The notes beneath the pieces were generated by a model that saw only the letters and a program-made list of their open reading frames with translations, made no database searches and had not been told where the DNA came from. This document shows positions 1 to 64,000 of a DNA stretch of 64,000 bases, in pieces. The stretch is from assembly GCA_937927895.1 (NCBI GenBank), contig CALGKA010000039.1, positions 1 to 64,000 on the forward strand. The letters run 5' to 3'. This stretch comes from an uncultured Granulosicoccaceae bacterium (GTDB lineage Bacteria > Pseudomonadota > Gammaproteobacteria > Granulosicoccales > Granulosicoccaceae). Positions within the stretch are counted from its first letter, which is position 1, and the number at the start of each line of letters is the position of its first letter. The translations under genes and the position numbers were made by a program.

Positions 1-290
1 TAAGCGAGGGACTTTGAATCTGTGAAGTTTAATTATTTTCTAACTCCAGTAAAAACACCCACCCAACCAAAGTAACACTCGTCTTCTTTTAAGGAAACCC
101 ACAAGCGTGAGCGTGGGACTTTGAAACCGTGAAGTTTAATAATCTTCTAACTCCAATAAAAACATCAACCCAACCAAAGTATCGCTCGTCTTTTTTTAAG
201 GAAACCCACAAGCATAAGCGTGGGACTTTGAAACCGTGAAGCTTAATAATCTTCTAACTCCAACAAAATAACTCTACACGAGCCCATACC
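1..290. repeat. 107-bp tandem repeat, about 2.6 copies
   Basis: The motif GGGACTTTGAA (or GGGACTTTGAAA) recurs at 8, 115 and 222, an exact 107-bp period, and the sequence between copies is about 90 percent identical by eye. Each complete junction carries a dyad CCCAC-N10-GTGGG (98-117 and 205-224). A decayed trace of the same junction (CTTAAG, ACCACCTGCAAGC, AAAGCGT) is visible at about 305-333, running into the end of the next gene. The array is cut by the window start, so its true copy number is unknown. No coding frame is supported. It lies downstream of the two minus-strand genes that follow, so a role as a 3' end or terminator array is possible but unproven. Confidence 0.85.
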
Positions 291-323
291 ACTTTTCGTC
301 ATCACTTAAGAACCACCTGCAAG

Positions 324-683
324 CTAAAGCGTAAATTTCTCATCAGGTAAATCTAAATAAGCAGAGATACCCACAGTCGCAATAACAGACACCGTCTTAT
401 TCTCATGATCTTCAAGGTTTAATCCACCTGGCTCTGCCTCTACAGTCACTTGCCCGTGCGGTAATTCTGCAGCTACTGCTTTGCAATCAACCAGCTCTGG
501 TTTCTGCACGCCTACTTTGACTTTCACTATCATTTTTTCGCGATCGATATCCAGGGATCTAAACAATGTTATTGAACTGTGATGCAAAGCGTCTTGCACG
601 GCGCGTTTGGCAGCTTTGGTGTAGTCTTCTCCGTATAGGTCATTACCGGTACCAAGCTCTAAAATAATTCTCTTTATTGGCAT
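324..683 (-). CDS. Lin0512 family protein (copy 2)
   Basis: 119 residues, about the usual length for the Lin0512/TIGR02058 family of small conserved proteins of unknown function. Family marks are the N-terminal LELGTGNDLYGEDYTKAAKRA, the ITLFRSLDID segment and the GQVTVEAEPGGLN stretch. The start overlaps the stop of the upstream paralogue by one base (TAATG), so the pair is probably co-transcribed and translationally coupled. The two copies share about 40 percent identity by eye, which suggests an old tandem duplication or two subunits of one assembly. No catalytic function can be assigned. The stop lies close to the 107-bp repeat array. Confidence 0.85.
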   Translation of the reverse strand: MPIKRIILELGTGNDLYGEDYTKAAKRAVQDALHHSSITLFRSLDIDREKMIVKVKVGVQKPELVDCKAVAAELPHGQVTVEAEPGGLNLEDHENKTVSVIATVGISAYLDLPDEKFTL

Positions 684-1036
684 TACGCAGCACCTGCTTT
701 GGTTTCAATATCTAAATAAACTACAGCCGCGGCATTGGCGACTATGGTATGGCTAGTACCCTCCTGGATATCCAAACCACCTTTCACAACACTCACATTT
801 GCTTTGCCATAGGGGAGCACAGCTGCTATTTGTTGCTTATCAACCAGACCAGGTTCTGCAACCGCTATTTCTATATCGACTTCCATTTGATCTACCGGAT
901 AACCCAATGCCGGCACTACGGTTAAAGAGTTATGCCACAGCGCATCGCGTAGTGCTCGCACGGCGGCTTTTGTGTAGTCGCCACCACGTAGATCTACCCC
1001 CATTCCCATCTCTACCACTAACCGTTTTCTAGCCAA
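683..1036 (-). CDS. Lin0512 family protein (copy 1)
   Basis: 117 residues, first gene of a two-gene operon with its paralogue. It has the same family pattern: VEMGMGVDLRGGDYTKAAVRA near the N terminus, LTVVPALGYPVDQM in the middle, and VSVVKGGLDI followed by IVANAAAVVYLDIE at the end. Its alternating hydrophobic strands suggest a compact alpha/beta fold. The family is widespread next to metabolic genes, but its activity is not established. The upstream 328-bp gap separates it from a divergently transcribed lipoprotein gene, so its promoter should lie there. Confidence 0.85.
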   Translation of the reverse strand: MARKRLVVEMGMGVDLRGGDYTKAAVRALRDALWHNSLTVVPALGYPVDQMEVDIEIAVAEPGLVDKQQIAAVLPYGKANVSVVKGGLDIQEGTSHTIVANAAAVVYLDIETKAGAA

Positions 1037-1364
1037 ACTATATCTCCCGCTTATATGTTGTTACGTAACGTGACGCTAAACGATGTGCACAGATTTGTCA
1101 CTGCATAATTTTTAACAATTCATTGGGCGCGAAAATAGTCAATGTTCGCAACCACTTAAGGCAGCCTATAAAAACATATCGCAAGTAATTTATAAAAATA
1201 TATCGAAAGCGGGTGCAAGTTGTAAATTTACTGCCGCTAACGCCGTTGATACCGGTATGAAGATTGCGCTGACTGACGAAGTGTCAGGCCGCACGTAAAC
1301 CGGTCAATTTCAAATTGCTGGTTCTGCCTCATAACACCAGTGCTCACAACAAGCGGAGAATTTA
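1037..1364. other. Divergent intergenic region with short direct repeat
   Basis: 328 bp between the minus-strand Lin0512 pair and the plus-strand lipoprotein. No gene is supported. It holds a 10-bp palindrome GTTACGTAAC (1059-1068), 22 bp upstream of the Lin0512 start, and two near-identical 19-mers starting TATAAAAA at 1167 and 1191 (24-bp period). A purine-rich AGCGGAG at about 1353-1359 is a good ribosome-binding site for the gene at 1365. The palindrome could be an operator and the AT-rich repeats promoter elements; neither is proven. Confidence 0.5.
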
Positions 1365-2459
1365 ATGCAGCGTATTACTTCTACATTTTGCACTTTAGCC
1401 TCATGCGCGGTGCTTATGACAGCACTTAGCGCCTGTACAACATCACCTAGCAAAGGCCTTATCACACCGGATGCAGGTTCAAGCCTTTCAGGTCTTGAGC
1501 AAAAGCTTAAGGCTCGTGAGCTTATGCTTGATCAAAGAGAAGCTAAGCTTCGATCTATGCCTACAGCACAAGCTGCAATGGATCATTCATCAAGCCTGAC
1601 ACCACCGAACGCTAAGCCTGGGCAATGCTTCACTAAGATACTAACACCAGCAAAATACCGAACTGTTACTGAAAAGCAGATGGTTGAAGAAGCAGGTCAA
1701 AGAATTGAAGTGATTCCAGCAAGCTACAAAAATGCGACTAAACGTGTACTGGTTTCAGAAGCTACTGAAAAACTACAAGTGGTCCCGGCAACATACAAAA
1801 CTGTTACCGAAAGAGTAATGGTTCGACCTGCAACAACTAAAATCGAGCAAGTTCCTGCCACCTATGAAACAGTAACAAGCCGTATGCTTGACACACCAGC
1901 TCGCAAAGAGTGGAAGAAAGGCACAGGTCCCATTCAACGTGTTGACAACGACACTGGTGAGATCATGTGTTTGGTTGAAATCCCAGCCACCTATAAGACT
2001 ATTACCAAGCGCGTGTTAAAGACTCCTGCTACTAGTCGCACTGTTCAGATTCCTGCACAGTACGACACAGTCACAAAGCAAGTGGTAGCAACTGCAGCTA
2101 CAACTCGTGCCGTTACTATTCCTGCTAAGTACAAGACTATTCAGGTAACAGAAGAAGCTGCACCACCTTCACAGCGTCGTATAGAAATACCTGCGCGCTA
2201 CAAGCCGGTTACTCGTCAAGAATTGGTTAGCGAAGCTAAAGTTGAGTGGCGCGAAATTCTTTGCGAAACCAACATGACTACTGGCAAGATCACGCAAATT
2301 CAGCGCGCTCTTAAATCTGCCGGTTACAACCCAGGCCCAATCGATGGCAACATCGGTTCAGAAACTATGACTGCGGTTAACTCTTTTCAGCGAGCTAAAG
2401 GCTTCCCTGTTGAGAAATACCTAACTATGCAAACTATTCGTGCCCTCGGCGTTCAATAG
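1365..2459 (+). CDS. Lipoprotein with eight PATYKTVT-type repeats and a peptidoglycan-binding domain
   Basis: 364 residues. The N terminus is a lipoprotein signal ending in the lipobox LSAC (Cys24), so the protein is probably membrane-anchored in the periplasm or outer membrane. A short charged helix (about 45-65) follows. The centre is built of about eight degenerate units of the form (V/I)PA-x-Y-x-TVT-x-(K/R)-x-(V/L), for instance VPATYKTVTERVMV, VPATYETVTSRML and IPATYKTITKRVLK. Residues about 310-364 match a PG_binding_1 domain (QIQRALKSAGYNPGPIDGNIG...AVNSFQRAKG). A role in envelope or cell-wall attachment is inferred. The repeats suggest a fibrous or beta-solenoid spacer. A strong terminator follows. 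Confidence 0.85.
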   Translation: MQRITSTFCTLASCAVLMTALSACTTSPSKGLITPDAGSSLSGLEQKLKARELMLDQREAKLRSMPTAQAAMDHSSSLTPPNAKPGQCFTKILTPAKYRTVTEKQMVEEAGQRIEVIPASYKNATKRVLVSEATEKLQVVPATYKTVTERVMVRPATTKIEQVPATYETVTSRMLDTPARKEWKKGTGPIQRVDNDTGEIMCLVEIPATYKTITKRVLKTPATSRTVQIPAQYDTVTKQVVATAATTRAVTIPAKYKTIQVTEEAAPPSQRRIEIPARYKPVTRQELVSEAKVEWREILCETNMTTGKITQIQRALKSAGYNPGPIDGNIGSETMTAVNSFQRAKGFPVEKYLTMQTIRALGVQ

Positions 2460-2487
2460 TTTTTAGTTAGCAGTACCTTGTAGTACG

Positions 2488-2516
2488 AAGGCCCGCATTT
2501 TTGCGGGCCTTTTTTA
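2488..2516 (+). terminator. Rho-independent terminator
   Basis: An AAGGCCCGCA / TGCGGGCCTT stem with a short T-rich loop is followed directly by a run of T. It lies 28 bp after the lipoprotein stop codon and is a textbook intrinsic terminator for that gene. Confidence 0.9.
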
Positions 2517-2558
2517 TGTAACACATTATTTAGGCAGAGCAATTTTTAAGCAGCCCAC

Positions 2559-3401
2559 TTACGCAATCGATTTTAGCAACACTATACCCAATGCTACCAA
2601 TGAGGCTGCGAGCACACGCTGCTTGCCAAACGGCTCTTTTAAAAACAAGGCACCTATCAATGCTGCAAATATTACACTGGTTTCCCGCAGTGATGACACC
2701 ATAGCAATAGCACCAAGACTCATTGCGTAAATCACAAGCGCATAGGCAGCACTAGAAATAACAGCACCAATGACGATCGTACCAGATGACGCTTTTAGAT
2801 AATCAAACCACGCCTGTCTTTGAGTGAATAACAACCATATAACAATTGGCACTGCTTCAAAGGTAAATAACCACAGAATATAAGAAAGCACATTGCCAGA
2901 CTGCCTACCACCATAGCCATCTATCACCGTGTACATGGCAATAAAAACCGATGTAATCACACCCCAGCCAAGCGCCTGACTGGTTAGTTGCCCTCGCCGC
3001 CTACCAAACAATGCAAGACTCATTAGGCCAGCACTAATTAAAGCAATACCTGCCACGCCACCTGCTGTTAATTTTTCACCAATAAAGATCCAAGCCCCGA
3101 CAGCAACTAATACGGGCGCTAATCCTCTGAACAGGGGATATACCTGCGACAGATCACCACTTCGATAAGACTTTGCCAGGGTAAAGTAATAAAGATTATG
3201 CACGACCACCGAAGCGAAGATAAACCACCAACTTTCAACTGCAGGCACCGGCACAAACGGCAATGCCACCAGCAGTATTATTCCAGCTCCTCGATAAGCC
3301 GCGATGGCAAACTCCGGCGCACCACCAGACTTAACCAACGCATTCCAACTCGCGTGCATGACAGCCGCAAGTAAAACTAAAAGAATTAAAGTAGTGGTCA
3401 A
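2559..3401 (-). CDS. EamA/DMT-family transporter
   Basis: 280 residues, almost wholly hydrophobic, with about ten predicted transmembrane helices in two repeated halves of five, as expected for the drug/metabolite transporter superfamily. The HASWNALVKSG segment near the N terminus and the closing FGKQRVLAASLVALGIVLL are typical of the subfamily. The start is a TTG codon: a stop lies four codons upstream in frame and the next ATG would remove half of helix 1. The substrate cannot be read from sequence; relatives export amino acids or metabolites. It is divergent from the GH12-like gene, with an 18-bp palindrome between them. Confidence 0.85.
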   Translation of the reverse strand: MTTTLILLVLLAAVMHASWNALVKSGGAPEFAIAAYRGAGIILLVALPFVPVPAVESWWFIFASVVVHNLYYFTLAKSYRSGDLSQVYPLFRGLAPVLVAVGAWIFIGEKLTAGGVAGIALISAGLMSLALFGRRRGQLTSQALGWGVITSVFIAMYTVIDGYGGRQSGNVLSYILWLFTFEAVPIVIWLLFTQRQAWFDYLKASSGTIVIGAVISSAAYALVIYAMSLGAIAMVSSLRETSVIFAALIGALFLKEPFGKQRVLAASLVALGIVLLKSIA

Positions 3402-3528
3402 TGCACAGACTCAAAGCGGTGACATTGCAAAATAGCACATGCTGCGAACACGCTTCCAGCACCCTGAAGATCTGCACGCTCGTCTAGAACCGTTCAAGGG
3501 CAAACAGAGCTAACACATTGCAAAAACT

Positions 3529-3546
3529 ATTGTGTCATGACACAAT
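3529..3546. promoter_or_regulatory. Perfect 18-bp palindrome, candidate operator
   Basis: ATTGTGTCATGACACAAT is a perfect inverted repeat in the gap between two divergent genes (transporter start 3401, GH12-like start 3620). Its length and symmetry fit binding by a homodimeric regulator of the GntR or LacI type. The regulator is not encoded nearby. The lack of a T-tract and the short AT core make a terminator unlikely. Confidence 0.6.
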
Positions 3547-3619
3547 GATCGACACTTACGGGTAGCACTCGAACCATTTTCAGTTATAGTTAACAGCAGA
3601 TTTAACCTAGGCTAAACCA

Positions 3620-5044
3620 TTGTTTACAAAGACCAAACCAACACTTAATCGCCTAATCCTTTGGGCCAGTGTTACCACTGTTGTCGCCACTGTTTCGGCA
3701 TGCGGTAGCAGTTCTAATGGGCCAATAGAACTTACTGACAACAACCCACCCACTAACCAAAACCCGGTTTCCGAAACTAACCCGGATAGCGCTAGCGAAA
3801 ACACGGGTGGCGCAGACACCGGCGGTGAAAACGTTGTAGAAGGCAGCGAAGGTGAGGTAGACAATGAAGGACCGGAAGGGGTCGATAATACAGACAACAA
3901 CAATCCAGACAACTCGCAGCCCATCACAAACGAACCAGTCAGTGGCGAGCCAGTTGAGCGTCTACCTTCCGGTGGTCATTTGAGTAACCCGGGGTTTCAA
4001 TGGCCAGCAGTCGAAGATGCTACTGGTTACCGGTTAATTATTGAAGACCATCGGGCTGATAGAATTTCACAACAGCTTAGTGCAACAGAGGCTGGTTGCG
4101 CCGATACTGACGTCTGTAAGTTCACACCCTCAGTGGAAATTCATGACAGCATTTTAAAATGGCGCTTCCAGTCTTTTAATTCAGCAGGCGAATGGATATC
4201 AACCAGCACCGACGTTGCATACAACACATTAAGGTCCCTGACCACGCAACCTTATACTGAACTCGATAACATTGGCGCACCGCCCAACCCTGGTAACGGC
4301 TACCCCACTCTGGAGGTTGATCAATTTGTTGTCCTTAACAATGACTGGGGAGCAGGTGCTGTCAACAGTGACAACTGGACACAAACCGTTGCCGTTGATC
4401 GACTGACCAATGGCAATGCCAATATCGTATTTGAGTATGATTGGCTAGCGCAAACCGACGGCAATGAGTACGCAGTAAAGTCTTACCCACAAGTGATCTA
4501 TGGCAACAAACTAGGCGCGCATGTTTCCGGCACCTTCGAAGAACTTGGTGTTCCCGCTACAATTTCTGACTTAGAAGAATTTAAAATCGACTATCGCTAC
4601 AAAGAAACCGGGGATGCAGAGCGCAACCTGGCGTTTGAATCCTTCTTTCACTCAGACTGCGATATACGCGGACCTAACTTCTCCGTTGACAACCGCGAAT
4701 ACGAAATGATGGTCTGGATCTCAAGCCCCAGTATTAGAACCCCCGGTTCGACTAAAGCTGAAACGAGCGTCATGATAGACAATCAACTCTGGGATGTCTG
4801 GATCAAGCCTGAGCAAGATAAAGAATACATCGCGTTTACGGCTGTCAATGAACTTGCCCAAGGCACTTTAAACTGGAATCGTTTCATTGATTGGACGGTC
4901 GAATGGTCTGCGATCAACCAACCTGTCTACGATATTAAAGCGCTCGATCAAAACTGGTGCATGGCAGGCATAGAGTTTGGTGTCGAAACATGGTGGGGTG
5001 CTGCAAAGCTCACCTTAGAAGAGCTAAATATTACTCGTCAGTAG
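3620..5044 (+). CDS. Secreted lipoprotein with glycoside hydrolase family 12-like domain
   Basis: 474 residues. A lipoprotein signal ends at Cys28 (VSAC). A low-complexity acidic Asn/Asp/Glu/Gly/Pro linker follows (about 30-110), then a fibronectin-like segment with WPAVEDATGYRLIIED (about 128-205). Residues about 225-474 resemble GH12 (endo-beta-1,4-glucanase/xyloglucanase). Glu362 in EYEMMVW matches the family nucleophile and Glu456 in FGVETWWG matches the acid/base of FGTEPFTG-type motifs. The start is TTG with AGG nine bases upstream; I see no better start. A surface enzyme attacking beta-glucan is the likely role. The GH12 call rests on motif resemblance only. Confidence 0.75.
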   Translation: MFTKTKPTLNRLILWASVTTVVATVSACGSSSNGPIELTDNNPPTNQNPVSETNPDSASENTGGADTGGENVVEGSEGEVDNEGPEGVDNTDNNNPDNSQPITNEPVSGEPVERLPSGGHLSNPGFQWPAVEDATGYRLIIEDHRADRISQQLSATEAGCADTDVCKFTPSVEIHDSILKWRFQSFNSAGEWISTSTDVAYNTLRSLTTQPYTELDNIGAPPNPGNGYPTLEVDQFVVLNNDWGAGAVNSDNWTQTVAVDRLTNGNANIVFEYDWLAQTDGNEYAVKSYPQVIYGNKLGAHVSGTFEELGVPATISDLEEFKIDYRYKETGDAERNLAFESFFHSDCDIRGPNFSVDNREYEMMVWISSPSIRTPGSTKAETSVMIDNQLWDVWIKPEQDKEYIAFTAVNELAQGTLNWNRFIDWTVEWSAINQPVYDIKALDQNWCMAGIEFGVETWWGAAKLTLEELNITRQ

Positions 5045-5097
5045 AAACCTTTCACGCTTATACTTGGGCACGGTAAGTAACCTAAGTAACGCTGTCA

Positions 5098-6708
5098 GTG
5101 CGAGAATACGATTTCATCATTATAGGCGCCGGATCTGCCGGCGCTGTTATTGCCAATCGCCTCAGCGAAAATGGTCGCCATCAAGTCTTACTCTTAGAGG
5201 CAGGCGGCAGTGATCGCAAACTGTTTGTCCAGATACCTATTGGTTACGGCAAAACCTATTACGATGAACGCGTTAACTGGAAGTACCATACTCAACCGGT
5301 AGCAGGGCTTAACAACAAACCAAGCTATTGGCCGCGTGGGCGCGTATTAGGTGGTTCAAGCTCAATTAACGCCATGGTGTATGTGCGCGGTCATCCGCTC
5401 GACTACGACGATTGGGCTAAGGATGCACCCGGTTGGAGCTGGGCAGACGTAGCACCAATCTTTAAACGCATGGAAGACTGGGATGGCACACCACACCCTG
5501 AGCGTGGCGTCGGCGGATTGTTATCAGTACACAACACTGAAGGTCAAACCCATCCGTTGTGCGATCATTTTATTAGTGCCGCTAATCAACTACAAATACC
5601 GTCAAACAAAGACTACAACAGTGGCGATATGGAAGGTGCTGCGTTGTATCAAATCACCACTAAAGATGGTTGGCGCGGCTCTACTGCACGCTGTTATTTA
5701 CGCCCGGCGTTAGACCGGCGCAACCTGACTCTAGAAACCAACGCACAGGTTACGAAACTTTTGTTCAGTGGCAAAAAAGCCGAGCGTGTAACCTTTAAAC
5801 AAAACGGCACAGAAATCACGGTTAAAGCCCGACGCGAAATTATACTAAGCGCTGGTGCCGTTAACTCACCACAGTTACTAGAACTCAGTGGCATAGGCAA
5901 TTCTACTCACCTAAAGTCTGTAGATATCGCACCTGTTCACCACTTACCCCATGTAGGTGAAAACCTTTCTGATCATTTAGGCGCTGATATTGTTTGTAAA
6001 TCTCTGCTACCAAGCCTTAACCAGGAACTCCGTCCACTGCTAGGCAAGCTTAGGGCGGGGGTTAAGTTTTTATTGTTTCGTCGTGGGCCACTCAGCTTAA
6101 GTGTTAACCAGGCAGGTGGCTTTATACGTAGCCAAGCGGGTAGCGACCGCCCTGACCTGCAACTGTATTTTTCACCGCTAAGCTATACACGTGCCCCGGT
6201 TGGCACAAGGCCATTAGTAAACCCTGACCCTTTTGCAGGTTTTCTACTCGGGTACAACCCATGCAAGCCCACGAGCATTGGTCACATTCATATTCAATCA
6301 AATGATCCACTTGAAACCCCTGCTATTCAACCGAATTACTTATCTACTGAGTACGATAAAAAAATCATGTTAGAAGGCATGCACTTGATGCGTCGCTTTA
6401 GCAATACGCAAGTCATGCAAAATCTCATTAAAGAGGAAGTCTACCCCGGCACTGACATTCAAACGGATGAAGACCTGCAGCAATTTATTGCAGAAAATGC
6501 ATGGACGGTGTTTCACCCTTGCGGCACTTGCCGAATGGGTGCAAAACCTGAGTACTCCGTAGTTGACTCACGGCTCAAGGTACATGGCGTTGCAGGATTA
6601 CGCATAGCGGACGCTTCGATCTTTCCCTCTATTCCCACCGGCAACACCAATGCACCCGCCATTATGGTGGGAGAAAAAGCATCAGACATGATACTAGAAG
6701 ACAATTAA
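5098..6708 (+). CDS. GMC-family FAD-dependent oxidoreductase (choline dehydrogenase-like)
   Basis: 536 residues, usual GMC length. An N-terminal FAD Rossmann motif GAGSAGAVIANRL (about 10-23) is followed by the first GMC signature RGRVLGGSSSINAMVYVRG (about 80-100), the second signature GAVNSPQLLELSGIG (about 254-268), and the C-terminal catalytic region with HPCGTCRMG (His near 477) and NTNAPAIMVGEKA. It oxidises a primary or secondary alcohol to aldehyde or ketone using FAD. The family includes choline and long-chain alcohol dehydrogenases, and I cannot fix the substrate. The GTG start is the only start after the in-frame stop at 5083-5085. A transhydrogenase homologue follows on the same strand, 75 bp downstream. 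Confidence 0.9.
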   Translation: MREYDFIIIGAGSAGAVIANRLSENGRHQVLLLEAGGSDRKLFVQIPIGYGKTYYDERVNWKYHTQPVAGLNNKPSYWPRGRVLGGSSSINAMVYVRGHPLDYDDWAKDAPGWSWADVAPIFKRMEDWDGTPHPERGVGGLLSVHNTEGQTHPLCDHFISAANQLQIPSNKDYNSGDMEGAALYQITTKDGWRGSTARCYLRPALDRRNLTLETNAQVTKLLFSGKKAERVTFKQNGTEITVKARREIILSAGAVNSPQLLELSGIGNSTHLKSVDIAPVHHLPHVGENLSDHLGADIVCKSLLPSLNQELRPLLGKLRAGVKFLLFRRGPLSLSVNQAGGFIRSQAGSDRPDLQLYFSPLSYTRAPVGTRPLVNPDPFAGFLLGYNPCKPTSIGHIHIQSNDPLETPAIQPNYLSTEYDKKIMLEGMHLMRRFSNTQVMQNLIKEEVYPGTDIQTDEDLQQFIAENAWTVFHPCGTCRMGAKPEYSVVDSRLKVHGVAGLRIADASIFPSIPTGNTNAPAIMVGEKASDMILEDN

Positions 6709-6783
6709 GCCACGAGCACCTGGCCTATGAGATAGATTAGGTTAAGATAGCTGACAAGCACTACTATTGCAGAGGAGAACAAC

Positions 6784-8088
6784 ATGGGCTGCCAATATTT
6801 TGAGCCAACAGAAGGCGGCGCTACTTCTTATACCGTCGCCATCCCAAAGCTTACGTTTGGTCGTGGCGCACTCGCAGAGCTTGGCATACGTGCAGAAAAC
6901 CTTGGGCTACGGAAAATTGTCTTATTTACAGATGCAATTCTTGAGCAAGGCCCTATCCTTGAGATAGCCAGGCAGTCTTTAAAAAAGCAGAACATTGAGT
7001 TCACGGTATTTTCAGACATCAAAATAGAACCTGACGACGACAGTGTCATGCTAGCCGCCACCGCGCTAAAAGAAGCACAACCGGACGGGGTTATTTCCGT
7101 TGGCGGCGGATCAGTAATAGACACAGCAAAAGCTGCCATGTTAATCGCCGCGCACGGCGGCCACATAAAAGAATACTTTGCAGCCCCTATAGGCTCTGGA
7201 AAACCAATACCCGGCCCGGTCCTACCCCACATTGCGTGCGCCACCACTTCAGGCACTGGCAGCGAGTGTACTTCCATTACAGTTATACGCATCAATGAAC
7301 TCAATACAAAGTTCGTGGTAGCGAGCCCGCATATACTTCCAACCATTGCTATTGTTGATCCGCAGTGTTGCGATAGCCTTCCTTCCAACGTGGTGGCATC
7401 TTGTGGATTTGATCTTTTATGCCACGCGCTTGAGTGCTATACCGCACGCGCTTACACCGAACATGCAGAAATTAAAGACCCGGGTGCGCGGCAATTAATA
7501 CAAGGAGCCAATCCGTTTAGTGACCTTAGTGCGCAAAAAGCACTTGAAATTGCAGGTATGTATTTAAAACGGGGAGTTGCTGACAACACCGATACGACAG
7601 CCCGCGACAATCTGATGTGGGGTGCGACCTTAGCAGGCATAGCGTTTGGCAATTCAGGTACTCACTTACCACACGCTATGTCATATGGGGTTACTCACCT
7701 TATGAAAGATATCACTTCAAAAGATTATCAGGTGGCATCACCTTTTATACCACATGGCATTAGCGTTATTGTCAGCGCGCCTTCTATTTTTAAATACACC
7801 GCGGTTGCACAACCCGAAAGACACATGCAAGCTGCAGGTTTTTTAAACGCTGATGCTAAAGGCGCTGACACTAAAGACGCAGGTGAGGTGCTTTCAAAAC
7901 GACTAATTGAACTGATGCGCAGCACTAATATTCCCAACGGCTTAAACGCCGTTGGGTTCAATAATGGTCATATTAAAGCACTGGCCAAGTCTTCTTTCAG
8001 ACAACAACGTGCCCTTGCAAACGCACCACGTGAATCGAATCTTGTTGATCTTGAAAACATGTATAGCGGCGCATTGAATTATTGGTAG
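6784..8088 (+). CDS. Hydroxyacid-oxoacid transhydrogenase homologue (iron-containing alcohol dehydrogenase family)
   Basis: 434 residues. It follows the HOT (ADHFE1-type) branch of Fe-ADHs closely: SVGGGSVIDTAKAA nucleotide-binding motif, CATTSGTGSECT, SCGFDLLCHALECYTARAYTEH metal-binding region, an insertion QLIQGANPFSDL typical of HOT, and HLPHAMSYGV. HOT enzymes couple oxidation of 4-hydroxybutyrate (or similar) to reduction of 2-oxoglutarate without free NAD(P)H. AGGAG lies seven bases before the ATG. Its position after a GMC oxidoreductase suggests a shared alcohol or hydroxyacid oxidation role, which is inference. A plain NAD-linked Fe-ADH is the alternative. Confidence 0.85.
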   Translation: MGCQYFEPTEGGATSYTVAIPKLTFGRGALAELGIRAENLGLRKIVLFTDAILEQGPILEIARQSLKKQNIEFTVFSDIKIEPDDDSVMLAATALKEAQPDGVISVGGGSVIDTAKAAMLIAAHGGHIKEYFAAPIGSGKPIPGPVLPHIACATTSGTGSECTSITVIRINELNTKFVVASPHILPTIAIVDPQCCDSLPSNVVASCGFDLLCHALECYTARAYTEHAEIKDPGARQLIQGANPFSDLSAQKALEIAGMYLKRGVADNTDTTARDNLMWGATLAGIAFGNSGTHLPHAMSYGVTHLMKDITSKDYQVASPFIPHGISVIVSAPSIFKYTAVAQPERHMQAAGFLNADAKGADTKDAGEVLSKRLIELMRSTNIPNGLNAVGFNNGHIKALAKSSFRQQRALANAPRESNLVDLENMYSGALNYW

Positions 8089-8123
8089 CATCACCTATTA
8101 AAATAGTTATTGCTATAAAATCG

Positions 8124-8753
8124 TTAGAGCCCGGCACTGTCCCGCGCCGATACTGCTGCGTACCAACGATGTAAGTTTTCATACTCTACAGGCGGTACAA
8201 GCTTTATCCATTTTGCAAATTCAAGCGTTGTAAACGCGGTGATATCAGCAATACTAAAATCATTGCCTGCTACATATTCACGGTGCGCCAAATGATCATT
8301 CAACCACTGCATAAACTGTTCGGCACGTGCGCGACCGCGATCAACCAACTCTGGTATTTGCGCATGCTGATGAGGCCCTGCGACCGCATGATCTTTAAAA
8401 CCTTTAGAACGATTGCGAAACGATTCACCTACCGCTAGAAACCCGTCATTCTCTATGCGCCAGTTGAGGTCTGCAATGATTCCGCGCTGTTTGGCATCAG
8501 CCCCCATTAACGCAGGTTCCGGATACGCTGTTTCAAGATAGTGACAAATACCATTGCTGGTATTAAGCATGGTGCCATCATCGAGCTCAAGCAGTGGCAC
8601 GGTGCGATGCGCATTGAGCTTCACAAACGCTTCAGTATGTTGCTCGCGATTGGCAAGGTCTACTTCAACCACTGGAATCTGTAGGTTTTTTTCAGCAATA
8701 AACATCCGCACCCGCCTTGGGCTCGGTGCAGTTGAGCAGTCATAAAATTTCAT
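8124..8753 (-). CDS. Glutathione S-transferase family protein
   Basis: 209 residues, normal GST length. The N-terminal thioredoxin-like domain (about 1-80) begins MKFYDCSTAPSPRRVRMFIAEK and carries the cis-proline/glutathione region HRTVPLLELDDGTML. The all-helical C-terminal domain (about 90-205) includes the N-capping stretch FSIADITAFTTLEFAKWI. It probably conjugates or reduces small electrophiles with glutathione in the cytoplasm. The substrate is unknown. Transcription converges with the transhydrogenase gene, and only 35 bp separate the two stops. No cofactor-specific neighbour is seen. Confidence 0.9.
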   Translation of the reverse strand: MKFYDCSTAPSPRRVRMFIAEKNLQIPVVEVDLANREQHTEAFVKLNAHRTVPLLELDDGTMLNTSNGICHYLETAYPEPALMGADAKQRGIIADLNWRIENDGFLAVGESFRNRSKGFKDHAVAGPHQHAQIPELVDRGRARAEQFMQWLNDHLAHREYVAGNDFSIADITAFTTLEFAKWIKLVPPVEYENLHRWYAAVSARDSAGL

Positions 8754-9013
8754 AAAAAACCCCTATATAAACATGCCGTAACGCAGCGTTTCTCAGTTTA
8801 CGAAGCATTCAGCTACAGTCTGGATTTTATTAGGTAAGATACTAACCTTATCGAATACCTTTCTGTGCTTTTCTGATTTTCACCTTCTGAGTCGTGCAGA
8901 CTAAAAATGTAAACCTTCAGGATGATTAATTGTCCTACTTTGAATGGCAACAAATCGCCCTACTAGTAAAAATCGAAGTCATTATCAACCTCCTCACTTT
9001 ATCAGGAAATTCC

Positions 9014-9673
9014 ATGAAAAAACTCCTTCTGGCCACAATGATTACCGTTGCCTGCCCAGCGGCCTTCGCAGATGTTAATCTTGAAGATGAAAACGAGAAA
9101 CTTAGCTATAGCCTGGGTTTATTACTCGGTGATCGTTTCACCAAACGCTTTGGCGATATCAACTACGATGCAGTGATCGAAGGACTGCAACAAGCCCACG
9201 AAGGCAAAGAAACTGCTATCACTATAGAAGAAGCACAAAATACCTTGCAGGCATTTGAACAACAAGCCGCCGTTGCATCTTCTGCAGAAGCCAAGGCGGC
9301 GGGTACTGCTTTTCTTGCTGAAAACAAAGCTCGTGACGGCGTACAAGTTACTGAGTCTGGCTTACAGTACGAAGTTCTGACAGCAGCTGAAGGCCCAAAG
9401 CCTGAGAAATCTGATACCGTTAGCGTGCACTACGTTGGTACATTGATCGGTGGTAAAGAGTTCGATAGCTCGATAGCACGTGGTCAACCTGCAGAGTTCC
9501 CACTTGCCAACGTAATACCAGGCTGGACTGAAGGATTACAGCTGATGAATGTTGGCAGTAAGTTTCGCTTCGTCATACCATCTGATCTTGCCTATGGCCC
9601 ACGTGGTGCAGGTCAAGATATCGGACCGGACGAAACGCTTGTGTTTGAAGTAGAACTGCTAGAAATTAAATAA
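9014..9673 (+). CDS. FKBP-type peptidyl-prolyl cis-trans isomerase, periplasmic (FkpA/Mip-like)
   Basis: 219 residues from the ATG at 9014, preceded by AGGA at an ideal distance. An upstream in-frame ATG at 8930 would bury the signal peptide and is rejected. A Sec signal peptide (MKKLLLATMITVACPAAFA) is followed by the FKBP_N dimerisation helices (about 22-105: KLSYSLGLLLGDRF...). The FKBP catalytic domain (about 120-219) has SDTVSVHYVGTLIGGKEFDSS, GWTEGLQLM and SDLAYGPRGAG. It should assist folding of periplasmic or outer-membrane proteins, as Mip and FkpA do. A GC-rich hairpin lies 23 bp after the stop. Confidence 0.9.
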   Translation: MKKLLLATMITVACPAAFADVNLEDENEKLSYSLGLLLGDRFTKRFGDINYDAVIEGLQQAHEGKETAITIEEAQNTLQAFEQQAAVASSAEAKAAGTAFLAENKARDGVQVTESGLQYEVLTAAEGPKPEKSDTVSVHYVGTLIGGKEFDSSIARGQPAEFPLANVIPGWTEGLQLMNVGSKFRFVIPSDLAYGPRGAGQDIGPDETLVFEVELLEIK

Positions 9674-9696
9674 TAAGTTAAGCAATTTGGTCCAAT

Positions 9697-9719
9697 CGGC
9701 GACAGAATCCCTGTCGCCG
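9697..9719 (+). terminator. GC-rich hairpin after the FKBP gene
   Basis: CGGCGACAG-AATCC-CTGTCGCCG is a perfect 9-bp stem with a 5-nt loop, 23 bp past the stop codon. There is no T-tract after it, so it may be a weak or factor-dependent terminator or an mRNA-stabilising hairpin. Confidence 0.55.
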
Positions 9720-9824
9720 TGCGCCATTGTCATCTCTGGCATGGGCGGTGTCGCATCCCAGACTCGTTATAGACTCTTACTGTGTTATCAATCCAGATAA
9801 GACACAACAGTAACTGAGCCACCT

Positions 9825-11381
9825 ATGACTGAAGCTAAACGCCCTTCCCGCAGAGGCGCGCGGGCTGCAAAAAAAGCCCAACGCGCAGCACCGTTAGCCG
9901 CCCATGAGCGTGCAGTTAACCCAGGTATGTCGGGTGGTCGCTTTGCTCCACTAAGCGATTTAGACGTCGGCAAAATCAATGATGCAGTAATGGACGTTCT
10001 CGAAAACGTCGGTTTGTCTCAGGCACTTCCAAGCTGTGTAGATGCGGTAAAAAAAGGCGGTGGCATCTATAAGAATGACCGACTACACTTTCCAAGGTCC
10101 CTCGTTGAAGACACCATTGCCAACTGCGCACGTGGCTTCACACTGCACGGTCAGTCAGAAGAACACGATATTCAAATCAGTGATTCCAAAATGTATTTTG
10201 GCACCGCTGGAGCGGCGGTACATATAGTTGATGTTGAAAACCGTGAGTATCGCGAATCGACCCTTAAAGATCTCTACGATATTGCTCGTATAGTAGATCA
10301 ATCTGATCACATTCATTTTTTCCAACGGTCTATTGTTGCGCGCGACATGATAGAACCTGCTGATCTTGATCTGAATACACTCTATGCATCTATTAGCGGT
10401 ACTAGTAAACACGTAGGCACCAGTTGGGTGCTGCCGGAACACGTTGATGAATCTTTAAAATTACTTCATCAAGTTGCAGGCTCAGAACAAGCATGGCGCG
10501 ATCGACCGTTCGTTTCGATGTCGTGTTGCTTTGTTGTGCCACCATTGCGCTTTGCGGAAGATGCCTGTGCCTGCCTGGAATCTGCAGTACACGGTGGTAT
10601 GCCGGTGCTACTACTATCAGCAGGACAAGCAGGAGCAACCAGCCCTGCTGCCATTGCAGGCTCCGTCGTACAAGCAACGGCTGAAGTACTTGCGGGGCTT
10701 GTATACGTTAACCAGTTAAAGCCTAAGCACCCTGCTATTTTCGGTACCTGGCCCTTTGTATCCGACCTACGCACCGGTGCCATGAGTGGCGGCAGCGGTG
10801 AACAAGCCATTCTAATGGCCGCTTGCGGCCAAATGGGTCGCTACTACGATTTACCGACAGGTGTAGCCGCAGGGATGGCAGATGCCAAACTACCGAATGC
10901 ACAATCAGGCTATGAAAAAGGTTACACAGTGACCTTGGCTGCACACTCAGGCGCTAACATGATTTACGAGTCCGCGGGTATGCACGCAAGCCTACTAGGT
11001 GCATGCCTTGAGAGTTATATCATTGATAACGATATGCTGGGTGCGATCAACCGTACTGTTAAAGGCATTGAAGTAAACGATGAAACACTCTCTATTCAAA
11101 CCATGCGCGATGTCTGCATAGACGGCCCACTACACTACCTTGGCCACCCGCAAACTATGGAGCTCATGCAGTCAGAGTATTTATACCCGGAGATCGGCGA
11201 TAGAAACAGCCCCAAGGAATGGCAGGAAAGAGACAAACCCAAACTACTGGTTGAAGCCCGCAAACGTGTCGATCAAGTGTTAAGCAATCATTTCCCGGCG
11301 CATATCAATGATAAAACGGATCAGCAATTACGGGAAAACTTTACTATTAAGCTTCCACGTGAAGTGATGACTAAAAGCTAA
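9825..11381 (+). CDS. Trimethylamine methyltransferase (MttB) superfamily protein, non-pyrrolysine
   Basis: 518 residues. A basic N-terminal tail (about 1-30) leads into the MttB TIM-barrel, with recognisable segments LENVGLSQALPSC, YFGTAGAAVHIVDV, SCCFVVPPLRF, GTWPFVSDLRTGAMSGGSGEQ and YESAGMHASLLGACLE. There is no in-frame TAG, so this is one of the pyrrolysine-free homologues. Characterised members demethylate quaternary amines such as glycine betaine, but many are unassigned. No cognate corrinoid protein is encoded in the window. The downstream bidirectional terminator closes the transcript. The exact substrate is unknown. Confidence 0.85.
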   Translation: MTEAKRPSRRGARAAKKAQRAAPLAAHERAVNPGMSGGRFAPLSDLDVGKINDAVMDVLENVGLSQALPSCVDAVKKGGGIYKNDRLHFPRSLVEDTIANCARGFTLHGQSEEHDIQISDSKMYFGTAGAAVHIVDVENREYRESTLKDLYDIARIVDQSDHIHFFQRSIVARDMIEPADLDLNTLYASISGTSKHVGTSWVLPEHVDESLKLLHQVAGSEQAWRDRPFVSMSCCFVVPPLRFAEDACACLESAVHGGMPVLLLSAGQAGATSPAAIAGSVVQATAEVLAGLVYVNQLKPKHPAIFGTWPFVSDLRTGAMSGGSGEQAILMAACGQMGRYYDLPTGVAAGMADAKLPNAQSGYEKGYTVTLAAHSGANMIYESAGMHASLLGACLESYIIDNDMLGAINRTVKGIEVNDETLSIQTMRDVCIDGPLHYLGHPQTMELMQSEYLYPEIGDRNSPKEWQERDKPKLLVEARKRVDQVLSNHFPAHINDKTDQQLRENFTIKLPREVMTKS

Positions 11382-11417
11382 GGTCAACAGCTCACTATCT
11401 AAACACAGGCACAAAAA

Positions 11418-11445
11418 AAAGGCAGCTTAAAAGCTGCCTTTTTGC
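11418..11445. terminator. Bidirectional intrinsic terminator
   Basis: AAGGCAGCTT / AAGCTGCCTT is a 10-bp stem flanked by a run of A on the left and T on the right, so it can terminate both the plus-strand MttB-like gene and minus-strand galU. Confidence 0.85.
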
Positions 11446-11464
11446 TTATTTATTTTAGTCGATA

Positions 11465-12373
11465 CTAGCCGTTAGCAGATTTTATCTCTGGCAAAGCTGT
11501 ACCCAGATCTAAGCTAAGCAGATACTGCCTGAAATCTTCACTGACTTCTTCGTGTGCCAGTGCAAATTCTACTTGCGCCTGCAAGTAACCAAGCTTGCTA
11601 CCACAATCAAAGCGCTTACCTTCAAAACTATAAGCCAGTACGCGTTGAAAGCTTAATAGGCGGGCAATTGCATCAGTTAGCTGGATCTCGTTACCGGCAC
11701 CACGCTCTTGTGTTTCTAACAGTTCGAATATTTTAGACGGTAAAATGTAACGACCCACTACCGCTAGGTTAGAGGGTGCGTCTGCCTGTGATGGCTTTTC
11801 TACCATACCGGCTACATCGTAAGTTCTATCACCGGAGATTTTCGCATCAACAATACCGTACTGGTGCACGTCTTCCATTGGAACTTCTTGAACACCTAGT
11901 ACCGGGCACTTGTGATAGTCGTATACGTCAACCATTTGATTAAGCACCGGCTTGTTGGCAGAGGTGAGTAAATCGTCTGCGAGAATAACAGCGAATGGCT
12001 CGTCACCTACTACAGGCTTTGCACACAACACCGCATGGCCCAGACCTAGTGCTTCTGACTGGCGAATAAATACGCAGTTTACTTCTGGTGGCAGAATCTC
12101 ACGAACCACTTTGAGCATCTTTTCTTTGTTGCGCTCTTCAAGCTCTCTTTCGAGCTCATAAGCGGTATCAAAGTGATCTTCGATTGATCGCTTGTTCCGA
12201 CCGGTTACAAAAATAAGTGTGTCGATTCCAGCTGCTACCGCTTCTTCGGCAGCGTATTGGATCAATGGCTTGTCCACTACCGGGAGCATTTCTTTTGGGT
12301 TAGCCTTTGTGGCTGGTAAAAACCGTGTACCCATCCCGGCAACAGGGAAGACAGCCTTTTTAATTGAATTCAT
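11465..12373 (-). CDS. galU: UTP--glucose-1-phosphate uridylyltransferase
   Basis: 302 residues, full GalU length. N-terminal nucleotidyltransferase signature [39 protein letters not shown] (split here only by description), then [33 protein letters not shown] with the metal-binding aspartates, and [21 protein letters not shown]. It makes UDP-glucose from UTP and glucose-1-phosphate in the cytoplasm, a precursor for envelope and exopolysaccharide sugars, and so can feed the polysaccharide locus at the other end of the window. The gene appears monocistronic, with 255 bp of gene-free DNA upstream. Confidence 0.95.
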
Positions 12374-12628
12374 TTACTTTCCATTAACTTAAATTCGTTG
12401 CCAGACCTTTACCCGTCTAATTAAAGCTGTCTAGCAATAGTGTTTTACCACTTAAGGTGACTAGTGACACATAGTTCGTGCCAGATCCGCCATTTTTCGC
12501 GAACCCGTTTGACTTTGTCCTGACACTTTACCTCAGGCATCTCTTCCTAGTAAGGGTTCGCCCACAGAAGTTTTCAATTCGGTACTAATTTGGGGTAAAT
12601 TTTTACGCAATTATTGGCGTTTTCAAAA

Positions 12629-13816
12629 TCAGGTTATGGTCGCATCTTTATCGATTTTCCGGACATTTTCGCCGCTTGGCGCATCTAACCATTGTCTTTG
12701 GCCACGAATCGCGCAGAGAAGTTCGTAAGGAATGGTATCAACCTGACGCGCTATCTCATCGACTCGCAGCTGCTCATGGCCCCACAAGGTTACGGGATAA
12801 TCTATTGGCGGAGGCACAGCCAATTCGCTGATATCGACCACCATAGAATCCATTGATATTTGTCCTACCACCGGGCAGCGTCGATTGCCGAGCATTACCG
12901 CTGTGTTATCGGGGATCTTACGCGGGTAACCATCGCCGTAACCGGCACCGACTACCGCGACCTTCATCGGTCGATCACACCGATAGCGCCCTCCATAACC
13001 AATATGCTGACCACGCTTTAAATCACGAATAGCGATCACAGAGGCGGTAACGCGCATTGCCGGTTGCAAGCCAAAACCGTTGGCATCGTAGCGATCAGAA
13101 CTACGCTCATCTGTGTCGGCGAAAGGACTGGCGCCGTATAACATTAAGCCGGGTCGGACCCAATCAAACTGAACATCGTTGCGGCTCAATAATGCGGCAG
13201 AATTTGCCATTGAGCGTGCCGCAGGGCCAGGCCATTGAATAGAGTTAAATTCCCGCAACTGGCGATCATTGCTTAGCTCTTCAATGTTATCGGCACTTGC
13301 AAAGTGCGACATCAGCCCAATGACATCTACAGCTGTTGATTTCAAACTGTGATGCACCAATGGGGAATCTTCAACTCTAAACCCTGTGCGGCCCATACCA
13401 GTATCAAACTTCAACCAACAAGAAAAACGCTGCGATGGGTCAGCAGCGATTAAATTAAGCTGATAATGATCATGGATCATTGGCCAAAGATCAGCCGTGA
13501 CACAATTATTTAAGTGTTCTTTATTACGGATACCTTGCAACACCAACACCGGTTTAGATTCACCGGCGTGGCGCAATGCCATCGCCTCGTCCATGGTGGC
13601 GACCGCGAACGCATCAGCCGCACCTAAGGCAGGAAGTATATTTGCCATACCATGGCCATAGGCATCCGCTTTAACTACAGCCATTACCTTTGAATTCGGA
13701 GCGTGTGACTTAACAGTTGCAAGGTTATGTCGAATCGATGCAAGATCAATTCGAATGTTCACGTTGCGATGTGGTCGGTCACTACTCGTCAAGATCTGAG
13801 ATTCCGTAGTGATCAT
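12629..13816 (-). CDS. alr: Alanine racemase
   Basis: 395 residues from the ATG at 13816. The PLP lysine is Lys49 in VMAVVKADAYGHG. KFDTGMGRTGF, WVRPGLMLYGASPF and the catalytic tyrosine region IGYGGRYR follow, and the C-terminal beta domain ends in QVDTIPYELLCAIRGQR. It interconverts L- and D-alanine for peptidoglycan. The start is uncertain: ATG 13816 overlaps the end of dnaB by 35 bases, while a GTG at 13762 would begin just after dnaB and leave only five residues before the conserved DLASIRHNL. Neither has a convincing ribosome-binding site. Co-transcription with dnaB is likely and is the common arrangement. Confidence 0.92.
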   Translation of the reverse strand: MITTESQILTSSDRPHRNVNIRIDLASIRHNLATVKSHAPNSKVMAVVKADAYGHGMANILPALGAADAFAVATMDEAMALRHAGESKPVLVLQGIRNKEHLNNCVTADLWPMIHDHYQLNLIAADPSQRFSCWLKFDTGMGRTGFRVEDSPLVHHSLKSTAVDVIGLMSHFASADNIEELSNDRQLREFNSIQWPGPAARSMANSAALLSRNDVQFDWVRPGLMLYGASPFADTDERSSDRYDANGFGLQPAMRVTASVIAIRDLKRGQHIGYGGRYRCDRPMKVAVVGAGYGDGYPRKIPDNTAVMLGNRRCPVVGQISMDSMVVDISELAVPPPIDYPVTLWGHEQLRVDEIARQVDTIPYELLCAIRGQRQWLDAPSGENVRKIDKDATIT

Positions 13817-15200
13817 CAGAAATGTAATTGTCGAATCTTGTCCACTGCCCATTGAAGACCATTCGTACCATGCCGGTTGGTCCGTTACGTTGCTTACGGA
13901 TCAAAATTTCTGCCATGCCTTTATCGGGTGAATCAGGGTTATAAACTTCATCACGGTATACAAAAGCAATGACATCTGCGTCTTGCTCGATCGCTCCAGA
14001 TTCACGCAAATCAGACATAATAGGCCTTCGGTCTGGTCGTGATTCAAGACTACGATTCAGCTGTGATAACGCTATTACCGGAACTTGTAACTCTTTAGCC
14101 AAAGCTTTAAGTGATCTGGATATTTCAGAAATTTCTGTTGCGCGATTCTCTGAGCGGTCACCTGTTTGCATAAGCTGCAAGTAATCAATAACCACAAGGC
14201 CCAAGCCTTTTTGCTCACGGTGCAAACGCCGGCACCGGGCGCGAACTTCTGTTGGTGACATAGCGGGCGTTTCATCAATATAGATCCGGCTATGTTGATG
14301 CAATAGATTAGTAGCAGATGTGATTCTTGCCCAGTCTGCATCATTGAGATTACCGTTTCGTACCCGGTTAAGTTCTATTTTACTCAGCGAGGCAATCATT
14401 CTCATGCACAGTTGCTCACCGGGCATTTCCATACTAAACATAGCCACTGGAAGCTGTTGAGACAACGCGACGTTTTCAACCAGGTTCATGGCGAATGAAG
14501 TCTTACCCATTGAAGGACGACCGGCAAGAATAATTAAATCGGACTTTTGGAAACCAGACGTAAGCGTATCAAGGTCTTTATAACCAGTAGAGATACCGGT
14601 CAAAGAAGATGGGTTTTGACCCAATAGCTCTAACTTTTCTTTGGTCTCCTGCATGATCGATCCAACACTCGTTAGACCAGTGGCTGATCGACTGGTTTGA
14701 TCAGCAATCGCAAACATTCTGGATTCAGCAACGTCAAGGATCTCTTCAACCGGCCTGCCCTCTGGCCGATAAGCAAGATCAGCAACGCTGTTACAAGTTG
14801 AAATTAACTGCCGCAACACTGAGCGCTGCCTAACGATTTTGGCGTAAGCGACTACATTACTAGCACTGGGAGTTTGTTCGGCCAGCTCGACCAAATAGGG
14901 CAGCCCATTGGTGTCTGCAAGATCACCGGTTGTTTCGAGATACTCTGATACCGTGACAGCATCACGGGGAGATGATCGTTCGACTAGCCGTTCTATAGCC
15001 CTGAATATCAAGCTGTGGTCGTTGCGGTAGAAGTCTTGCTCTACCACTACATCAGCGATTTTGTCCCAGGCCTCATCATTGAGCAATAAAGCACCAAGCA
15101 CCGAGCGCTCAGCTTCTATTGAGTGAGGCGGTAACCGAATAGCTGCTGCGCCCGAATCATCTGAATAAGGGTTAGAGGGGTAAGTAGGATCCAAAGACAT
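13782..15200 (-). CDS. dnaB: Replicative DNA helicase
   Basis: 472 residues. The N-terminal DnaG-interacting helical domain (about 20-125: PHSIEAERSVLGALLLND) joins through a linker to the RecA-like ATPase. Walker A is GRPSMGKT at 227-234, Walker B is LGLVVIDYLQLM, and LSQLNRSLESR and the arginine-finger region DLRESGAIEQDADVIAFVYRDE follow. It unwinds DNA ahead of the replisome as a hexamer. It sits in the conserved rpsF-rpsR-rplI-dnaB-alr order, 158 bp after rplI with a terminator between, so it may have its own promoter. No intein is present. Confidence 0.97.
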   Translation of the reverse strand: MSLDPTYPSNPYSDDSGAAAIRLPPHSIEAERSVLGALLLNDEAWDKIADVVVEQDFYRNDHSLIFRAIERLVERSSPRDAVTVSEYLETTGDLADTNGLPYLVELAEQTPSASNVVAYAKIVRQRSVLRQLISTCNSVADLAYRPEGRPVEEILDVAESRMFAIADQTSRSATGLTSVGSIMQETKEKLELLGQNPSSLTGISTGYKDLDTLTSGFQKSDLIILAGRPSMGKTSFAMNLVENVALSQQLPVAMFSMEMPGEQLCMRMIASLSKIELNRVRNGNLNDADWARITSATNLLHQHSRIYIDETPAMSPTEVRARCRRLHREQKGLGLVVIDYLQLMQTGDRSENRATEISEISRSLKALAKELQVPVIALSQLNRSLESRPDRRPIMSDLRESGAIEQDADVIAFVYRDEVYNPDSPDKGMAEILIRKQRNGPTGMVRMVFNGQWTRFDNYISDDHYGISDLDE

Positions 15201-15300
15201 GCCACAGCGTTGGGTGACCGATCATAGTACCGCTACGACCAACACATCGGCAACCACTTTGCCCATGCTTGTAATAACAATCAAGGGCATTGCATTTTTA

Positions 15301-15349
15301 GTGTAAAAAATATTGCCAATCGACTCAAAAGCGTTACAGCCGATTGGCA
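15301..15349 (-). terminator. Intrinsic terminator after rplI
   Basis: On the minus strand, TGCCAATCG pairs with CGATTGGCA across an 18-nt loop and is followed by ATATTTTTTA. It lies 10 bp past the rplI stop and should end the rpsF-rpsR-DUF2232-rplI transcript before dnaB. Confidence 0.8.
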
Positions 15350-15358
15350 CAGATTTTT

Positions 15359-15811
15359 TTACTCTTCTTCGCCTTCAACAATAACCATTACCTTTGCATC
15401 AACTTCAGGGTGAATATGCACAATAATTTCATGTTCGCCAGTGGTACGCAAAGGACCATCAGGCATACGCAATTCGCGCTTCTCAACAGGAATATATTTT
15501 TCACTGATAGATTTGGCAATTTCATCACCACCGACTGAGCCAAACAATTTACCCTCAGTACCGGCACGTGCCAGCATAGTGACTGAAGCACCTTCCAATG
15601 AATCAGCACGCTTGCGGGCCTCAACAAGGTTCTCTGCTTGTTGTGCCTCGTACTCTGCACGACGCTGCTCAAAGTCTGCGACATTTTCTTTAGTCGCCAT
15701 GCGTGCCTTGCCTGAAGGCAACAAAAAATTACGCGCAAAGCCCGGTCGAACTTCAACTAGATCGCCCAAGCCGCCGACGTTACTTATACTTTCTAACAGT
15801 ATGACTTGCAT
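15359..15811 (-). CDS. rplI: 50S ribosomal protein L9 (bL9)
   Basis: 150 residues, normal length. It opens with MQVILLESISNVGGLGDLVEVRPGFARNFLLP, the family signature (N-terminal rRNA-binding domain, about 1-50). A long connecting helix follows (ADFEQRRAEYEAQQAENL), then the C-terminal domain with GTEGKLFGSV and the closing HPEVDAKVMVIVEGEEE. The protein binds 23S rRNA near the L1 stalk. The start is the ATG at 15811. A GTG three codons upstream belongs to the ribosome-binding site AGGTGA and is not the start. Confidence 0.97.
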   Translation of the reverse strand: MQVILLESISNVGGLGDLVEVRPGFARNFLLPSGKARMATKENVADFEQRRAEYEAQQAENLVEARKRADSLEGASVTMLARAGTEGKLFGSVGGDEIAKSISEKYIPVEKRELRMPDGPLRTTGEHEIIVHIHPEVDAKVMVIVEGEEE

Positions 15812-15816
15812 CTGAT

Positions 15817-15822
15817 TCACCT
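15817..15822 (-). promoter_or_regulatory. Ribosome-binding site that fixes the rplI start
   Basis: AGGTGA on the minus strand, five bases before the ATG at 15811. It overlaps the alternative GTG start, which can therefore be excluded. Confidence 0.8.
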
Positions 15823-15863
15823 GTGTATGCTGGGTGCGGAAAGAACCGCACTCCTGTTTAATC

Positions 15864-16769
15864 TTAATCTTTCTTTATGACACTTAGCCGGCTTCTGAAA
15901 TCCAGCCAAGTATCTGCCAACCCCAACAAGCCGATCACTTTGATCGACGTCGGTGCAAGCACCAACAAAAATCCGTATACCGCTACCATGGCCAGTGGGT
16001 GCATTTTTAGCTGTGCTGCCAGTGCATGCAAAACTGCAAGCCCCTGAAGCGCAAATGCCACCACCACCACAATCGCAAGATTAGTCAAAAGCTCACTATT
16101 TAGAAACGCGGCAGCCAGCACTATGCTTGAACCAACCGCGCCCGCTACGAGCCCGTAACGCAATCCATGAAACTCTTTTTGCAACCCACCCGGGTTGAAC
16201 ATTCTTGCTTGCCAAACTCTGGCTAGCAACAAACTTACTACCGCAATAACAAATAGCGTTGCCGCGCAGAAGCCTGTCATCCAGCGACCAGCATGCGCTG
16301 ACCATGCTGCTACTTTTTCGTCTTCAACAGTGCCACCACTTTTTTTAGTGATTTCACTTACTGCTTGCAACGCTGATTGCCATGATTCAGACGGATCTGC
16401 GAGGACCAAGTAGGCCACCAGGACACCCACCAATGCGAGCACCACACCGAACAAAATTGCCAGGCTCAAGCTTACAGTCTCACGCAACACCGCAGCCATC
16501 AGCACTACTGGCAACCAATAAAATATCATTAAGACCGCAGGCACTGCCATCATGCCTGAAAAAGACGCGATGATAGTCCCTAGCACTAGCGCTACCGTAA
16601 TTGAAACCAAACCGGATACCGGCCCGAGTCGCAACCACACCAACGCTACAATTGCGTTACTAATAACCACTAGTGGCGGCAACACCAATGACAACAACAG
16701 TGTGCTGAATGCCAGAAGCGCAGCCTGCGTAGGACCGCGAACTGCATAAGCCGCTAGCGCCTGCCACAT
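15864..16769 (-). CDS. DUF2232 family integral membrane protein
   Basis: 301 residues, very hydrophobic, with about seven to eight predicted membrane segments. It sits between rpsR and rplI, where DUF2232 (YybS-like) proteins occur in many gammaproteobacteria. Visible features are the N-terminal hydrophobic block LLAFSTLLLSLVLPPLVVISNAIVALVWLRLGP (described in two parts: helix 1 and helix 2), a soluble loop around WQSALQAVSEITKKSGG, and GLVAGAVGSSIVLAAAFLNSE. The function is not established. Position points to co-transcription with ribosomal protein genes; 28 bp separate it from rpsR and 52 bp from rplI. Confidence 0.8.
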   Translation of the reverse strand: MWQALAAYAVRGPTQAALLAFSTLLLSLVLPPLVVISNAIVALVWLRLGPVSGLVSITVALVLGTIIASFSGMMAVPAVLMIFYWLPVVLMAAVLRETVSLSLAILFGVVLALVGVLVAYLVLADPSESWQSALQAVSEITKKSGGTVEDEKVAAWSAHAGRWMTGFCAATLFVIAVVSLLLARVWQARMFNPGGLQKEFHGLRYGLVAGAVGSSIVLAAAFLNSELLTNLAIVVVVAFALQGLAVLHALAAQLKMHPLAMVAVYGFLLVLAPTSIKVIGLLGLADTWLDFRSRLSVIKKD

Positions 16770-16797
16770 GAGAAATCTACTTACAAATAACGGTTAG

Positions 16798-17022
16798 TTA
16801 GTGCTGATCGCTGTAAGGCAACAACGAAAGGTATCGCGCGCGCTTAACAGCGGTTGCAAGCTGACGTTGATACTTTGCACTCGTACCCGTAATACGGCTA
16901 GGTACGATTTTGCCCGTCTCAGTTACATAGGCCTTTAATAACTCAAGGTCTTTGTAGTCGATGTGAGCAATATTCTCTGCTGTAAAACGACAGTATTTTT
17001 TTCTTCTAAAAAAACGCGCCAT
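16798..17022 (-). CDS. rpsR: 30S ribosomal protein S18 (bS18)
   Basis: 74 residues, full length. The start [22 protein letters not shown] and the end [27 protein letters not shown] are the standard bS18 pattern. It binds 16S rRNA with bS6 at the platform of the small subunit. The ATG overlaps the rpsF stop by one base (TAATG), giving translational coupling of the bS6-bS18 pair that must assemble together. The cysteine in KKYCRF could be part of a zinc-type variant, but a lone cysteine is common and no zinc site is evident. Confidence 0.97.
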
Positions 17023-17471
17023 TATGATTCTCCCTCTGCAGGGGTTGCATCAACTGCTTCCACTGCTGGTTGTTCTGCTGCGTCGCCAGTAGCGCCAGAT
17101 TCCGGGCTATCATCGCGACTGCGATCTTCACGTGGGCGGCGGGTTTCTTCTTCCTCGCGCTTCAGAAGTGGTGATTCACCAGTGACAGGCGCCTTGCGCT
17201 TGATCACTAAGTGCCGGATAACCGCATCGTTGAAACGGAAAGCACTGGTGAGTTCTTCAAGGGCAGCGTGTTCACATTCGATGTTAGTCAGAATGTAGTG
17301 TGCCTTGTAGACTTTATTAATTGGGTAAGCAAGCTGGCGGCGGCCCCAGTCTTCAACGCGGTGAACTGTACCGCCACTGGTTTCAATAATTCCGCGGTAA
17401 CGCTCTACCATAGCGGGGACTTGCTCGCTCTGATCCGGATGGACCAGAAATACGATCTCGTAGTGACGCAT
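17022..17471 (-). CDS. rpsF: 30S ribosomal protein S6 (bS6) with long acidic/charged tail
   Basis: 149 residues. The first 95 or so are the bS6 ferredoxin-like fold ([44 protein letters not shown] read as motifs, ending [10 protein letters not shown]). The remaining 50 form a low-complexity tail rich in Glu, Arg, Asp, Ala and Pro ([17 protein letters not shown] ... PAEGES). In E. coli the C-terminal glutamates of bS6 are added to by RimK. Here a genome-encoded extension is present and no RimK gene is nearby. First gene of rpsF-rpsR-DUF2232-rplI. Upstream lies the repeat-rich gap. Confidence 0.96.
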
Positions 17472-17660
17472 TGTCGCTCCTGTGGGTTATTGCCCGCAGC
17501 GAAATTGCCACTGGACAAGGAGATACCTGTAAAGGTAACTCCCAATTATATCACAAGGCAGGCAACAGGCAAATTCCCATTACAGCCCAAGCCCCCCAAA
17601 CACCCCTAAAATCAGGAATATGTACAAAGGTTGTTACCTATGTCACCCGACAACGCTTGC

Positions 17661-17703
17661 TTTGTTTTTTGAAATCTTCCGAAATCGGGGCACATGGATG
17701 TGC
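17661..17703. repeat. Partial copy of the GAAATCTTCCG repeat with small palindrome
   Basis: TTTTTTGAAATCTTCCG (about 17665-17681) matches the left arm of the larger element at 17846. It is followed by GGGGCACAT and the inverted GCACAT-GG-ATGTGC (17690-17703). It looks like a truncated or diverged copy of the same repeat family. Confidence 0.6.
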
Positions 17704-17845
17704 TGGATCAGCAAGTAAGCGTCTTTTTGTTCCAAAGTCAGGAGCACATCGACAATTCAAGAATCACACTGACACGAGCGCGCAAACTCAAAGACCCCTC
17801 TAAACCACCTGAGCGTCGCGAACCCCCACCCGAGCGTCTGTTGTG

Positions 17846-17953
17846 TTTTTTGAAATCTTCCGGAGTGGGGTCAAAGCGCCAGGGATGGCGCTTTGAGCGC
17901 GGTGCACATCCAAGTGCATACCGCGCGACCCCACGGAGGATGATTTCAAAAAA
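17846..17953. repeat. Branched inverted-repeat element (outer stem enclosing two hairpins)
   Basis: The outer arms are TTTTTTGAAATC...GTGGGGTC (17846-17872) and GACCCCAC...GATTTCAAAAAA (17927-17953): 20 of 27 positions pair, with mismatches only in the central TTCCGGA/GGAGGAT part. Inside are hairpin A, TCAAAGCGCCA-GGGA-TGGCGCTTTGA (17871-17896, perfect 11-bp stem), and hairpin B, GCGCGGTGCAC-ATCCAA-GTGCATACCGCGC (17897-17926, 11 pairs with a 2-nt bulge). The whole 108 nt can fold into a three-way junction as DNA cruciform or RNA. It resembles REP/BIME-like mobile palindromes, but the family is not identified. Confidence 0.8.
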
Positions 17954-17990
17954 TGGCGCAGCCACCCAAGGGCACAACATCCGCGAAAAA

Positions 17991-18069
17991 CACTTTTGGT
18001 TACTTTTCGTGTTTTGAAAAGTGACTCGTAGCGCCAGGGACTGGCATCGAAACACCGCCATGGATGGCG
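17991..18069. repeat. Run of three small palindromes (REP-like)
   Basis: CACTTTT (17991) pairs with AAAAGTG (18017-18023). Then come GCCAG-GGA-CTGGC (18033-18045) and CGCCAT-GG-ATGGCG (18056-18069). The CCAGGGA and CCATGGATGG phrases echo hairpin A of the preceding element, so this is probably part of the same repeat mosaic. Confidence 0.65.
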
Positions 18070-18154
18070 CGCCGCTCTTGTTGAGCACAGCGAATGAACA
18101 GCAGCCTAAGCGCCGCGAATAAAACAACAGCCGTGCGCCAGCACAAAAAAAAAA

Positions 18155-18889
18155 TCAGCCGCGCTGCCGAACAACCTCAAACAGACAAACCCCAGCCGCC
18201 ACCGAAACATTCAAACTACTAACAGACCCCGCCATAGGAATAGAAATAAGCCCATCACAAGCCTGCTGCGTCAGCCGCCGCAAGCCACTACCCTCAGCAC
18301 CCAACAACAACGCCACCGGTCCACGATAATCAACTTCAGTGTATTGCGAATCAGCAGCATCACTAGCACCATAAAGCCAAACACCAAGGTCTTTAAGCTC
18401 ACCCAGGGTACGAGCCAAATTAGCCACCGGACAAAACGCCATTGTTTCAGCAGCTCCAGAGGCCACCTTGCGAACCACCGGGCTAAGCCCCGCACTTCCG
18501 GCGCGCGGAACAATAACCGCATCAACGCCGGCAGCATCTGCCGTGCGTAAAATAGCGCCAAGGTTGTGCGGATCAGTAACACCATCAAGCACTAATAACA
18601 GCGGATTCTCCAAACCCATTACATAGCTTAATAACTGTGGCTCTGACATCACTTCACGTGCACGACAAAGCGCAATTGCCCCTTGATGGCGTGCCTCTCC
18701 TGCGATCTTTTGTAGCTCTTTTGCAGAGCTACGTTCGATCGCGATATGGCATTGATTAGCCAGCGCTTCAATTTCAGCCAAGCGCTTATCACCGCGTGCA
18801 TCAGACAGCAGCAACTTGGTGACAGACTTGGGATTGTTTTGCAGCACCGAATGTACAGCATGCAATCCAAATACGTGAGTTAGGTTCAT
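18155..18889 (-). CDS. rlmB: 23S rRNA (guanosine(2251)-2'-O)-methyltransferase
   Basis: 244 residues from the ATG at 18889; an alternative ATG seven codons upstream cannot be excluded. The N-terminal rRNA-binding substrate domain (about 1-75) starts THVFGLHAVHSVLQNNPKSV. The SpoU methyltransferase domain has motif 1 DPHNLGAILRTADAAGVDAVI, motif 2 VALLLGAEGSGLRRLTQ and motif 3 IPMAGSVSSLNVSVAAGVCLFE, forming the knotted SAM site. It methylates G2251 in the peptidyl-transferase P loop of 23S rRNA. It follows rnr on the same strand, as usual, but a MITE-like element separates them. A run of eleven T follows the stop. Confidence 0.95.
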   Translation of the reverse strand: MNLTHVFGLHAVHSVLQNNPKSVTKLLLSDARGDKRLAEIEALANQCHIAIERSSAKELQKIAGEARHQGAIALCRAREVMSEPQLLSYVMGLENPLLLVLDGVTDPHNLGAILRTADAAGVDAVIVPRAGSAGLSPVVRKVASGAAETMAFCPVANLARTLGELKDLGVWLYGASDAADSQYTEVDYRGPVALLLGAEGSGLRRLTQQACDGLISIPMAGSVSSLNVSVAAGVCLFEVVRQRG

Positions 18890-18934
18890 AGCCAATTCTA
18901 ACAAATACATTTAACGCAAACGCATTTGATAATT

Positions 18935-19185
18935 TCCCTAGCCTGCATTATTCATGAGGACTCGGCGTTCAGAGGAAATCAGGCGTTACAGGTCGGCCAA
19001 TCGTCTGAGAAACGTGGCACACCACGTGCCGAGGAGATTGGTCGAGATGTGACACCAGATTTTCTTCTGCCGTCGAATATACCCAAACTGCTAAATTCGC
19101 TCATAGACTGGATGCGCATTTGAACCTCCACATATAGACTTTCGTCTATTCTGTTTGTCGCCTCGTTAATAATGCAGGCTAGGGA
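18935..19185. mobile_element. MITE-like element, 251 bp, with 18-bp perfect terminal inverted repeats
   Basis: TCCCTAGCCTGCATTATT at 18935-18952 is exactly repeated in inverse at 19168-19185, and the match continues imperfectly inward (CATGAGG versus the inverse of CCTCGTT). The interior has no transposase. It has an internal hairpin CGTGG-CACA-CCACG set inside CCAATC...GATTGG. A 65-codon frame at 18926-19123 has a weak look of a Fic-type N terminus but is probably fortuitous. No target-site duplication is visible at either boundary. The right repeat overlaps the end of rnr and supplies its stop codon. The termini recall IS1380-like ends, a recollection that needs checking. Confidence 0.65.
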
Positions 19186-21854
19186 CTCATTCTTTTTTTA
19201 CTTGCAGCCTTTTTCCTGGAGGCTGTTTTCTTAGAAGCTTTTTTCTTGGCGGTCTTTTTTCGACTGACCTTTTTCTGACTAGCCTTTTTTGCCACCTTCT
19301 TTTTGGCTACTTTTTTCCTCGCAGTGACTTGACGCTTTTTCTGCTTAACCGTCTTCTTTTTCTTTCGCCGGCTATTGGTATTTGCTTCTTCAAATGGTTC
19401 TGCTGCTGATTGATTGCGAGATTTATTACCAGGCTTATGCCGAGACTTGCCTTTGGGTTTTCTTGTCGGCTTTCCTGAGGATTTTCTTGACCCTTTACCA
19501 GACTGCTGCGCCCCCGCTTTATCAATCTGAAAATCGATCTTGCGCTCATCAAGGTTAACAGCTGCAACCAACACACTGATTACCTGCCCTAGCTTATAGG
19601 TGAGACCACCCTTCTTACCCACCAGGCGATGACTGGCTGAATCAAACTCATAATAGTCTTGCGGCAGTGACGTTATATGCACTAAGCCTTCAACATGGAT
19701 ATTAGCAAGCTCTACAAACACACCGAATGACGTCACTCCAGTAATAACACCTTCATACGTGCTACCAATGTGATCTTGCATGTATTCACACTTAAGCCAC
19801 GCTATAACATCACGACTCGCCTCTTCGGCTCGGCGCTCGGTACTAGAACAATGATCACCGATCTCAGTCATATGGTTCGGGCTATAGGGATAACCATTGG
19901 TACTACTATGTAGCAACATATGCTTAATAGCGCGGTGCACAATCAAGTCAGGGTAGCGCCGAATGGGTGATGTAAAGTGCGCATATTCTTCAAGCGCTAA
20001 ACCAAAGTGCCCAGCATTGCGTGTGCTGTAAACAGCCTGATTCATTGATCGCAGCATCAACGTTTGAATCACTAATTTGTCGGGTCGACCATCTGCACTT
20101 GCCAAGGTTCTAGCAAAATCAATTGCACTGGGATTATCACCACCGCCAAGTTCTAAACCGTGTTGCGATAATGCTTTACGTACGTCTATTAGTTTGTCTG
20201 CACCTGGGCCTTCATGACTACGATACAAGCCCGGTATTTTGCGTTTACCTATAAATCGTGCAGCACTAATATTTGCTGCAATCATGCATTCTTCAATTAG
20301 CATATGCGCTTCATTGCGTTCAACAGGCACAATCTGATCAATCTTCTTTTGATCATTAAACATAATGCGAGTCTCGTTACTTTCAAACTCAATCGCACCA
20401 CGCTCACTACGCTCAACACGCATTACCTGAAAGAGTTCATGCAATACATCTATATGCCTGCCAAGATCACCAATTTTTTCACAAGCCTCTGTTTGCGGCT
20501 TGGTTAAATCTTTACCGCCACTGATCTGCGCTTGCAGGTAGTGATGCACTTGAGTGTAGGTAAGCCTTGCATGCGAACGCATGGTCGCCGGATAAAATTT
20601 TGCACGCTTAATTTCACCCTGATCAGATATCGACATATCACACACCATACACAGTCGATTAACATCAGGGTTAAGTGAACATAAACCGTTCGACAAGCTC
20701 TCTGGCAACATGGGTACAACCCGTTGCGGAAAGTAGACTGACGTACCGCGGTTGTAAGCTTCCTTATCTAATGGTGAATCAGGCATCACATAGTGAGATA
20801 CATCGGCGATAGCCACCACTAAATGAAACCCATTGGCCTTCTTTTCAGCAAAGACTGCATCATCGAAATCACGAGCATCTTCACCATCTATAGTAACCAA
20901 TGGCAATGATCGAATATCACGCCGATCAGCTATCGCGGATTCACTAACGCTCGTGCCAATCTTACCGCTTTCTGTGAGTACTTCATCCGGCCATTCAACG
21001 GGAATATCACGCGAACGTATCGCTATATCGATTTCCATTCCGGGAGCCATTTGCTCACCGAGTATCTCTACCACTGATGCAATTGCTGGCCGGCTGTTGC
21101 TTGGTTGCTCTACAATTTCTGCTAAAACTATTTGTCCGTCGCTAGCAGTTAATGTGTCGTTGATAACTATTTCACGTGACAAGCGTTTGTTATCTGGCCG
21201 AAGTACAGCAACACCATTACTTATCTGCAGCTTACCGACCAAGGTTTTAACCGCGCGCTCCAGTACTTCAACAATAGCACCTTCAGAGCGGCCACGCCGA
21301 TCGGTGCCTGTTATGTGCACAACCACACGGTCGCCATCCATTACAGCACGCATTTGACGGGCAGCAAGAAAGATATCGTCGCCGCCTGATTCGTTAATCA
21401 AAAATCCAAAGCCATCTGGATGAGCCGATACCCTACCGCGGATTAGATGCTTTTCATCTAATGGTAAAAACCCACCGCGTCGGTTACGAACTATTTGACC
21501 GTCCCTGACCATTGCACCTAAGCGCCTGCCCAATGCGATGAATTTTTCATCGTCACCCGACATGCCGAGCACATCAGCCATCTGCTCTTGATTAAGAGGC
21601 TTACCTGCTTTTTTAAGCTCTTCGATTAATTGTTCACGACTGGCTATTTCAAACGCGTATTGTCGCTGCGGCTTATCTCCCACAATGCTTGAATCTGAGC
21701 TTTTGTTCTTTCTTCCAGATCTAGCCGCAGATCTTTTCTTCTGGACAGTTTTCTCTTTTGATTTTTTTCCAGGTGCTATCAATGCCGGTCTACCGGAATT
21801 GCGCTTACCCGCTTTTTTCTTTCTTATTGTGTTGGCTTTCTTTTTCTTAGCCAT
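19179..21854 (-). CDS. rnr: Ribonuclease R with lysine-rich tails
   Basis: 891 residues from the ATG at 21854 (AGAG upstream); an ATG ten codons earlier is possible. A Lys/Arg-rich N-terminal segment precedes a winged-helix region (REQLIEELKKAGKPLNQEQMADVL as a motif), the cold-shock domains (HPDGFGFLINESGG), and the RNB catalytic core with DGEDARDFDDAV (metal-binding aspartates) and YAHFTSPIRRYPDLIVHR. The S1 domain (EGVITGVTSFGVFVELANIHVEGL) follows. The last 110 residues are a histone-H1-like run of KKxAKKK units. It degrades structured RNA 3' to 5'. The stop codon and last proline lie in the right arm of the adjacent MITE-like element. Confidence 0.95.
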   Translation of the reverse strand: MAKKKKANTIRKKKAGKRNSGRPALIAPGKKSKEKTVQKKRSAARSGRKNKSSDSSIVGDKPQRQYAFEIASREQLIEELKKAGKPLNQEQMADVLGMSGDDEKFIALGRRLGAMVRDGQIVRNRRGGFLPLDEKHLIRGRVSAHPDGFGFLINESGGDDIFLAARQMRAVMDGDRVVVHITGTDRRGRSEGAIVEVLERAVKTLVGKLQISNGVAVLRPDNKRLSREIVINDTLTASDGQIVLAEIVEQPSNSRPAIASVVEILGEQMAPGMEIDIAIRSRDIPVEWPDEVLTESGKIGTSVSESAIADRRDIRSLPLVTIDGEDARDFDDAVFAEKKANGFHLVVAIADVSHYVMPDSPLDKEAYNRGTSVYFPQRVVPMLPESLSNGLCSLNPDVNRLCMVCDMSISDQGEIKRAKFYPATMRSHARLTYTQVHHYLQAQISGGKDLTKPQTEACEKIGDLGRHIDVLHELFQVMRVERSERGAIEFESNETRIMFNDQKKIDQIVPVERNEAHMLIEECMIAANISAARFIGKRKIPGLYRSHEGPGADKLIDVRKALSQHGLELGGGDNPSAIDFARTLASADGRPDKLVIQTLMLRSMNQAVYSTRNAGHFGLALEEYAHFTSPIRRYPDLIVHRAIKHMLLHSSTNGYPYSPNHMTEIGDHCSSTERRAEEASRDVIAWLKCEYMQDHIGSTYEGVITGVTSFGVFVELANIHVEGLVHITSLPQDYYEFDSASHRLVGKKGGLTYKLGQVISVLVAAVNLDERKIDFQIDKAGAQQSGKGSRKSSGKPTRKPKGKSRHKPGNKSRNQSAAEPFEEANTNSRRKKKKTVKQKKRQVTARKKVAKKKVAKKASQKKVSRKKTAKKKASKKTASRKKAASKKRMSP

Positions 21855-22314
21855 AATTTTCTCTATTATTTTTATTTCCGGCATTAAGCGCCGCTAAACC
21901 CATTGGGCTGGCACTTCCGGTCTAAGGTGTTGTAAACAGTAGGCTGTTGACTAGTATTGTCAATGCATACTTCATATTTCTTACTCAACGCCCTACTTTC
22001 TTGTATTGCTCATTTTATAGCCAACCTTCCTATAGGTGGCTCAATGAAACGTAGTATTTAGTGGCGGAATATTGCTCTAGCTTCGGTGCTAGTAAGCTTG
22101 TTACTTTTTAGTGGTTCTAGTCCGCTTGTTGCTGCTCAAAAATACTCATATTGAGTACTGTGCATTTATGCGTTGGGTAATCTAGTGGCTAAATATGCAG
22201 CCTTTTCAAGCATGCATACTTAGCAGCAATTGTAATTCTTAAAATCTATTATGCTCTAAGTCTACGCACAGTGCATAGACGGTATTACTTATTCTTTAGT
22301 TGCGAATAACGCCT
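21855..22314. other. 460-bp gene-free region between purA and rnr
   Basis: No gene is supported. In pseudomonads a tRNA-Leu lies here. I looked for one and saw only a chance GTGGCGGAA and GGTTCTAGTCC on the plus strand, without a pairing acceptor stem. On the minus strand the region holds a hairpin 35 nt after the purA stop (listed separately) and a second AT-rich hairpin, AGTACTCA-ATA-TGAGTATT followed by TTTT (about 22139-22159). The rnr promoter should lie in its left half. Confidence 0.6.
22260..22280 (-). terminator. Hairpin downstream of purA
   Basis: On the minus strand GTCTATGCA-CTG-TGCGTAGAC forms a 9-bp stem with one G-U pair, starting 35 nt after the purA stop. The following sequence is AT-rich but has no clean T run, so terminator function is possible only. 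Confidence 0.45.
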
Positions 22315-23613
<1,299 letters not shown>

Positions 23614-24843
23614 TCAAAAATTCTCCACAGACCACACGCCTTCGTTTTTTCGAATGGCACGATCACATAAAGACTGGTCTAAGCCAGTCAAATCAAAAAT
23701 AACAACCTCGCCCCGGGCCCGTAATGAATCAACAAGTTGATAGAGCTTGGTGCAGTTATCATCTGGACACAATATGGCGCGCTTCGACGGCATATTGAAG
23801 TTAGTAGCGATCTGGTCTAATCCAACCAGGCGCATTAATAATTTTAAGTCAGTACTGTAGCCGGTTGCAGGTCGAGCTTTACCAAATGCCTCTCCAATGC
23901 CATCGTAACGACCACCGCGAGCAATTTCACTGCCAGAACCCGGGGTGTAAGCTGCAAACACAACGCCTGTGTGGTACTGATAGCCCCGAACTTCTGCTAG
24001 GTCAAAGTGCAAAGTAGTATTACTTGGCAGCGGTTGTAGCAAGTCACTTATTTGCTGCAATTCATCTAATGCAACCCGCATGAGTTGATCACTCGCTGCA
24101 GATCCAGAACCTAGCCCTGTACTTAAAGAAAGTTCTGCTTGGGCGCGCTCAAGTACAGCTTGATCACCATTCATGCTGCACAATCTGCACAACATTTGTT
24201 GGGTCGCATTGTCTAAACCAAGACTACTTGCAAAATTCTTAATATCGGGCACGGCTTTTTTTTGCAGTAGTGAAAAAAGCGCTGATTGATCAAGCTCCGT
24301 TAAACCGATTTGCGCACAAAGGCTGCGGAATACACCCACATGACCAAGGTCAATATGAATATCTTCAATGCCCGCACAACGCAATGTTGCAATCATTAGG
24401 CGAATTACTTCTACATCACTCTGTGGCCCAACATGGCCAAAAATTTCCGCACCTATTTGCAACGGTGCGCGATTCTTTTCCAGGCCATCAGTGTGCGCTC
24501 GCACAACCGTACCTAAATAGAAAAGCCGTGATACGTGATCTGCCGCCATTTGGTGTGCATCAATGCGTGCCACTTGCGGGGTCATGTCTGCGCGAACACC
24601 CATCATTTGACCACTTAGGGGATCAGCAACTTTAAATGTTTGGCGCTCAAAGTCTCTGCCGGTGCCGGACAATAGCGAGTCGAGAAACTCTACAAAAGGA
24701 GGCTCAACAGGCTGATAACCCCAACTAAGATGCAGATCGTAAATTGAGCGCCGCAAGCTCTCTAGTGCACGTGCTTGCGCAGGTAGCATTTCATCCATGC
24801 CATCAGGGAGCCGCCAAAGCGCGCGCGCTTCACTGTGATTCAT
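23614..24843 (-). CDS. hisZ: ATP phosphoribosyltransferase regulatory subunit
   Basis: 409 residues, somewhat longer than the usual 390. It is a class II histidyl-tRNA synthetase-like fold without the anticodon domain: WRLPDGMDEMLPAQARALE at the start, GYQPVEPPFVEFLDSLL, the motif-2-like VRADMTPQVARIDA, RLFYLGTVVRA, and the C-terminal ARGGRYDGIGEAFGKARPATGYS. It forms a hetero-octamer with short HisG to start histidine biosynthesis. hisG is not in the window. It overlaps the DUF2065 gene by one base. The position before purA is the standard one in gammaproteobacteria that use the short HisG. Confidence 0.93.
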   Translation of the reverse strand: MNHSEARALWRLPDGMDEMLPAQARALESLRRSIYDLHLSWGYQPVEPPFVEFLDSLLSGTGRDFERQTFKVADPLSGQMMGVRADMTPQVARIDAHQMAADHVSRLFYLGTVVRAHTDGLEKNRAPLQIGAEIFGHVGPQSDVEVIRLMIATLRCAGIEDIHIDLGHVGVFRSLCAQIGLTELDQSALFSLLQKKAVPDIKNFASSLGLDNATQQMLCRLCSMNGDQAVLERAQAELSLSTGLGSGSAASDQLMRVALDELQQISDLLQPLPSNTTLHFDLAEVRGYQYHTGVVFAAYTPGSGSEIARGGRYDGIGEAFGKARPATGYSTDLKLLMRLVGLDQIATNFNMPSKRAILCPDDNCTKLYQLVDSLRARGEVVIFDLTGLDQSLCDRAIRKNEGVWSVENF

Positions 24844-25025
24844 CAGCGTACCAAGTGTAACAACAACGCACCAACCACCATAAAGCCCAAGCCGGTATAT
24901 CGAATGCTGCGATCAGACATCATTCCCAGTTGCATGGCAGCCCGCCTGTAAGTAGACGGACTAATAGCAGGCAACACGCCTTCAATCACAATAACCAATG
25001 CCACGGCCGTAAGAACTTCAGTCAT
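24843..25025 (-). CDS. DUF2065 family small membrane protein
   Basis: 60 residues. Two hydrophobic helices (about 3-22 and 42-58) flank a short loop with PAISPSTYRRAAMQLGMMSDRSIRY, the DUF2065 hallmark. It overlaps hflC by one base upstream and hisZ by one base downstream. This tiny gene is conserved between hflC and hisZ/purA across many proteobacteria, which argues for a role with the HflKC membrane complex, though none has been shown to my knowledge. Confidence 0.88.
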   Translation of the reverse strand: MTEVLTAVALVIVIEGVLPAISPSTYRRAAMQLGMMSDRSIRYTGLGFMVVGALLLHLVR

Positions 25026-25906
25026 TACTGAGACTCTGTACCGTTGAAGTATCTGAAGAATTGCGAATCAGGCTTTATCAACAGCACATCATTAGCCCCA
25101 CTGAACGTTGTTTTATAAGCATTCAAGCTTCGATAAAGACCATAGAATTCTGGATCTTTGCCGTACGCTTTAGCATAGACATCTGCGGCTTCTGCATCAG
25201 CCTCACCTCGAATCACTTGTGATTCATTATAAGCTTCAGCAAGCATGATTGAACGCTGTCGATTTGCATCAGCTTTAATACCTGCAGCGGTCTCACTACC
25301 TTTACTTCGCAAGTCTCGCGCTACTTTAGCTCGCTCTTGCTCCATTCGACTGTAGACCGATTCACGTACGTTATCTGGAAACTCGACTTTCTTGATTCGA
25401 ACATCAAGCACTTCAACACCCAGCTGCGACTGCTTTGCCTGTTTATCTGCACCGGCAGCTACCTCAACCATAATGGCCAGGCGTTCACCGTAGATCACAT
25501 CTGTGATTGTGCGCTTACCGATCGCATCTTTCATTCCCTTGCTTATAAACTGCGAAAGAAGGTTTTCAGCACGACGCAAATCACCACCTGTGGCTTTGAA
25601 GTAGTCTGTAGGCTGGACTATGCGCCACTTTACAAACGAATCTACTTCTAAGCTTTTCTTCTCACTGGTAAGCACCTGGCTTGCTTCTGCATCAATGTTC
25701 AAAATACGAGAATCAAACTTGTGAATAGTGTTAGCTAGTGGCCACTTGAAATGCAACCCCGGACCGTATTCTTTATCTTCTATCTCACCGAGAAACAGCT
25801 TAATAGCGCTTTCAGTTTGATGAACCACAAAAAAGGGTGCGATGGTGCTATTGACTGATATCGCTAACAACGCTACCGCTAAAGCGATAAAAATGCCTTT
25901 TAACAT
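25025..25906 (-). CDS. hflC: Protease modulator HflC
   Basis: 293 residues. A single N-terminal membrane anchor (about 4-24) is followed by the SPFH/band-7 domain: SAIKLFLGEI, YGPGLHFKWPLANTIHKFDSR, VKWRIVQPTDYF, VLDVRIKKVEFPDNVRESVYSRMEQER. A long coiled coil of AEAYNESQVIRGEADAEAADVYAKAYG follows. With HflK it forms a large cage in the inner membrane around FtsH and restrains or guides its proteolysis. Its ATG overlaps the hflK stop by one base. Length and domain order are normal. Confidence 0.96.
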   Translation of the reverse strand: MLKGIFIALAVALLAISVNSTIAPFFVVHQTESAIKLFLGEIEDKEYGPGLHFKWPLANTIHKFDSRILNIDAEASQVLTSEKKSLEVDSFVKWRIVQPTDYFKATGGDLRRAENLLSQFISKGMKDAIGKRTITDVIYGERLAIMVEVAAGADKQAKQSQLGVEVLDVRIKKVEFPDNVRESVYSRMEQERAKVARDLRSKGSETAAGIKADANRQRSIMLAEAYNESQVIRGEADAEAADVYAKAYGKDPEFYGLYRSLNAYKTTFSGANDVLLIKPDSQFFRYFNGTESQ

Positions 25907-27090
25907 TAGTTGTTACCTCTTGAGCGAGTGCGATTACTATCGTTTATACGTGGTGTAACCTGGGTAGAAGGACTAACGTACTCGTTTGGTGATTGGTTAA
26001 TAGGTTTTGGCAAATTATTATTATTTGAGCCCGCTCCTATTAACTTATCAATTGGCAAGTACATCATGTTGTTGCCGCTATCCCCGGTACCGATCATTAC
26101 CTTACTGCTGTTCGAAAGCACCGATTCCATTGATTCAATGTAGAGTCTTTCTTTGGTAATCTCTGGTGCCTTGGCATACTCAGTTAGCAAAGATTCAAAG
26201 CGCGCTGCTTCACCTTGTGCGGCATTGACTACCTCAGATTTATAAGCACGCGCTTGTTCAAGCGCAATAACGGCCTCACCACGAGCTTGTGGTAATACGC
26301 CGTTCTTATAAGTTTCAGCTTCATCAATAATACGCTGCTGATCTTCTCGAGCTTTTACTACATCGTCAAAAGCCATTTTAACTTCGGCTGGTGCTTCTGC
26401 GCGCTCAAGGTTGAAGGCTGTGACCGTAATGCCAGCATTGTAGGCATCAAGATTTTGTTGAATCTTTACCTGTGTCTCTTCAGCCAGTACCACACGACCT
26501 TCGGTTAACACGGTATCCATAAGTGTTTGACCAACAGTATCGCGCAACGCACTTTCAGCCGCTTGCTTGATAGTGAGGTCTGCGTTCTGAACGTTAAACA
26601 GATAATCCGCCGCCTCATCTAGCTTGTAGTTAACCGCTACATCTATGACGACGATATTTTCATCACGGGTCAGGATATTCTGTTGCCGCAATGGCACAGA
26701 ACGGTTTTGATCAACGTTCACACGTTGAAATTTTTGTACCGGCCACGGGATATGCCAATGTGGTCCGGGCAGTGTGGTTTTAACGTACTTACCGAATTGC
26801 GTAACAACGCCACGTTCAGCAGGTTGCACAATATAAATACCACTGAGCAACCACAGCACACCGAGAACGAGCCCGATCGCCATTAGCCCGATGGAACCGA
26901 GCCTGCCTGGGAATTTGAAGTCACCCCCACCGCCAGAATTACCAGAGCCGCCGGCACGCTTGCCACCGAAGATGCCTTCCAGCTTCTTCTGCAGATTACG
27001 AAAAACCTCGTCTAGATCAGGCGGTCCGCTATCGTTTTTTTTGTTACCCCAGGGATCGTTATTATTACCCCCCGGCTCATTCCAGGCCAT
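25906..27090 (-). CDS. hflK: FtsH protease activity modulator HflK
   Basis: 394 residues. A Gly/Asn/Asp-rich cytoplasmic N-terminal tail (MAWNEPGGNNNDPWG..., about 1-65) precedes one membrane helix (about 70-92). The SPFH domain (AERGVVTQFGKYVKTTLPGPHWHIPWPV as motif) and the helical ring domain follow (EDQQRIIDEAETYKNGVLPQARGEA). The C-terminal tail is Ser/Asn/Pro-rich. It pairs with HflC around FtsH. It is 140 bp downstream of hflX, the widest spacing in this operon, so an internal promoter is possible. Confidence 0.96.
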   Translation of the reverse strand: MAWNEPGGNNNDPWGNKKNDSGPPDLDEVFRNLQKKLEGIFGGKRAGGSGNSGGGGDFKFPGRLGSIGLMAIGLVLGVLWLLSGIYIVQPAERGVVTQFGKYVKTTLPGPHWHIPWPVQKFQRVNVDQNRSVPLRQQNILTRDENIVVIDVAVNYKLDEAADYLFNVQNADLTIKQAAESALRDTVGQTLMDTVLTEGRVVLAEETQVKIQQNLDAYNAGITVTAFNLERAEAPAEVKMAFDDVVKAREDQQRIIDEAETYKNGVLPQARGEAVIALEQARAYKSEVVNAAQGEAARFESLLTEYAKAPEITKERLYIESMESVLSNSSKVMIGTGDSGNNMMYLPIDKLIGAGSNNNNLPKPINQSPNEYVSPSTQVTPRINDSNRTRSRGNN

Positions 27091-27230
27091 GGCCCACTCC
27101 GAATTAGTTTTTAAAACAGCAACTTGCTGAATGTTTAGTGTGTGATTTGGTGATTTGTTACGACTATGTTTATGCAGGCCGAGCCGCTAAGTTTAGGCCG
27201 CAGACTGTTAGGTATCAAGGATGAATGTGG

Positions 27231-28511
27231 TCAAACCGGATGCTTTGCAAGCTCTGCATCTACTCCAGTTTGCTTTATAAACCGATGCCAGTCGTGTTCA
27301 GCTATCTCTAAACGCATTATAAACTCGCCACCGGTGCCAATTTCTTCTTGTTTAACAGCATCTTTTTCGTACAGCATCGCCCGCTCCTTCCCTTGTTTAG
27401 CGCTGAGCGTTAACCAACCCTCACGGCGCAGCGGTTGTACCCGCGCCGCAATCCGAGCAAGGAGATCTTCGATTCCTTCGCCGGTTACTGCCGAGACCGC
27501 CACGGCATCTTCACCCAGGCATTCATCAAGCAACTGGTTACGCTCAGTCGAATCCAGTAGGTCTATTTTATTCAAGACCAATATTTGCGGTACATCTGCG
27601 CCAATTTCTTTTAATACTTGCTCTACTTGTTCTCTTCGTGTCTCACGCAGTGGATCAGAGGCGTCTACGATATGAAGCAAAACCGTTGCCTCACGTGTTT
27701 CTTGCAGAGTTGATCTGAACGATTCGACCAATGCGTGTGGCAACTTACTGATGAAGCCTACTGTATCCGCTATGACTGCGTGCCCACCCACACCTAGATC
27801 CAGCTTACGAATTGTCGGGTCGAGCGTAGCGAATAACTGATCAGCAGAGTACACCACCGAGTCTGTTAAACGATTAAATAAAGTTGATTTACCGGCGTTG
27901 GTATAACCCACCACTGAAATAGTCGGCAGTTCGTTTTTCTTACGATTGCGCCTGCCCTGCTCACGGCGAGAGTCTACCCGGTCCATGCGCTTTGTGATCT
28001 GTTTTATTCGAGCCCCGATCAAGCGCCGGTCAGTCTCTAGCTGCGTTTCACCCGGTCCACGCAATCCGATACCACCTTTTTGCCGCTCCAGGTGAGTCCA
28101 ACCGCGAACCAGCCGGGTCGATAAATGCTCAAGCTGCGCAAGCTCCACTTGCAGCTTGCCCTCGTGAGAGCGAGCACGTTGCGCAAAAATATCTAAAATC
28201 AATCCGGCACGATCAAGCACCCGGCACTGTAAGAGTGATTCTAGATTGCGTTCCTGACTGGGGGACAAAGCATGGTCAATGATAACAAGATCGGCTTCTG
28301 CCTCGCGCACAAGCTCTTCGACTTCTTCAGCCTTGCCGGTACCAAGAAAATATCGTGGGTGCGGGCTCCTGATTTTCACAGACACAGTGCCAACAATATT
28401 GGCTTGCGTCGATTTAACCAGTTCTAGAAATTCACCGGGGTAGTTGTCTTCTCCGTGGAGCTCTATATTGACAACAACACACTCGTTTCCGCCCTCTACG
28501 CGATCAAACAA
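27231..28511 (-). CDS. hflX: Ribosome-associated GTPase HflX
   Basis: 426 residues. The N-terminal nucleotide-binding-like domain (YFLGTGKAEEV, VIIDHALSPSQERNLE) is followed by the glycine-rich linker KGGIGLRGPGETQLETDRR. The G domain has G1 GYTNAGKSTLFN, G3 DTVGFISKLPH, G4 LNKIDLLD and G5 VSAVTG. Family members split or rescue stalled ribosomes, notably under heat stress. It lies 20 bp after hfq and begins the hfl set, the standard arrangement. The C terminus (about 390-426) forms the usual small extra domain. Confidence 0.95.
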   Translation of the reverse strand: MFDRVEGGNECVVVNIELHGEDNYPGEFLELVKSTQANIVGTVSVKIRSPHPRYFLGTGKAEEVEELVREAEADLVIIDHALSPSQERNLESLLQCRVLDRAGLILDIFAQRARSHEGKLQVELAQLEHLSTRLVRGWTHLERQKGGIGLRGPGETQLETDRRLIGARIKQITKRMDRVDSRREQGRRNRKKNELPTISVVGYTNAGKSTLFNRLTDSVVYSADQLFATLDPTIRKLDLGVGGHAVIADTVGFISKLPHALVESFRSTLQETREATVLLHIVDASDPLRETRREQVEQVLKEIGADVPQILVLNKIDLLDSTERNQLLDECLGEDAVAVSAVTGEGIEDLLARIAARVQPLRREGWLTLSAKQGKERAMLYEKDAVKQEEIGTGGEFIMRLEIAEHDWHRFIKQTGVDAELAKHPV

Positions 28512-28531
28512 TGTGCAACCTGGCTTCCATG

Positions 28532-28783
28532 CTAGCTTTCAGCAGCTTCGTTTTCCTCAGCGGTCGGTGGAACCATTTTTACCGCTCGTGACGGCACAAT
28601 GGTTGAGATCGCGTGCTTGTACACCATTTGGCTAACAGTATTCTTTAACAACACGACGAACTGATCGAAAGATTCAATCTGGCCTTGCAGCTTAATGCCG
28701 TTGACCAAATAAATAGACACCGGCACACGCTCCTTGCGGAGGGTGTTCAGGAAGGGTTCTTGTAGAGATTGCCCTTTTGCCAT
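28532..28783 (-). CDS. hfq: RNA chaperone Hfq
   Basis: 83 residues from the ATG at 28783, with AAGGAG eight bases upstream; a longer frame back to 28894 has no support. Sm1 motif [36 protein letters not shown] (read as a whole) and Sm2 [13 protein letters not shown] are canonical. The C-terminal tail is short and acidic ([12 protein letters not shown]), as in many marine gammaproteobacteria. The hexamer pairs small RNAs with mRNAs. miaA, which usually precedes hfq, is absent, and the upstream neighbour is a divergent prpE gene, so hfq must have its own promoter in the 390-bp gap. Confidence 0.97.
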
Positions 28784-29173
28784 GTCTTCACTCCTTATAT
28801 TATTATTCTTAACGCAGGATGGCGGACTGGCTCGTTGCCCTGCGAATAGTCTGATGCCTAAACATCTGACACAACCCACTCGCGCATATCGCAAGTTGTG
28901 TCGGGTACCGTGCTGGAATTGTTACCTATCGTTAACAAGGTGTCAATTTCATTCCAGATGATGCTAGCGGATTCAGATGCATTTACCCGAAAGGTAACAA
29001 AATTTTACTTACTCATAACGCCCGAACCCCACTCAAAGATGACATATCCACCTTCAACCTTACCTATTTTGTTTCTATTTAGCAGAGCACGGGGAATTTA
29101 CAAGCCCATTATCCATTGTGCGCGAGCAATGTTTCTAAGACAATCTAAACTTTCTATCCATTGAGCGTGCCGT
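28784..29173. other. Divergent intergenic region hfq/prpE with hairpins
   Basis: 390 bp without a gene. It contains GACACAAC (28868-28875) paired with GTTGTGTC (28895-28902) across 19 nt, and TTGTTA...TAACAA (about 28919-28938). Both inverted repeats are on the hfq side and could be operators or 5'-leader structures for hfq. The half nearest prpE is AT-rich and should hold its promoter. miaA, common here in other genomes, is missing. Confidence 0.5.
28791..28796 (-). promoter_or_regulatory. Strong ribosome-binding site of hfq
   Basis: AAGGAG on the minus strand, seven bases before the ATG at 28783. It decides the start of hfq against an upstream in-frame ATG. Confidence 0.85.
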
Positions 29174-31078
29174 ATGTCTGTCTACCAAAGCTTGTACCAA
29201 CGATCTATCAGCGAAAAAGAAGCTTTTTGGCTTGAAGCGGCAAAAGACATTCACTGGGATCAATTCCCAACAGTCGTGTTAGATGATTCAAACCCACCGT
29301 TTTACCGTTGGTTTCCAGATGGGCGAACCAATGCGTGCTACAACGCCGTCGATGTCCACGTTGAAAACGGCCGCGCCGATCAGACGGCGATCATTTACGA
29401 CAGTCCAATTACCGATCAAGCGTCAAAGCTAAGTTATCGTGAATTACAAATCAGGGTTTCTAAGGTCGCCGGTATGTTGTTGCAAGGCGGGGTCGTTGCG
29501 GGTGACCGAGTCATTGTTTATTTACCCATGATTCCCGAAGCGGTTATTGCCATGCTGGCATGCGCTCGAATTGGCGCTATACACAGCGTCGTTTTTGGTG
29601 GCTTTGCAGCCAACGAGCTGGCTGTAAGAATTGACGACTGCAAGCCTAAAGCAATTCTTGCAGGATCATGCGGCATAGAGCCTGGCCGCATAGTTGAATA
29701 CAAACCACTACTTGATCAAGCGATTGAGCTTGCCACACACAAACCCGACCATTGTTTTATCTGGCAACGCGATCAAGCCCAGGCTGCCATGGATCACGAG
29801 CGCGATGTTGACTGGAAAGAAGCAGAAAGGGCTGCACCCGAAGCCAGCTGTGTCGCGCTTGAAGCAAACCATCCGTTGTACATTTTATATACATCAGGCA
29901 CCACTGGCGCACCTAAAGGGGTTGTGCGTGATACTGGCGGCAGTATCGTATCGCTTAAGTGGACAATGAAAGGCATTTACGGTGTTGAGCCCGGTGATGT
30001 CTACTGGGCTGCTTCAGATGTAGGGTGGGTGGTTGGACACTCCTATATTGTGTACGCGCCACTTTTTCATGGCAACACTACGGTGTTATACGAAGGCAAG
30101 CCAGTAGGCACTCCTGACCCCGGTGCATTTTGGAGAGTCATTTCAGAGCACAACGTTAAAGTACTATTTACAGCCCCCACTGCGTTTCGAGCGATAAAAA
30201 AAGAAGACCCCACAGGTGAGTACTTAAAAAAATACGACATCTCTAACCTGAATTATTTATTCCTTGCCGGTGAAAGATGCGACCCACCCACTCTTGCATG
30301 GGCTCAAGAAAAATTAAAAGTTCCAGTGATCGATCACTGGTGGCAAACAGAGACAGGCTCTTCAATTTGTGCCAACTATGCTGGCATTGAACTATTACCT
30401 ATTAAATCAGGCTCACCCACCTTGCCTGCTCCTGGTTACAACTTAAAGGCACTCGACCCGGATGGCGTAGAGTGCAAGGCAGGAGATATCGGCGCATTGG
30501 TTGTTGAGTCACCTCTGCCACCTGGCACCTTCCCAACCTTATGGAACGCACCCGAACGCTTTGTTGATTCTTACTTTAAGAATTATCCAGGTCACTATGA
30601 AACCGGGGATGCAGGCTACATAGATGAAGACGGTTATATATTTGTGATGGCACGCACTGATGATGTTATTAACGTTGCCGGGCACAGACTATCAACAGGT
30701 GCGATGGAAGAAGTATTAGCTGGCCACCCTGATGTAGCAGAGTGTGCCGTAATGGGAGCGGCAGACACGCTAAAAGGACAAGTGCCAGTCGGCTTGCTGG
30801 TGTTGAATTCAGGCTGTGATCGAAGTAGCACAGACATTTGCGCTGAAATAATTAAAAAGGTTCGTAGCGAAATCGGGCCAGTTGCCGCCTTCAAAAGCGC
30901 TGTAATTGTTAAGCGCTTACCCAAGACTCGCTCAGGTAAAATCCTGCGTGGCACGATGAGCTCAATTGCTGATGGTCGCGAATGGAAAATGCCTGCCACA
31001 ATAGATGATCCCGCTATACTTGATGAAATCTCCGATGCGTTAGCCCAAATTGGCTACCCTCAGTCGTCAGAACAATAG
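29174..31078 (+). CDS. prpE: Propionyl-CoA synthetase (acyl-CoA synthetase, ACS family)
   Basis: 634 residues. ACAS_N region (VYQSLYQRSISEKEAFWLEAAKDIHW as motif), AMP-binding P-loop ILYTSGTTGAPKGVVRD, DVGWVVGHSYIVYAPLFHG, WWQTETGSS, and the C-terminal PKTRSGKILRGTM with the catalytic and acetylation-prone Lys589. It activates propionate (possibly acetate) to the CoA thioester through an acyl-adenylate. Directly downstream are both subunits of propionyl-CoA carboxylase and the epimerase, which supports propionate as substrate. Lys589 acetylation is a known control in this family, but no Pat or CobB gene is in the window. Confidence 0.9.
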   Translation: MSVYQSLYQRSISEKEAFWLEAAKDIHWDQFPTVVLDDSNPPFYRWFPDGRTNACYNAVDVHVENGRADQTAIIYDSPITDQASKLSYRELQIRVSKVAGMLLQGGVVAGDRVIVYLPMIPEAVIAMLACARIGAIHSVVFGGFAANELAVRIDDCKPKAILAGSCGIEPGRIVEYKPLLDQAIELATHKPDHCFIWQRDQAQAAMDHERDVDWKEAERAAPEASCVALEANHPLYILYTSGTTGAPKGVVRDTGGSIVSLKWTMKGIYGVEPGDVYWAASDVGWVVGHSYIVYAPLFHGNTTVLYEGKPVGTPDPGAFWRVISEHNVKVLFTAPTAFRAIKKEDPTGEYLKKYDISNLNYLFLAGERCDPPTLAWAQEKLKVPVIDHWWQTETGSSICANYAGIELLPIKSGSPTLPAPGYNLKALDPDGVECKAGDIGALVVESPLPPGTFPTLWNAPERFVDSYFKNYPGHYETGDAGYIDEDGYIFVMARTDDVINVAGHRLSTGAMEEVLAGHPDVAECAVMGAADTLKGQVPVGLLVLNSGCDRSSTDICAEIIKKVRSEIGPVAAFKSAVIVKRLPKTRSGKILRGTMSSIADGREWKMPATIDDPAILDEISDALAQIGYPQSSEQ

Positions 31079-31177
31079 CTAACTCATATTACATTTGCAT
31101 TCACCGTGATGCTTGCACGATATCAATCACAGGCTTTCACGTTGCAGCAACTAGTCACAAATAGGTAAACACTCAAT

Positions 31178-32710
31178 ATGCAATCAATCGATCAAGCATT
31201 ACTTGAACGGCGTGAGGCAGCGCGTCTTGGCGGTGGTCAGGAAAGAATTGATAAGCACCATGCCAAAGGAAAGCTCACCGCACGTGAGCGCATAGAGGTT
31301 TTACTAGACGACGATAGCTTCAAAGAATCAGACATGTTCGTTGAACATCGCTGTGTTGACTTCGGCATGCAAGATCAAAAGATCCCGGGTGACGGTGTTA
31401 TTACCGGCTGGGGCACAATTAATGGTCGCATGGTGTTTGTATTTAGCCAGGACTTCACCGTTTTTGGTGGCTCCCTCTCTGAAGCCCATGCGGAAAAAAT
31501 CTGCAAGGTTATGGATCAGGCAATGAAAGTTGGCGCGCCTGTTATTGGCTTAAATGACTCAGGCGGTGCCCGCATACAGGAAGGCGTTGCATCCCTTGGT
31601 GGTTACGCAGAAGTATTCCAACGCAATGTATTAGCCTCTGGTGTAGTGCCACAAATATCTATGGTAATGGGCCCATGCGCCGGTGGTGCAGTGTATTCCC
31701 CTGCCATGACTGACTTCATTTTTATGGTGCGTGATACTTCTTATATGTTCGTCACAGGCCCTGAAGTCGTTAAAACAGTCACCCATGAGGAAGTCACCCA
31801 TGAAGAACTCGGTGGCGCTGAAACTCACGCTACTGTTTCTGGTGTGTGCGACATCGCTTTCGAAAACGAACTCCATGCACTTCGCAAATTACGTGAGTTC
31901 TATGACTTTTTGCCACTTAACAACCGCGAAAAACCACCGACCAGGCCCTGTGCAGATCCGATTGATCGACGCGAGGTTTCTTTAAACACTTTAGTACCCG
32001 ACAATCCCAATCAACCTTACGACATACATGAACTTATTTATAAAGTTGTAGATGACAACCACTTTTTTGAAATACAACCAGACTATGCAAAAAACATTAT
32101 TATTGGCATGGCGCGTATGGACGGTAAAACTGTAGGCATTGTTGCCAATCAACCTTTAGTGTTAGCGGGTTGCCTTGATATTAAATCATCAATAAAAGCA
32201 GCTCGCTTTGTACGCTTTTGCGATGCCTTTAATATTCCCATAGTAACGTTTGTCGATGTACCAGGGTTCTTGCCGGGTACTGCACAAGAGTACGGAGGCA
32301 TTATTAAGCACGGTGCTAAACTGCTTTTCGCGTATGCAGAGTGCACAGTGCCAAAAATTACTATCATCACACGTAAAGCTTACGGTGGGGCTTACGATGT
32401 AATGGCTTCAAAACACCTACGTGGCGATGTTAACCTTGCCTGGCCCAACGCTGAAATTGCCGTAATGGGCCCGAAGGGTGCGGTAGAGATTATTTTCAGA
32501 AAAGACATTGGCGATGCTGAAAAAATCGAACGCCGCACCGAAGAGTATCGTGAAAAATTTGCCAACCCTTACATAGCAGCAAGTCGTGGATACATTGATG
32601 ATGTCATCAAACCAGACGGCACTCGAAAACACATTTGCCAATCACTGGATATGCTAGCTAACAAGCAGCTTGAAAATCCTTGGCGCAAGCACGACAACCT
32701 ACCCCTTTAA
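31178..32710 (+). CDS. pccB: Propionyl-CoA carboxylase beta chain (carboxyltransferase)
   Basis: 510 residues, full length. Two crotonase-like carboxyltransferase halves: the N half has [56 protein letters not shown] and [17 protein letters not shown]. The C half has [54 protein letters not shown] and [17 protein letters not shown]. It transfers CO2 from carboxybiotin to propionyl-CoA giving (S)-methylmalonyl-CoA. It lies 99 bp after prpE and 34 bp before the biotin subunit. The AYDVM region fits propionyl- rather than acetyl-CoA preference by context. Confidence 0.94.
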
Positions 32711-32744
32711 TCATCCACCATAATCGATCGAAATAGAACGAACT

Positions 32745-34739
32745 ATGTTTTCAAAAATACTGATTGCTAACCGTGGTGAAATTGCTTGTCGCGCGATGCG
32801 CACTGCAAAAAAAATGGGTATAGCGACTGTCGCCGTGTATTCAGACCCTGATCGCACCGCACTGCACACACTAACCGCCGATGAAGCAGTGCACATTGGC
32901 GCTGCCGCCTCTGCTGAAAGCTACTTATCAATTGATAAAATTATTCAAGCTTGTAAAGACACCGGCGCTGATGCGGTTTATCCGGGTTACGGCTTTTTGT
33001 CCGAAAATTCAGAGTTCGCGTCAGCGCTTGAAGCCAATAACATTGCTTTCATTGGCCCGGGCCAATATGCGATTGAATCCATGGGCGATAAAATCACTTC
33101 TAAGAAAATCGCTATAGAAGCTCGTGTGAATACTGTCCCCGGGCACACCGATATAATTACCGATGCGAATCATGCATTAAACATTGCCAATGGCATTGGC
33201 TACCCGGTAATGCTAAAAGCCAGTGCTGGCGGTGGCGGCAAAGGTATGCGAGTCGCCTATAACGACGACGAATGCAAAGAAGGCTTTGAACGCGCCAGCA
33301 ATGAAGCTAGAACAAGCTTTGGCGATGATCGCATTTTCATTGAAAAATTTATCGAAAAGCCGCGCCACATTGAAATACAAGTACTGGCAGATAAACACGG
33401 CAATACACTCTATTTAAACGAACGCGAGTGCAGCATTCAACGACGCCATCAAAAAGTTATTGAAGAGGCACCTTCACCGTTCCTGGATGAGGCCACCCGA
33501 CGCGCCATGGGTGAGCAATCTTGCGCTTTAGCTAAAACGGTTCAGTATCACTCGGCCGGTACTGTTGAATTTATTGTTGATGCCAATCGCAACTTCTATT
33601 TTCTTGAAATGAATACTCGATTACAAGTTGAGCACCCGGTTACTGAAATGATTACCGGGCTCGACTTAATAGAAGAAATGATTCTTATTGCCGCTGGTGA
33701 AAAACTTAAACACCAGCAATCAGATATTGGCATTAACGGTTGGTCTATGGAGGCGCGTGTATATGCCGAGAATCCATTCCGTGAGTTTCTGCCATCAACA
33801 GGCCGTGTAAAAAGATACGTTGAACCCACAGCTACACCGAATGTTCGTGTTGATAGTGGTGTTTATGAAGGTGGTGAAGTTTCTATCTACTACGACCCAA
33901 TGATCTCAAAACTAATCACTTGGGCTGCAAGCCGTGAAGAAGCTATTAATCACATGCAAACTGCGCTTGACCAATACCAGATTGATGGTGTGACTACGAA
34001 CATTCCATTTTTATCAGCACTGTTTGATCATAAAGATTTCAGAGACGGTGATTTTTCCACCCACTTTATTGAACAACACTACCCGGAAGGCTTTAGCCGT
34101 ACGCAAGTCACCAACACCGACCAACATCATCAGCATGCAGCGGCTGTGGTCTCGCGTTTTTTACAACAACAAATAGAAAAGGCAATCAGTGGCACCATGC
34201 GGCCACCTGTCACGACAAACACACTTGCATTAGTAGTAATTGATAATGGCGAGTTGTATCCCATTCAGGTGACTCAAACTGGCGATACCACTTTTGAACT
34301 GCAAAGCGAAAATAAAGTCACGCAATTAACAACAGACTGGAAGCCAGCGCAATCAATGTTCAACGCCCAAATAGATGATTGCAGCGTGGCATTGCAATGG
34401 CGACGTACCAACTTAGGCTGCGAGATAAGCAACGCTCAACATGTTGTAGAGTTACAAGTCATGTCACCGCGCGCTGCATCAAAACACCATTACATGCCTA
34501 TCCGCAAAGAGATCGACACCTCTAGCATGCTGCTTTCACCTATGCCTGGGCTATTGGTTGATGTATTAGTTAAAGAGGGAGATACCGTTCGCGCAGGTGA
34601 TTCACTCGCAGTAGTAGAAGCCATGAAAATGGAAAACGTTCTCAAAGCAGAGCGCAACGGCACTATAGCCACTATATTTGCAAGTGCCGGCAACACCCTG
34701 GATGTTGATCAACAAATATTGGAATTTGAAACACCATGA
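32745..34739 (+). CDS. pccA: Propionyl-CoA carboxylase alpha chain (biotin carboxylase plus carrier)
   Basis: 664 residues. Biotin carboxylase domains occupy about 1-450: IANRGEIACRAMRTAKKMGI, ATP-grasp KASAGGGGKGMRV, the ECSIQRRHQKVIEEAP signature, and EMNTRLQVEHPVTE. A PccA-type BT linker domain follows (about 460-580), then a biotinyl domain with AMKMENVL, the biotin being carried on Lys628. It carboxylates its own biotin using bicarbonate and ATP. The stop overlaps the epimerase start by four bases (ATGA). The chain length matches PccA rather than the longer methylcrotonyl type. Confidence 0.94.
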   Translation: MFSKILIANRGEIACRAMRTAKKMGIATVAVYSDPDRTALHTLTADEAVHIGAAASAESYLSIDKIIQACKDTGADAVYPGYGFLSENSEFASALEANNIAFIGPGQYAIESMGDKITSKKIAIEARVNTVPGHTDIITDANHALNIANGIGYPVMLKASAGGGGKGMRVAYNDDECKEGFERASNEARTSFGDDRIFIEKFIEKPRHIEIQVLADKHGNTLYLNERECSIQRRHQKVIEEAPSPFLDEATRRAMGEQSCALAKTVQYHSAGTVEFIVDANRNFYFLEMNTRLQVEHPVTEMITGLDLIEEMILIAAGEKLKHQQSDIGINGWSMEARVYAENPFREFLPSTGRVKRYVEPTATPNVRVDSGVYEGGEVSIYYDPMISKLITWAASREEAINHMQTALDQYQIDGVTTNIPFLSALFDHKDFRDGDFSTHFIEQHYPEGFSRTQVTNTDQHHQHAAAVVSRFLQQQIEKAISGTMRPPVTTNTLALVVIDNGELYPIQVTQTGDTTFELQSENKVTQLTTDWKPAQSMFNAQIDDCSVALQWRRTNLGCEISNAQHVVELQVMSPRAASKHHYMPIRKEIDTSSMLLSPMPGLLVDVLVKEGDTVRAGDSLAVVEAMKMENVLKAERNGTIATIFASAGNTLDVDQQILEFETP

Positions 34740-35140
34740 TTGGCAAACTAAACCACGTAGCGATTGCAGTCAGTGACCTTGAATCAGCAACAGCCGTTTA
34801 TAGAGATACACTTGGTGCCGCTGTCACTGAAGCCACTGACTTACCAGAGCACGGTGTTACAACTGTATTCGTTGAACTGCCGAACACTAAAATAGAATTA
34901 CTAAAGCCCTTTGGCAAAGACTCTCCCATTCAACGCTTCTTAGATAAAAATCCAGACGGTGGCATTCACCACCTTTGTTACGAGGTAGACGATATCAATC
35001 AAGCGATTGACAATATGGTATCTCAAGGCGCGCGCGTGCTGGGAGACGGAAAACCAAAGACAGGCGCTCATGGCAAGCCCGTGGTTTTTCTTCACCCAAA
35101 AGACTTTTGTGGAACATTGGTTGAGCTAGAGCAAGTGTAG
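34736..35140 (+). CDS. mce: Methylmalonyl-CoA epimerase
   Basis: 134 residues, family length. Two glyoxalase-fold repeats with metal ligands His7 (GKLNHVAIAV), a central Glu/His pair (GGIHHLCYEVDD) and a C-terminal Glu (CGTLVELEQV). It converts (S)- to (R)-methylmalonyl-CoA, the substrate of the B12-dependent mutase. It is translationally coupled to pccA through an ATGA overlap. The mutase that would complete the route to succinyl-CoA is not in the window, so it must be encoded elsewhere or lie in a separate operon. Confidence 0.93.
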   Translation: MIGKLNHVAIAVSDLESATAVYRDTLGAAVTEATDLPEHGVTTVFVELPNTKIELLKPFGKDSPIQRFLDKNPDGGIHHLCYEVDDINQAIDNMVSQGARVLGDGKPKTGAHGKPVVFLHPKDFCGTLVELEQV

Positions 35141-35227
35141 AGACGCAGCTTTTCCTAAAATAATTGCCAACCTGACTCGAGTTTTGGGGTAAAATTTCAG
35201 CCCGCTTTCGCAGTCAGGAAACCCCGC

Positions 35228-35614
35228 ATGGCATTTCAAGTAGATGGTAAATTACACAAAATATTCGAAACTGAACAAAAATCTGAGAAGTTTCGCGCAC
35301 GCGAGTTTGTGATCGAGATAGTCGATGGCAACTACCCTCAAATGGTCAAGTTTCAGCTTACTCAAGATAAGTGCGAACTTATTGACGACTACAACGAAGC
35401 AGATGAAATCACCGTTCACTTCAACTTGCGCGGTCGTGAGTGGAACGATAGATACTTTACCAATCTAGATGCCTGGAAAATTGAAACAGCGGGTGCCGCA
35501 AAGCCTGCCCCTAGCAAGCAAAGCAGTAAGCCCAGTGGCGAAAAAGTACCTGATGGCGATTACCCTGAGCTAAACGCCACACGCGAAGATTTTGCTGACG
35601 ACATACCGTTCTAG
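35228..35614 (+). CDS. DUF3127 protein with SSB-like acidic tail
   Basis: 128 residues. The N-terminal 95 residues match the OB-fold-like DUF3127 family: FRAREFVIEIVDGNYPQMVKFQL, DEITVHFNLRGREWN, FTNLDAWKIETAG. A Ser/Lys/Pro linker follows, and the protein ends in EDFADDIPF, the amphipathic acidic tip by which single-stranded DNA-binding proteins recruit partners. AGGA lies before the ATG. The family is known from conserved-domain listings and is common in Bacteroidetes. Single-stranded nucleic acid binding is an inference from fold and tail. It is followed by a strong bidirectional terminator. Confidence 0.82.
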   Translation: MAFQVDGKLHKIFETEQKSEKFRAREFVIEIVDGNYPQMVKFQLTQDKCELIDDYNEADEITVHFNLRGREWNDRYFTNLDAWKIETAGAAKPAPSKQSSKPSGEKVPDGDYPELNATREDFADDIPF

Positions 35615-35644
35615 GCAAACTATAAAAATTCAAAATCTATAAGT

Positions 35645-35683
35645 AAAAACGGCGTGTAACTCTTAGAGCTACACGCCGTTTTT
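35645..35683. terminator. Bidirectional intrinsic terminator
   Basis: AAAAACGGCGTGTA and TACACGCCGTTTTT form a perfect 14-bp inverted repeat around an 11-nt loop. A-runs and T-runs on either side allow termination of both the DUF3127 gene (plus) and the aminotransferase gene (minus). Confidence 0.92.
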
Positions 35684-35728
35684 ATAACGCCTTTTTATTC
35701 CACTGTTTACGTTTCAGTATACAAAATC

Positions 35729-37114
35729 TTAAGCAGCTGCTACCCGACGGATGGCCGCATCTAGCACATCAACAATTTCATCTAAGTCTGCTTGTGTACA
35801 GATTAATGCAGGACTCAAGCAAAGTGTATTGTTGAAGGTTTCAAAGCTACGGTTAGTGCGACCAATAATCACACCGTGTGCCATACAATCACTGGCAATT
35901 GCAGCAAGAACAGATTCATCAACAGGCTCTTTGGTTTTTCGATCAAGCACGAGCTCTAGCCCAACAAACAATCCTACACCGCGAACGTCGCCGATTATTT
36001 CGTGCTTGTCTTTTAATTCGTGCAAACGCCCAATTAAGTAATCACCCATTTTGGCAGCGTTTTCGACGAGGTTTTCCTCTTCGATTATTCGAATATTTTC
36101 AAGTGCTGCAGCAGGCCCGGAAGCACAGCCACCGAATGTGCTGATATCGCGAAAGTGACTCATCGGGTTTGCAGGGTCTTCTTTGAATCGTTCAAAGATC
36201 TCTTCTGTCGTGACGGTGCAAGAAATTGCGGCGTAGCCGCTGGCTAAGCCTTTAGCCATAGTGACAAAATCTGGCTTGATACCGTAATGCTGATACCCAA
36301 ACCACTTACCCGTTCGACCCAGACCACAAACGACTTCGTCCATATGAATCAATACGTTGTACTTTTTGCAGATCTCCTGAATAGTTTCCCAATACCCTTC
36401 AGGTGGCGGTATAACACCACCGCCTGCAGTGATTGGCTCAAGTACAACTGACCCAACAGTCTCAGGGCCTTCAGCTAAAATGACTTTTTCAAGTTCGCGG
36501 GCTGCTGTTTCACCGTAGTTGTCAATATCACCATAAGCGCTTCTGTACTCAAGACAGTCTGGCATCATGACAAACCCTGGAGCAAATGGGCCGTATTGAT
36601 CTTTGCGTTGTGAGTGACCGCAAGAGCTCAAAGCACCGATCGTTGTACCGTGATAATCACGATCACGATAAATAATTTTATGCTTTACACCGTTGTTCTC
36701 AATAGCGGCTAACTGACGCACCATTTTGTAGGCTTTCTCATTTGCCTCTGAACCAGAGTTCGAATAATAAACGCGGCTCATACCCGGCATTTTATCGATC
36801 AGTTTTTTAGCGCACATAGCCGCTGGTACGTTACCTGCCGACCCTGCGAAGTAACACATCTGAATGAGCTGGTCACGCACAGCATTGGCGATACGCTCTT
36901 GTCCATATCCTACGTTTACTGTCCATACACCGCCCGATACGGCATCTATAAATTCTTTGCCTTCAGCATTTTTTACCCGCATGCCAGAGCCGCTGATCAT
37001 GACCGGCGGCTTACTGGTTTCGTAAGGCTTATGTTGAGTCAGATGATGCCAGACGTGCGCCTGATCGTTGTCGACTACTTCATCTAGATCAATTTGTGGA
37101 GTATCAAGACTCAT
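35729..37114 (-). CDS. Class III aminotransferase, taurine--pyruvate aminotransferase type
   Basis: 461 residues. PLP-dependent class III fold: DAVSGGVWTVNVGYGQERI, NSGSEANEKAYKMVRQL, YHGTTIGALSSCGH, HMDEVVCGLGRTGKWFG (Asp for the pyridine ring) and TMAKGLASGYAA with the Schiff-base Lys288. The N-terminal HVWHHLTQHKPYE and the GGVWTVNVGYG stretch are like those of taurine:pyruvate aminotransferase (Tpa), which yields sulfoacetaldehyde and alanine. No Xsc or taurine transporter gene is nearby to confirm. Other beta- or omega-amino acids remain possible substrates. The gene stands alone on its strand, with 257 bp upstream holding no gene. Confidence 0.82.
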   Translation of the reverse strand: MSLDTPQIDLDEVVDNDQAHVWHHLTQHKPYETSKPPVMISGSGMRVKNAEGKEFIDAVSGGVWTVNVGYGQERIANAVRDQLIQMCYFAGSAGNVPAAMCAKKLIDKMPGMSRVYYSNSGSEANEKAYKMVRQLAAIENNGVKHKIIYRDRDYHGTTIGALSSCGHSQRKDQYGPFAPGFVMMPDCLEYRSAYGDIDNYGETAARELEKVILAEGPETVGSVVLEPITAGGGVIPPPEGYWETIQEICKKYNVLIHMDEVVCGLGRTGKWFGYQHYGIKPDFVTMAKGLASGYAAISCTVTTEEIFERFKEDPANPMSHFRDISTFGGCASGPAAALENIRIIEEENLVENAAKMGDYLIGRLHELKDKHEIIGDVRGVGLFVGLELVLDRKTKEPVDESVLAAIASDCMAHGVIIGRTNRSFETFNNTLCLSPALICTQADLDEIVDVLDAAIRRVAAA

Positions 37115-37371
37115 GGGATTCCCTCAGTCTAGGGCCGTATAGGCCCGAATAACGCTAGATTGCCGAAAACACCACTGCGTAGATAGCGACACAAGCAGCT
37201 TTCCAGCTGGTCCAGCACCCATACCAGCAGATAGCGCATGAAGACGGTCACAAAATCAGGTAACTACCATCGGCCACACGTAGTCCTGACCACAATATTG
37301 ATCTGAGAACATACAGGCTTGATGACTTTACTGTGCTTTTGCCAGCAAGCGCTTCGCAATACCGAAGCAGT

Positions 37372-38754
37372 TCAGAAAATTTTCTCGGGATTCATAATAT
37401 TTTGTGGATCTAACGATGATTTAATCATACCCATAAAATCTACGGTGTCTCCAAGCTCCTGTCTCAAATACGACTTCTTGCCCTGCCCTATTCCATGCTC
37501 TCCAGTGCAGGTACCACCCATCGAAATGGCCCGCTGACTGAGCCGTTCTGCAAACGCCTTAGCTGCGTTTAGTTCCGCAGCGTTTGCCATATCGACAAGG
37601 ACCGCTGTATGGAAATTGCCATCACCTACATGGCCCACAATGGGAGCCAGTAGATTGTGCCGCTCTAGATCTTTACGGGTTTCCTCTACACATAAAGCTA
37701 GCTGCGAGATCGGAACGCATGCATCCGTCACTATTGCTTCAGTACCAGGCTTTAAAGCTCTTGCAGCCCAATAGGCATCGTGCCGTGCCTGCCATAGCTT
37801 GGTGCGATCTTCAGTGTTAGCAGTCCATTGAAAGTCAGAGCCTCCAAACTCCTGGATAATGTCGTTGAAAATTTCTGACTGTTCTTTGGTTGAAGCTTCA
37901 CTGCCATGAAACTCTACAAATAACGTTGGTTTTTCGGGCAACGATAATTTTGAGTAAGCGTTACAAGCACGCACCTGAACTTGATCAAGCATTTCGATCC
38001 GTGCAATCGGCACCCCGTACTGAATGGTTTGTATAGTGGCACGGCAAACAGACTCTATATCCGGGAAATTACATACCCCACCGACTATTGACTCTGGCAG
38101 CCCGTGTAATTTTAAAGTGAGCTCTGTAATTACTCCCAGGGTACCCTCGGCACCGACCATCAAACGGGTGAGGTCATAACCTGCAGAGGTTTTTTTCGCG
38201 CGACTTGCGGTGGTAATTTCTCGACCATCGGCCATCACCGCCTTAAGACTTAGTACGTTGTCTTTCATGGTGCCATAGCGCACCGCGTTAGTACCTGAAG
38301 CACGGGTTGATGCCATACCGCCGATACTGGCATCAGCACCCGGGTCTATTGGAAAAAACAAGCCTGTGTCACGCAGATGTTCGTTAAGCGCTATTCGCTT
38401 AACTCCGGGCTGAACGGTAACGGTTAGATCATCTTGATCGACTTTCAATATTTTATCCATTGAAGACATATCAATGCAGACACCGCCCGCGGGTGCATTT
38501 AGCTGCCCCTCTAAAGATGAGCCAGCGCCAAAAGCAATCACCGGGCAACGATGCTCTGCACAGACTTGTACCACCCAAATGACATCATCTGCTGACTCTG
38601 CCATTACCACCGCATCGGGTGGCTGATTTTCCAGGTAGGTTGTGGTGTGACCATGCTGCTCACGAATTGATTTGCCAGTGAGAAATCTGTCACCAAAACG
38701 CTGATGAAGAATATCTAGCGCCAGAGTTGTATCCCGTTCTTTAGTTTCAGCCAT
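37372..38754 (-). CDS. FAD-binding oxidoreductase, D-lactate dehydrogenase (cytochrome) type
   Basis: 460 residues. FAD_binding_4 domain (about 40-180: VIAFGAGSSLEGQLNAPAGGVCIDMSSM, DPGADASIGGMASTRASGTNAVRYGTMKDNV given as motifs) and a FAD-oxidase_C domain (about 215-455) with PIVGHVGDGNFHTAVL and TGEHGIGQGKKSYL. It matches the DLD1/GlcD-like group, which oxidises D-lactate (or glycolate-type 2-hydroxyacids) and passes electrons to cytochrome c or quinone. A lactate permease 1.6 kb further on supports D-lactate use. No separate GlcE or GlcF partner is present, in line with the single-subunit type. Confidence 0.87.
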   Translation of the reverse strand: MAETKERDTTLALDILHQRFGDRFLTGKSIREQHGHTTTYLENQPPDAVVMAESADDVIWVVQVCAEHRCPVIAFGAGSSLEGQLNAPAGGVCIDMSSMDKILKVDQDDLTVTVQPGVKRIALNEHLRDTGLFFPIDPGADASIGGMASTRASGTNAVRYGTMKDNVLSLKAVMADGREITTASRAKKTSAGYDLTRLMVGAEGTLGVITELTLKLHGLPESIVGGVCNFPDIESVCRATIQTIQYGVPIARIEMLDQVQVRACNAYSKLSLPEKPTLFVEFHGSEASTKEQSEIFNDIIQEFGGSDFQWTANTEDRTKLWQARHDAYWAARALKPGTEAIVTDACVPISQLALCVEETRKDLERHNLLAPIVGHVGDGNFHTAVLVDMANAAELNAAKAFAERLSQRAISMGGTCTGEHGIGQGKKSYLRQELGDTVDFMGMIKSSLDPQNIMNPEKIF

Positions 38755-38886
38755 ATTCGTTTAAATACATGGGTTTATCGATGCCATAGCGGCGAAGCGC
38801 CTGGCCAGTTTAACGTGAGCTAATCAAGTTTACTGTATTAATGACGCCTACTTAATAAAGCATGCCATTTTCTGGTTAGGTATAAA

Positions 38887-40308
38887 ATGATAACTGCAGC
38901 AAGAAATCTTACTCTCGTTCTCGGGCTTGCCGCCTCATCTTTCGCTTGGTCAGCTACCTATCAGTACGAAGCCATCTCAGACTTCACTGACATCAATGCG
39001 GGCGAAGTTCCGTATTACATACATGGTAACGTCAGAGCGCTCGCGATAAACGCAGCCATTGAAAGCTATCGAGAGAAGTTTGCACGCGCCAGCACAGTGT
39101 TTGAACAAAGCTCTGGCCTTTATGATGTCACTATTACCACACTAGGTGAAATTGATGGTGATGGCGAATACCGATTCCTTGTAAACGATGAAGTAATAGG
39201 CGCCGCAGTTAATGCGCCCACAGACCTGGACTATAGCCCTCAATACCATACGTTTGAAAATGTCAGCATACCGGCGGGCGCTACTATCTCGGTTGAATCC
39301 AGCGCAGTATCAAACGGCCAGGTACCCGAAGGTGACGCTTACGCTTTCGCACGCGGCAGATGGATCAATCTGTCAATCACAACAGTCGAAGAAGACAGCG
39401 CAACGCCGGACCCGTTAGAGACTATCGACTTAGTGCTATCACTTACAACCAACAGTGAATCCGTTAACGCAGGCGATATCATTAACTACACAGTTGAAGT
39501 TGAAAACACTTCAGAAGAGATTACAGCGACTAACCCTATAATCTCAATCACCTTACCGGCAGGGCTTAGTGAAGTTACCAGTGACAACTGCAGCCAATCA
39601 GCTAACAATCTAACATGCACGCTTTCTGAGATCGCACCTTCCGACGCCGCTATTGTTAATGTTAGCGCACGTGCCGAGACGACTGGTAGCTATCAGGCCA
39701 TTGCCTCCGTACAAGCAGATCAAAGTGACCCTAATCTGCAGAACAATAGCGATAATGCGAGCAGCACCGTTAATGCTATTGTACCTGTTGACACCTCTGT
39801 TGATTTAGCCCTAAATATAAGTGCCAATTCGAGTCAGTTTAAAGTGGGTGATACAGCCACCTTCACTGTTGTTATGACTAACCTCCATACAGACAACATT
39901 GCGACTGCCCCGATAGTTAATATTGCACTCCCTGGCTCATTGCAATTCATAGCAAGCAACACGTGTGTACCCGGCACACAAACACTAGTGTGTAACATTG
40001 AAGAGCTTGCACCTGAATCTGAAAGCGTAGTTATTGTTACTGCACTAGCAAAGCAAATTGATAGTACTACTGAAGTGATTGCAGTAGCAGATACCGCACA
40101 AACAGATACAAATCCAGACAATAACGAAGCGCGAATCAGCAGCAATATTATACCTGCAGTCGTGCAACCCGTTGAGCCAACTCCACAAGAAGTTCCAGCC
40201 ACTGAAAGCCCTGAAAGAAAAACCACTAACGGCGGTGGATCATTGAGCACACTATCACTAGTGTTTTTCGCGATCGTTGTTGCGTGGCGTCGCCAACGGT
40301 ACAGCTAA
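38887..40308 (+). CDS. Secreted DUF11-repeat protein with GlyGly-CTERM sorting signal
   Basis: 473 residues. A Sec signal peptide (about 1-23, ending SFAWSA) precedes an N-terminal beta-rich domain (about 24-165) that looks like a carbohydrate-binding module. Two DUF11/CARDB-type immunoglobulin-like repeats follow (about 180-300: LSLTTNSESVNAGDIINYTVEVENTSEE as motif; and about 310-420: SQFKVGDTATFTVVMTNL), each ending in paired cysteines. The C-terminal 23 residues, NGGGSLSTLSLVFFAIVVAWRRQ, fit a GlyGly-CTERM signal for a rhombosortase, which is not in the window. A surface-attached adhesion or binding role is inferred. Confidence 0.8.
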   Translation: MITAARNLTLVLGLAASSFAWSATYQYEAISDFTDINAGEVPYYIHGNVRALAINAAIESYREKFARASTVFEQSSGLYDVTITTLGEIDGDGEYRFLVNDEVIGAAVNAPTDLDYSPQYHTFENVSIPAGATISVESSAVSNGQVPEGDAYAFARGRWINLSITTVEEDSATPDPLETIDLVLSLTTNSESVNAGDIINYTVEVENTSEEITATNPIISITLPAGLSEVTSDNCSQSANNLTCTLSEIAPSDAAIVNVSARAETTGSYQAIASVQADQSDPNLQNNSDNASSTVNAIVPVDTSVDLALNISANSSQFKVGDTATFTVVMTNLHTDNIATAPIVNIALPGSLQFIASNTCVPGTQTLVCNIEELAPESESVVIVTALAKQIDSTTEVIAVADTAQTDTNPDNNEARISSNIIPAVVQPVEPTPQEVPATESPERKTTNGGGSLSTLSLVFFAIVVAWRRQRYS

Positions 40309-40316
40309 AAGCACAA

Positions 40317-41765
40317 TCAAAGCCACCAACAAAGCATTACAGATATAAGCGATGTACTCACAACACCCGCCAAAGTGACTAGCGCCACACGCCCAAGCAA
40401 TAGCGACTCTGCACCAGACTGACCCACAATACTTGCTGCAAATATTAGGCGGCCGGGTGACGCCAACGTCACGTTGCTACCAGCAGCGTTTTGCGCTGCC
40501 GCTATAGCATCTTTCGGCAAACTGAGTTCAGTGGCAACGGTTACTTGTAGATCCATAAATAATGCATTAGATGCTGTATTGCTGGCTGTTAAAAAGCCAC
40601 CCAGAGCACCTATCATTGGCGCTGCTAACGGATAATAGCCACTAGTCGCCTGCGCTATACCGAGCGCTATACTTTGCGTCATGCCGGAGTCTGTCATAAG
40701 TTGCCCCAGCATCACAAAGCTACCAACAGCAAGTGTCGCGAGCCACCATTGCCGAACGGCTGCGACGATTAACTGATATGCATTTTTACGAGCTTGATTA
40801 AAAAGCAATAAACCCACTAGTGCGGATAGCAATAAATAGGTACCGGCATGATAAAACGGCGCAATACTTAATCCAGTGAAAACTTTAAGCTCTATACTCT
40901 GAAGCGAGTGTTTTAGCTCTGGTATTAAGCGGGTTAAACACAATGACAACATTAAAACCACAAACGGAAAAAACGCTGCAAACGGAAATTGCTCCTGGGC
41001 TCTGGCTTCACCGCTTGATGCCACAATGACTGCAACCGCAACAACAAGCAAACCTGCCAGACAACCCGCAAGCTCAACCCCGACCAGTAAAGTACATATC
41101 AGTAGTAAAAAAGACAAACCAGCAGAATAAACACATAGCAACATCAACGCACGCCGCGATAATAAATCGCTGATGCGCAAGGCAAAATATCCAAATAGCA
41201 TTGTAACGGGCAAGGCAAAGAGCGCGCACAGTGCACCAAGCCGAACTTCAGAAACACCTGAGAGCTCCGCCCCTACGAGGGTACCTATCGCTAACGCTCC
41301 CCAAGGCACAGCGCACTGACCCAGTAACGCTAACACCGCAGCTTGCATTGGCGCGTAACCCAACGCCATAAATAAGGGGGCTACCACGACTATACCGACC
41401 CCAAAGCCCGTTGCAGACTCAAAAAACACTGACGCACCAAATACCAGCGCAAACAATCGGTGCACTGGTTCATCAATGGAGCGCAATATTGATTCAGCTA
41501 TTTTGTTCAACGCCCCGCCTTGATCCAAGACGCGGTAGAGCAAAACCCCACCCAACAGAATCAACGAAATATTTAGAGTATTAAAAACCCCATATTGCAA
41601 TGAACGCCCAAATAGCGGCATGCCGATTTGATAGGTAGGCCATGTCAATATTATGGCTATCGTGCACACTATGCCGATCAAGCCGGCACGCAAAGCCGAC
41701 TGTTTAAACAACGCTATTGCCAGTACCGACAACAGCAACGGTATTAGCGCAAAGAAAAGGGTCAT
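40317..41765 (-). CDS. L-lactate permease family transporter
   Basis: 482 residues, about thirteen hydrophobic segments. LctP/LldP family marks are FGASVFFESATGFGVGIVVVAPLF, LALLGQCAVPWGALAIGTLVGA and the C-terminal SNTASNALFMDLQ and AAAQNAAGSNVTLASPGRLIFAAS segments (given in part). It is a proton-coupled lactate/glycolate importer in the inner membrane. Together with the nearby D-lactate dehydrogenase-type gene it suggests lactate uptake and oxidation, although the surface protein at 38887 lies between them on the other strand. Its ATG overlaps the stop of the small upstream gene by four bases (ATGA). Confidence 0.87.
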   Translation of the reverse strand: MTLFFALIPLLLSVLAIALFKQSALRAGLIGIVCTIAIILTWPTYQIGMPLFGRSLQYGVFNTLNISLILLGGVLLYRVLDQGGALNKIAESILRSIDEPVHRLFALVFGASVFFESATGFGVGIVVVAPLFMALGYAPMQAAVLALLGQCAVPWGALAIGTLVGAELSGVSEVRLGALCALFALPVTMLFGYFALRISDLLSRRALMLLCVYSAGLSFLLLICTLLVGVELAGCLAGLLVVAVAVIVASSGEARAQEQFPFAAFFPFVVLMLSLCLTRLIPELKHSLQSIELKVFTGLSIAPFYHAGTYLLLSALVGLLLFNQARKNAYQLIVAAVRQWWLATLAVGSFVMLGQLMTDSGMTQSIALGIAQATSGYYPLAAPMIGALGGFLTASNTASNALFMDLQVTVATELSLPKDAIAAAQNAAGSNVTLASPGRLIFAASIVGQSGAESLLLGRVALVTLAGVVSTSLISVMLCWWL

Positions 41766-42064
41766 TTTTTAAGGCGCTCGGTGAGGCTTAACAAACCAGA
41801 CGTAAGGCAAATAACTGAAATCAACCACTTTAGTTTACTCAAGTAAATACAACGTACGGCTATAGCCACTAACAAAATTGCGCCGATCTTTCCGGTGGAT
41901 TTGTGCTCGCGAGCTATCCCCTTCCAAAGACTAAGTCCAAATTGATCACTCAGTTCACTATTCGGCCCAGGCACATCAAGCAAATGGCTGGCGGTACGAT
42001 ACCAATAAGTAAGACTCGCTAATTTTGGCAGGTTTGCAAGGGCAAAAAGGCCACTTACTTGCAA
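41762..42064 (-). CDS. Small hypothetical membrane protein coupled to lactate permease
   Basis: 100 residues. I do not recognise the family. A hydrophobic segment around GKIGAILLVAIAVRCIYL and another at WLISVICLTSGLLSL near the end suggest two membrane helices. The first half is more polar (YWYRTASHLLDVPGPNSEL). It ends in an ATGA overlap with the permease start, which argues that it is a real, co-translated gene rather than a chance frame. It starts 45 bp from the divergent metallopeptidase gene. A role as an accessory to the permease is only a guess from coupling. Confidence 0.5.
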   Translation of the reverse strand: MQVSGLFALANLPKLASLTYWYRTASHLLDVPGPNSELSDQFGLSLWKGIAREHKSTGKIGAILLVAIAVRCIYLSKLKWLISVICLTSGLLSLTERLKK

Positions 42065-42109
42065 CGCTAAGCCTTCCTACTGCGCATTTACGAAACTACT
42101 ACAAACGCT

Positions 42110-43588
42110 GTGCCCATGCTACGAAATAATTCTCCAACCACCTTGCTTGTCGCGCTGACTATCTGCAGCGCCATGGTGGCTGGTTGCGCCCCGAGCTCGG
42201 CAATTGTAAACACTGAAAACGCCGTAAAAACCAGAGTTGAAAACACACAGCCTGAATCGATTACTGAGTTGCCAATACAAGCGTGGTACCAAGAAGCTAA
42301 AAATACTGTTAGCGCTGAACTCAAAGCCGATCTTTCAAAAATTGATTTATCTGTGACAGATTCCCAAGGCATAGCGCTGCACGCAAAGACGAGCTTAATG
42401 GGGGCGCTAGCGCATGATCTCAATAACACCAAGTTTACGGAAACACTGGTCAATAATATTCTTTCGCTACAAACAGAATCGGTATTGGCAATCTACGCAC
42501 CGACAGCAGAAGCAATTTTGCTACACGATAGTAACTTAAACAAATACCTCGAGGCGCGCCAAGGAGGCTACAAAGAGGCCTTCCAGGCGCTACTTATTCA
42601 CGAGCTTGTCCATGCAGCGGATGATATAAACCACAACGCCTTTAAGCATGACGCTATGTCTTATCAAGAGGTATTCGCGAAATCTGCTGTGGTCGAAGGC
42701 CATGCACAGTGGCAAACAAGAAAAATCTGCAAAAAGCTTCAATGCGAACAAGCTTTTGAGCAGTTAAATAACTACATGTTTGCCACAAGCTCACCAGATG
42801 ATCCGGCCCTTGAGTACGTACAAAGTCGCAGCTTCAAAAATCTAGAGTTCGTATACAAGGAAGGCGAACGATTTATCGACCAACTTAAACAGCGTAAAAA
42901 CAGTGAATCCGCGATCTCTCTTGCTTTCAAAAAGCCTCCCAGAGACTCCATACAGATCATTGACCCGGCTTCATTTCCGAATACTGAACGTGAAAAACTC
43001 AACGATGCTTTAAGCTCAGTAATTGAAAACACCAATAAACCCTGGCGAAAAGATAGCACCGAAAGCCTACGAAGAAACGTATTGGCCGCCGCTGCATTTA
43101 GTATTAATCCTTCTGCAAGACAACCTATCATCAATTTTTATACATCTAAAATCCTTGCAGCTACCAAACATGAATACTATGAGCAAGGCAGTGATACGGC
43201 AATACCAGTGGCGGTAATAGCCCTACAAACTGACTCAAATGAAACGGCTAGAAAAACTGCCTCTTTGATATTTGACAGTACACTTTCAACGTATAATCAA
43301 TTGACCGGCAAACTAGTCAACATTGGTCATTGGGACAAAGACTTCCACAGTGCAGGCGTACTTAATCAAAAGGTCAACCAACAAGCCGATCAAACCACTA
43401 TTGAAATGTACACTGCCAGCGGATACATAAACAATGGCCTGGTGAACGCCGAATACCCGGTTGAAATAGTGACCGCCATCAGTGGAAAATACTTAATACA
43501 TATAGATGGCCGCTACGTTCACGGCCAGCAAGATCTTATGCAATTTGCTGGACAACTATTACTGGCAATGCAGAAACAAGCTATTTAA
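42110..43588 (+). CDS. Putative lipoprotein zinc metallopeptidase
   Basis: 492 residues. The N-terminal lipoprotein signal (about 1-26) ends in the lipobox MVAGC. The centre carries HELVHAAD, a HExxH zinc site with His164, Glu165 and His168, followed 28 residues on by EGHAQWQ (Glu196), the third ligand expected of a gluzincin. The rest is helical and charged, with no recognised family. The C-terminal 150 residues include LNQLTGKLVNIGHWDKDF-like stretches that I cannot place. It is probably an envelope peptidase anchored in the inner or outer membrane. Convergent with selB, 21 bp apart. Function is unknown. Confidence 0.72.
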   Translation: MPMLRNNSPTTLLVALTICSAMVAGCAPSSAIVNTENAVKTRVENTQPESITELPIQAWYQEAKNTVSAELKADLSKIDLSVTDSQGIALHAKTSLMGALAHDLNNTKFTETLVNNILSLQTESVLAIYAPTAEAILLHDSNLNKYLEARQGGYKEAFQALLIHELVHAADDINHNAFKHDAMSYQEVFAKSAVVEGHAQWQTRKICKKLQCEQAFEQLNNYMFATSSPDDPALEYVQSRSFKNLEFVYKEGERFIDQLKQRKNSESAISLAFKKPPRDSIQIIDPASFPNTEREKLNDALSSVIENTNKPWRKDSTESLRRNVLAAAAFSINPSARQPIINFYTSKILAATKHEYYEQGSDTAIPVAVIALQTDSNETARKTASLIFDSTLSTYNQLTGKLVNIGHWDKDFHSAGVLNQKVNQQADQTTIEMYTASGYINNGLVNAEYPVEIVTAISGKYLIHIDGRYVHGQQDLMQFAGQLLLAMQKQAI

Positions 43589-43609
43589 TCTTCTTGTTGA
43601 TTTCAGTAT

Positions 43610-45565
43610 TTAGAACTTATCTTCTACAGCAACCAATGTACGCCTGGTGTCTCCGATACGCTGCGTAAATCTACAGCGATCAAAGTACTCAAGTATCTCT
43701 ACCACCAGGTTTCTCCCAACCCCTGACTTGTCGCGAAAGGCAGCAACAGTCAGTTTATCGCCCGCGCTTAGCGACACTGCAATGTGCGCAAGCTTTCTTA
43801 AGGTTTGCGGTAAAAAATATCTATTTTCAGTTACCTTGTATAGCTTCCCATGAGACACGCAGTGCATTAGAAACTTGTGTGTCTCATCAACTGTTTTATC
43901 CAATACTTTCGCAAGCTCAGCTACACGCGGAGGGGCAAGCGAATCAACAGAAACACTGTCGCTAATTCTCTGCCACTGTAATTGGTCCTCGCTTGATAGT
44001 GTAATCTCATGATCACAAAGACGGTAGACAGTGGCGTTTCTTATAATCGTTGAATCTTGCACCAGTAACGTAAGATGCAGCTCTAGTAACGCAACATCTA
44101 CTTTTAATGGGTAAAGTTTTTTTAAGCGAAGCGCATCTACTCCGAGCACTTCTGGATGTGCAGCATGGAACTGCCTTAAAACCTCAAGCAGATCGACCTT
44201 AAGCGCACTGCTCTGCGATTCTTTCATTCCCCATAATTCATTAGCTGCACGATGTACCACCAAACCAAGTTCGCTTGTTATAGATTCAAGCTCGGTTGAA
44301 TTGAGATTTAGCTTCCGTGAAAAAGCAGTTAAATTCACCCCGGCAGGTTGCAGATCAACAAGTTCACTTAATGCTTGTGCAGAGGTTTTAGCATTTAATG
44401 CTTTAAGCTCTTTTAAACGAGCGGGCTTACTACGCCCACGCCTTGGAGGGTACGGGTCAAGCACGCGACCACCTGCTATAGTCTTACGCGCTGATTGATC
44501 TCGTAATACAAATCGATCACCGTGCACTGCAAAAAACGGTTTCTCACATATTAGTCTGGCAAGTGCATGTTCACCGTGAGCAAGTTCCGTGGTATCAAGC
44601 AGCGCAATACGGCAAGGAATATCTGCAGTGCCAAGATGCAAATGTGCCGGTGTCCAATGATGCAACTTATATGTATTATGGGTTGGCTTGGCAGATGCAT
44701 TTCTATTTTCACTTACAAAAAGTGCAGGTGTAATTATTACATCTATAAAATTTACGCACTGCACATCAGCATTAGAAACTAACCAATCACCTCGCTGTAA
44801 CATCGGACGGGTGAGTTCACCGCTAACATTAAGAGCACACCGCTGTCCGACAAAGGCATGCTTCGCTTCAGTGTTTTGTGCATGGATGCTTCTTACACGG
44901 GCAGACTTTGCATGGTCTGCACTAGCGGAAGCTAATGTGACCGTGTCACCTTTACTGATCGCTCCGTCTACTACGGTACCCGTCACGACAGTACCGCTAC
45001 CGTCGAGTATAAAGCTACGGTCAATTGCCATGCGAAAACTACCTCGCTTGTGCCGAGGTAGCTGCGCACCGGCTAGTTCAACAACACGCTCTTTAAGAAG
45101 GTTTACTGCCGCCTGATCATTGCTTGCAAGAGCAAACAACTGGCTATTCTCAAACCCCGCTTGCCGCAGTAGATCACTCACTAGATTTTCAACTTCCTTA
45201 ACCCGCTCAGGTTCGACCAGGTCAATTTTACTCACTAACGCCACTACATTTCGCACAGACATTAATTGCAGAATAGCGATATGCTCCAGTGTTTGCGGCA
45301 TTGGCCCATCATCTGCTGCCACCACCACCAATGCGATATCTACCATCCCAACACCGGCGATCATATTACGAACAAATTTCTCATGCCCTGGCACATCAAT
45401 AAACGCCAGGTTTTGGCCGCTGTCATTTTTTAAATAGGCAAAGCCAAGATCAATTGTTAAGCCGCGCTTTTTTTCCTCGGGGAGCCTGTCTGTATTAGTG
45501 CCGGTGAGCGCTCTAACGAGCGAAGTCTTGCCATGATCGACATGGCCTGCGGTGGCTATAATCAT
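43610..45565 (-). CDS. selB: Selenocysteine-specific translation elongation factor
   Basis: 651 residues from the ATG at 45565; the frame is open further upstream but no SelB extends there. The EF-Tu-like GTPase domain starts MIIATAGHVDHGKTSLVRAL (G1 at 7-14). DTNRLPEEKKRGLTIDLGFA and VDVPGHEKFVRNMIAGVG (G3 region) follow, then G4 VSKID. Barrel domains follow (SFRMAIDRSFILDGSGTVVTGTV as motif). The C-terminal half holds the winged helices that read the mRNA hairpin. It delivers Sec-tRNA to UGA codons. It is divergent from, and 125 bp from, the candidate selenoprotein gene, with selA after that. selC and selD are not seen in the window. Confidence 0.95.
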   Translation of the reverse strand: MIIATAGHVDHGKTSLVRALTGTNTDRLPEEKKRGLTIDLGFAYLKNDSGQNLAFIDVPGHEKFVRNMIAGVGMVDIALVVVAADDGPMPQTLEHIAILQLMSVRNVVALVSKIDLVEPERVKEVENLVSDLLRQAGFENSQLFALASNDQAAVNLLKERVVELAGAQLPRHKRGSFRMAIDRSFILDGSGTVVTGTVVDGAISKGDTVTLASASADHAKSARVRSIHAQNTEAKHAFVGQRCALNVSGELTRPMLQRGDWLVSNADVQCVNFIDVIITPALFVSENRNASAKPTHNTYKLHHWTPAHLHLGTADIPCRIALLDTTELAHGEHALARLICEKPFFAVHGDRFVLRDQSARKTIAGGRVLDPYPPRRGRSKPARLKELKALNAKTSAQALSELVDLQPAGVNLTAFSRKLNLNSTELESITSELGLVVHRAANELWGMKESQSSALKVDLLEVLRQFHAAHPEVLGVDALRLKKLYPLKVDVALLELHLTLLVQDSTIIRNATVYRLCDHEITLSSEDQLQWQRISDSVSVDSLAPPRVAELAKVLDKTVDETHKFLMHCVSHGKLYKVTENRYFLPQTLRKLAHIAVSLSAGDKLTVAAFRDKSGVGRNLVVEILEYFDRCRFTQRIGDTRRTLVAVEDKF

Positions 45566-45690
45566 AAACGGAATACTATCGGGAAATACTTCGAGCAAAT
45601 GCCGCGAGTTATCATTATCATTGGGTGCGGTCGGGTAATTCTCAGTATTTTGGCTGTAACCGCTGCGCATCGCAACAACGGAGACACAAT

Positions 45691-46860
45691 ATGGCAAGAC
45701 TGAACGAAATGGTGGAGGGCCTGCGAACGACTGTCGAAACGCTGGATTGCCCAACGTTTTCTGATGCCGCTTTCACATCAGCACGACCCCTAAATGAGTG
45801 TCGGGTGGCATTAATATCGACAGCCGGCCTAATGCGCCGCAACGACGACAATGTACCAGGCAATAGCGACGACTACCGTAGTTTTGACAAAACCTGTCAA
45901 AACCGGGACATTCTGATAAATCACATATCAGTCAATTTTGATCGAACAGCATTTGCCGAAGACGCCAACACTGTCCTTCCAAAAGACCTATTAAAAACGT
46001 TAGCAGAAGACGGCACGATAGCAAAAGCGGCTGATACCCATTATTCATTTTTAGGCGCAACCGGCGCTGCTCAACTAGAGAAGAACGCCAAACGCTTAGC
46101 AGAGGAATTAAACGAGCTAAATATCAACACTGTTTGCCTACTACCTGTTTGACCTGCCTGTACTCGCGCCGTGAGCGTGATTGCACATTGGATCGAACAA
46201 GCTGGAATCAACACTGTTGTTATTGGATCAATCAAACCACAACTTGAGAAAATAAAGCCACCAAGAGCCTTGTGGGTACCATTTGAACTCGGCCGCCCAC
46301 TGGGACCACCTAGCAATCCTGAAGTACAATTGCAGGTGTTACGCCAGGCACTTGGCTTAATAGAAACAGCACAACAAGCTATAATTGAGGACTTTGAAAC
46401 TGATGATCCGCGCGCTACACCTGCTAAGGTTTGGAACGCTCCTGGTATTGACGCCATGACAACAGTGGCTGAAGAATGTGCAGCCCTTAAAGTGTACTAC
46501 CAGCAGCAATGCGTTAGCCAAAGCAGAACTTCAGTAGGGGTCGCTAAAACTCCCATAATTGAACTGGCAGAATTGTTTGATCATGTTTACCAACACAATA
46601 AACTTAAAGAGATACGGGAAGATATCTCATCACGATTAATGTTTCGCTTAGCACTTGATGATCTCAAGGCGTACTATATAGAAGCAGCACTAGGCAACAA
46701 TAAGCAACCGTCTAGCGTACAAATATACGATTGGATATGGAAAGACACTTTGCTTGGCAAACAGATGCGTGAGCTACGTAAGCGTTTTATGGAATCAGAT
46801 GATAAAAAAATTAGCGATTTGGGAGCAAAGTTTATCGTGCCACACCAATGGCGTGATTAA
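45691..46860 (+). CDS. Selenoprotein of the glycine/D-proline reductase selenoprotein B (GrdB/PrdB) family, UGA read as selenocysteine
   Basis: One 389-residue protein split by an in-frame TGA at 46150-46152, which I read as selenocysteine 154. Start ATG 45691 has GGAG seven bases upstream. The first half has ARPLNECRVALISTAGLM, then VCLLPV-U-PAC-TRAV, a UxxC redox pair (Sec154, Cys157) placed as in PrdB. After it come GINTVVIGSIK and PRALWVPFELGRPLGPPSNPEVQ, matching the family. About residues 245-389 form an extension beyond PrdB length that I do not recognise. It is bracketed by selB and selA. These enzymes reduce a bound substrate with the Sec-Cys pair; the substrate here is unknown. A true double-frameshift pseudogene is unlikely, since both halves are intact and in phase. 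Confidence 0.88.
46150..46175 (+). promoter_or_regulatory. Selenocysteine UGA codon and candidate bacterial SECIS hairpin
   Basis: TGA at 46150-46152 is followed after 10 nt by CTCGC-GCC-GTGAG (46163-46175), a 5-bp stem with one G-U pair and a GCC loop whose G lies 18 nt from the U of the UGA. Bacterial SECIS elements are local hairpins just 3' of the UGA with a G in the apical loop, recognised by SelB. This one is short. A competing 3-bp stem (CGC/GCG with a 7-nt loop) exists, so the exact fold is uncertain. Confidence 0.55.
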
Positions 46861-46950
46861 TAACTACGGGATTAATTACTCCGCGTTAAATAATTGCATA
46901 TCGACTCCAATCGAAAATATCAACTCATCAAATGTTTGGACATCATAGCG

Positions 46951-48366
46951 ATGTCCAAACCATTTCAACTTAATCAACTGCCATCAGTTGATCGCGTTCT
47001 ACAAACCAGTTTATTTTCCGAGCTACTACAGCAATATGGTCGCGAGTCAGTGCTGTCAGCGCTACGGGCACAACTTGACCTCACAAGACAACAACTGCAA
47101 GCTAATGAACAGATCGCTGATGCGAGCACCGAAGATTCTATAATAGAGACGCTCAGCAACAATGTGGCCTTATCATTGGCTACTGAATTCACCCCGTCAC
47201 TCAAACGTGTTTTTAATCTTACCGGTACCATTCTGCATACTAATCTTGGCAGAGCACCCTACCCTCAATCTGCAATCGATGCGATGGTGGATGTAAGCCG
47301 CGGCGCATGCAACCTTGAATACAACTTGCACACGGGTAAGCGTGGTCGCCGCGATGATCACGTAGAAAAATGGATCTGCAAACTTACTGGTGCTGAAGCA
47401 GCCACTACCGTTAACAACAATGCTGCGGCTGTACTGCTGACTTTAAACAGTATTGCAAACCGACGGAACGTTATCGTGTCCCGCGGTGAACTCATCGAAA
47501 TTGGTGGCTCATTCAGAATTCCCGCCATTATGGAAAAGGCCGGCTGCAAGCTGCGTGAAACAGGCACAACTAATCGTACACATCTAAAGGACTACAAGGA
47601 AGCGATCGGTAAAAAAACAGCCGCACTAATGAAAATACATACCAGCAACTTTGAAATTAACGGCTTCACTAAAAGTGTTGCAGCAACAGATCTAGCCGCG
47701 TTAGCACAAAGCCATAGTATTCCGCTGATAGACGATCTAGGTAGTGGCACGCTAGTAGATCTTACGCAGTTCGGTTTGCCTTACGAACGCACTGCCAAGG
47801 AAGCACTCACTGACGGTGCAGATATCATTACCTTTAGCGGCGATAAACTTTTAGGCGGCCCCCAATGTGGGATCATTGCAGGCCGCAAAGATTTAATCGA
47901 GCTAATTGATAAGAACCCAATAAAAAGAGCCATGCGACTCGACAAGGTGGCACTTGCAGCCCTTGCGGAGGTTTTAAAACTATACGCGACACCTGAGACT
48001 CTAGTAACGCAAGTACCATCTTTGGCTATGTTATCTCGAAAAGCCGCTGAGATTAAAATCACGGCAATCAAGCTACAGAGTGCGCTCAACTCACATCTCA
48101 CAAACTATCAGGTATCAGTGAGTCCTTGTCAGAGCCAAATTGGCAGCGGCGCACTACCTACTCGCACACTAGACAGTTACGCAGTAGTGGTGCATGCGTC
48201 ATCAGGCAGTTCAGTAAACAAGCTGGCGGCACGCTTTAGGGATTTATCGGTTCCCATCATCGGCCGTATTGCCCAAGAAGCACTATGGTTAGACTGCCGC
48301 GCTATAGAACATGAGCTAGATGAATTAATCAAAATGTTTAACGTTGATTTAGCCAGCAGCACCTAA
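46951..48366 (+). CDS. selA: L-seryl-tRNA(Sec) selenium transferase
   Basis: 471 residues from the ATG at 46951; the frame extends to 46894 without family support. SelA marks: RRVFNLTGTILHTNLGRAPYP, CNLEYNLHTGKRGRRDDHVE, NNNAAAVLLTLNSIA, SRGELIEIGGSFRIP, ETGTTNRTHLKDY, IDDLGSGTLVDL, and SGDKLLGGPQCGI with PLP Lys299. It converts Ser-tRNA(Sec) to Sec-tRNA(Sec) using selenophosphate in a PLP-dependent decamer. It lies 90 bp after the selenoprotein gene on the same strand, so the two may be co-transcribed. SelD, the selenophosphate source, is elsewhere. Confidence 0.95.
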   Translation: MSKPFQLNQLPSVDRVLQTSLFSELLQQYGRESVLSALRAQLDLTRQQLQANEQIADASTEDSIIETLSNNVALSLATEFTPSLKRVFNLTGTILHTNLGRAPYPQSAIDAMVDVSRGACNLEYNLHTGKRGRRDDHVEKWICKLTGAEAATTVNNNAAAVLLTLNSIANRRNVIVSRGELIEIGGSFRIPAIMEKAGCKLRETGTTNRTHLKDYKEAIGKKTAALMKIHTSNFEINGFTKSVAATDLAALAQSHSIPLIDDLGSGTLVDLTQFGLPYERTAKEALTDGADIITFSGDKLLGGPQCGIIAGRKDLIELIDKNPIKRAMRLDKVALAALAEVLKLYATPETLVTQVPSLAMLSRKAAEIKITAIKLQSALNSHLTNYQVSVSPCQSQIGSGALPTRTLDSYAVVVHASSGSSVNKLAARFRDLSVPIIGRIAQEALWLDCRAIEHELDELIKMFNVDLASST

Positions 48367-48397
48367 CCCACATTAGAAGCACACCTAACGCTGCACT

Positions 48398-49060
48398 TTA
48401 ATGAGCCTCGATACCTGCACGTGCTTCAGCGCCCCACACCTTATTGACACGCTTATCACGGCCACATGCATTTCGATAGTACTTGTAGCGGATCGGATTT
48501 TTTTGATAATAATTTTGGTGGTAATCTTCAGCGGGCCAAAACTCAGCAGCAGGCTCAATAGGTGTAACTATGTCCTGCCTTAACGCGCCACTTTCTATCA
48601 ACTGAGATTTAGATTGTTCTGCAGCTTCAGCCTGTGCTTGATCCACTGCGTAGATTGCGGTGGTGTAGCTATGACCACGGTCGCAAAATTGTCCGCCATC
48701 GTCAGTGGGATCAACGCTGCGCCAAAAAGTATGTAGTAACTGTTCATAGCTCACCTTTGAAGCATCAAAGGTAATCTGCACTACTTCGCGGTGCATACCA
48801 GCATGGTGGTTTTTGTAAGTAGGTTTTTTTGTCGTGCCCCCGGAGTAACCAGAAACAGTCTCAATGACACCAGGGACCGCATCAAAATCAGACTCGACAC
48901 ACCAAAAGCATCCTCCCGCAAAAATCGCTATACTTTCTGATACTGGGGTACTGTCACTACCAGAGTCGCTGTCGGCGGCTCGGACAGTTAGGGACAATGT
49001 GGCTATAACACCAATTAGCATGGCCGCCAGTACAATTGGCTTTAGAATTTGTTCTCTCAA
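48398..49060 (-). CDS. msrA: Peptide methionine sulfoxide reductase MsrA, exported form
   Basis: 220 residues. A hydrophobic N-terminal segment (about 7-28) ends in VRAAD, a likely Sec signal, so the enzyme should act in the periplasm. The catalytic motif is GGCFWCVESDFD, nucleophile Cys51 followed by Cys54. HREVVQITFD, YEQLLHTFWRSVDPTDDGGQFCDRG and FWPAEDYHQNYY complete the family pattern. It reduces the S-epimer of oxidised methionine using thioredoxin-type donors. The nucleophile is cysteine, not selenocysteine, even though sel genes are adjacent. It converges with selA (31 bp between stops). Confidence 0.93.
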   Translation of the reverse strand: MREQILKPIVLAAMLIGVIATLSLTVRAADSDSGSDSTPVSESIAIFAGGCFWCVESDFDAVPGVIETVSGYSGGTTKKPTYKNHHAGMHREVVQITFDASKVSYEQLLHTFWRSVDPTDDGGQFCDRGHSYTTAIYAVDQAQAEAAEQSKSQLIESGALRQDIVTPIEPAAEFWPAEDYHQNYYQKNPIRYKYYRNACGRDKRVNKVWGAEARAGIEAH

Positions 49061-49163
49061 CGCAAATCTCCGTGGATTTTGTGGTGAGACAATCGCCAGG
49101 CCCTACAGTTCCATCAAGAGGCGATAGAATAGTGTGTTTGAGACTGAGTCGCCAGAGTGTTTC

Positions 49164-50555
49164 TTAACGTGCGCCATCTGCAAAGCTTGAAATAGTGCGT
49201 AACATAATGCGCAGATCCATACCAAACGACAGCATCTTCACATAATAGAGATCATAGGAGAGCTTGGTTTCTGAGTCAGCTTCATTGGCAGCATAGGCAG
49301 CATTGATCTGTGCCCAGCCGGTGATTCCAGGCTTGACCATCAATCTATGCACAAAGAAGGGAATATTCTCTTCTAGCTTTTTGGTGAATTCCGGCCGCTC
49401 TGGCCGTGGGCCTACTAATGACATCTGGCCTACAATCACGTTTAAAAGCTGGGGAGCCTCATCAAGACGACTATTGCGCAGGAACTGCCCTACTTTAGTA
49501 ATTCTATTGTCTTTCTCAGTTGCCCAGCGGGCACCGTCTTTCTCAGCATCCATTCGCATACTACGAAGCTTTAGCATGGTAAATAACTGACCATACTGAC
49601 CGACACGAGTCTGTCGAAAAACCACCGGACCCGGGCCATCCAGCTTGATCAGAATTGCTGCAATTATTACCAGCGGTGAAAGCAGTGCTAACGCAATAAT
49701 GGCAACAGCAACATCTAAAAATCTTTTTACCGCGCTTTTATAGAGGCTCTCATGATCGGCCTGCGTATCGATAATCCACTTAGCAGTAATATGCTTACTA
49801 GGGACCCGTTCAAAAAGGTTCTCTACAAAACTGGTGTAAGTAGAAACCGTTAAGCGCCCGTCTATCAAGTGAAGGAGTTCATTTTCTGTTGGTGCGATCG
49901 GATCATCGGGATCAATCACCACCTGGTCAACACCATTTGCAATTGCCCATGCCCTGAGATCTTCAGTGTGCCCTTCAGTCAAATTCAAAGTGATGATTTT
50001 AACACCATAGGAATCACTGTCTTGAAGATAATTGATTGCCCTTTCGGTGTAGGCGTTTGAACCGACCATCGCTACCACATATGTATTTCGTACTACCATG
50101 CCAACAATAAGCGCTCGTAGAGCAAATAATCCAGCGGTACACCCAAGCATCGTCATGACAGTAATCAATCGGCCTACTTTTAAATAATGAACAAATAGTA
50201 GTTCAGCATTAATAATCACGAGCGCTATCAGCGAAACCATGAAACATCGGGCAAGTAAACTCAAAGATTGCTTACGTTGATTTAATTCGTGCAAACCTGC
50301 CACGTGTGCAACCAAAGCTACAACCAAGGCAAGACCAAAGGAAAAACCCATCTGCCCGACATGCTCTTGATCAAGTGAAACTAAGTTAAGCGCATATGGC
50401 GTGAGCATGAATGCAAGCGTTGCGCTCGCATAGGCAATCGCATAGTCAATAACAAACCACGTCCATGGTCTGATACCAGCAAGAGAGATTTTTCTCGCTG
50501 GTCGATCACCAATATCGGTGCGCGTGATATTGACAGATGCAGAGTCTAATTCCAT
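49164..50555 (-). CDS. Exopolysaccharide polyprenyl glycosylphosphotransferase (priming sugar transferase)
   Basis: 463 residues from the ATG at 50555; a TTG fourteen codons upstream is a less likely start. N-terminal four to five membrane helices (about 30-140) and a CoA-binding-like Rossmann domain (VAMVGSNAYTERAINYL) precede the bacterial sugar transferase domain (about 280-463): KRFLDVAVAIIALALLSPL, FRQTRVGQYGQLFTMLKLRSM, RITKVGQFLRNSRLDEAPQLLNV and LVGPRPERPEF, then KPGITGWAQIN. It loads the first sugar phosphate on undecaprenyl phosphate. It closes the minus-strand XrtA-type EPS cluster and fits the EpsB-like branch tied to PEP-CTERM loci. Confidence 0.9.
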   Translation of the reverse strand: MELDSASVNITRTDIGDRPARKISLAGIRPWTWFVIDYAIAYASATLAFMLTPYALNLVSLDQEHVGQMGFSFGLALVVALVAHVAGLHELNQRKQSLSLLARCFMVSLIALVIINAELLFVHYLKVGRLITVMTMLGCTAGLFALRALIVGMVVRNTYVVAMVGSNAYTERAINYLQDSDSYGVKIITLNLTEGHTEDLRAWAIANGVDQVVIDPDDPIAPTENELLHLIDGRLTVSTYTSFVENLFERVPSKHITAKWIIDTQADHESLYKSAVKRFLDVAVAIIALALLSPLVIIAAILIKLDGPGPVVFRQTRVGQYGQLFTMLKLRSMRMDAEKDGARWATEKDNRITKVGQFLRNSRLDEAPQLLNVIVGQMSLVGPRPERPEFTKKLEENIPFFVHRLMVKPGITGWAQINAAYAANEADSETKLSYDLYYVKMLSFGMDLRIMLRTISSFADGAR

Positions 50556-50807
50556 AAGTTTTCGTTCCAAAATCACGTACAAGAGCCCTGTAATCAACCC
50601 GGCAGAGCTTGATGATACAAACTAAGAACCGGAAGGTTAAATCAATCCTTCACGGACTAACAGAGCACTAGTACAGAATTTAACAAGTAAAATTATTTAG
50701 TTACAATTCACAGCATTCTAAAGGTAATAAAACCATTGATATATATACAGTTAGGCATATCAAAGGCAGTATATTGAGCAAATCAATTTAAAACTTTTTA
50801 CAGATTT

Positions 50808-52166
50808 TTACTCAACGTTTACGGTGTCTGGCAAGCTCGTATTGCGTTCTTTTCTATCAAAGTTATAAATAAAGCTAAATGCCAAGCGGTTTTCATCAGC
50901 GTCGGTAACAGTGGCCGCACTGTCTTCTGAAATTTTGGTCTTGTGATCATATTGAATTCGGAAAGTCGTTAGCGGACTCAAATGCCGATCAAATACCAGC
51001 CGCCCTAACAAATTCTCATTTTCAACCGCACCCGCAATCAAAGGCTCTTGGGTTGCGTAGACTGCGTCTAATATAAGGTCTGATCGGCGCCCAACAATTT
51101 TGTACCCTAGCTTGAGTGTTCTATCTATATACGGCACGCTTGCCGTGGTAGAAACATCTTCAGAAAAAGGACTATCTGAATCTAGCTGGATACCAGTGGT
51201 TTCAGTGCCATCGGTGAACGTTGATACTGAACCCAAAGATGGATCAGACGCCGCCGATACACCTCGAGTCCAGCTAGCGCTAAGAATTGAATTTCTTAAC
51301 CGATGCTTCAGAGCAAACGTTGGCCCCTCGCCAAAGAACCTTTCACCATATCCGACTTTAAGAGAGGTTAACTCGTTTGGGGTCCATTTTAAGGCCGCTT
51401 CCCACATGGCCGTTTCCTCTTCGTTGCCGAGCTGCTCAGCAAAATTATTGGTTTCAGCGCCGCCAAGCACTTCAAAATAAACTGATTGCCCAAGTGTTGC
51501 ACCAAGCGACCCATACAATGACGTGTTTTTGTATTCAAGATCACCTGAACGATCTTTCTCATGTTCAGCGCCTACACCCCACAGCAATCCTCCGTACTTT
51601 GGATCACGCCCTAAATGGAAAGAGAGTGTGTCTTGCTGGGTATCTATTTCCCCGTCGATCTCATTATCAGTCGATTGATGCCCATAACCAAGGTACACGT
51701 CTGCAAATCGTCCGAACTTGCGCGAAAAAAATGGATTAAAGCGAAAACGCGCTTTTGTGTCGGGGTCTTCATCTACGCCATCTTTAAGGCTAAAGAAATC
51801 TTCGCCTGGGAATAATTTTCCGACATTAAGACTTGATTTTACATAGAGCAGGTTTTCAACCAACGTACCCTTCGTTGCGACTTCCAACCTGGGGTCAACA
51901 AGATTTTCGCCTATATCCCTAAAACGGTAGAACTCTACCTCTGCATTTATATCGGTATTAAAGCGGTTGCCACTGAATACTAGCTCCACAGAGGGCTTTA
52001 CAGATCCAACAAGCTCTTGCGCTTGATCAGAGCTATTCAAACCGAAGTTGTCTGTTCCAGACACACCTATCTCTGCATATTTATATACCTCCCAATTATT
52101 AGCGTGCGCAGGTGCCACACTAGCAAGAGCAAGAAGTATAGAGGCAGGAATTAAGTTTCTAGACAT
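50808..52166 (-). CDS. Outer-membrane beta-barrel protein, PEP-CTERM/XrtA-associated type
   Basis: 452 residues from the ATG at 52166, with a signal peptide MSRNLIPASILLALASVAPAHA; an upstream ATG eight codons earlier is less fitting. The mature chain is rich in alternating aromatic/hydrophobic strands separated by acidic turns, ending in FSFIYNFD plus a short tail, as in porin-like barrels. It resembles the TIGR03016-type outer-membrane protein of exosortase A loci. A role in polysaccharide secretion across the outer membrane is inferred from its place after the tyrosine kinase. No close catalytic motif is seen. Confidence 0.8.
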   Translation of the reverse strand: MSRNLIPASILLALASVAPAHANNWEVYKYAEIGVSGTDNFGLNSSDQAQELVGSVKPSVELVFSGNRFNTDINAEVEFYRFRDIGENLVDPRLEVATKGTLVENLLYVKSSLNVGKLFPGEDFFSLKDGVDEDPDTKARFRFNPFFSRKFGRFADVYLGYGHQSTDNEIDGEIDTQQDTLSFHLGRDPKYGGLLWGVGAEHEKDRSGDLEYKNTSLYGSLGATLGQSVYFEVLGGAETNNFAEQLGNEEETAMWEAALKWTPNELTSLKVGYGERFFGEGPTFALKHRLRNSILSASWTRGVSAASDPSLGSVSTFTDGTETTGIQLDSDSPFSEDVSTTASVPYIDRTLKLGYKIVGRRSDLILDAVYATQEPLIAGAVENENLLGRLVFDRHLSPLTTFRIQYDHKTKISEDSAATVTDADENRLAFSFIYNFDRKERNTSLPDTVNVE

Positions 52167-52333
52167 TTTAAAAAACCTGTAAATAGTCATTAACTAAAGC
52201 CATTAAAGAAGGGCCAAAGTCGCAAACTCAAACGTGTAACAGCTAAAGCGGAACAGCCAAATTTTGCAGAAAATAATAGTATCTTCTACAATTAGAATTA
52301 TATAAGTTGGGTTGAATACTTTACACCGACCAA

Positions 52334-52354
52334 GCCACACCTGATTGGTGTGGC
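52334..52354 (-). other. Hairpin between tyrosine kinase and outer-membrane protein genes
   Basis: GCCACACC-TGATT-GGTGTGGC (plus-strand reading) is a perfect 8-bp stem with a 5-nt loop, 18 nt after the kinase stop. No T-tract follows on the minus strand, so it may set relative mRNA stability in the operon rather than terminate it. Confidence 0.5.
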
Positions 52355-52372
52355 AGTGGGAATATTCAATAA

Positions 52373-53290
52373 CTAGCTCGCGTTTGCGTAACCGTAGCCA
52401 TAACCATAACCGTAAAGCTTGTTCTGGCTCTTTCTTGTTTTGTTTAAAACAAAACCGATTCTTGAGTGATCATTAACGATTCTCAATGCATCTGAAACCA
52501 TACCTCTAGTGGTAGTTTCAGCACTGACAACAAATACTATCTGGCCAGCTAAGTCGGCAACAATACTTGCCTCACTAGTGAGTAACAACGGTGCAGAATC
52601 AAATACAATTACACGCTCTGGATGATTGCGAGATAAGCCCTCAACCAAGTCAGACATGTTTCGACTTGAAAGCAGTTCTGTTACGTGATTGTGCGCTATA
52701 CCTGCAGGAAGATATCGGAAATTCGGAATATCAGACTGCCAAATCAGTCCTTCCGGATCACGTTCTTTGTTACTTAAAAGCTCCGTTAAACCTGGTTGAT
52801 CGCTATCAAAACCAAGGCGTCGACCAGCACTTGGATTAGTGATATCTGAATCTACAAGTAGCACTTCTCTGTCTTTCTCAAGCGCAATACTTAAAGCAAG
52901 GTTAATGGCAGAAAAAGTTTTACCTTCACCCGACACACAGCTTGTCACCATGATGACGTTACGGCTAGCTTCTGTAGGGTTTTCATCTTGCGCATCTATA
53001 GCGGCAAGAATCGGCCGCTTGATTGCTCGGTATTCCTCAGACATCTGATTTCGCGGACCATTCAAAGACAACAAGCCTTCTAGCTCCATCGCCTTGTATG
53101 GCAATCTGAATGTCTTATTCGAGCCCGTGCCTTGGTTAAGGCTGCTACCAATTGGGGTAACGCTTTTGCTGGCAACACTTGCTACTACCGGCGGTGGCGG
53201 TGGCGGTGCCTGCACCTGACTCTGAAGTGGAGTCGGCTCAGGGTTCGCTACCGTGTTAAATCTGGCAATAGCCTTTTCAATTGCACCCAT
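52373..53290 (-). CDS. Exopolysaccharide tyrosine autokinase (BY-kinase), XrtA-associated
   Basis: 305 residues. A Pro-rich N-terminal linker (PPPPPPVVASVAS) precedes the P-loop kinase core with Walker A VTSCVSGEGKTFSAINLAL, Walker A' VLLVDSDITNPSAGRRLGFD and Walker B VIVFDSAPLLLTSEAS. The C terminus is a tyrosine cluster, YGYGYGYGYANAS (five Tyr at 293-301), the autophosphorylation tail. No membrane part is present; the partner chain-length protein is 42 bp upstream. This split arrangement fits XrtA loci (TIGR03018-like). It should time polymer length and export with the Wzz-like protein. Confidence 0.92.
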   Translation of the reverse strand: MGAIEKAIARFNTVANPEPTPLQSQVQAPPPPPPVVASVASKSVTPIGSSLNQGTGSNKTFRLPYKAMELEGLLSLNGPRNQMSEEYRAIKRPILAAIDAQDENPTEASRNVIMVTSCVSGEGKTFSAINLALSIALEKDREVLLVDSDITNPSAGRRLGFDSDQPGLTELLSNKERDPEGLIWQSDIPNFRYLPAGIAHNHVTELLSSRNMSDLVEGLSRNHPERVIVFDSAPLLLTSEASIVADLAGQIVFVVSAETTTRGMVSDALRIVNDHSRIGFVLNKTRKSQNKLYGYGYGYGYANAS

Positions 53291-53332
53291 TACTTCACCT
53301 ATCTGTTGTTTCTTAATTGATCGGATACTTAA

Positions 53333-54916
53333 TTACTGATCCAGCATGGATACAGTCTTAGTCCCACTGAATGCACTGAATTTCAAACTGTCGTATATCG
53401 GGCTATTCTTAACTTGCATATACAGCAACCCACCGAACACTATCGGCAACAAGATCGCCAGTATTCCAAAGTTCAAATTAGACACTGTGCCGTCAAATTT
53501 TGATGAAGCCTTCTTCGACATACTTACACCGCCAAGCACTGGGATATTGGTGTGAAACTCAAGTGCACGGCTGTTATAGAAAACCGGGTGCAAAAGAGAC
53601 ATGAACCAACTGATTGCAACACCCGCAACAATGCTTCCAACTAACACCAAGGCGTTTAAAAGAAGTTTGTCTGGATCAGTAGGACGCGTCGGTACGAATG
53701 GCGGATCGATCAAACGGATCTTCACATCACTTGAATCTTCTTCAACACTCCCCGTAAGGCGTGCAGATTCGCGCTTGTTTAAGAGCGTTTCGTGCTGTTG
53801 ACGCACGGTGTTGTAATCACGATCCAGTTGAACCAATTCTGCCTCAACCAATGGAATACTATCAACGGTGCCTTTAAGCGCATTAACTCGAGTGGAGTAG
53901 TTCGCCGTACGAGCTTGCAACTTAGCGACTTCCGCTTCAGCCTCAGCAAGTAGGGTGCTCACCTTCTGATAAACCACACTGCTTTGCAACAGCGAATTAC
54001 GATCACCTAAACTGCCGGTGCTGTTTGCTTTACTGCGCTGTAGATCTGCAATTGACTGACGAAGAATCGAAACCTGCGGGTGACGCTCTGTATAGCGCAC
54101 CAACAGTTCATCAAGCGAGTTCTGTAGCTCGTCTATACGTACATCTTCAGGTGATGTGCTGCGCGCAGCACTCATAACATTAGCTTCTACCTGAGCCAGC
54201 TGCTGACGCAATGAATTGCGTGAGTTTCTTGCTTCCTGTAACGACAGCTCAGACGTACGCTGTTGTCCGACCAGGTTTTCCATGCGGCTGTAGTAGCCAC
54301 CTTGCTCACCTGGGAGCGAACCGGCATGCTTTAGTTTGAAGTCAGCCAAACGCTGCTCAGATGCAGTCAGGCGGGCTTCATACTCTGCTATTTGCCCATC
54401 AAGGAAGGCAAGCGTCGATTGATTATCTTTACGCTCTTCATCAAGAGTACTATTAATAAAGATATCAACCAGAGACTCAACCACACTAAGAGCAACACCT
54501 GATTCTTTATGCGAATACTCTACAGCATAAAGAGACTTGGCACCGTTGGTGTCATAGATCTCGATTTGATCTTGCAAGGCATCGATTAAACCCTCATAGC
54601 CGCGCTCTGAAGTAATTTCCGCGTCTAGATTGTTTTTCTCAATCAGTGCTTCCAGATTCGGACGACTAAGGAGAGTCTTACTCATAAGAGCTACCTCCTT
54701 TTTCACATCTGTCTGCACAGCTATACCATCGAGAAGAGGCTCAAGGATTCTGTTGGTATCGACGTACAACCGAGCTGTAGCGGGATACTTTGAATCCACT
54801 TGGGCAACCATCAGCCAGCCCAGTAGAGCTAGAGTCCAGGCCACAGCCAAAGCTGTCCAACGGAATCGGTTTACACCCCAGATAAATTCACTTAATTTGT
54901 CAAATAACTCATGCAT
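53333..54916 (-). CDS. Polysaccharide chain-length determinant (Wzz/GumC-type), XrtA-associated
   Basis: 527 residues. One membrane helix near the N terminus (about 20-40) and another near the C terminus (about 425-445), with a third hydrophobic stretch at about 490-510, flank a periplasmic coiled-coil region (about 165-390: IAEYEARLTASEQRLADFK, QVEANVMSAARS, LLAEAEAEVAKLQARTANYSTRV). PPFVPTRPTDPDKLLLNAL is the proline-rich motif before helix 2. It sets chain length and forms a trans-periplasmic scaffold with the export protein. The family branch is that of XrtA loci. The kinase gene follows 42 bp on. Confidence 0.9.
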   Translation of the reverse strand: MHELFDKLSEFIWGVNRFRWTALAVAWTLALLGWLMVAQVDSKYPATARLYVDTNRILEPLLDGIAVQTDVKKEVALMSKTLLSRPNLEALIEKNNLDAEITSERGYEGLIDALQDQIEIYDTNGAKSLYAVEYSHKESGVALSVVESLVDIFINSTLDEERKDNQSTLAFLDGQIAEYEARLTASEQRLADFKLKHAGSLPGEQGGYYSRMENLVGQQRTSELSLQEARNSRNSLRQQLAQVEANVMSAARSTSPEDVRIDELQNSLDELLVRYTERHPQVSILRQSIADLQRSKANSTGSLGDRNSLLQSSVVYQKVSTLLAEAEAEVAKLQARTANYSTRVNALKGTVDSIPLVEAELVQLDRDYNTVRQQHETLLNKRESARLTGSVEEDSSDVKIRLIDPPFVPTRPTDPDKLLLNALVLVGSIVAGVAISWFMSLLHPVFYNSRALEFHTNIPVLGGVSMSKKASSKFDGTVSNLNFGILAILLPIVFGGLLYMQVKNSPIYDSLKFSAFSGTKTVSMLDQ

Positions 54917-54972
54917 TTTATTGTACTAGCGTTAGTTTATGCGGTATCAAAGAAACTCAGATCTTTTACTTA

Positions 54973-55626
54973 CTAGAACCAAGACTCAGGAATAATAATT
55001 ATGTCTCCAGGCTGCACCGGGCGATTCGCTGTGATATCGCCTTTTTTCAGTAAGCTATGGAGCTTTATTTTATACGACTGCTGTTTGCCATTGACGCTAC
55101 GTACCAACACAGCCTTGTTGCCACTTGAGAACTTACTCAACCCACCAACTTCTATCATGACGTCAAGTACAGTCATGCTATTGCGATAAGGAACAGTCTT
55201 GGGCTGAGCGCCACCACCTACCACTTTGATCTGCTGCGATGGGCTACCAACAAATTTGTTTACTGTAACAGTCACAGTGGGATTCTTAACATATGTGACA
55301 TACTTCGTTTCAATGTCACGTGCTAAATCCGTTGGTGTTTTACCACTCGCCTGCATATCTTCGATCAAACGAGTTGTAATTTTACCGTCTGGGCGCACCG
55401 GTACAGTTACCGATAGATCTTTGTAGCCCCATACAAAAATATCAAGCGTATCACCAGGACCAATAATATATTTGTAGCCGGTGTCGTCACCTGAGCTAGC
55501 AATTTTCTTGTTGGTCGCAGTATTTGCTGATACCTTAGCAGCAGTCTGCTGCGTAGTTTCAACTGCTTTGTTCGCACATCCTGCAAGAGCAAACGCGGCA
55601 ACGATGACTGATATAAATAATTTCAT
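54973..55626 (-). CDS. Polysaccharide export lipoprotein (Wza-like), XrtA-associated
   Basis: 217 residues. A lipoprotein signal ends in ALAGC (Cys17). Poly_export domain at about 55-130: YIIGPGDTLDIFVWGYKDLSVTVPVRPDGKITTRLI as motifs, with DMQASGKTPTDLARDIETKY, then an SLBB domain (about 135-205: VLDVMIEVGGLSKFSSGNKAVLVR). It ends QPGDIIIIPESWF. It forms the outer-membrane channel or its periplasmic part. It lies eight bases from the ATPase stop and 56 bp from the chain-length gene, in one transcription unit. Confidence 0.92.
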   Translation of the reverse strand: MKLFISVIVAAFALAGCANKAVETTQQTAAKVSANTATNKKIASSGDDTGYKYIIGPGDTLDIFVWGYKDLSVTVPVRPDGKITTRLIEDMQASGKTPTDLARDIETKYVTYVKNPTVTVTVNKFVGSPSQQIKVVGGGAQPKTVPYRNSMTVLDVMIEVGGLSKFSSGNKAVLVRSVNGKQQSYKIKLHSLLKKGDITANRPVQPGDIIIIPESWF

Positions 55627-55634
55627 GTTTAGAC

Positions 55635-56477
55635 TCAGGCTACTTTTGTTGATAGTCGGACTTCGTCCGGCAATAAATCTTCTTTTGCTAGATCTCGAAT
55701 GACCTCACAGATGTCATCCAGAGAAATAAATTTTCGGTCGCCGGCCATTGAATTCAACAATGTGCGACTAAAAATCAAATCAATCCATCTTGGTACACCT
55801 AGACTGGATCTATACACAGCGCCATAAACGCTCTCAGCTATGTTCGGGTTGTTTACCCAATTAACCGAACGCAATTTCTGCAGAATATACTCTCTAGTCT
55901 CTGACAACGTTAGTGATTCAATGTTGCATGTTGCAATAAGTCTCTGATGCAACTGCTGGCATTCCGGTGACAACAACTTTTGTCGTAATCCTGGTTGGCC
56001 AACAAGTACTATTTGCAATAGAGGTACGCCACCTTGATTAAGGTTGCACAACATGTGAACCTTATTCAGATTGTCCGCAGACAATAAATGCGCATCGTCT
56101 AACACAAGTACTGGCCGACTTGTCTGTCTCATGGTAGCAAGCGCTTCGCGTACGGCCCGTGAATTTGAAATTCCGTCTGCCGCTACTACTCCTAGTGTTT
56201 CTAAGTACAAACCGAACAGATCTTCTTCAGCCAAATTAGTACAATCGATCACTGATACTGGCATTTCCGAATCACTGGCTTCTGAAACCACCTCATCAAC
56301 CAAAGTGGTCTTTCCACTCCCAGGAAGCCCTGTAATTAGCACCATACCCTCACCTTTGTGAAAGGCGTAAAGCAAATAAGACATGGCTCGCTTAAACGAA
56401 TCATGCATGTACAGGTTGTCTCCTCGTGAAGACAGTCTGAAAGGATCTGCGTTAAATCCGTAATAATCCTGATACAT
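55635..56477 (-). CDS. AAA ATPase of XrtA/PEP-CTERM locus (ExeA-like)
   Basis: 280 residues. N-terminal YQDYYGFNADPFRLSSRGDNLYMHDS (read as motif), Walker A TGLPGSGKTTL, sensor/Walker B RPVLVLDDAHLLS, QIVLVGQPGLRQKLL, and an arginine-rich lid CNIESLTLSETREYILQKL. It is the ExeA/TIGR03015-like ATPase found in nearly every exosortase A locus. Its biochemical role there is not established; assembly or export energising has been suggested by context. It is the first gene after a 270-bp gene-free gap and probably the first of the minus-strand operon running through the export, chain-length and kinase genes. Confidence 0.9.
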   Translation of the reverse strand: MYQDYYGFNADPFRLSSRGDNLYMHDSFKRAMSYLLYAFHKGEGMVLITGLPGSGKTTLVDEVVSEASDSEMPVSVIDCTNLAEEDLFGLYLETLGVVAADGISNSRAVREALATMRQTSRPVLVLDDAHLLSADNLNKVHMLCNLNQGGVPLLQIVLVGQPGLRQKLLSPECQQLHQRLIATCNIESLTLSETREYILQKLRSVNWVNNPNIAESVYGAVYRSSLGVPRWIDLIFSRTLLNSMAGDRKFISLDDICEVIRDLAKEDLLPDEVRLSTKVA

Positions 56478-56747
56478 ACTTTAGCTTCCTGGAAATCGCT
56501 GTACTATACGGAAATCCGTTTGCACGTACTTGGAACCCTTTCTCACTAAGCCTAAAAAACTTAAATAGCGTGCGTTGTAAAAATGCTAACACGCTGATTC
56601 ACAAGGTGTATAGGGAAGTTCCTATAAGCCTATTTAGATTTAAAAAACGGCGACACCGACCACATGTGTAACAAATATGTGACACGCTACTCAGCTTCAA
56701 AACAACCAGGCAAAATGTTAATTTTTTGATGCTCCCTGCGTCAATGA

Positions 56748-57650
56748 CTAAGAAGTAGTATTTTGTTTCCCAGTAAGCTCAGAAGCAAAAACTGCCTCCA
56801 TAGTCCCCCATTTAAAGTCTCTTAATAGTCTCTCCACACGCCCTTCCATTTGTGACAGGTTTTGGTAGTGCCGAAAACGAGTCCGAAGATCCAGACCTTC
56901 TATACGAGGTTGTTGCGGGTCAATCTCCCAAGGATGGAAGTAAAAGATCGCCCTTTCGTTATCTTGCTTGTGAACACGGTTGATAGCCCAGCGACTAAGC
57001 GCATACGGGTAAAGTCGAAACCACCCTCCACCGCCACATGGCAAATTGCGTCCTGCTATCTGAGTAGTTGTGATCGGCAGCTCAATTATTTGTCCGTCGG
57101 CTTGAGGATTGGCAAATCTTTTTGCATCGGGAATCCCGTAGAGATCGTGCTTTATGGGTGCCACGCTTGAACTGTATCTGTAACCCTGCTCGGCCAGTAC
57201 AGTGTGCGCCCATTCATTTTTTTTAGTGAATGAGTAGCTGGGAGCTCTATACCCCTGAATCTCCACACCGCCAGCATCTTCAAGCATTTGCTTTGAACGT
57301 CGGATATCTTCGGAAAACTCTTCCCGGCTAAGCTTGGTGACCATAATGTGATCCCAACCATGACTTGCCAACTCATGACCACCATCTACAATGCGACGGA
57401 TAAGATCAGGATGTCGCTCAGCTACCCAACCTAATGTGAAAAAAGTACCTTTTACATTGTACTGTTCAAACAACGCTAAAATGCGATCTGTGTTTGCCAC
57501 AACCCGACTTTCGTGATTATCCCAGGCAGAACGCTCAACATACGGCACAAATGCCGACACTTGGTAATAGTCTTCAACGTCGACAGTCATCGCATTGCAG
57601 TGAATTTGAGAAGCACTGCTCACACTCGTAGAATTTGTGCTATCAGTCAT
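56748..57650 (-). CDS. Polysaccharide deacetylase (DUF3473), XrtA-associated
   Basis: 300 residues. NodB homology domain: MTVDVEDYYQVSAF (metal-binding Asp pair), GTFFTLGWVAERHPDLIRRIVDGGHELASHGWDH (metal His pair), GYRAPSYSFT. The DUF3473 tail (PCGGGGWFRLYPYALSRWAINRV, IFYFHPWEIDPQQPRI) is the hallmark of the exosortase A-associated type. It probably removes N-acetyl groups from the exopolysaccharide or its intermediates. The start may be Met1 at 57650 or Met21 at 57590, just before the catalytic motif. Gap to the ATPase gene 270 bp; it is divergent from the amidotransferase gene. Confidence 0.92.
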   Translation of the reverse strand: MTDSTNSTSVSSASQIHCNAMTVDVEDYYQVSAFVPYVERSAWDNHESRVVANTDRILALFEQYNVKGTFFTLGWVAERHPDLIRRIVDGGHELASHGWDHIMVTKLSREEFSEDIRRSKQMLEDAGGVEIQGYRAPSYSFTKKNEWAHTVLAEQGYRYSSSVAPIKHDLYGIPDAKRFANPQADGQIIELPITTTQIAGRNLPCGGGGWFRLYPYALSRWAINRVHKQDNERAIFYFHPWEIDPQQPRIEGLDLRTRFRHYQNLSQMEGRVERLLRDFKWGTMEAVFASELTGKQNTTS

Positions 57651-57878
57651 TTGGTTTATATACCGTGTTTAATTTAGCCTACGCGCACAGGCGGCTGTTT
57701 GTAGCCCATTCGATCCACTCAAACAGGACAGATTTTCTTCCTAAGGCCGCTATCATAGGCGATCCCGTTATAGCTTTATCAGCGGGAAGTGGCATTCTTA
57801 GACTAAGTCACAACTTACATCCCGGCGGCTTCCTTGACGCCCTGAGCCACCAATCGCAAAAAATCATCAGGTAATTAT

Positions 57879-59762
57879 ATGTGCGGTATTGCAGGTTTCA
57901 CTCAGTTCCATCACTCCTACAGCAGCCCTAACCAGCTTTTGGAGCAAATGGGTAATACCATCGCGCATCGCGGACCGGATGATTCGGATACTTATTCAGA
58001 TGATCAGGTTGGCTTGTGTCACCGTCGACTAGCGATTATCGATCTGACAGAGTCCGGGCGTCAACCTATGTGGTCACCTACAGGGCGATATGTAACGGTT
58101 TTTAATGGTGAGATATACAATTTTCAATCGTTACGGGCCTCACTGGAAAAAGAAGGCATTCGTTTTAAGGGCTCATCAGACACGGAGGTGATGCTTGCAC
58201 TATATGAAAAGCTTGGGCCTGCATGTGTGAATGAATTAAACGGTATGTTCTCAATAGCAATCTGGGATACCAGTGAAAAAACGTTGTTCCTGGCACGCGA
58301 CAGACTGGGTAAAAAACCACTTTACTACTACAAGAAAGACAACCAGTTTGTTTTCGCCTCAGAGATTAAAGCGATCTTGAGCACACCAGAGGTAGACCGA
58401 ACAATCCGCCAAGATGCCGTAAAGGATTTTTTCTTTTATCAGTACGTGCCAGAAACAAAGTCGATCTTTAAATACATTCATAAAGTACAAGCCGGTCACT
58501 GGATGATGATCAACAAAGACGGCATCAAATCAGAACAATACTGGGATGTGTCTTTCGCCAACACCACGGAAAAATCTGAACAAGATGTCAAATCAGAACT
58601 GTATGAACTACTAAACGACAGCGTGCGAAGCAGAATGGTGAGCGATGTACCATTAGGTGCATTTCTGAGCGGCGGTGTCGATTCAAGTGCAGTAGTCGGT
58701 TTGATGGCCGCTAATAGCGAAAAACCAATCACTACATGCGCCATTGGATTCGATTCAAAAAAATTCGATGAAGTACAATATGCCGCTAAAGTAGCCAAAC
58801 AATTCAAAACTGACCACCACGAACTTACTGTAAAAGAAAACGTCGCTGATAACGTCGAGCAGATCGCTCACTTCTTTGATGAACCTTTCGCAGACCCCTC
58901 TTTTGTACCCACATACTTTGTTTCTAAACTGGCAAGATCCATGGTTACAGTCGCACTAGCCGGAGACGGAGGGGATGAAAATTTCGCCGGTTATAGCAAA
59001 TACCAGCACGACCAGCTGGAAAACCGCATTCGCTCCCTGGTGCCTTCATTTTTAGGTAAAAAAATCTTCCAGAAGGGTGCAAACCTCCTTAAAGACAATA
59101 ACAGCCACCAGCTAAGACGCGGCGCATCCCTTCTTGGATCATTATCTGTATCTGAAGATACCGGGTTCTTTATTTCAAATTCTTTTTTCAGCCAATCACT
59201 ATGGGATCAACTGGTAAGAGATGACTTCGAACGTGAAGTCGGCGACTATAATCCAGCCGACATTACCACAGACCTCTACCGTGCAGCCGATACAGATAAT
59301 CATTTATCCAAGGTGCTATACACCGATATTAAAAGCTATCTGCCAGGCGATATTCTCGTAAAAGTTGACCGCATGAGCATGGCAAACTCGTTAGAGACAC
59401 GGGCCCCTATCCTGGACTATCGAGTGGTTGAATATGCAGCGACGATCCCTGCGAATCTGAAACTGCAGAATAAGGAATCAAAATATATTTTGAAAAAAAC
59501 TATGGAGTCCCTACTAACAGACGAGACTCTATACAGAAAGAAAATGGGTTTTTCAGTGCCGCTAGCTAACTGGCTCAGATCAGAGATAGCTGCCATAGCA
59601 GAAAACAAGATACTCTCCCCTAACAATGGACTGTCACAGTTTTTCAATTTAAATGAGCTCAACAAAATTTGGCAGCAGCACCAAAGCGGTGCTCGTGATT
59701 ATTCAAGTGAATTATGGAGCATGTTGGTATTTGAAATCTGGTGGGAAAAATACATAACGTAA
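57879..59762 (+). CDS. Asparagine synthetase-type amidotransferase, XrtA/PEP-CTERM system
   Basis: 627 residues. Class II glutaminase starts MCGIAGFTQFH with Cys2 as nucleophile after Met removal. HRGPDDSDTYSDDQVGLCHRRLAIIDL and FNGEIYNFQSLRASL, and the synthetase half with SGGVDSSAVVGLMA (PP-loop) and LAGDGGDENFAGY follow, ending in an AsnB-like helical domain. Members of this branch (TIGR03108-like) travel with exosortase A loci and are thought to amidate a sugar acid or related group rather than aspartate. Substrate is unproven. A glycosyltransferase follows on the same strand after 151 bp. Confidence 0.9.
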   Translation: MCGIAGFTQFHHSYSSPNQLLEQMGNTIAHRGPDDSDTYSDDQVGLCHRRLAIIDLTESGRQPMWSPTGRYVTVFNGEIYNFQSLRASLEKEGIRFKGSSDTEVMLALYEKLGPACVNELNGMFSIAIWDTSEKTLFLARDRLGKKPLYYYKKDNQFVFASEIKAILSTPEVDRTIRQDAVKDFFFYQYVPETKSIFKYIHKVQAGHWMMINKDGIKSEQYWDVSFANTTEKSEQDVKSELYELLNDSVRSRMVSDVPLGAFLSGGVDSSAVVGLMAANSEKPITTCAIGFDSKKFDEVQYAAKVAKQFKTDHHELTVKENVADNVEQIAHFFDEPFADPSFVPTYFVSKLARSMVTVALAGDGGDENFAGYSKYQHDQLENRIRSLVPSFLGKKIFQKGANLLKDNNSHQLRRGASLLGSLSVSEDTGFFISNSFFSQSLWDQLVRDDFEREVGDYNPADITTDLYRAADTDNHLSKVLYTDIKSYLPGDILVKVDRMSMANSLETRAPILDYRVVEYAATIPANLKLQNKESKYILKKTMESLLTDETLYRKKMGFSVPLANWLRSEIAAIAENKILSPNNGLSQFFNLNELNKIWQQHQSGARDYSSELWSMLVFEIWWEKYIT

Positions 59763-59913
59763 AGTGTCGCGACCGGCACTCATTGGCGGCCATTAAAAAA
59801 TTGGGAATGGAAAATTGGCTATAGAAATTGGCTAAAAAAATTGGTGAGAGCCAACGAAGAATTCCCGACTGCATCTGCAAGCACTTCTACAAAACACACC
59901 CATACTTACACTT

Positions 59914-61041
59914 ATGACAGATAAAATAAAAATCTTACACCTCACATACCACATGGGAATCGGGGGCACAGAACAAGTCATTTACCAATTGGTTAATAAC
60001 GCTGACAAGCAACTTTTCGACAACTCGATTCTATGTATTGAAGGTGAAGTAGGCGCGATTGGTCAAAAACTTAAGGCATCTGGTGTTCACTTCCACGTAT
60101 TGAAAAGATCCCCTGGTTTTGACACTGAATTACTGAAAGATGTCAGAAAGATCCTGACTGAAAATGAATTCGATATTGTGCATTGCCATCAATACACTCC
60201 ATACGTGTACGGCGTAATGGCCGCACTTTTTTCTAGAACTAAAGTTGTATTTACAGAACATGGCCGCTTTCACCCGGACACCTACAGCTGGAAGCGAAGA
60301 TTAGTTAATCCAATCCTTGATAGCACTACCACTGCAATTACCGCTATATCTGCAGCAACAAAAGATGCACTTTCGAGCTACGAATGGTTTCGTAAAAGTA
60401 AAATCCAAGTGGTTTATAACGGCATTCTGGCGGAGGATAAAGATCTAGACGCTCGAAAGAATAACGATTTAGGACTCACCGAACACAATCTGGTATTCGG
60501 CACAATCACCCGCTTTGACACTATTAAAAATCTCCCAATGATGATCAAAGCGTTTGCAACAGTACACGCAGAACATAATGATGCGCGCTTGCTATTGGTG
60601 GGAGATGGCGATGAAAAAACAGCTACCGAACAACTAGTTGATGACCTACAAATTAACAATGCCGTTATTTTTACAGGCTTTCAGACTGACACTAAAAAGT
60701 ATATGTCACTGATTGATGTGTATTTACTGTCATCATTTAGCGAAGGCACCTCTATGACTCTTCTAGAGGCAATGTCTTTCTCAACGTGTTGCGTGGTAAC
60801 AGCGGTAGGTGGCAACGTTGAGATAATTGAAGATCAAAAAAATGGCTTTGTTGTGGAATCTGACAATACAGATCAACTTGCCGCCACCCTGTTGTCGCTC
60901 GTCAACAACGACGATTTACGACAACAGATGGGTATTGCCGCAAAGAAAACCTTTGATACTAAGTTTGATCTTAAGCAAATGATACAGAGCTACAAGAGCA
61001 TTTATCTATCGACAGTAAAAAGACCACAGGCCCAGAGCTAA
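59914..61041 (+). CDS. GT4-family glycosyltransferase, XrtA-associated
   Basis: 375 residues. GT-B fold: N-terminal acceptor domain with HLTYHMGIGGTEQVIYQL and IVHCHQYTPYVYGVMAA, donor domain with FGTITRFDTIKNLPMMIKAF, RLLLVGDGDEK, VIFTGFQTD and the retaining-enzyme signature LLSSFSEGTSMTLLEAMSFSTCCVVTAVGGNVEII (key Glu residues in SEG and LLEA). It transfers a sugar from a nucleotide donor during assembly of the repeat unit. It resembles the TIGR03088-type sugar transferases of PEP-CTERM/EpsH systems. Convergent with the O-ligase-like gene, 29 bp between stops. Confidence 0.88.
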   Translation: MTDKIKILHLTYHMGIGGTEQVIYQLVNNADKQLFDNSILCIEGEVGAIGQKLKASGVHFHVLKRSPGFDTELLKDVRKILTENEFDIVHCHQYTPYVYGVMAALFSRTKVVFTEHGRFHPDTYSWKRRLVNPILDSTTTAITAISAATKDALSSYEWFRKSKIQVVYNGILAEDKDLDARKNNDLGLTEHNLVFGTITRFDTIKNLPMMIKAFATVHAEHNDARLLLVGDGDEKTATEQLVDDLQINNAVIFTGFQTDTKKYMSLIDVYLLSSFSEGTSMTLLEAMSFSTCCVVTAVGGNVEIIEDQKNGFVVESDNTDQLAATLLSLVNNDDLRQQMGIAAKKTFDTKFDLKQMIQSYKSIYLSTVKRPQAQS

Positions 61042-61070
61042 CTGAACATACAGCTAAACTATAGATTTAA

Positions 61071-62597
61071 TCAGCCCGCTGCGTGTTTTTTAGCAGAATT
61101 ATCCAGGTTCTGAACATATTGACTCGAGCTCAAACCCTGACCTTCCAACGGCACAGGCTTTTTCTTTATTTTCGCTTGTGCTAATTCTGCATCAGCTGGA
61201 GCTTCAACGACTACATCATAAGGCGCTAAGCTTGGCTTCAGCTTGTATATAGAATCTACGAGCCAACGCTTTGGAGCTTTTCTGGGTTTATCAACGCTAT
61301 ACTTACAGTAGCCGACTAAAAGAACAAAGTAGAGCACTTCGTAAATCATCAAATCTAGAAATAACGAGACACAAAAGAAACCAATAAAAAGACCGGTTAT
61401 CAAATCATCCAGGTAGTCACGCGGCAATCCATTGGTATACGTTTTATTGGGATCCGCCTTCTTGCGGGCCGCATTCAGTCTCAATAGTAAGAAGTATAGA
61501 TAGATTAGTCCGGAGGCCACCCCAGTGGTTGCGGCAAACTCCAAAAAGGTATTATGGGCAACATAGGGCTCACCATCCTGGTAGCTTGAATATGCTCTGA
61601 CAAAATTACCTATACCAACACCAAACACAGGATAATCTTTGATCATTTTAACCCCGGCTCTCCATGAGAGAATTCTAGGATCAATAATGACTTCACTGAT
61701 ATTATCATCTGTGTTTTCAATAAAAGCCCTTTCTTGCTCTACCTCTTCATAGCTTACGGTATTGGTAATACGTTCAATCAAACCGCCACTCTGATCGACT
61801 ATAGCTGCCGCGAGTGCAACGATTAGAATCACAGAAGCTCTTTTGCTATAACTTCTGAAAAATATAAAAATGCAAACTATCGATAGAGAAAACAGCGCTC
61901 CACGAGAGCCTGTTAAAAATAACGCGTGCCAGCTCGCGAGTATTGACACCCATAATCCATAGCGGATTATTCGGCTTTTAGTGGCCATGGAAAAATAGTA
62001 GAAAACAGGAGTGGCGAAAACATACATCATACCTAGATAGTTTTCGTCGAAATAACTACTATTTAGAGGCCCACCTAAGCGGCCATTGATGCCAAATAGC
62101 CAGAATTCCTGGGTAAGATAAACCTTGTTCGCCCAAGCCGCGTAGTACAACAAAACACCGGCAAAACTGACTAACAATATAGTCAGCTTGAAACGTGTAT
62201 CTATCAACAAGGCTGATGCAAAGTAGATCAATACCATTTTATTAAATGTACTGATCATTTCTTCTGGCCTAAGCTCAGAAATTTTAAATTCAAAAAAGCC
62301 ATCAAAAGGACTGTTGTGAAACGACAGATTGGCCATTACCACCAAAATCATCAGTAAAATATTTGGCAGGTGCAGCAATCGGCGCCAATCAACTTGTTGA
62401 GTAGCTGTGGCCACGCCTAAACCAGCCAGAATAGCGAGAGATAGATAAAGAGAGATCCGCGCTTCACCGAAATCTTGCGGAAACATAGAAGACATCTGCC
62501 CGACGCTCAGCCCATAATACGCAAGCACACCAATCCATGGTGCAACCAAAGAGATGATGCAGCTAAAAAGTGTAAAAAGAATAACTGGAATTGTCAT
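61071..62597 (-). CDS. O-antigen ligase-like membrane protein, exosortase A-associated
   Basis: 508 residues with about ten to twelve membrane helices. The Wzy_C-type core includes WHALFLTGSRGALFSLSIVCIFIFF and DYPVFGVGIGNFVRAYSSYQDGEPYVAHNTFLEFAATTGV given as motifs, with the large periplasmic loop and the conserved Arg and His. It fits the putative O-glycosylation ligase/polymerase of XrtA loci (TIGR03097-like). The cytoplasmic C-terminal tail (about 450-508) is charged, with Ala/Lys-rich ends. It polymerises or transfers the polysaccharide in the periplasmic face of the inner membrane. Substrate is not known. Confidence 0.87.
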   Translation of the reverse strand: MTIPVILFTLFSCIISLVAPWIGVLAYYGLSVGQMSSMFPQDFGEARISLYLSLAILAGLGVATATQQVDWRRLLHLPNILLMILVVMANLSFHNSPFDGFFEFKISELRPEEMISTFNKMVLIYFASALLIDTRFKLTILLVSFAGVLLYYAAWANKVYLTQEFWLFGINGRLGGPLNSSYFDENYLGMMYVFATPVFYYFSMATKSRIIRYGLWVSILASWHALFLTGSRGALFSLSIVCIFIFFRSYSKRASVILIVALAAAIVDQSGGLIERITNTVSYEEVEQERAFIENTDDNISEVIIDPRILSWRAGVKMIKDYPVFGVGIGNFVRAYSSYQDGEPYVAHNTFLEFAATTGVASGLIYLYFLLLRLNAARKKADPNKTYTNGLPRDYLDDLITGLFIGFFCVSLFLDLMIYEVLYFVLLVGYCKYSVDKPRKAPKRWLVDSIYKLKPSLAPYDVVVEAPADAELAQAKIKKKPVPLEGQGLSSSQYVQNLDNSAKKHAAG

Positions 62598-63297
62598 AAC
62601 TTCACCAACTGCTCTTATCTAAAATTTTGGCTTTAATTTAATGCCTTACAAGGTTGGCATATGGAACCGCACTCAGTACAACTTAATACAAAACATGGCC
62701 AGCGTGAACCCGCTCACATTTTCGCTAGCGAAAAGCCGAATGTACTTTCTTATTGTCAATATCCAACACTCAGCCAGTCGTATCACACGCACGACACCAG
62801 CCCGATCGGCAACGAGCTATTATATCGATCTGTGTATCGAATATTATGCAGTCCGTCGTTAATTTGCTATTCAAATAGTCGAGTAGCTTACATACAGCTC
62901 CAAATATCGAGCCCTAATTTTCACACCCAACTCTAGTGGTACGAGTATTCGAATAGTACTAAATGACTACTTTCGCCAAAATCACTTGTCCGCCAATTAT
63001 CACGCGCATCCAATAAGACTAAAGAGAAGTGAGACAACAAGATTGTTTGCACTCAGTGGCGGAATACTACAAACCGAGCGTGATAACATCCACCACGCCA
63101 GCAATCAAGATCGCGCATCATAACAAGACAACTAGACCGGTATCAGGTCAACTGTTGGGCTTCACAAAATTTTGCTTTTGTAGACCGCTTTTTGCAGGTA
63201 GTAAAACCCAATCGCATATTACTCCAACAGAAATTGTGTATAAAACCTCGCCTGCCTTTCAAATCAAAATACCTAATCAAAAGCACAAGCCAACTCG
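62598..63297. other. 700-bp AT-rich divergent intergenic region
   Basis: No convincing gene. Frames through 62641-62936 and 63029-63374 have no family resemblance. It lies between the minus-strand O-ligase-like gene and the plus-strand RIFT-barrel-like gene and should hold both promoters. It includes a 16-bp perfect palindrome at 62719-62734 and two related partial palindromes, CTATTCAAATAG (62870-62881) and TATTCGAATA (62948-62957), which look like operator halves. Confidence 0.6.
62719..62734. promoter_or_regulatory. Perfect 16-bp palindrome, candidate operator
   Basis: TTTTCGCTAGCGAAAA is exactly self-complementary, 122 bp upstream of the O-ligase-like gene. The AT-rich flanks and the divergent-promoter position fit a dimeric repressor site. 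No regulator is identified. Confidence 0.5.
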
Positions 63298-64000
63298 ATG
63301 AAGCCAATCACACTCTATTTAAGTCAACCAGTGGCAAATTTTGTCCAGGTAGGAGTACCGCTCGCAAAGGGTGAAATCAACGACTGTGACTCATTAGCGG
63401 TCTATCGCCATGATGAACGTATCAGATCAGTGATAAGCGCCACCGCCCTTTGGCCGGATCAGAGCGTTAAGTGGTGCATGGTCAAAATTGCTTTGGACTC
63501 ACTCGCCGAACAAACTGACCAACTCACTTTAAGGCTGACGCCCAAAACTGAACAGAGAACTGCCATACACGAATTCACTATTCAAGAGACTGAAGACACC
63601 ACTATCATAAGTAGCGATACGGTTGAGTATCGCTTCCCTAAAAACACCAATAGTGTTTTTCCTACAGTACTCAATGGCAGTTACACAATCTGGAACAGTG
63701 ATAGCCATCAAACTCTACTCAGCAATAGTGACGGTACTAACTGTGAACTCACCATTAAACAGGCAGGCATTGAACGGCAAGATTCACTTTCCTGTGAATA
63801 TGTTGTGCAAGGATCTTTTAGCGATGGCGCGAGCGTAAACCTAAATACAACCTTCCGATTCGAATTTCTTCCGAAAGGCCAGTTGCGCTTGCACTGTGAC
63901 CTTCACAATCCAAACCGCGCAATGCACCCGGGTGGAATTTGGGATCTTGGTGATCCAGGCTCTGTAACTTTTAAAGACTTTACTCTTTCGCTTGGACACA
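63298..64000 (+). CDS. N-terminal part of a PcRGLX/YetA-like RIFT-barrel protein (cut by window end)
   Basis: The frame from ATG 63298 stays open to the window edge (234 codons). The start VANFVQVGVPLAKGEINDCDSLAVY and the ATALWPDQSVKWCMVKI segment match the N-terminal RIFT-barrel domain of PcRGLX-like polysaccharide lyases (exo-rhamnogalacturonan lyase relatives), including the Trp-Pro-Asp and Val-Lys-Trp marks. The remainder (TVEYRFPKNTNSVFPTV, GGIWDLGDPGSV) agrees with the second domain. No signal peptide is visible. Catalytic residues would lie beyond the window. Its position beyond the EPS locus suggests polysaccharide degradation or remodelling, which is inference. Confidence 0.7.
   Translation, partial: MKPITLYLSQPVANFVQVGVPLAKGEINDCDSLAVYRHDERIRSVISATALWPDQSVKWCMVKIALDSLAEQTDQLTLRLTPKTEQRTAIHEFTIQETEDTTIISSDTVEYRFPKNTNSVFPTVLNGSYTIWNSDSHQTLLSNSDGTNCELTIKQAGIERQDSLSCEYVVQGSFSDGASVNLNTTFRFEFLPKGQLRLHCDLHNPNRAMHPGGIWDLGDPGSVTFKDFTLSLGH

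Follow-up and report, generated by a model that had tools for sequence, protein, structure and literature searches.

A dispersed branched palindrome upstream of rpsF in a Granulosicoccaceae bacterium resembles the TwoAYGGAY RNA family and may offer paired CsrA sites

CsrB/CsrC and RsmX/Y/Z, RNAs with several GGA-loop hairpins, are each encoded by a single sRNA gene that has its own promoter and terminator, and ERIC is an intergenic palindrome of about 100 nt that occurs in either orientation. A third comparison is offered by TwoAYGGAY (RF01731), an Rfam family in clan CL00106, shared with the E. coli CsrB. Its function is a computational guess, namely CsrA binding, predicted from motif matches according to the parts of the source at hand (PMC4333381), and the available sections of two other reports give ANGGAN as the hexaloop of RsmE/CsrA sites (PMC7652899; PMC3791407). 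Among titles and the opening lines of abstracts, with subscription papers thinly covered, we found no description of TwoAYGGAY or of CsrA sites as a dispersed repeat. Here, we analyzed 64,000 nt of contig CALGKA010000039.1 from an uncultured Granulosicoccaceae bacterium (the window), which contains what is best called a worn and partly degenerate copy of a TwoAYGGAY-type element that has expanded in this lineage.

The earlier note had described a branched inverted repeat of 108 nt upstream of rpsF, and its arms, two hairpins and junction were all confirmed (17846-17953). The outer-stem arms (17846-17872 and 17927-17953, both on the + strand), recovered by an inverted-repeat scan, are 27 nt long, 85% complementary, and separated by 54 nt; they pair in RNA and DNA foldings alike, both of which produce the three-way junction. 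The 108-nt element had an MFE of -69.8 kcal/mol as RNA (z = -8.0) and -44 kcal/mol as DNA (z = -8.4); in neither case did any of 200 shuffles fold as well. Hairpin 1 of the fold (hp1; 17871-17896, +) carries the hexaloop C[AGGGAU]G at 17881-17886, an ANGGAN loop of the CsrA/RsmA type. Hairpin 2 (hp2; 17897-17926, +) has a small bulge and the loop ATCCAA at 17908-17913, instead of the ANGGAN, mostly ATGGAT, found in 51 of 61 own-genome copies; on this loop comparison, the hp2 site is lost or flipped in the window copy.

Several further parts lie around this core. To its right follow a small hairpin, TGGC-GCA-GCCA, with a C-GNA-G triloop (17954-17964, +), whose stem covaries between copies (helix 7), and a GTTACTTTT...AAAAGTGAC hairpin plus TCG (17999-18028, +), a motif also present in 3 other genomes among 369. 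The palindromes that had been noticed as echoes after the element are genuine and correspond to hairpin 3 (hp3; GCCA-GGGAC-TGGC, 18033-18045, +), with GGA within its loop, and hairpin 4 (hp4; CGCC[AUGGAU]GGCG, 18056-18069, +), with an ANGGAN loop; comparison of right flanks places both within the same element in relatives. The partial second copy placed some 180 bp away is also real: a repeat scan detected a 5' outer arm with a GCAC[AUGGAU]GUGC hairpin attached to it (17658-17703, +), with 17658-17692 showing 83% identity to 17839-17873, 181 bp apart, and running into the ATGGAT-loop hairpin at 17690-17703. At the window copy, the site is retained in hp1, hp3, hp4, and the hairpin of the partial copy, but not in hp2. 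The element exceeds 108 nt, measuring about 230 nt in type A, the window's type, and about 500-650 nt in type B of the same genome. Within the window, the covariance model R1 described below was significant only for the 17846-17953 copy and its reverse echo. Frames of 107, 110, and 129 aa that cross the element were taken as probably spurious.

The copy sits in the gap between rlmB and rpsF, upstream of the promoter-like site of rpsF. Both genes read leftward, so the + strand of the element is antisense to them. The promoter-like site (TTGCCT-16-TATAAT; 17545-17572, - strand), set in a sequence context that relatives G007 and G008 share, is left intact by the element; a promoter of the element's own was considered and dismissed, as this rpsF site is the only good promoter-like site. 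The gap measures 683 nt here versus 124-253 nt in 11 same-genus relatives, none with a model match there (a twelfth relative, L077, is cut off and stands outside the 11). With no element at this position in these relatives, a comparison of the gaps indicates that it was most likely inserted after the split from them. Neither ends shared with an autonomous IS nor target duplications were found, and at the element-free rlmB-rpsF sites of relatives the flanks are too diverged for insertion ends or a target duplication to be read. With one loop lost and the remaining sites antisense to rlmB-rpsF transcription, the window copy is probably inert or nearly so and of little consequence for rpsF.

To place this copy, we searched its own genome (4.55 Mb, 168 contigs) by nucleotide similarity and found at least 40 places better than E 1e-22, the majority being about 115 nt long with 77-93% identity (best 40 of 84 candidates). 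R1, built from 43 hand-chosen copies (alignment A1, with truncated and some own copies left out), gave 86 matches, about 60 of which are real places, while about 25 are, for the most part, weak echoes of the palindrome on the reverse strand; after alignment of the own-genome loci, 61 copies passed a stricter threshold. The further copies that the earlier note proposed to look for are therefore present, and its proposal of a REP/BIME-like dispersed family holds. Across the family, 15 of 48 genomes matched R1 at E <= 1e-6: 13 of the 14 genus members, with 2-60 matches per genome, one genome of genus g5 (4 matches), and one of genus g4 (1 match). An exact pattern search of named genomes returned 57 stretches, of which 54 were from Granulosicoccaceae, 1 was from Granulosicoccus, and 2 were labeled Chromatiales MAG. 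Multi-copy dispersal and lineage-specific presence at rlmB-rpsF are thus clear, and the best reading of the element is a REP/BIME-like repeat expanded in a Granulosicoccaceae genus, within a wider TwoAYGGAY superfamily of Gammaproteobacteria. Plasmid or phage carriage was rejected because neither the core nor the right module had a match in plasmids or phages; there was also no plasmid match for the branched palindrome of locus L215, described below, and one exact TwoAYGGAY-type pattern gave 0 matches among viral contigs.

Copies also vary in make-up. Type B own copies (such as L207, L012, and L018) carry variable numbers of short GC-rich units right of the core (GCCGCCGGCAGGGCATGC... / GCCGTCCGCAGGACAAG...) that are locus-specific, and type A copies in relatives continue into tandem units of the GAGCGCAGCGAA type or the like. 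One subfamily is defined by an insert of about 14 nt on the 3' side of hp2 (around CATAGTTGACAATAATGG), common to many own copies (among them L016:537-681, L024, L034). Another subfamily, more diverged and scoring about 70-80 bits with R1, has the hp1 loop CAGGACG and lies near full copies in relatives, as at L052:458-589, L048:1975-2107, and about ten A4 loci.

The branched fold, on comparative evidence, is evolutionarily maintained. In A1 (MAFFT, 43 copies), 96.8% of cells were paired and 18 of 39 pairs changed on both sides, with a covariation score of 0.236 versus 0.111 in shuffles, and no more than 0.045 when partners were slid. Among 43 distant copies, in a model-fitted alignment, 35 of 39 pairs changed on both sides (0.841 versus 0.182 shuffled). 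Alignments A2-A5 were all fitted to R1, which rewards GGA loops and structure, and A3 (genus genomes) and A4 (MAGs) overlap, their genomes being partly the same. Departures from pairing on the + strand were far more often G.U than A.C: 68 versus 10 cells in A1 (hand tally, constant end pair excluded), and 151:34, 81:5, and 169:8 in A2, A3, and A4, respectively, counts that include the constant terminal G.T pair (54, 27, and 62 cells). This excess indicates that folding is maintained on the + strand. A structured RNA had been the other suggestion of the earlier note, and the strong covariation found by covariance modeling agrees with a family of that type.

Conservation is stronger in the loop motif than in the stems, which covary. 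Pairwise diversity in A1 was 0.047/0.554/0.092/0/0/0.590 along the hp1 loop and 0/0.512/0.047/0.092/0/0.176 along the hp2 loop, both reading A-N-G-G-A-N. The inner hairpins thereby retain C[ANGGAN]G on a single strand, where the two N positions vary freely, and position 2 is often G, outside AYGGAY. Exact ANGGAN was present in hp1 of 50/61 and hp2 of 51/61 copies in the own genome, 27/29 and 27/30 in the genus genomes, and 52/70 and 67/74 in the MAGs. For the right side, we hand-listed the flanks of all 61 own copies, 30/31 A3 matches, and 41/74 A4 matches; 125 remained once truncated and identical flanks had been removed, and a regular expression assigned 39 of these to type A. These 39 add two more GGA hairpins. 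The hp4 loop is ATGGAT or AGGGAT in most of them, departing in three copies (ATGTAT, AGGCAC, and ATGGTT), and its stem covaries, switching among GCC/GGC, GGC/GCC, and ACC/GGT. Conservation of the ANGGAN hexaloop on one strand and in two hairpins, joined by two GGA hairpins in type A, is thus evident from the alignments. In L067 and L099, a different hairpin of A-tract/T-tract type stands in place of hp4 (AAATCGA-CAGGA-TCGATTT in L067), still with a GGA loop and with the look of an intrinsic terminator.

These loops and the strand asymmetry point to recognition of a single strand by a GGA-loop binder, of which CsrA is the known one. At the level of the family, at least two predicted ANGGAN hairpin sites per RNA are present, as looked for in CsrA/RsmA binding. 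Twelve of the 43 distant copies, from 4 of 22 genomes, matched the 12-nt CsrA SELEX consensus RUACARGGAUGU at 12/12 positions, whereas the reverse strand reached at most 9/12 and shuffles never 12. A csrA gene was found in 13 of 14 genus genomes; the exception, G009 (87% complete), has 14 copies and no csrA match. We would put binding of the element's + strand transcripts by CsrA at about an even chance.

The element extends well beyond the genus. R1 at E <= 1e-3 found weaker relatives in 22 other genomes among 369 in the class, from 18 other genera and 18 other families, versus about 0.4 genomes expected by chance if the rough E-values were exact; 9 candidates were scored per genome, so that these copy numbers are minimum values. 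An ANGGAN hairpin with a stem of at least 3 bp occurs at least once in all 43 aligned distant copies and twice in 31, counts that are not independent evidence because R1 rewards GGA loops; the outer arms, taken up below, are a different case. The C-G closing pairs are nearly invariant (43/43 and 42/43). Two copies lie in opposite orientation at 5 of 38 distant loci, and such TwoAYGGAY-type pairs in one stretch, in BIME fashion, were seen in L232, L233, L237, L249, and L265. A separate pattern search found the GTTACTTTT...AAAAGTGACTCG module in 3 other genomes; in L215, a branched palindrome with AGGGAA in the loop of its first hairpin adjoins this module, and a second copy exists in the same genome.

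Several sister copies passed the Rfam gathering score for TwoAYGGAY (RF01731; 43 bits), namely L207 (57.0), L055 (54.3), L070 (52.2), L012 (51.0), L009 (49.3), L010 (47.7), L051 (45.5), L061 (44.4), L185 (44.4), L056 (43.3), and L071 (43.0), while L060, L068, L067, and L069 fell below it (42.1-37.5). Copies passing from the own genome were 2 of 2 in a first batch (L009 and L012) and 3 of 10 in a second (L010, L185, and L207), and those from genus relatives were 4 of 9 and 2 of 5, respectively; L053 and L215 in the first batch and 15 of 20 sources in the second gave no match. Distant copies above the gathering score came from L236, L232 (two), and L230. The window copy itself had no match at E up to 10; it has the outer stem and two hairpins, with loops AGGGAU and AUCCAA. 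Strict membership of this copy is therefore not reached by score. The "not explained" of the earlier note was only partly right, because sister copies pass the Rfam cutoff for TwoAYGGAY. Matches to Rfam sX7, sraL, Ysr224, and miRNA families were far below their gathering scores and were taken as chance.

The element shares with TwoAYGGAY the long outer stem, two inner hairpins, and ANGGAN terminal loops, but it is dispersed in about 60 copies and has extra hairpins (hp3 and hp4) or flanking modules. Several GGA-loop hairpins are also common to it and CsrB/CsrC or RsmX/Y/Z; unlike those genes, with their own promoter, terminator, and fixed locus, it occupies about 60 loci without regard to orientation, and no conserved promoter or terminator belonging to it was seen. 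Like REP/BIME elements with RAYT, it is dispersed, palindromic, extragenic, located 3' of genes, and sometimes in inverted pairs, with 0 of 61 own copies inside a predicted gene; it is, however, longer and branched, and it lacks both a RAYT association and a conserved GTAG tag, the tag before hp3 in type A copies being GTAG in 14/39 and GTAC in 18/39 by a simple regular expression that misplaced two or three rows. As a palindrome of about 100 nt between genes in either orientation, it also recalls ERIC/MITE-type elements, and no half-element pairs around an ORF, as in MITE/IS-like arrangements, were noticed among the own-genome matches.

Copies lie mostly at gene 3' ends, are neutral in orientation, and avoid genes and divergent promoters, like REP/BIME. 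The 61 own copies were convergent in 14 cases, tandem sense in 8, tandem antisense in 10, and divergent in 1, while the end of a contig or locus left 28 open; the 43 distant copies were convergent in 11, sense in 13, antisense in 14, divergent in 1, and open in 4, and two lay inside a predicted ORF. Gene calls here were by simple ORF scoring, with paired copies within one gap counted apart. Gene spacing in the distant genomes is often <60 nt, which leaves no room for a separate sRNA gene. The RayT-type transposase that the earlier note proposed to look for did not track the copies: half of the 14 genus genomes lack Y1_Tnp, two of these seven holding as many as 30 and 42 copies, the element is missing from the genome that has 14 Y1_Tnp matches, and no R1 match lies near the own genome's three Y1_Tnp places (C127 twice, C13). 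REP with RAYT was therefore rejected as a general explanation, the GTAG tag not being conserved either.

Neutral orientation, tight spacing, and the lack of a promoter point to a DNA repeat. Reconciled with the loop evidence, they lead to a mobile, REP-like dispersed TwoAYGGAY lineage whose + strand transcripts would offer paired CsrA sites, a reading, drawn from sequence comparison, that we consider roughly evenly balanced between right and wrong. Under it, the element would spread as DNA by a non-autonomous route, its + strand would be transcribed by read-through from the neighboring gene, and the paired GGA loops in that RNA might be bridged by a CsrA/RsmA dimer; copies would then act as 3'-end CsrA-binding modules, and some 60 loci may sum to a CsrA sink. 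A cis-acting RNA should be biased in orientation, so the tandem counts (8 sense versus 10 antisense own, 13 versus 14 distant) speak against an RNA role, and the missing element promoter and terminator, the lost loop of the window copy, and G009 without csrA speak against CsrA. The main rival is a purely DNA-based account, possible but somewhat doubtful, in which the + strand folds as single-stranded DNA and is recognized by a candidate single-strand transposase or nuclease through the ANGGAN loops, the C-GNA-G triloops, and the junction, by analogy with TnpA-REP and REP, the likeness to CsrA sites being a coincidence. Dispersal, 3'-intergenic placement, avoidance of divergent promoters, orientation neutrality, and the inverted pairs at 5/38 distant loci all suit it, as do the strand-specific features, which fit one-strand processing, and the C-GNA-G hairpin, which is unusually stable in DNA. 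Loop bases also matter for some TnpA-REP, according to the accessible part of one study (PMC8266576). However, Y1_Tnp is missing from half of the genus genomes, some of them copy-rich, and abundant in a copy-free one, and this account leaves the loop's agreement with the CsrA consensus, free N included, and the whole SELEX site in 12/43 distant copies to chance.

Conservation of the loop weighs against two further explanations. A structural element that ends transcripts or protects mRNA 3' ends both ways, its loops mattering little, would account for the very stable fold and the placement at gene ends, often <60 nt from the stop codon and convergent in 11/43 distant and 14/61 own copies. We regard it as improbable, since the loop motif is better conserved than the stems, the T run of the window-type arm lies 5' and its A run 3', an order that suits an intrinsic terminator on neither strand, and a terminator scan found none inside the branched core. 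A neutral, decaying repeat, whose compensatory changes come from templated correction between palindrome arms without selection, would fit the outer arms of 14 distant copies from three genomes, which are long and nearly perfect yet differ between copies of one genome. It explains neither the loop conservation, slow loop evolution being already indicated by the A1 diversity, nor the C-G closing pairs and the excess of G.U over A.C, and appears highly improbable.

What is added here to the description of TwoAYGGAY is its occurrence as a dispersed, orientation-neutral repeat of up to about 60 copies, widespread in Gammaproteobacteria, with loops that follow the full ANGGAN rule and not AYGGAY, which makes an RNA role versus a DNA-mobility role directly testable. 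If CsrA binds, a mobile repeat would be distributing the binding sites of a global regulator. A bolder extension, which we think rather unlikely, is that a mobile repeat with CsrA docking pairs spread through the genus as a distributed CsrA sink, with sites gained and lost at gene ends, and that TwoAYGGAY as a whole is a mobile CsrA-coupled element and not a fixed cis-regulator.

Elsewhere in the window, Rfam PYLIS_3 (pyrrolysine insertion sequence, mttB) matched 10875-10974 with 65.6 bits, inside an ORF at 9825-11381 (+) of 518 aa that is trimethylamine methyltransferase-like by the Rfam name alone. No in-frame stop occurs across the match, which therefore looks like coding-sequence similarity in a putative non-pyrrolysine MttB relative.

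Follow-up and report, generated by a model that had tools for sequence, protein, structure and literature searches.

A predicted long GrdB/PrdB-related selenoprotein encoded next to selA in Granulosicoccaceae

Organization of the selB-selA locus

The analyzed window is a stretch of 64,000 nt from an uncultured Granulosicoccaceae bacterium, the assembly of which has a size of 4.55 Mb and is 92.6% complete. Of the named relatives, Granulosicoccaceae MAGs are the closest. It carries a gene for a protein related to GrdB and PrdB, positioned between a divergent selB and a co-directional selA (Table 1). Standard translation lists this gene as two ORFs, as the initial annotation had anticipated for automatic pipelines; being cut in two, it is easily missed. 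Read as a single frame, it contains one lone internal stop, the TGA, and the 18 nt which link this codon to the second ORF translate as PACTRA.

Table 1. Features identified at the selB-selenoprotein-selA locus of the window.
Feature	Position	Strand	Basis
selB, selenocysteine-specific elongation factor	43610..45565	-	TIGR00475, 405.6 bits (cut-off 242.25)
Intergenic stretch between divergent selB and the selenoprotein gene	45566..45690	.	Sequence reading
GrdB/PrdB-like selenoprotein CDS, 389 codons including the in-frame TGA (Sec)	45691..46860	+
UGA decoded as selenocysteine, residue 154	46150..46152	+	TGA in 22/22 aligned homologues
Cys157 codon, second residue of the UxxC redox pair	46159..46161	+	Invariant in 22 sequences
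SECIS-type hairpin, 10 pairs, apical loop CGUGA at 46170-46174	46159..46185	+	Fold and homologue alignment
C-terminal helical extension, residues about 236-389, absent from PrdB	46396..46857	+	No Pfam match
selA, L-seryl-tRNA(Sec) selenium transferase, 90 nt 3' of the selenoprotein gene	46951..48366	+	TIGR00474, 581.5 bits (cut-off 267.9)

For selB, the TIGR00475 match begins at residue 64 of the frame opened by TTG 45754, and ATG 45565 is the more likely start. Homologue starts likewise make ATG 46951 a more likely start of selA than TTG 46894. We found no strong sigma-70 site in the intergenic stretch upstream of the selenoprotein gene. The one downstream folds strongly (z = -4.9) and includes a 15-pair hairpin at 46930-46965 with the loop AUAGC, the stem of which holds the probable selA start. 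A role of this hairpin as a SelB feedback element was considered and set aside, since neither of the two nearest relatives has this structure.

Elsewhere in the window, at 10875-10974, the Rfam model PYLIS_3 is matched with 65.6 bits within an mttB-like gene (9825-11381). A pyrrolysine reading of this match was rejected, since the gene contains no in-frame TAG; it probably encodes a non-pyrrolysine MttB homologue.

Recoding of the in-frame UGA

We determined that the codon of residue 154 is TGA in each of the 22 aligned full-length homologues, with no other internal stop in any of them. The same applies to the homologues of six named relatives and of the long-form genomes of the order, each with one TGA and no further stop. 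Selection acts alike on both sides of this codon: comparing the closely related L020 and L021 gives a dN/dS of about 0.04 upstream (0.028/0.72) and about 0.06 downstream (0.034/0.56), values taken from this pair alone, as dS is saturated in deeper ones. The low ratio past the TGA implies that the part behind this codon is made as protein and kept under constraint. Residues U154, P155, C157, T158, R159, A160 and V161 are invariant in the alignment, and all distant homologues carry Cys or Sec in the column of residue 154, namely either of the two in the short proteobacterial forms, and Sec in PrdB and GrdF of clostridia.

The codon is followed by a hairpin with its apical loop 17 nt after the UGA and a G near the loop start. 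Bacterial SECIS elements are marked by a G within the first two positions of the apical loop. In the homologue alignment, the frequency at which the same residue is encoded by the same codon rises from 0.40 gene-wide to 0.62 in codons -3 to +6 and to 0.77 in codons +7 to +16. The most constrained codons are +6 to +8 (GCC GTG and the next one), which show no synonymous change at all. All 10 hairpin pairs form in the window sequence, against 6.2 expected under synonymous codon redraws, of which a fraction of 0.002 reaches 10. Folding energy alone is unremarkable, with 0.17 of the synonymous redraws folding at least as stably and z = -1.3 relative to dinucleotide shuffles. In a set of 20 distinct sequences, pairing holds for 91.5% of the pair cells versus 86.8% in shuffles, none of which is as good, and when the partners are slid along, pairing reaches at most 63%. 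One pair alternates between U-A and G-C, a compensatory change seen in 9 sequences, and the fit is poorer in some homologues, e.g., L050 and L051 with 7 of 10 pairs. No second SECIS of this type was detected in the genome by a search that picks up only hairpins like that at 46159-46185, the next match having E 3.6.

An ordinary stop, ending a 153-residue protein ahead of a separate downstream gene, or else a pseudogene or a sequencing error, would account for the exactly two ORFs that standard translation gives. Against this stand the identical TGA in 22 homologues, drawn from numerous assemblies, the constraint beyond it, the hairpin and the exchange of Cys and Sec at this column. Such an explanation is therefore vanishingly improbable, and comparative conservation led us to discard split genes, a pseudogene and a sequencing error. 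The initial annotation had joined the two ORFs into one selenoprotein with a UxxC pair of Sec and Cys, and had named homologues all ending at residue 153, or carrying neither Sec nor Cys there, as evidence that would speak against it. None of the latter were encountered and both parts of the proposal are borne out; 45691-46860 is almost certainly a selenoprotein gene with Sec at UGA 46150.

Family placement and comparison with known systems

A search of the joined protein against Pfam GRDB (PF07355), as suggested with the initial annotation, gave a match to residues 31-150 with E 1.5e-11 and 44.6 bits, above the gathering cut-off of 22. The match spans only positions 220-344 of the 347 of the profile. 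The best curated match is TIGR04483 (PrdB; residues 25-228, E 1.8e-27), with 96.3 bits versus an equivalog cut-off of 300, while TIGR01918, the general selenoprotein B subfamily, reaches 56.4 bits (cut-off 65.45) and TIGR01917, the GrdB equivalog, 48.4 bits (cut-off 602.2). In our tree, the 22 long Sec proteins group in a clade of their own (support 100/97). The short proteobacterial forms, which carry Cys or Sec, make up another, and PrdB and GrdF of clostridia likewise fall outside the long clade; GrdF is a long branch of unsure place. Thus, of the GrdB/PrdB assignment made initially, the relationship holds, but the identity as GrdB or PrdB is not supported.

The structure model has a mean pLDDT of 90.9 and places Sec154 between a strand (147-151) and a helix (155-170). 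Reactive thiols and selenols are usually located at such strand-to-helix junctions. The surplus of about 155 residues at the C-terminus is predicted to be largely helical (about 259-382). No PDB chain was found by fold at E <= 0.001, nor any convincing solved relative by sequence; combined with the high confidence of the model, this makes the protein a reasonable structure target.

The long form is rare: of 369 Gammaproteobacteria genomes sampled, only that of the window and two of the distant gammaproteobacterial family f154 showed it, and of 398 sampled Pseudomonadota genomes only that of the window. A viral origin was rejected, as no relatives of the gene were found in viral contigs. A plasmid origin was also rejected, given no match to plasmid DNA and only distant protein relatives on plasmids.

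The initial annotation had pointed out that partners of the PrdA or GrdA type are missing nearby. We found this absence to extend to 48 genomes of the order, where PF09338, covering PrdA and GrdE, had no match, the same search matching Peptoclostridium and Terrisporobacter records as a positive control; GrdA (PF04723, GRDA) was also unmatched there, in a search run without such a control. The protein might still be a subunit of D-proline or glycine/sarcosine/betaine reductase with its pyruvoyl partner encoded elsewhere, as its best curated match is PrdB and the UxxC lies at the same place. This is very improbable in view of the score far below the PrdB cut-off and of the unmatched partner families: at 92.6% completeness a partner could escape in the window's genome, but not plausibly in all 17 genomes that carry the long form. 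Since neither partner profile was matched and the family scores fall below the curated cut-offs, the selenoprotein is, on sequence criteria, very probably not a D-proline or glycine reductase subunit, and we rejected its naming as a classical PrdB or GrdB.

With PrdB (e.g., of Terrisporobacter and Enterococcus) the protein shares the homologous core (25-228) and Sec in the same column. It differs in having UPAC instead of UGTC and 389 instead of about 241 residues, and prdA adjoins prdB, whereas no PrdA was found in the 48 genomes. It is homologous to the C-terminal half of GrdB, GrdF and GrdH (PF07355, TIGR01918), with Sec at the same place, but does not possess their N-terminal half, scores below TIGR01918 and has no GrdE or GrdA found with it. 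The FarB/FarE fluoroacetate reductase of Synergistota likewise includes a GrdB-like selenoprotein, for which selenolate attack in the absence of a Schiff base was proposed (PMC10838667). Yet, its operon encodes the GrdE-like partner FarE, a radical SAM protein and an antiporter, none of which recurs at the window gene. The short (about 305 aa) glycine/sarcosine/betaine reductase selenoprotein B family proteins of proteobacteria share the core with C or U at this position and, in the regions seen, have no adjoining PrdA. They differ by the motif CPVCHQ, form a separate clade and show no link to selA in these regions. Two near-identical 305-residue Cys-form copies are encoded in the genome of the window itself (L002 on G000:C147 and L003 on G000:C18).

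PrdB-like UxxC selenoproteins were described as the third commonest known selenoprotein family in the Sargasso Sea, with 42 genes (PMC1088965); 235 were counted in GOS (PMC2398784) and they made up 6.4% of the selenoproteins in a later GOS set (PMC9402790). These marine bacterial sequences are similarly related to pfam07355 and carry a UxxC with an in-frame UGA. They differ in being metagenome sequences named proline reductase, and they may include the 389-residue selA-linked clade. The kind of protein is hence less novel than initially implied, PrdB-like UxxC selenoproteins having been reported from 2005 onwards to abound in metagenomes of sea water. The novelty, within the literature searched, lies in the long architecture with no partner and a one-to-one tie to selA. 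Marine surveys have counted PrdB-like selenoproteins as proline reductase for twenty years, and the long clade represents relatives to which the known sense of proline reductase cannot apply, because no PrdA-type partner was found in the 48 genomes.

Association with selenocysteine genes and proposed activity

The genome encodes tRNA-Sec (anticodon tca), selD (247.6 bits), selA and selB. By eye, selD is part of a 730-residue ORF (L076, 4153-6345) with an oxidoreductase-like start, adjoined on the same strand by a selU-like gene. We found selA in 17 of the 48 genomes of the order and the long Sec form in exactly the same 17, with none in the other 31. In all 17, it is located directly upstream of selA on the same strand. 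The chance of such an exact coincidence is 2.4e-13 if the genomes are taken as independent, a figure uncorrected for shared ancestry; as the genomes are not independent, the real surprise is smaller. In 13 of the 17, a divergent selB adjoins, and in G004 and G005 selB comes after selA. The two f154 genomes show the selenoprotein gene followed by selA, with selB next in one of them. Among distant genomes, no neighbours other than selA and selB are widely shared, and the neighbour analysis revealed no conserved metabolic neighbour or partner. Dependence of the selenoprotein on the adjoining selA and selB, whose client it was initially proposed to be, is strongly supported.

The gene precedes selA on the same strand in each of the 17 genomes as well as in both f154 genomes, and no terminator-like site lies between the two genes. 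This arrangement would also suit an additional, or even main, role as a selenium gauge, in which read-through of the UGA couples selA expression to Sec supply. This role is quite unlikely: the protein is constrained over its full length, which indicates that the product matters, and the hairpin at the window's selA start does not recur in the nearest relatives.

Concerning other clients, formate dehydrogenase ranks as the most widespread selenoprotein of bacteria (PMC5029168). Of the 48 genomes, 47 gave matches to it, none of which has an in-frame stop. Linkage of the present kind has a precedent in genomes that have a single selenoprotein gene, located near the sel genes (PMC5029168). Here, a second Sec paralogue (UPFCTRAV), positioned away from the sel genes, occurs in 5 of the 17 genomes; the gene is therefore not the sole selenoprotein gene everywhere. 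The selenoprotein is probably a principal reason why Sec decoding has been retained in these bacteria. The tie to selA also provides a genetic handle: if the selenoprotein is the main client, losing it or selA should give the same phenotype. In the literature searched, we found no paper that connects Granulosicoccus with either selenoproteins or selenocysteine.

In GrdB/PrdB systems, a carbonyl group (the pyruvoyl in PrdA) holds the substrate by its amine, and the selenolate attacks (PMC13188914, PMC10838667). For fluoroacetate reductase, a system with a GrdE-like subunit, it was proposed that the Schiff base need not be essential (PMC10838667). As no pyruvoyl partner was found for the long form, direct use of the selenolate becomes more likely. 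In our reading, ribosomes decode UGA 46150 as Sec by means of SelB, tRNA-Sec and the hairpin at 46159-46185. The resulting enzyme would belong to the GrdB/PrdB superfamily but stand alone, with Sec154 and Cys157 paired as U-P-x-C where a helix begins. In the mechanism we propose, the Sec154 selenolate would attack a small substrate directly, with no pyruvoyl Schiff base, unlike in PrdA/PrdB and GrdE/GrdB; Cys157 would then resolve the selenenylsulfide and a general thiol donor would re-reduce the enzyme. That the protein acts as a stand-alone cytosolic selenol-thiol reductase is a tentative assignment by analogy with the superfamily, somewhat short of an even chance. Taken as a whole, the statement that the locus holds one selenoprotein gene, encoding a putative stand-alone selenol-thiol reductase and the probable principal Sec client, appears fairly likely. 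A bolder version is unlikely, namely that selB, the selenoprotein gene and selA form a self-contained module, with a pyruvoyl-free Sec enzyme of an undescribed reaction as the sole or main Sec client and read-through tying selA to selenium supply.

The second paralogue, with the motif IPVUPFCTRAV, is found at L044, L045, L046, L047 and L048 (genomes G001, G004, G005, G006 and G009). By eye, its neighbours vary and include betaine-type transport and GMC oxidoreductase genes (L064) and a GFA-like gene (L065). Short-form GRDB genes of other Pseudomonadota (L053, L054, L095 and L099) have TGA where their relatives carry Cys (UPVCHQ) and likely encode further selenoproteins. At L070, a selD-like fusion gene adjoins. 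SelO-type genes were seen by eye near GRDB-family genes in two Granulosicoccaceae genomes (L060, 5525-7075; L061, 3807-5432), and one annotated as such adjoins a short Cys form on a Roseomonas plasmid (L080, 8779-10251).

What the first reader, a model, noticed from the sequence alone, without database searches (positions are those of the whole stretch)
46420..46860. Unrecognised C-terminal extension of the selenoprotein
PrdB-type proteins are about 240 residues. Here the PrdB-like part ends near residue 245 and a further 145 residues follow, mostly helical, ending LLGKQMRELRKRF...FIVPHQWRD. It may replace the missing partner subunit (substrate binding or electron entry) and make this a one-polypeptide reductase.
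Basis: inference. Interest (0 to 1): 0.7.

Follow-up and report, generated by a model that had tools for sequence, protein, structure and literature searches.

The report
Helical tail on PrdB-like selenoproteins
A bacterial selenium-containing protein related to a known amino-acid-reducing enzyme carries an extra helical domain at its end; the domain is real, conserved across a whole family and matches nothing known, but what it does is still open.

Summary
With TGA 46150-46152 read as selenocysteine, the window encodes a 389-residue protein. Residues 20-229 align with the whole of a real PrdB and end where PrdB and GrdF end; about 160 residues follow.

Homologues show that the tail is not unique to this protein. 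All 35 relatives in a single clade (support 100/98) carry it, and all use Sec (U-P-x-C-T-R). They come from Granulosicoccaceae and one other gammaproteobacterial family. Closest short homologues (mostly Cys, about 300 aa) share the tail to about residue 278. The truly unshared part is therefore about 280-389, an all-helical domain (pLDDT 88.5) with no Pfam or NCBIfam family and no convincing PDB match. It evolves under purifying selection like the core.

It does not align with PrdA, GrdG or GrdF. PrdA/GrdE and GrdA families were not found in the genomes tested, while positive controls rang. The tail has no conserved Cys or His, which argues against electron entry or a Cys-derived pyruvoyl group.

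Best reading: a Sec enzyme of the GrdB/PrdB kind, working without a PrdA/GrdE partner, with the helical domain as lid or substrate-side domain. "One-polypeptide reductase" remains inference. A paralogue lies beside choline/betaine and S/N-oxide genes in 3 of 5 well-covered loci, a substrate lead.

The parts
45691..46860 (+). Extended PrdB/GrdB-like selenoprotein gene, 389 aa plus stop
   Evidence: translation with TGA=U; full-length homologues with TGA at the same codon
45691..46377 (+). PrdB-like core, residues 1-229
   Evidence: hhalign to PrdB 20-229 and GrdF 11-230; TIGR04483 25-228; PF07355 31-150
46150..46152 (+). In-frame TGA read as selenocysteine (U154) in the motif V-U-P-A-C-T-R
   Evidence: adjacent selA and selB
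46159..46185 (+). Stem-loop just after the TGA, SECIS-like
   Evidence: conserved stem-loop in 16 homologues; pairs kept mostly unchanged or by one-sided changes, so covariation support is weak
46378..46527 (+). First part of the extension, residues 230-279; alignable with the tail of the short Cys homologues
   Evidence: hhalign of 34 extended against 23 short homologues reaches about residue 278; hits
46528..46857 (+). Second part of the extension, residues 280-389: all-helical domain without known relatives
   Evidence: AlphaFold; no family; no convincing PDB match; pN/pS; invariant G283, D324, E331, W350
43610..45565 (-). selB, divergent neighbour (start inferred from where the family match begins)
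   Evidence: TIGR00475 405.6 bits over cut-off 242
46894..48366 (+). selA, downstream neighbour
   Evidence: TIGR00474 581.5 bits over cut-off 268

Best explanation
This is a member of an unnamed family of Sec-containing GrdB/PrdB-like enzymes in which a C-terminal helical domain was acquired once, or was kept in this lineage and lost elsewhere, and has been retained since. The core is expected to carry the chemistry: Sec154 with Cys157 in a U-P-x-C-T-R motif attacks or reduces a small substrate and is re-reduced by a cellular thiol system. No PrdA/GrdE-type pyruvoyl subunit and no GrdA were found. The most likely role of the helical domain is to pack on the core and close or shape the substrate side of the Sec site, through the invariant E262, D324, E331 and W350, so that the protein works without that partner. 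Shown here: the domain is real, conserved, predicted helical, unique to this Sec clade, and accompanied by absence of detected partner families. Inferred: the packing on the core (from pTM 0.88 of the full-length model), the lid or substrate role, and the reductase activity.
For: Single clade of 35 extended cores (support 100/98, one change against a shuffled mean of 21). All extended members keep Sec, while 21 of 23 short ones have Cys. Tail length after the motif is cleanly trimodal: 87-91 in PrdB/GrdB, 125-145 in uncut short homologues, 235-260 in uncut extended ones. Full-length model pLDDT 89 and pTM 0.88, and the extension alone 88.5 and 0.85. PF09338 absent in 19 genomes and GrdA in 12, with positive controls. 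Purifying selection on 280-389. Invariant polar and aromatic residues, no conserved Cys or His. selA and selB beside the gene in most loci of the window type and intermediate type.
Against: No coordinates of the model could be inspected, so contact between the domain and the Sec site is not shown. pTM is only indirect evidence of fixed packing. The genomes are drafts (77-98% complete), so a partner could be missed. Families unrelated to PF09338 or GrdA could serve as partner. No activity or substrate is known.
Confidence: 0.45

Rival explanations
1. The helical domain is an oligomerisation or docking domain that binds another, still unknown protein (for example an electron donor), rather than part of the active site.
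For: All-helical domain with invariant acidic and aromatic residues and no recognised catalytic motif. Weak structural resemblances are to helical repeat and 14-3-3 type folds, with Z 4-5, which is within background.
Against: No conserved neighbour other than selA and selB for the window type and the intermediate type taken together. Most invariant residues could equally be structural.
Confidence: 0.27
2. The domain is a structural appendage that stabilises the fold and has no direct catalytic or docking role.
For: Few strictly invariant positions (E262, G283, D324, E331, W350), several of which are typical of packing.
Against: Purifying selection comparable with the catalytic core and universal retention in two paralogous lineages.
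Confidence: 0.2
3. The domain is a shrunken PrdA/GrdE-like partner subunit or an electron-entry module fused to the Sec subunit.
For: The partner families are not found in these genomes.
Against: No alignment with PrdA, GrdG or GrdF (hhalign probability about 0.1%). No conserved Cys or His for a Cys-derived pyruvoyl, Fe-S or thiol relay.
Confidence: 0.05
4. The TGA is a true stop; the protein ends at residue 153 and the rest is a separate 229-codon ORF or a decaying remnant.
For: Mechanical ORF calling splits the gene at 46150.
Against: TGA is at the same codon in all extended homologues with reading frame and constraint continuing after it. A stem-loop follows it, and selA and selB are adjacent. 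Full-length PrdB and GrdB also have Sec at this site.
Confidence: 0.02

Closest known systems
PrdB, D-proline reductase 26-kDa selenoprotein (TIGR04483)
   Same: Residues 20-229 align over nearly the whole PrdB with 26-27% identity; Sec at the same place in a UxxC motif.
   Different: Score 96 against a cut-off of 300. Motif U-P-x-C-T-R instead of U-G-T-C-H-R. Extra C-terminal domain. No prdA or prdC beside it and no PF09338 gene found in the genome.
GrdB/GrdF/GrdH, selenoprotein B of glycine, sarcosine and betaine reductase (PF07355, TIGR01918)
   Same: The C-terminal half of GrdB matches the core; PF07355 passes its cut-off (44.6 against 22 bits).
   Different: Lacks the roughly 200-residue N-terminal half of GrdB and has a C-terminal domain GrdB lacks. 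Below the TIGR01918 cut-off (56.4 against 65.45).
Short proteobacterial 'glycine/sarcosine/betaine reductase selenoprotein B family protein' (about 300 aa, motif CPVCHQ, mostly Cys)
   Same: Closest relatives by tree; alignment extends into the first part of the tail, to about residue 278.
   Different: No 280-389 domain. Usually Cys instead of Sec. Different neighbours.
Marine 'PrdB' selenoproteins of the Sargasso Sea and GOS surveys (PMC1088965, PMC2398784)
   Same: PrdB-related selenoproteins with UxxC, abundant in marine metagenomes; may include this family.
   Different: The passages read describe no C-terminal domain; the sequences could not be compared here.

Membership tests
GrdB superfamily domain (Pfam PF07355) | Profile score over the gathering cut-off | tested here: met
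   44.6 bits against cut-off 22
GrdB superfamily domain (Pfam PF07355) | Redox Sec/Cys motif UxxC at the conserved site | tested here: met
   U154-P-A-C157 aligned with the PrdB and GrdF Sec site
PrdB (TIGR04483 equivalog) | Score over the equivalog cut-off | tested here: not met
   96.3 against 300 bits
PrdB (TIGR04483 equivalog) | About 240 residues with no C-terminal domain | tested here: not met
   389 residues; tail after the motif 236 against 91 in PrdB
PrdB (TIGR04483 equivalog) | PrdA partner gene present | tested here: not met
   PF09338: 0 of 19 draft genomes, positive control rings on three records that carry prdA or grd genes
PrdB (TIGR04483 equivalog) | D-proline reductase activity | not testable with these tools
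   needs enzyme assay
GrdB/GrdF/GrdH (TIGR01918) | N-terminal half of about 200 residues | tested here: not met
   alignment with GrdF starts at GrdF residue 201
GrdB/GrdF/GrdH (TIGR01918) | GrdA and GrdE partners | tested here: not met
   PF04723 0 of 12 and PF09338 0 of 19 genomes with working controls
PrdA/GrdE-type partner (hypothesis for the extension) | Sequence similarity to PrdA or GrdG | tested here: not met
   hhalign probability about 0.1%
PrdA/GrdE-type partner (hypothesis for the extension) | Conserved Cys that could yield a pyruvoyl group | tested here: not met
   no conserved Cys after residue 229
Any known fold for residues 280-389 | Structural match in the PDB | tested here: inconclusive
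   best Foldseek E 0.55; VIA Z 5.3 over 78 residues, inside the background for helical bundles

The most novel reading that the evidence does not exclude
A single-polypeptide, pyruvoyl-independent selenoenzyme family in Gammaproteobacteria, in which a new helical domain takes over substrate capture from PrdA/GrdE. One paralogue would act on methylated amines or betaines, since it lies beside choline/betaine transport, choline dehydrogenase, GcvT-like demethylase or S/N-oxide reductase genes in 3 of 5 well-covered loci.
Probability: 0.17. Interest if true: 0.75.

Novelty: new variant of a known kind. Interest (0 to 1): 0.45.

Why it matters
PrdB- and GrdB-type selenoproteins are textbook subunits of anaerobic Stickland reductases and need a pyruvoyl partner. 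A Sec clade that lacks the detectable partner, carries its own conserved domain and is usually encoded beside selA and selB makes a clear question testable: what does this chemistry do, and with which substrate, without the partner. It also offers a defined, unnamed domain for structure work and may explain part of the many marine 'PrdB' selenoproteins reported from metagenomes.

Tried and rejected
Pfam, NCBIfam and PDB-sequence searches of the extension or whole protein gave nothing for the extension. Foldseek and VIA-align searches of the whole model and of the extension alone gave only background matches; importin, 14-3-3 and TOG-like rows are not taken as relatives. A scan of viral contigs gave no relative. 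An extension-only profile over 398 genomes of the phylum found only the window's gene, so no free-standing form was seen. Two truncated pieces carrying only the tail (G782 C216, G805 C76) are at or near contig starts; the G805 piece has unrelated DNA upstream while the 5' part of the gene ends at another contig edge, so both are read as assembly breaks. One alignment call failed on wrong coordinates. Covariation in the post-TGA stem-loop is weak: no pair has a both-sided change, so the SECIS claim rests on conservation and context. Other phyla could not be sampled beyond the one genome-contig scan, which returned six gammaproteobacterial loci.

Full report
Observation. Reading TGA as selenocysteine, 45691-46857 gives 389 residues with U154, followed by two stop codons. 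The core is a GrdB/PrdB-type domain: PF07355 over its cut-off for 31-150, and TIGR04483 PrdB for 25-228, but at 96 bits against a cut-off of 300. Real chains were fetched for comparison: PrdB and PrdA from an Enterococcus gilvus plasmid, PrdB from Terrisporobacter, GrdF and GrdG from Peptoclostridium acidaminophilum. PrdB aligns along nearly its whole length with residues 20-229. GrdF aligns through its C-terminal half with residues 11-230 and ends there.

Who has the extension. The first scan found six loci, all gammaproteobacterial MAGs, five of them labelled Granulosicoccaceae. Searches in the window's genus, family and order, class and a second gammaproteobacterial family, f232, gave many more. 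Three extended subgroups appear: the window type, a more distant intermediate type also usually next to selA/selB, and a paralogue with U-P-F-C-T-R and a tail ending PLPGSSASAW or similar. A tree of the core alone, with the extension left out, puts all 35 extended cores on one side of a branch (support 100/98, one change, shuffled mean 21) and 23 short homologues on another. Tail length after the motif is 235-260 in uncut extended members, 125-145 in uncut short homologues and 87-91 in PrdB/GrdB; every extended member has Sec, 21 of 23 short ones in the tree have Cys. The extension is therefore a family trait, not a one-off fusion. It is rare: an extension-only profile hit only the window's genome among 398 of the phylum.

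Where the new part begins. Profile alignment of 34 extended with 23 short homologues runs on to about residue 278. Thus 230-279 is shared with the short relatives' tails and 280-389 is the part not seen in any of them.

Is it a real, selected domain. Within the window type pN/pS is 0.19-0.33 for 280-389, 0.16-0.34 for the core and 0.22-0.47 for 230-279. Over 34 sequences E262, G283, D324, E331 and W350 are invariant; no Cys or His is conserved after residue 229.

Structure. AlphaFold with 19 homologues gave pLDDT 89.1 and pTM 0.88 for the whole protein and 88.5 and 0.85 for the extension alone, six helices. The high whole-chain pTM suggests that the domain is placed firmly on the core; this is an inference, because no coordinates could be read. 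PDB searches gave no convincing relative for either part, and sequence profiles found no solved relative.

Partner. The extension does not align with PrdA, GrdG or GrdF. The partner family PF09338 was not found in 19 genomes of this group; the same search rang on three plasmid records that hold prdA or grd genes. GrdA was not found in 12 genomes, with a working control. These are draft genomes, so absence is strong but not absolute.

Sec decoding. selB (divergent) and selA (downstream) flank the gene in the window, and selA and/or selB lie beside most window-type and intermediate-type genes, including those of f232. One f232 copy (L110) has none nearby and the paralogue-only loci do not. A conserved stem-loop follows the TGA, with weak covariation.

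A substrate lead from the paralogue. Near the paralogue lie: in L061, BetI- and BetA-like genes and, by clustering with L107, a betaine/choline ABC set; in L107, an S/N-oxide (TorA/BisC family) reductase, the betaine/choline ABC transporter and a GcvT-type gene whose best NCBIfam match is TMAO demethylase (below cut-off); in L109, the same reductase family, a GcvT-type gene and a TauD-type dioxygenase. Two other loci (L062, L064) lack these. So 3 of 5 loci with good coverage point to methylated amines; this is suggestive, concerns the paralogue, and may not apply to the window's protein.

Mechanism. Established chemistry of GrdB/PrdB (own knowledge) has the Sec subunit working with a pyruvoyl subunit that binds the amine substrate. 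Here that subunit is not detected, and the extension cannot supply a Cys-derived pyruvoyl. The best-supported account is a Sec-thiol enzyme of the same core fold whose substrate side is completed by the helical domain. A docking domain for an unknown partner is the main rival.

Literature. Surveys of marine metagenomes list many 'PrdB' selenoproteins with UxxC (PMC1088965; PMC2398784), and a 2026 review tabulates D-proline reductase under TIGR04483 (PMC13188914). Searches for a described C-terminal extension, or for selenocysteine in Granulosicoccus, returned no paper in the held library.

Noticed in passing
L061:464-8700; L107:629-10400; L109:147-10994: The UPFCTR paralogue lies beside betaine/choline ABC transporter, BetI/BetA, S/N-oxide reductase and GcvT-type demethylase genes in two families of Gammaproteobacteria, a possible substrate hint.
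   Followed up: partly
G000 contigs C147:7303-8091 and C18:50611-51390 (L045, L047): The window's genome holds two near-identical Cys homologues without the extension (about 305 aa, motif NCPVCHQSVSLAAR).
   Followed up: partly
L040:1507-2091; L042:1504-2148: Two gammaproteobacterial genomes carry a Sec version (VAMUPVCHQTV) of the otherwise Cys-type short homologue.
   Followed up: no
L107:9671-17200; L108:1766-7750; L115:1-7279: In f232 both extended paralogues flank a selA-selB pair, with an iron-type alcohol dehydrogenase beside it in L107 and a homologue of that gene in L115.
   Followed up: partly
window 48398-49060 (-): An MsrA gene with a long N-terminal leader, apparently exported, converges on selA.
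   Followed up: no
L057:5528-7075; L057:3347-4492; L113:476-4640: A SelO gene and Old Yellow Enzyme/TMA-dehydrogenase-type FMN genes lie near the intermediate type of the family.
   Followed up: no
window 1-64000: ARAGORN finds no tRNA in the window, so selC lies elsewhere in the genome or was missed.
   Followed up: no
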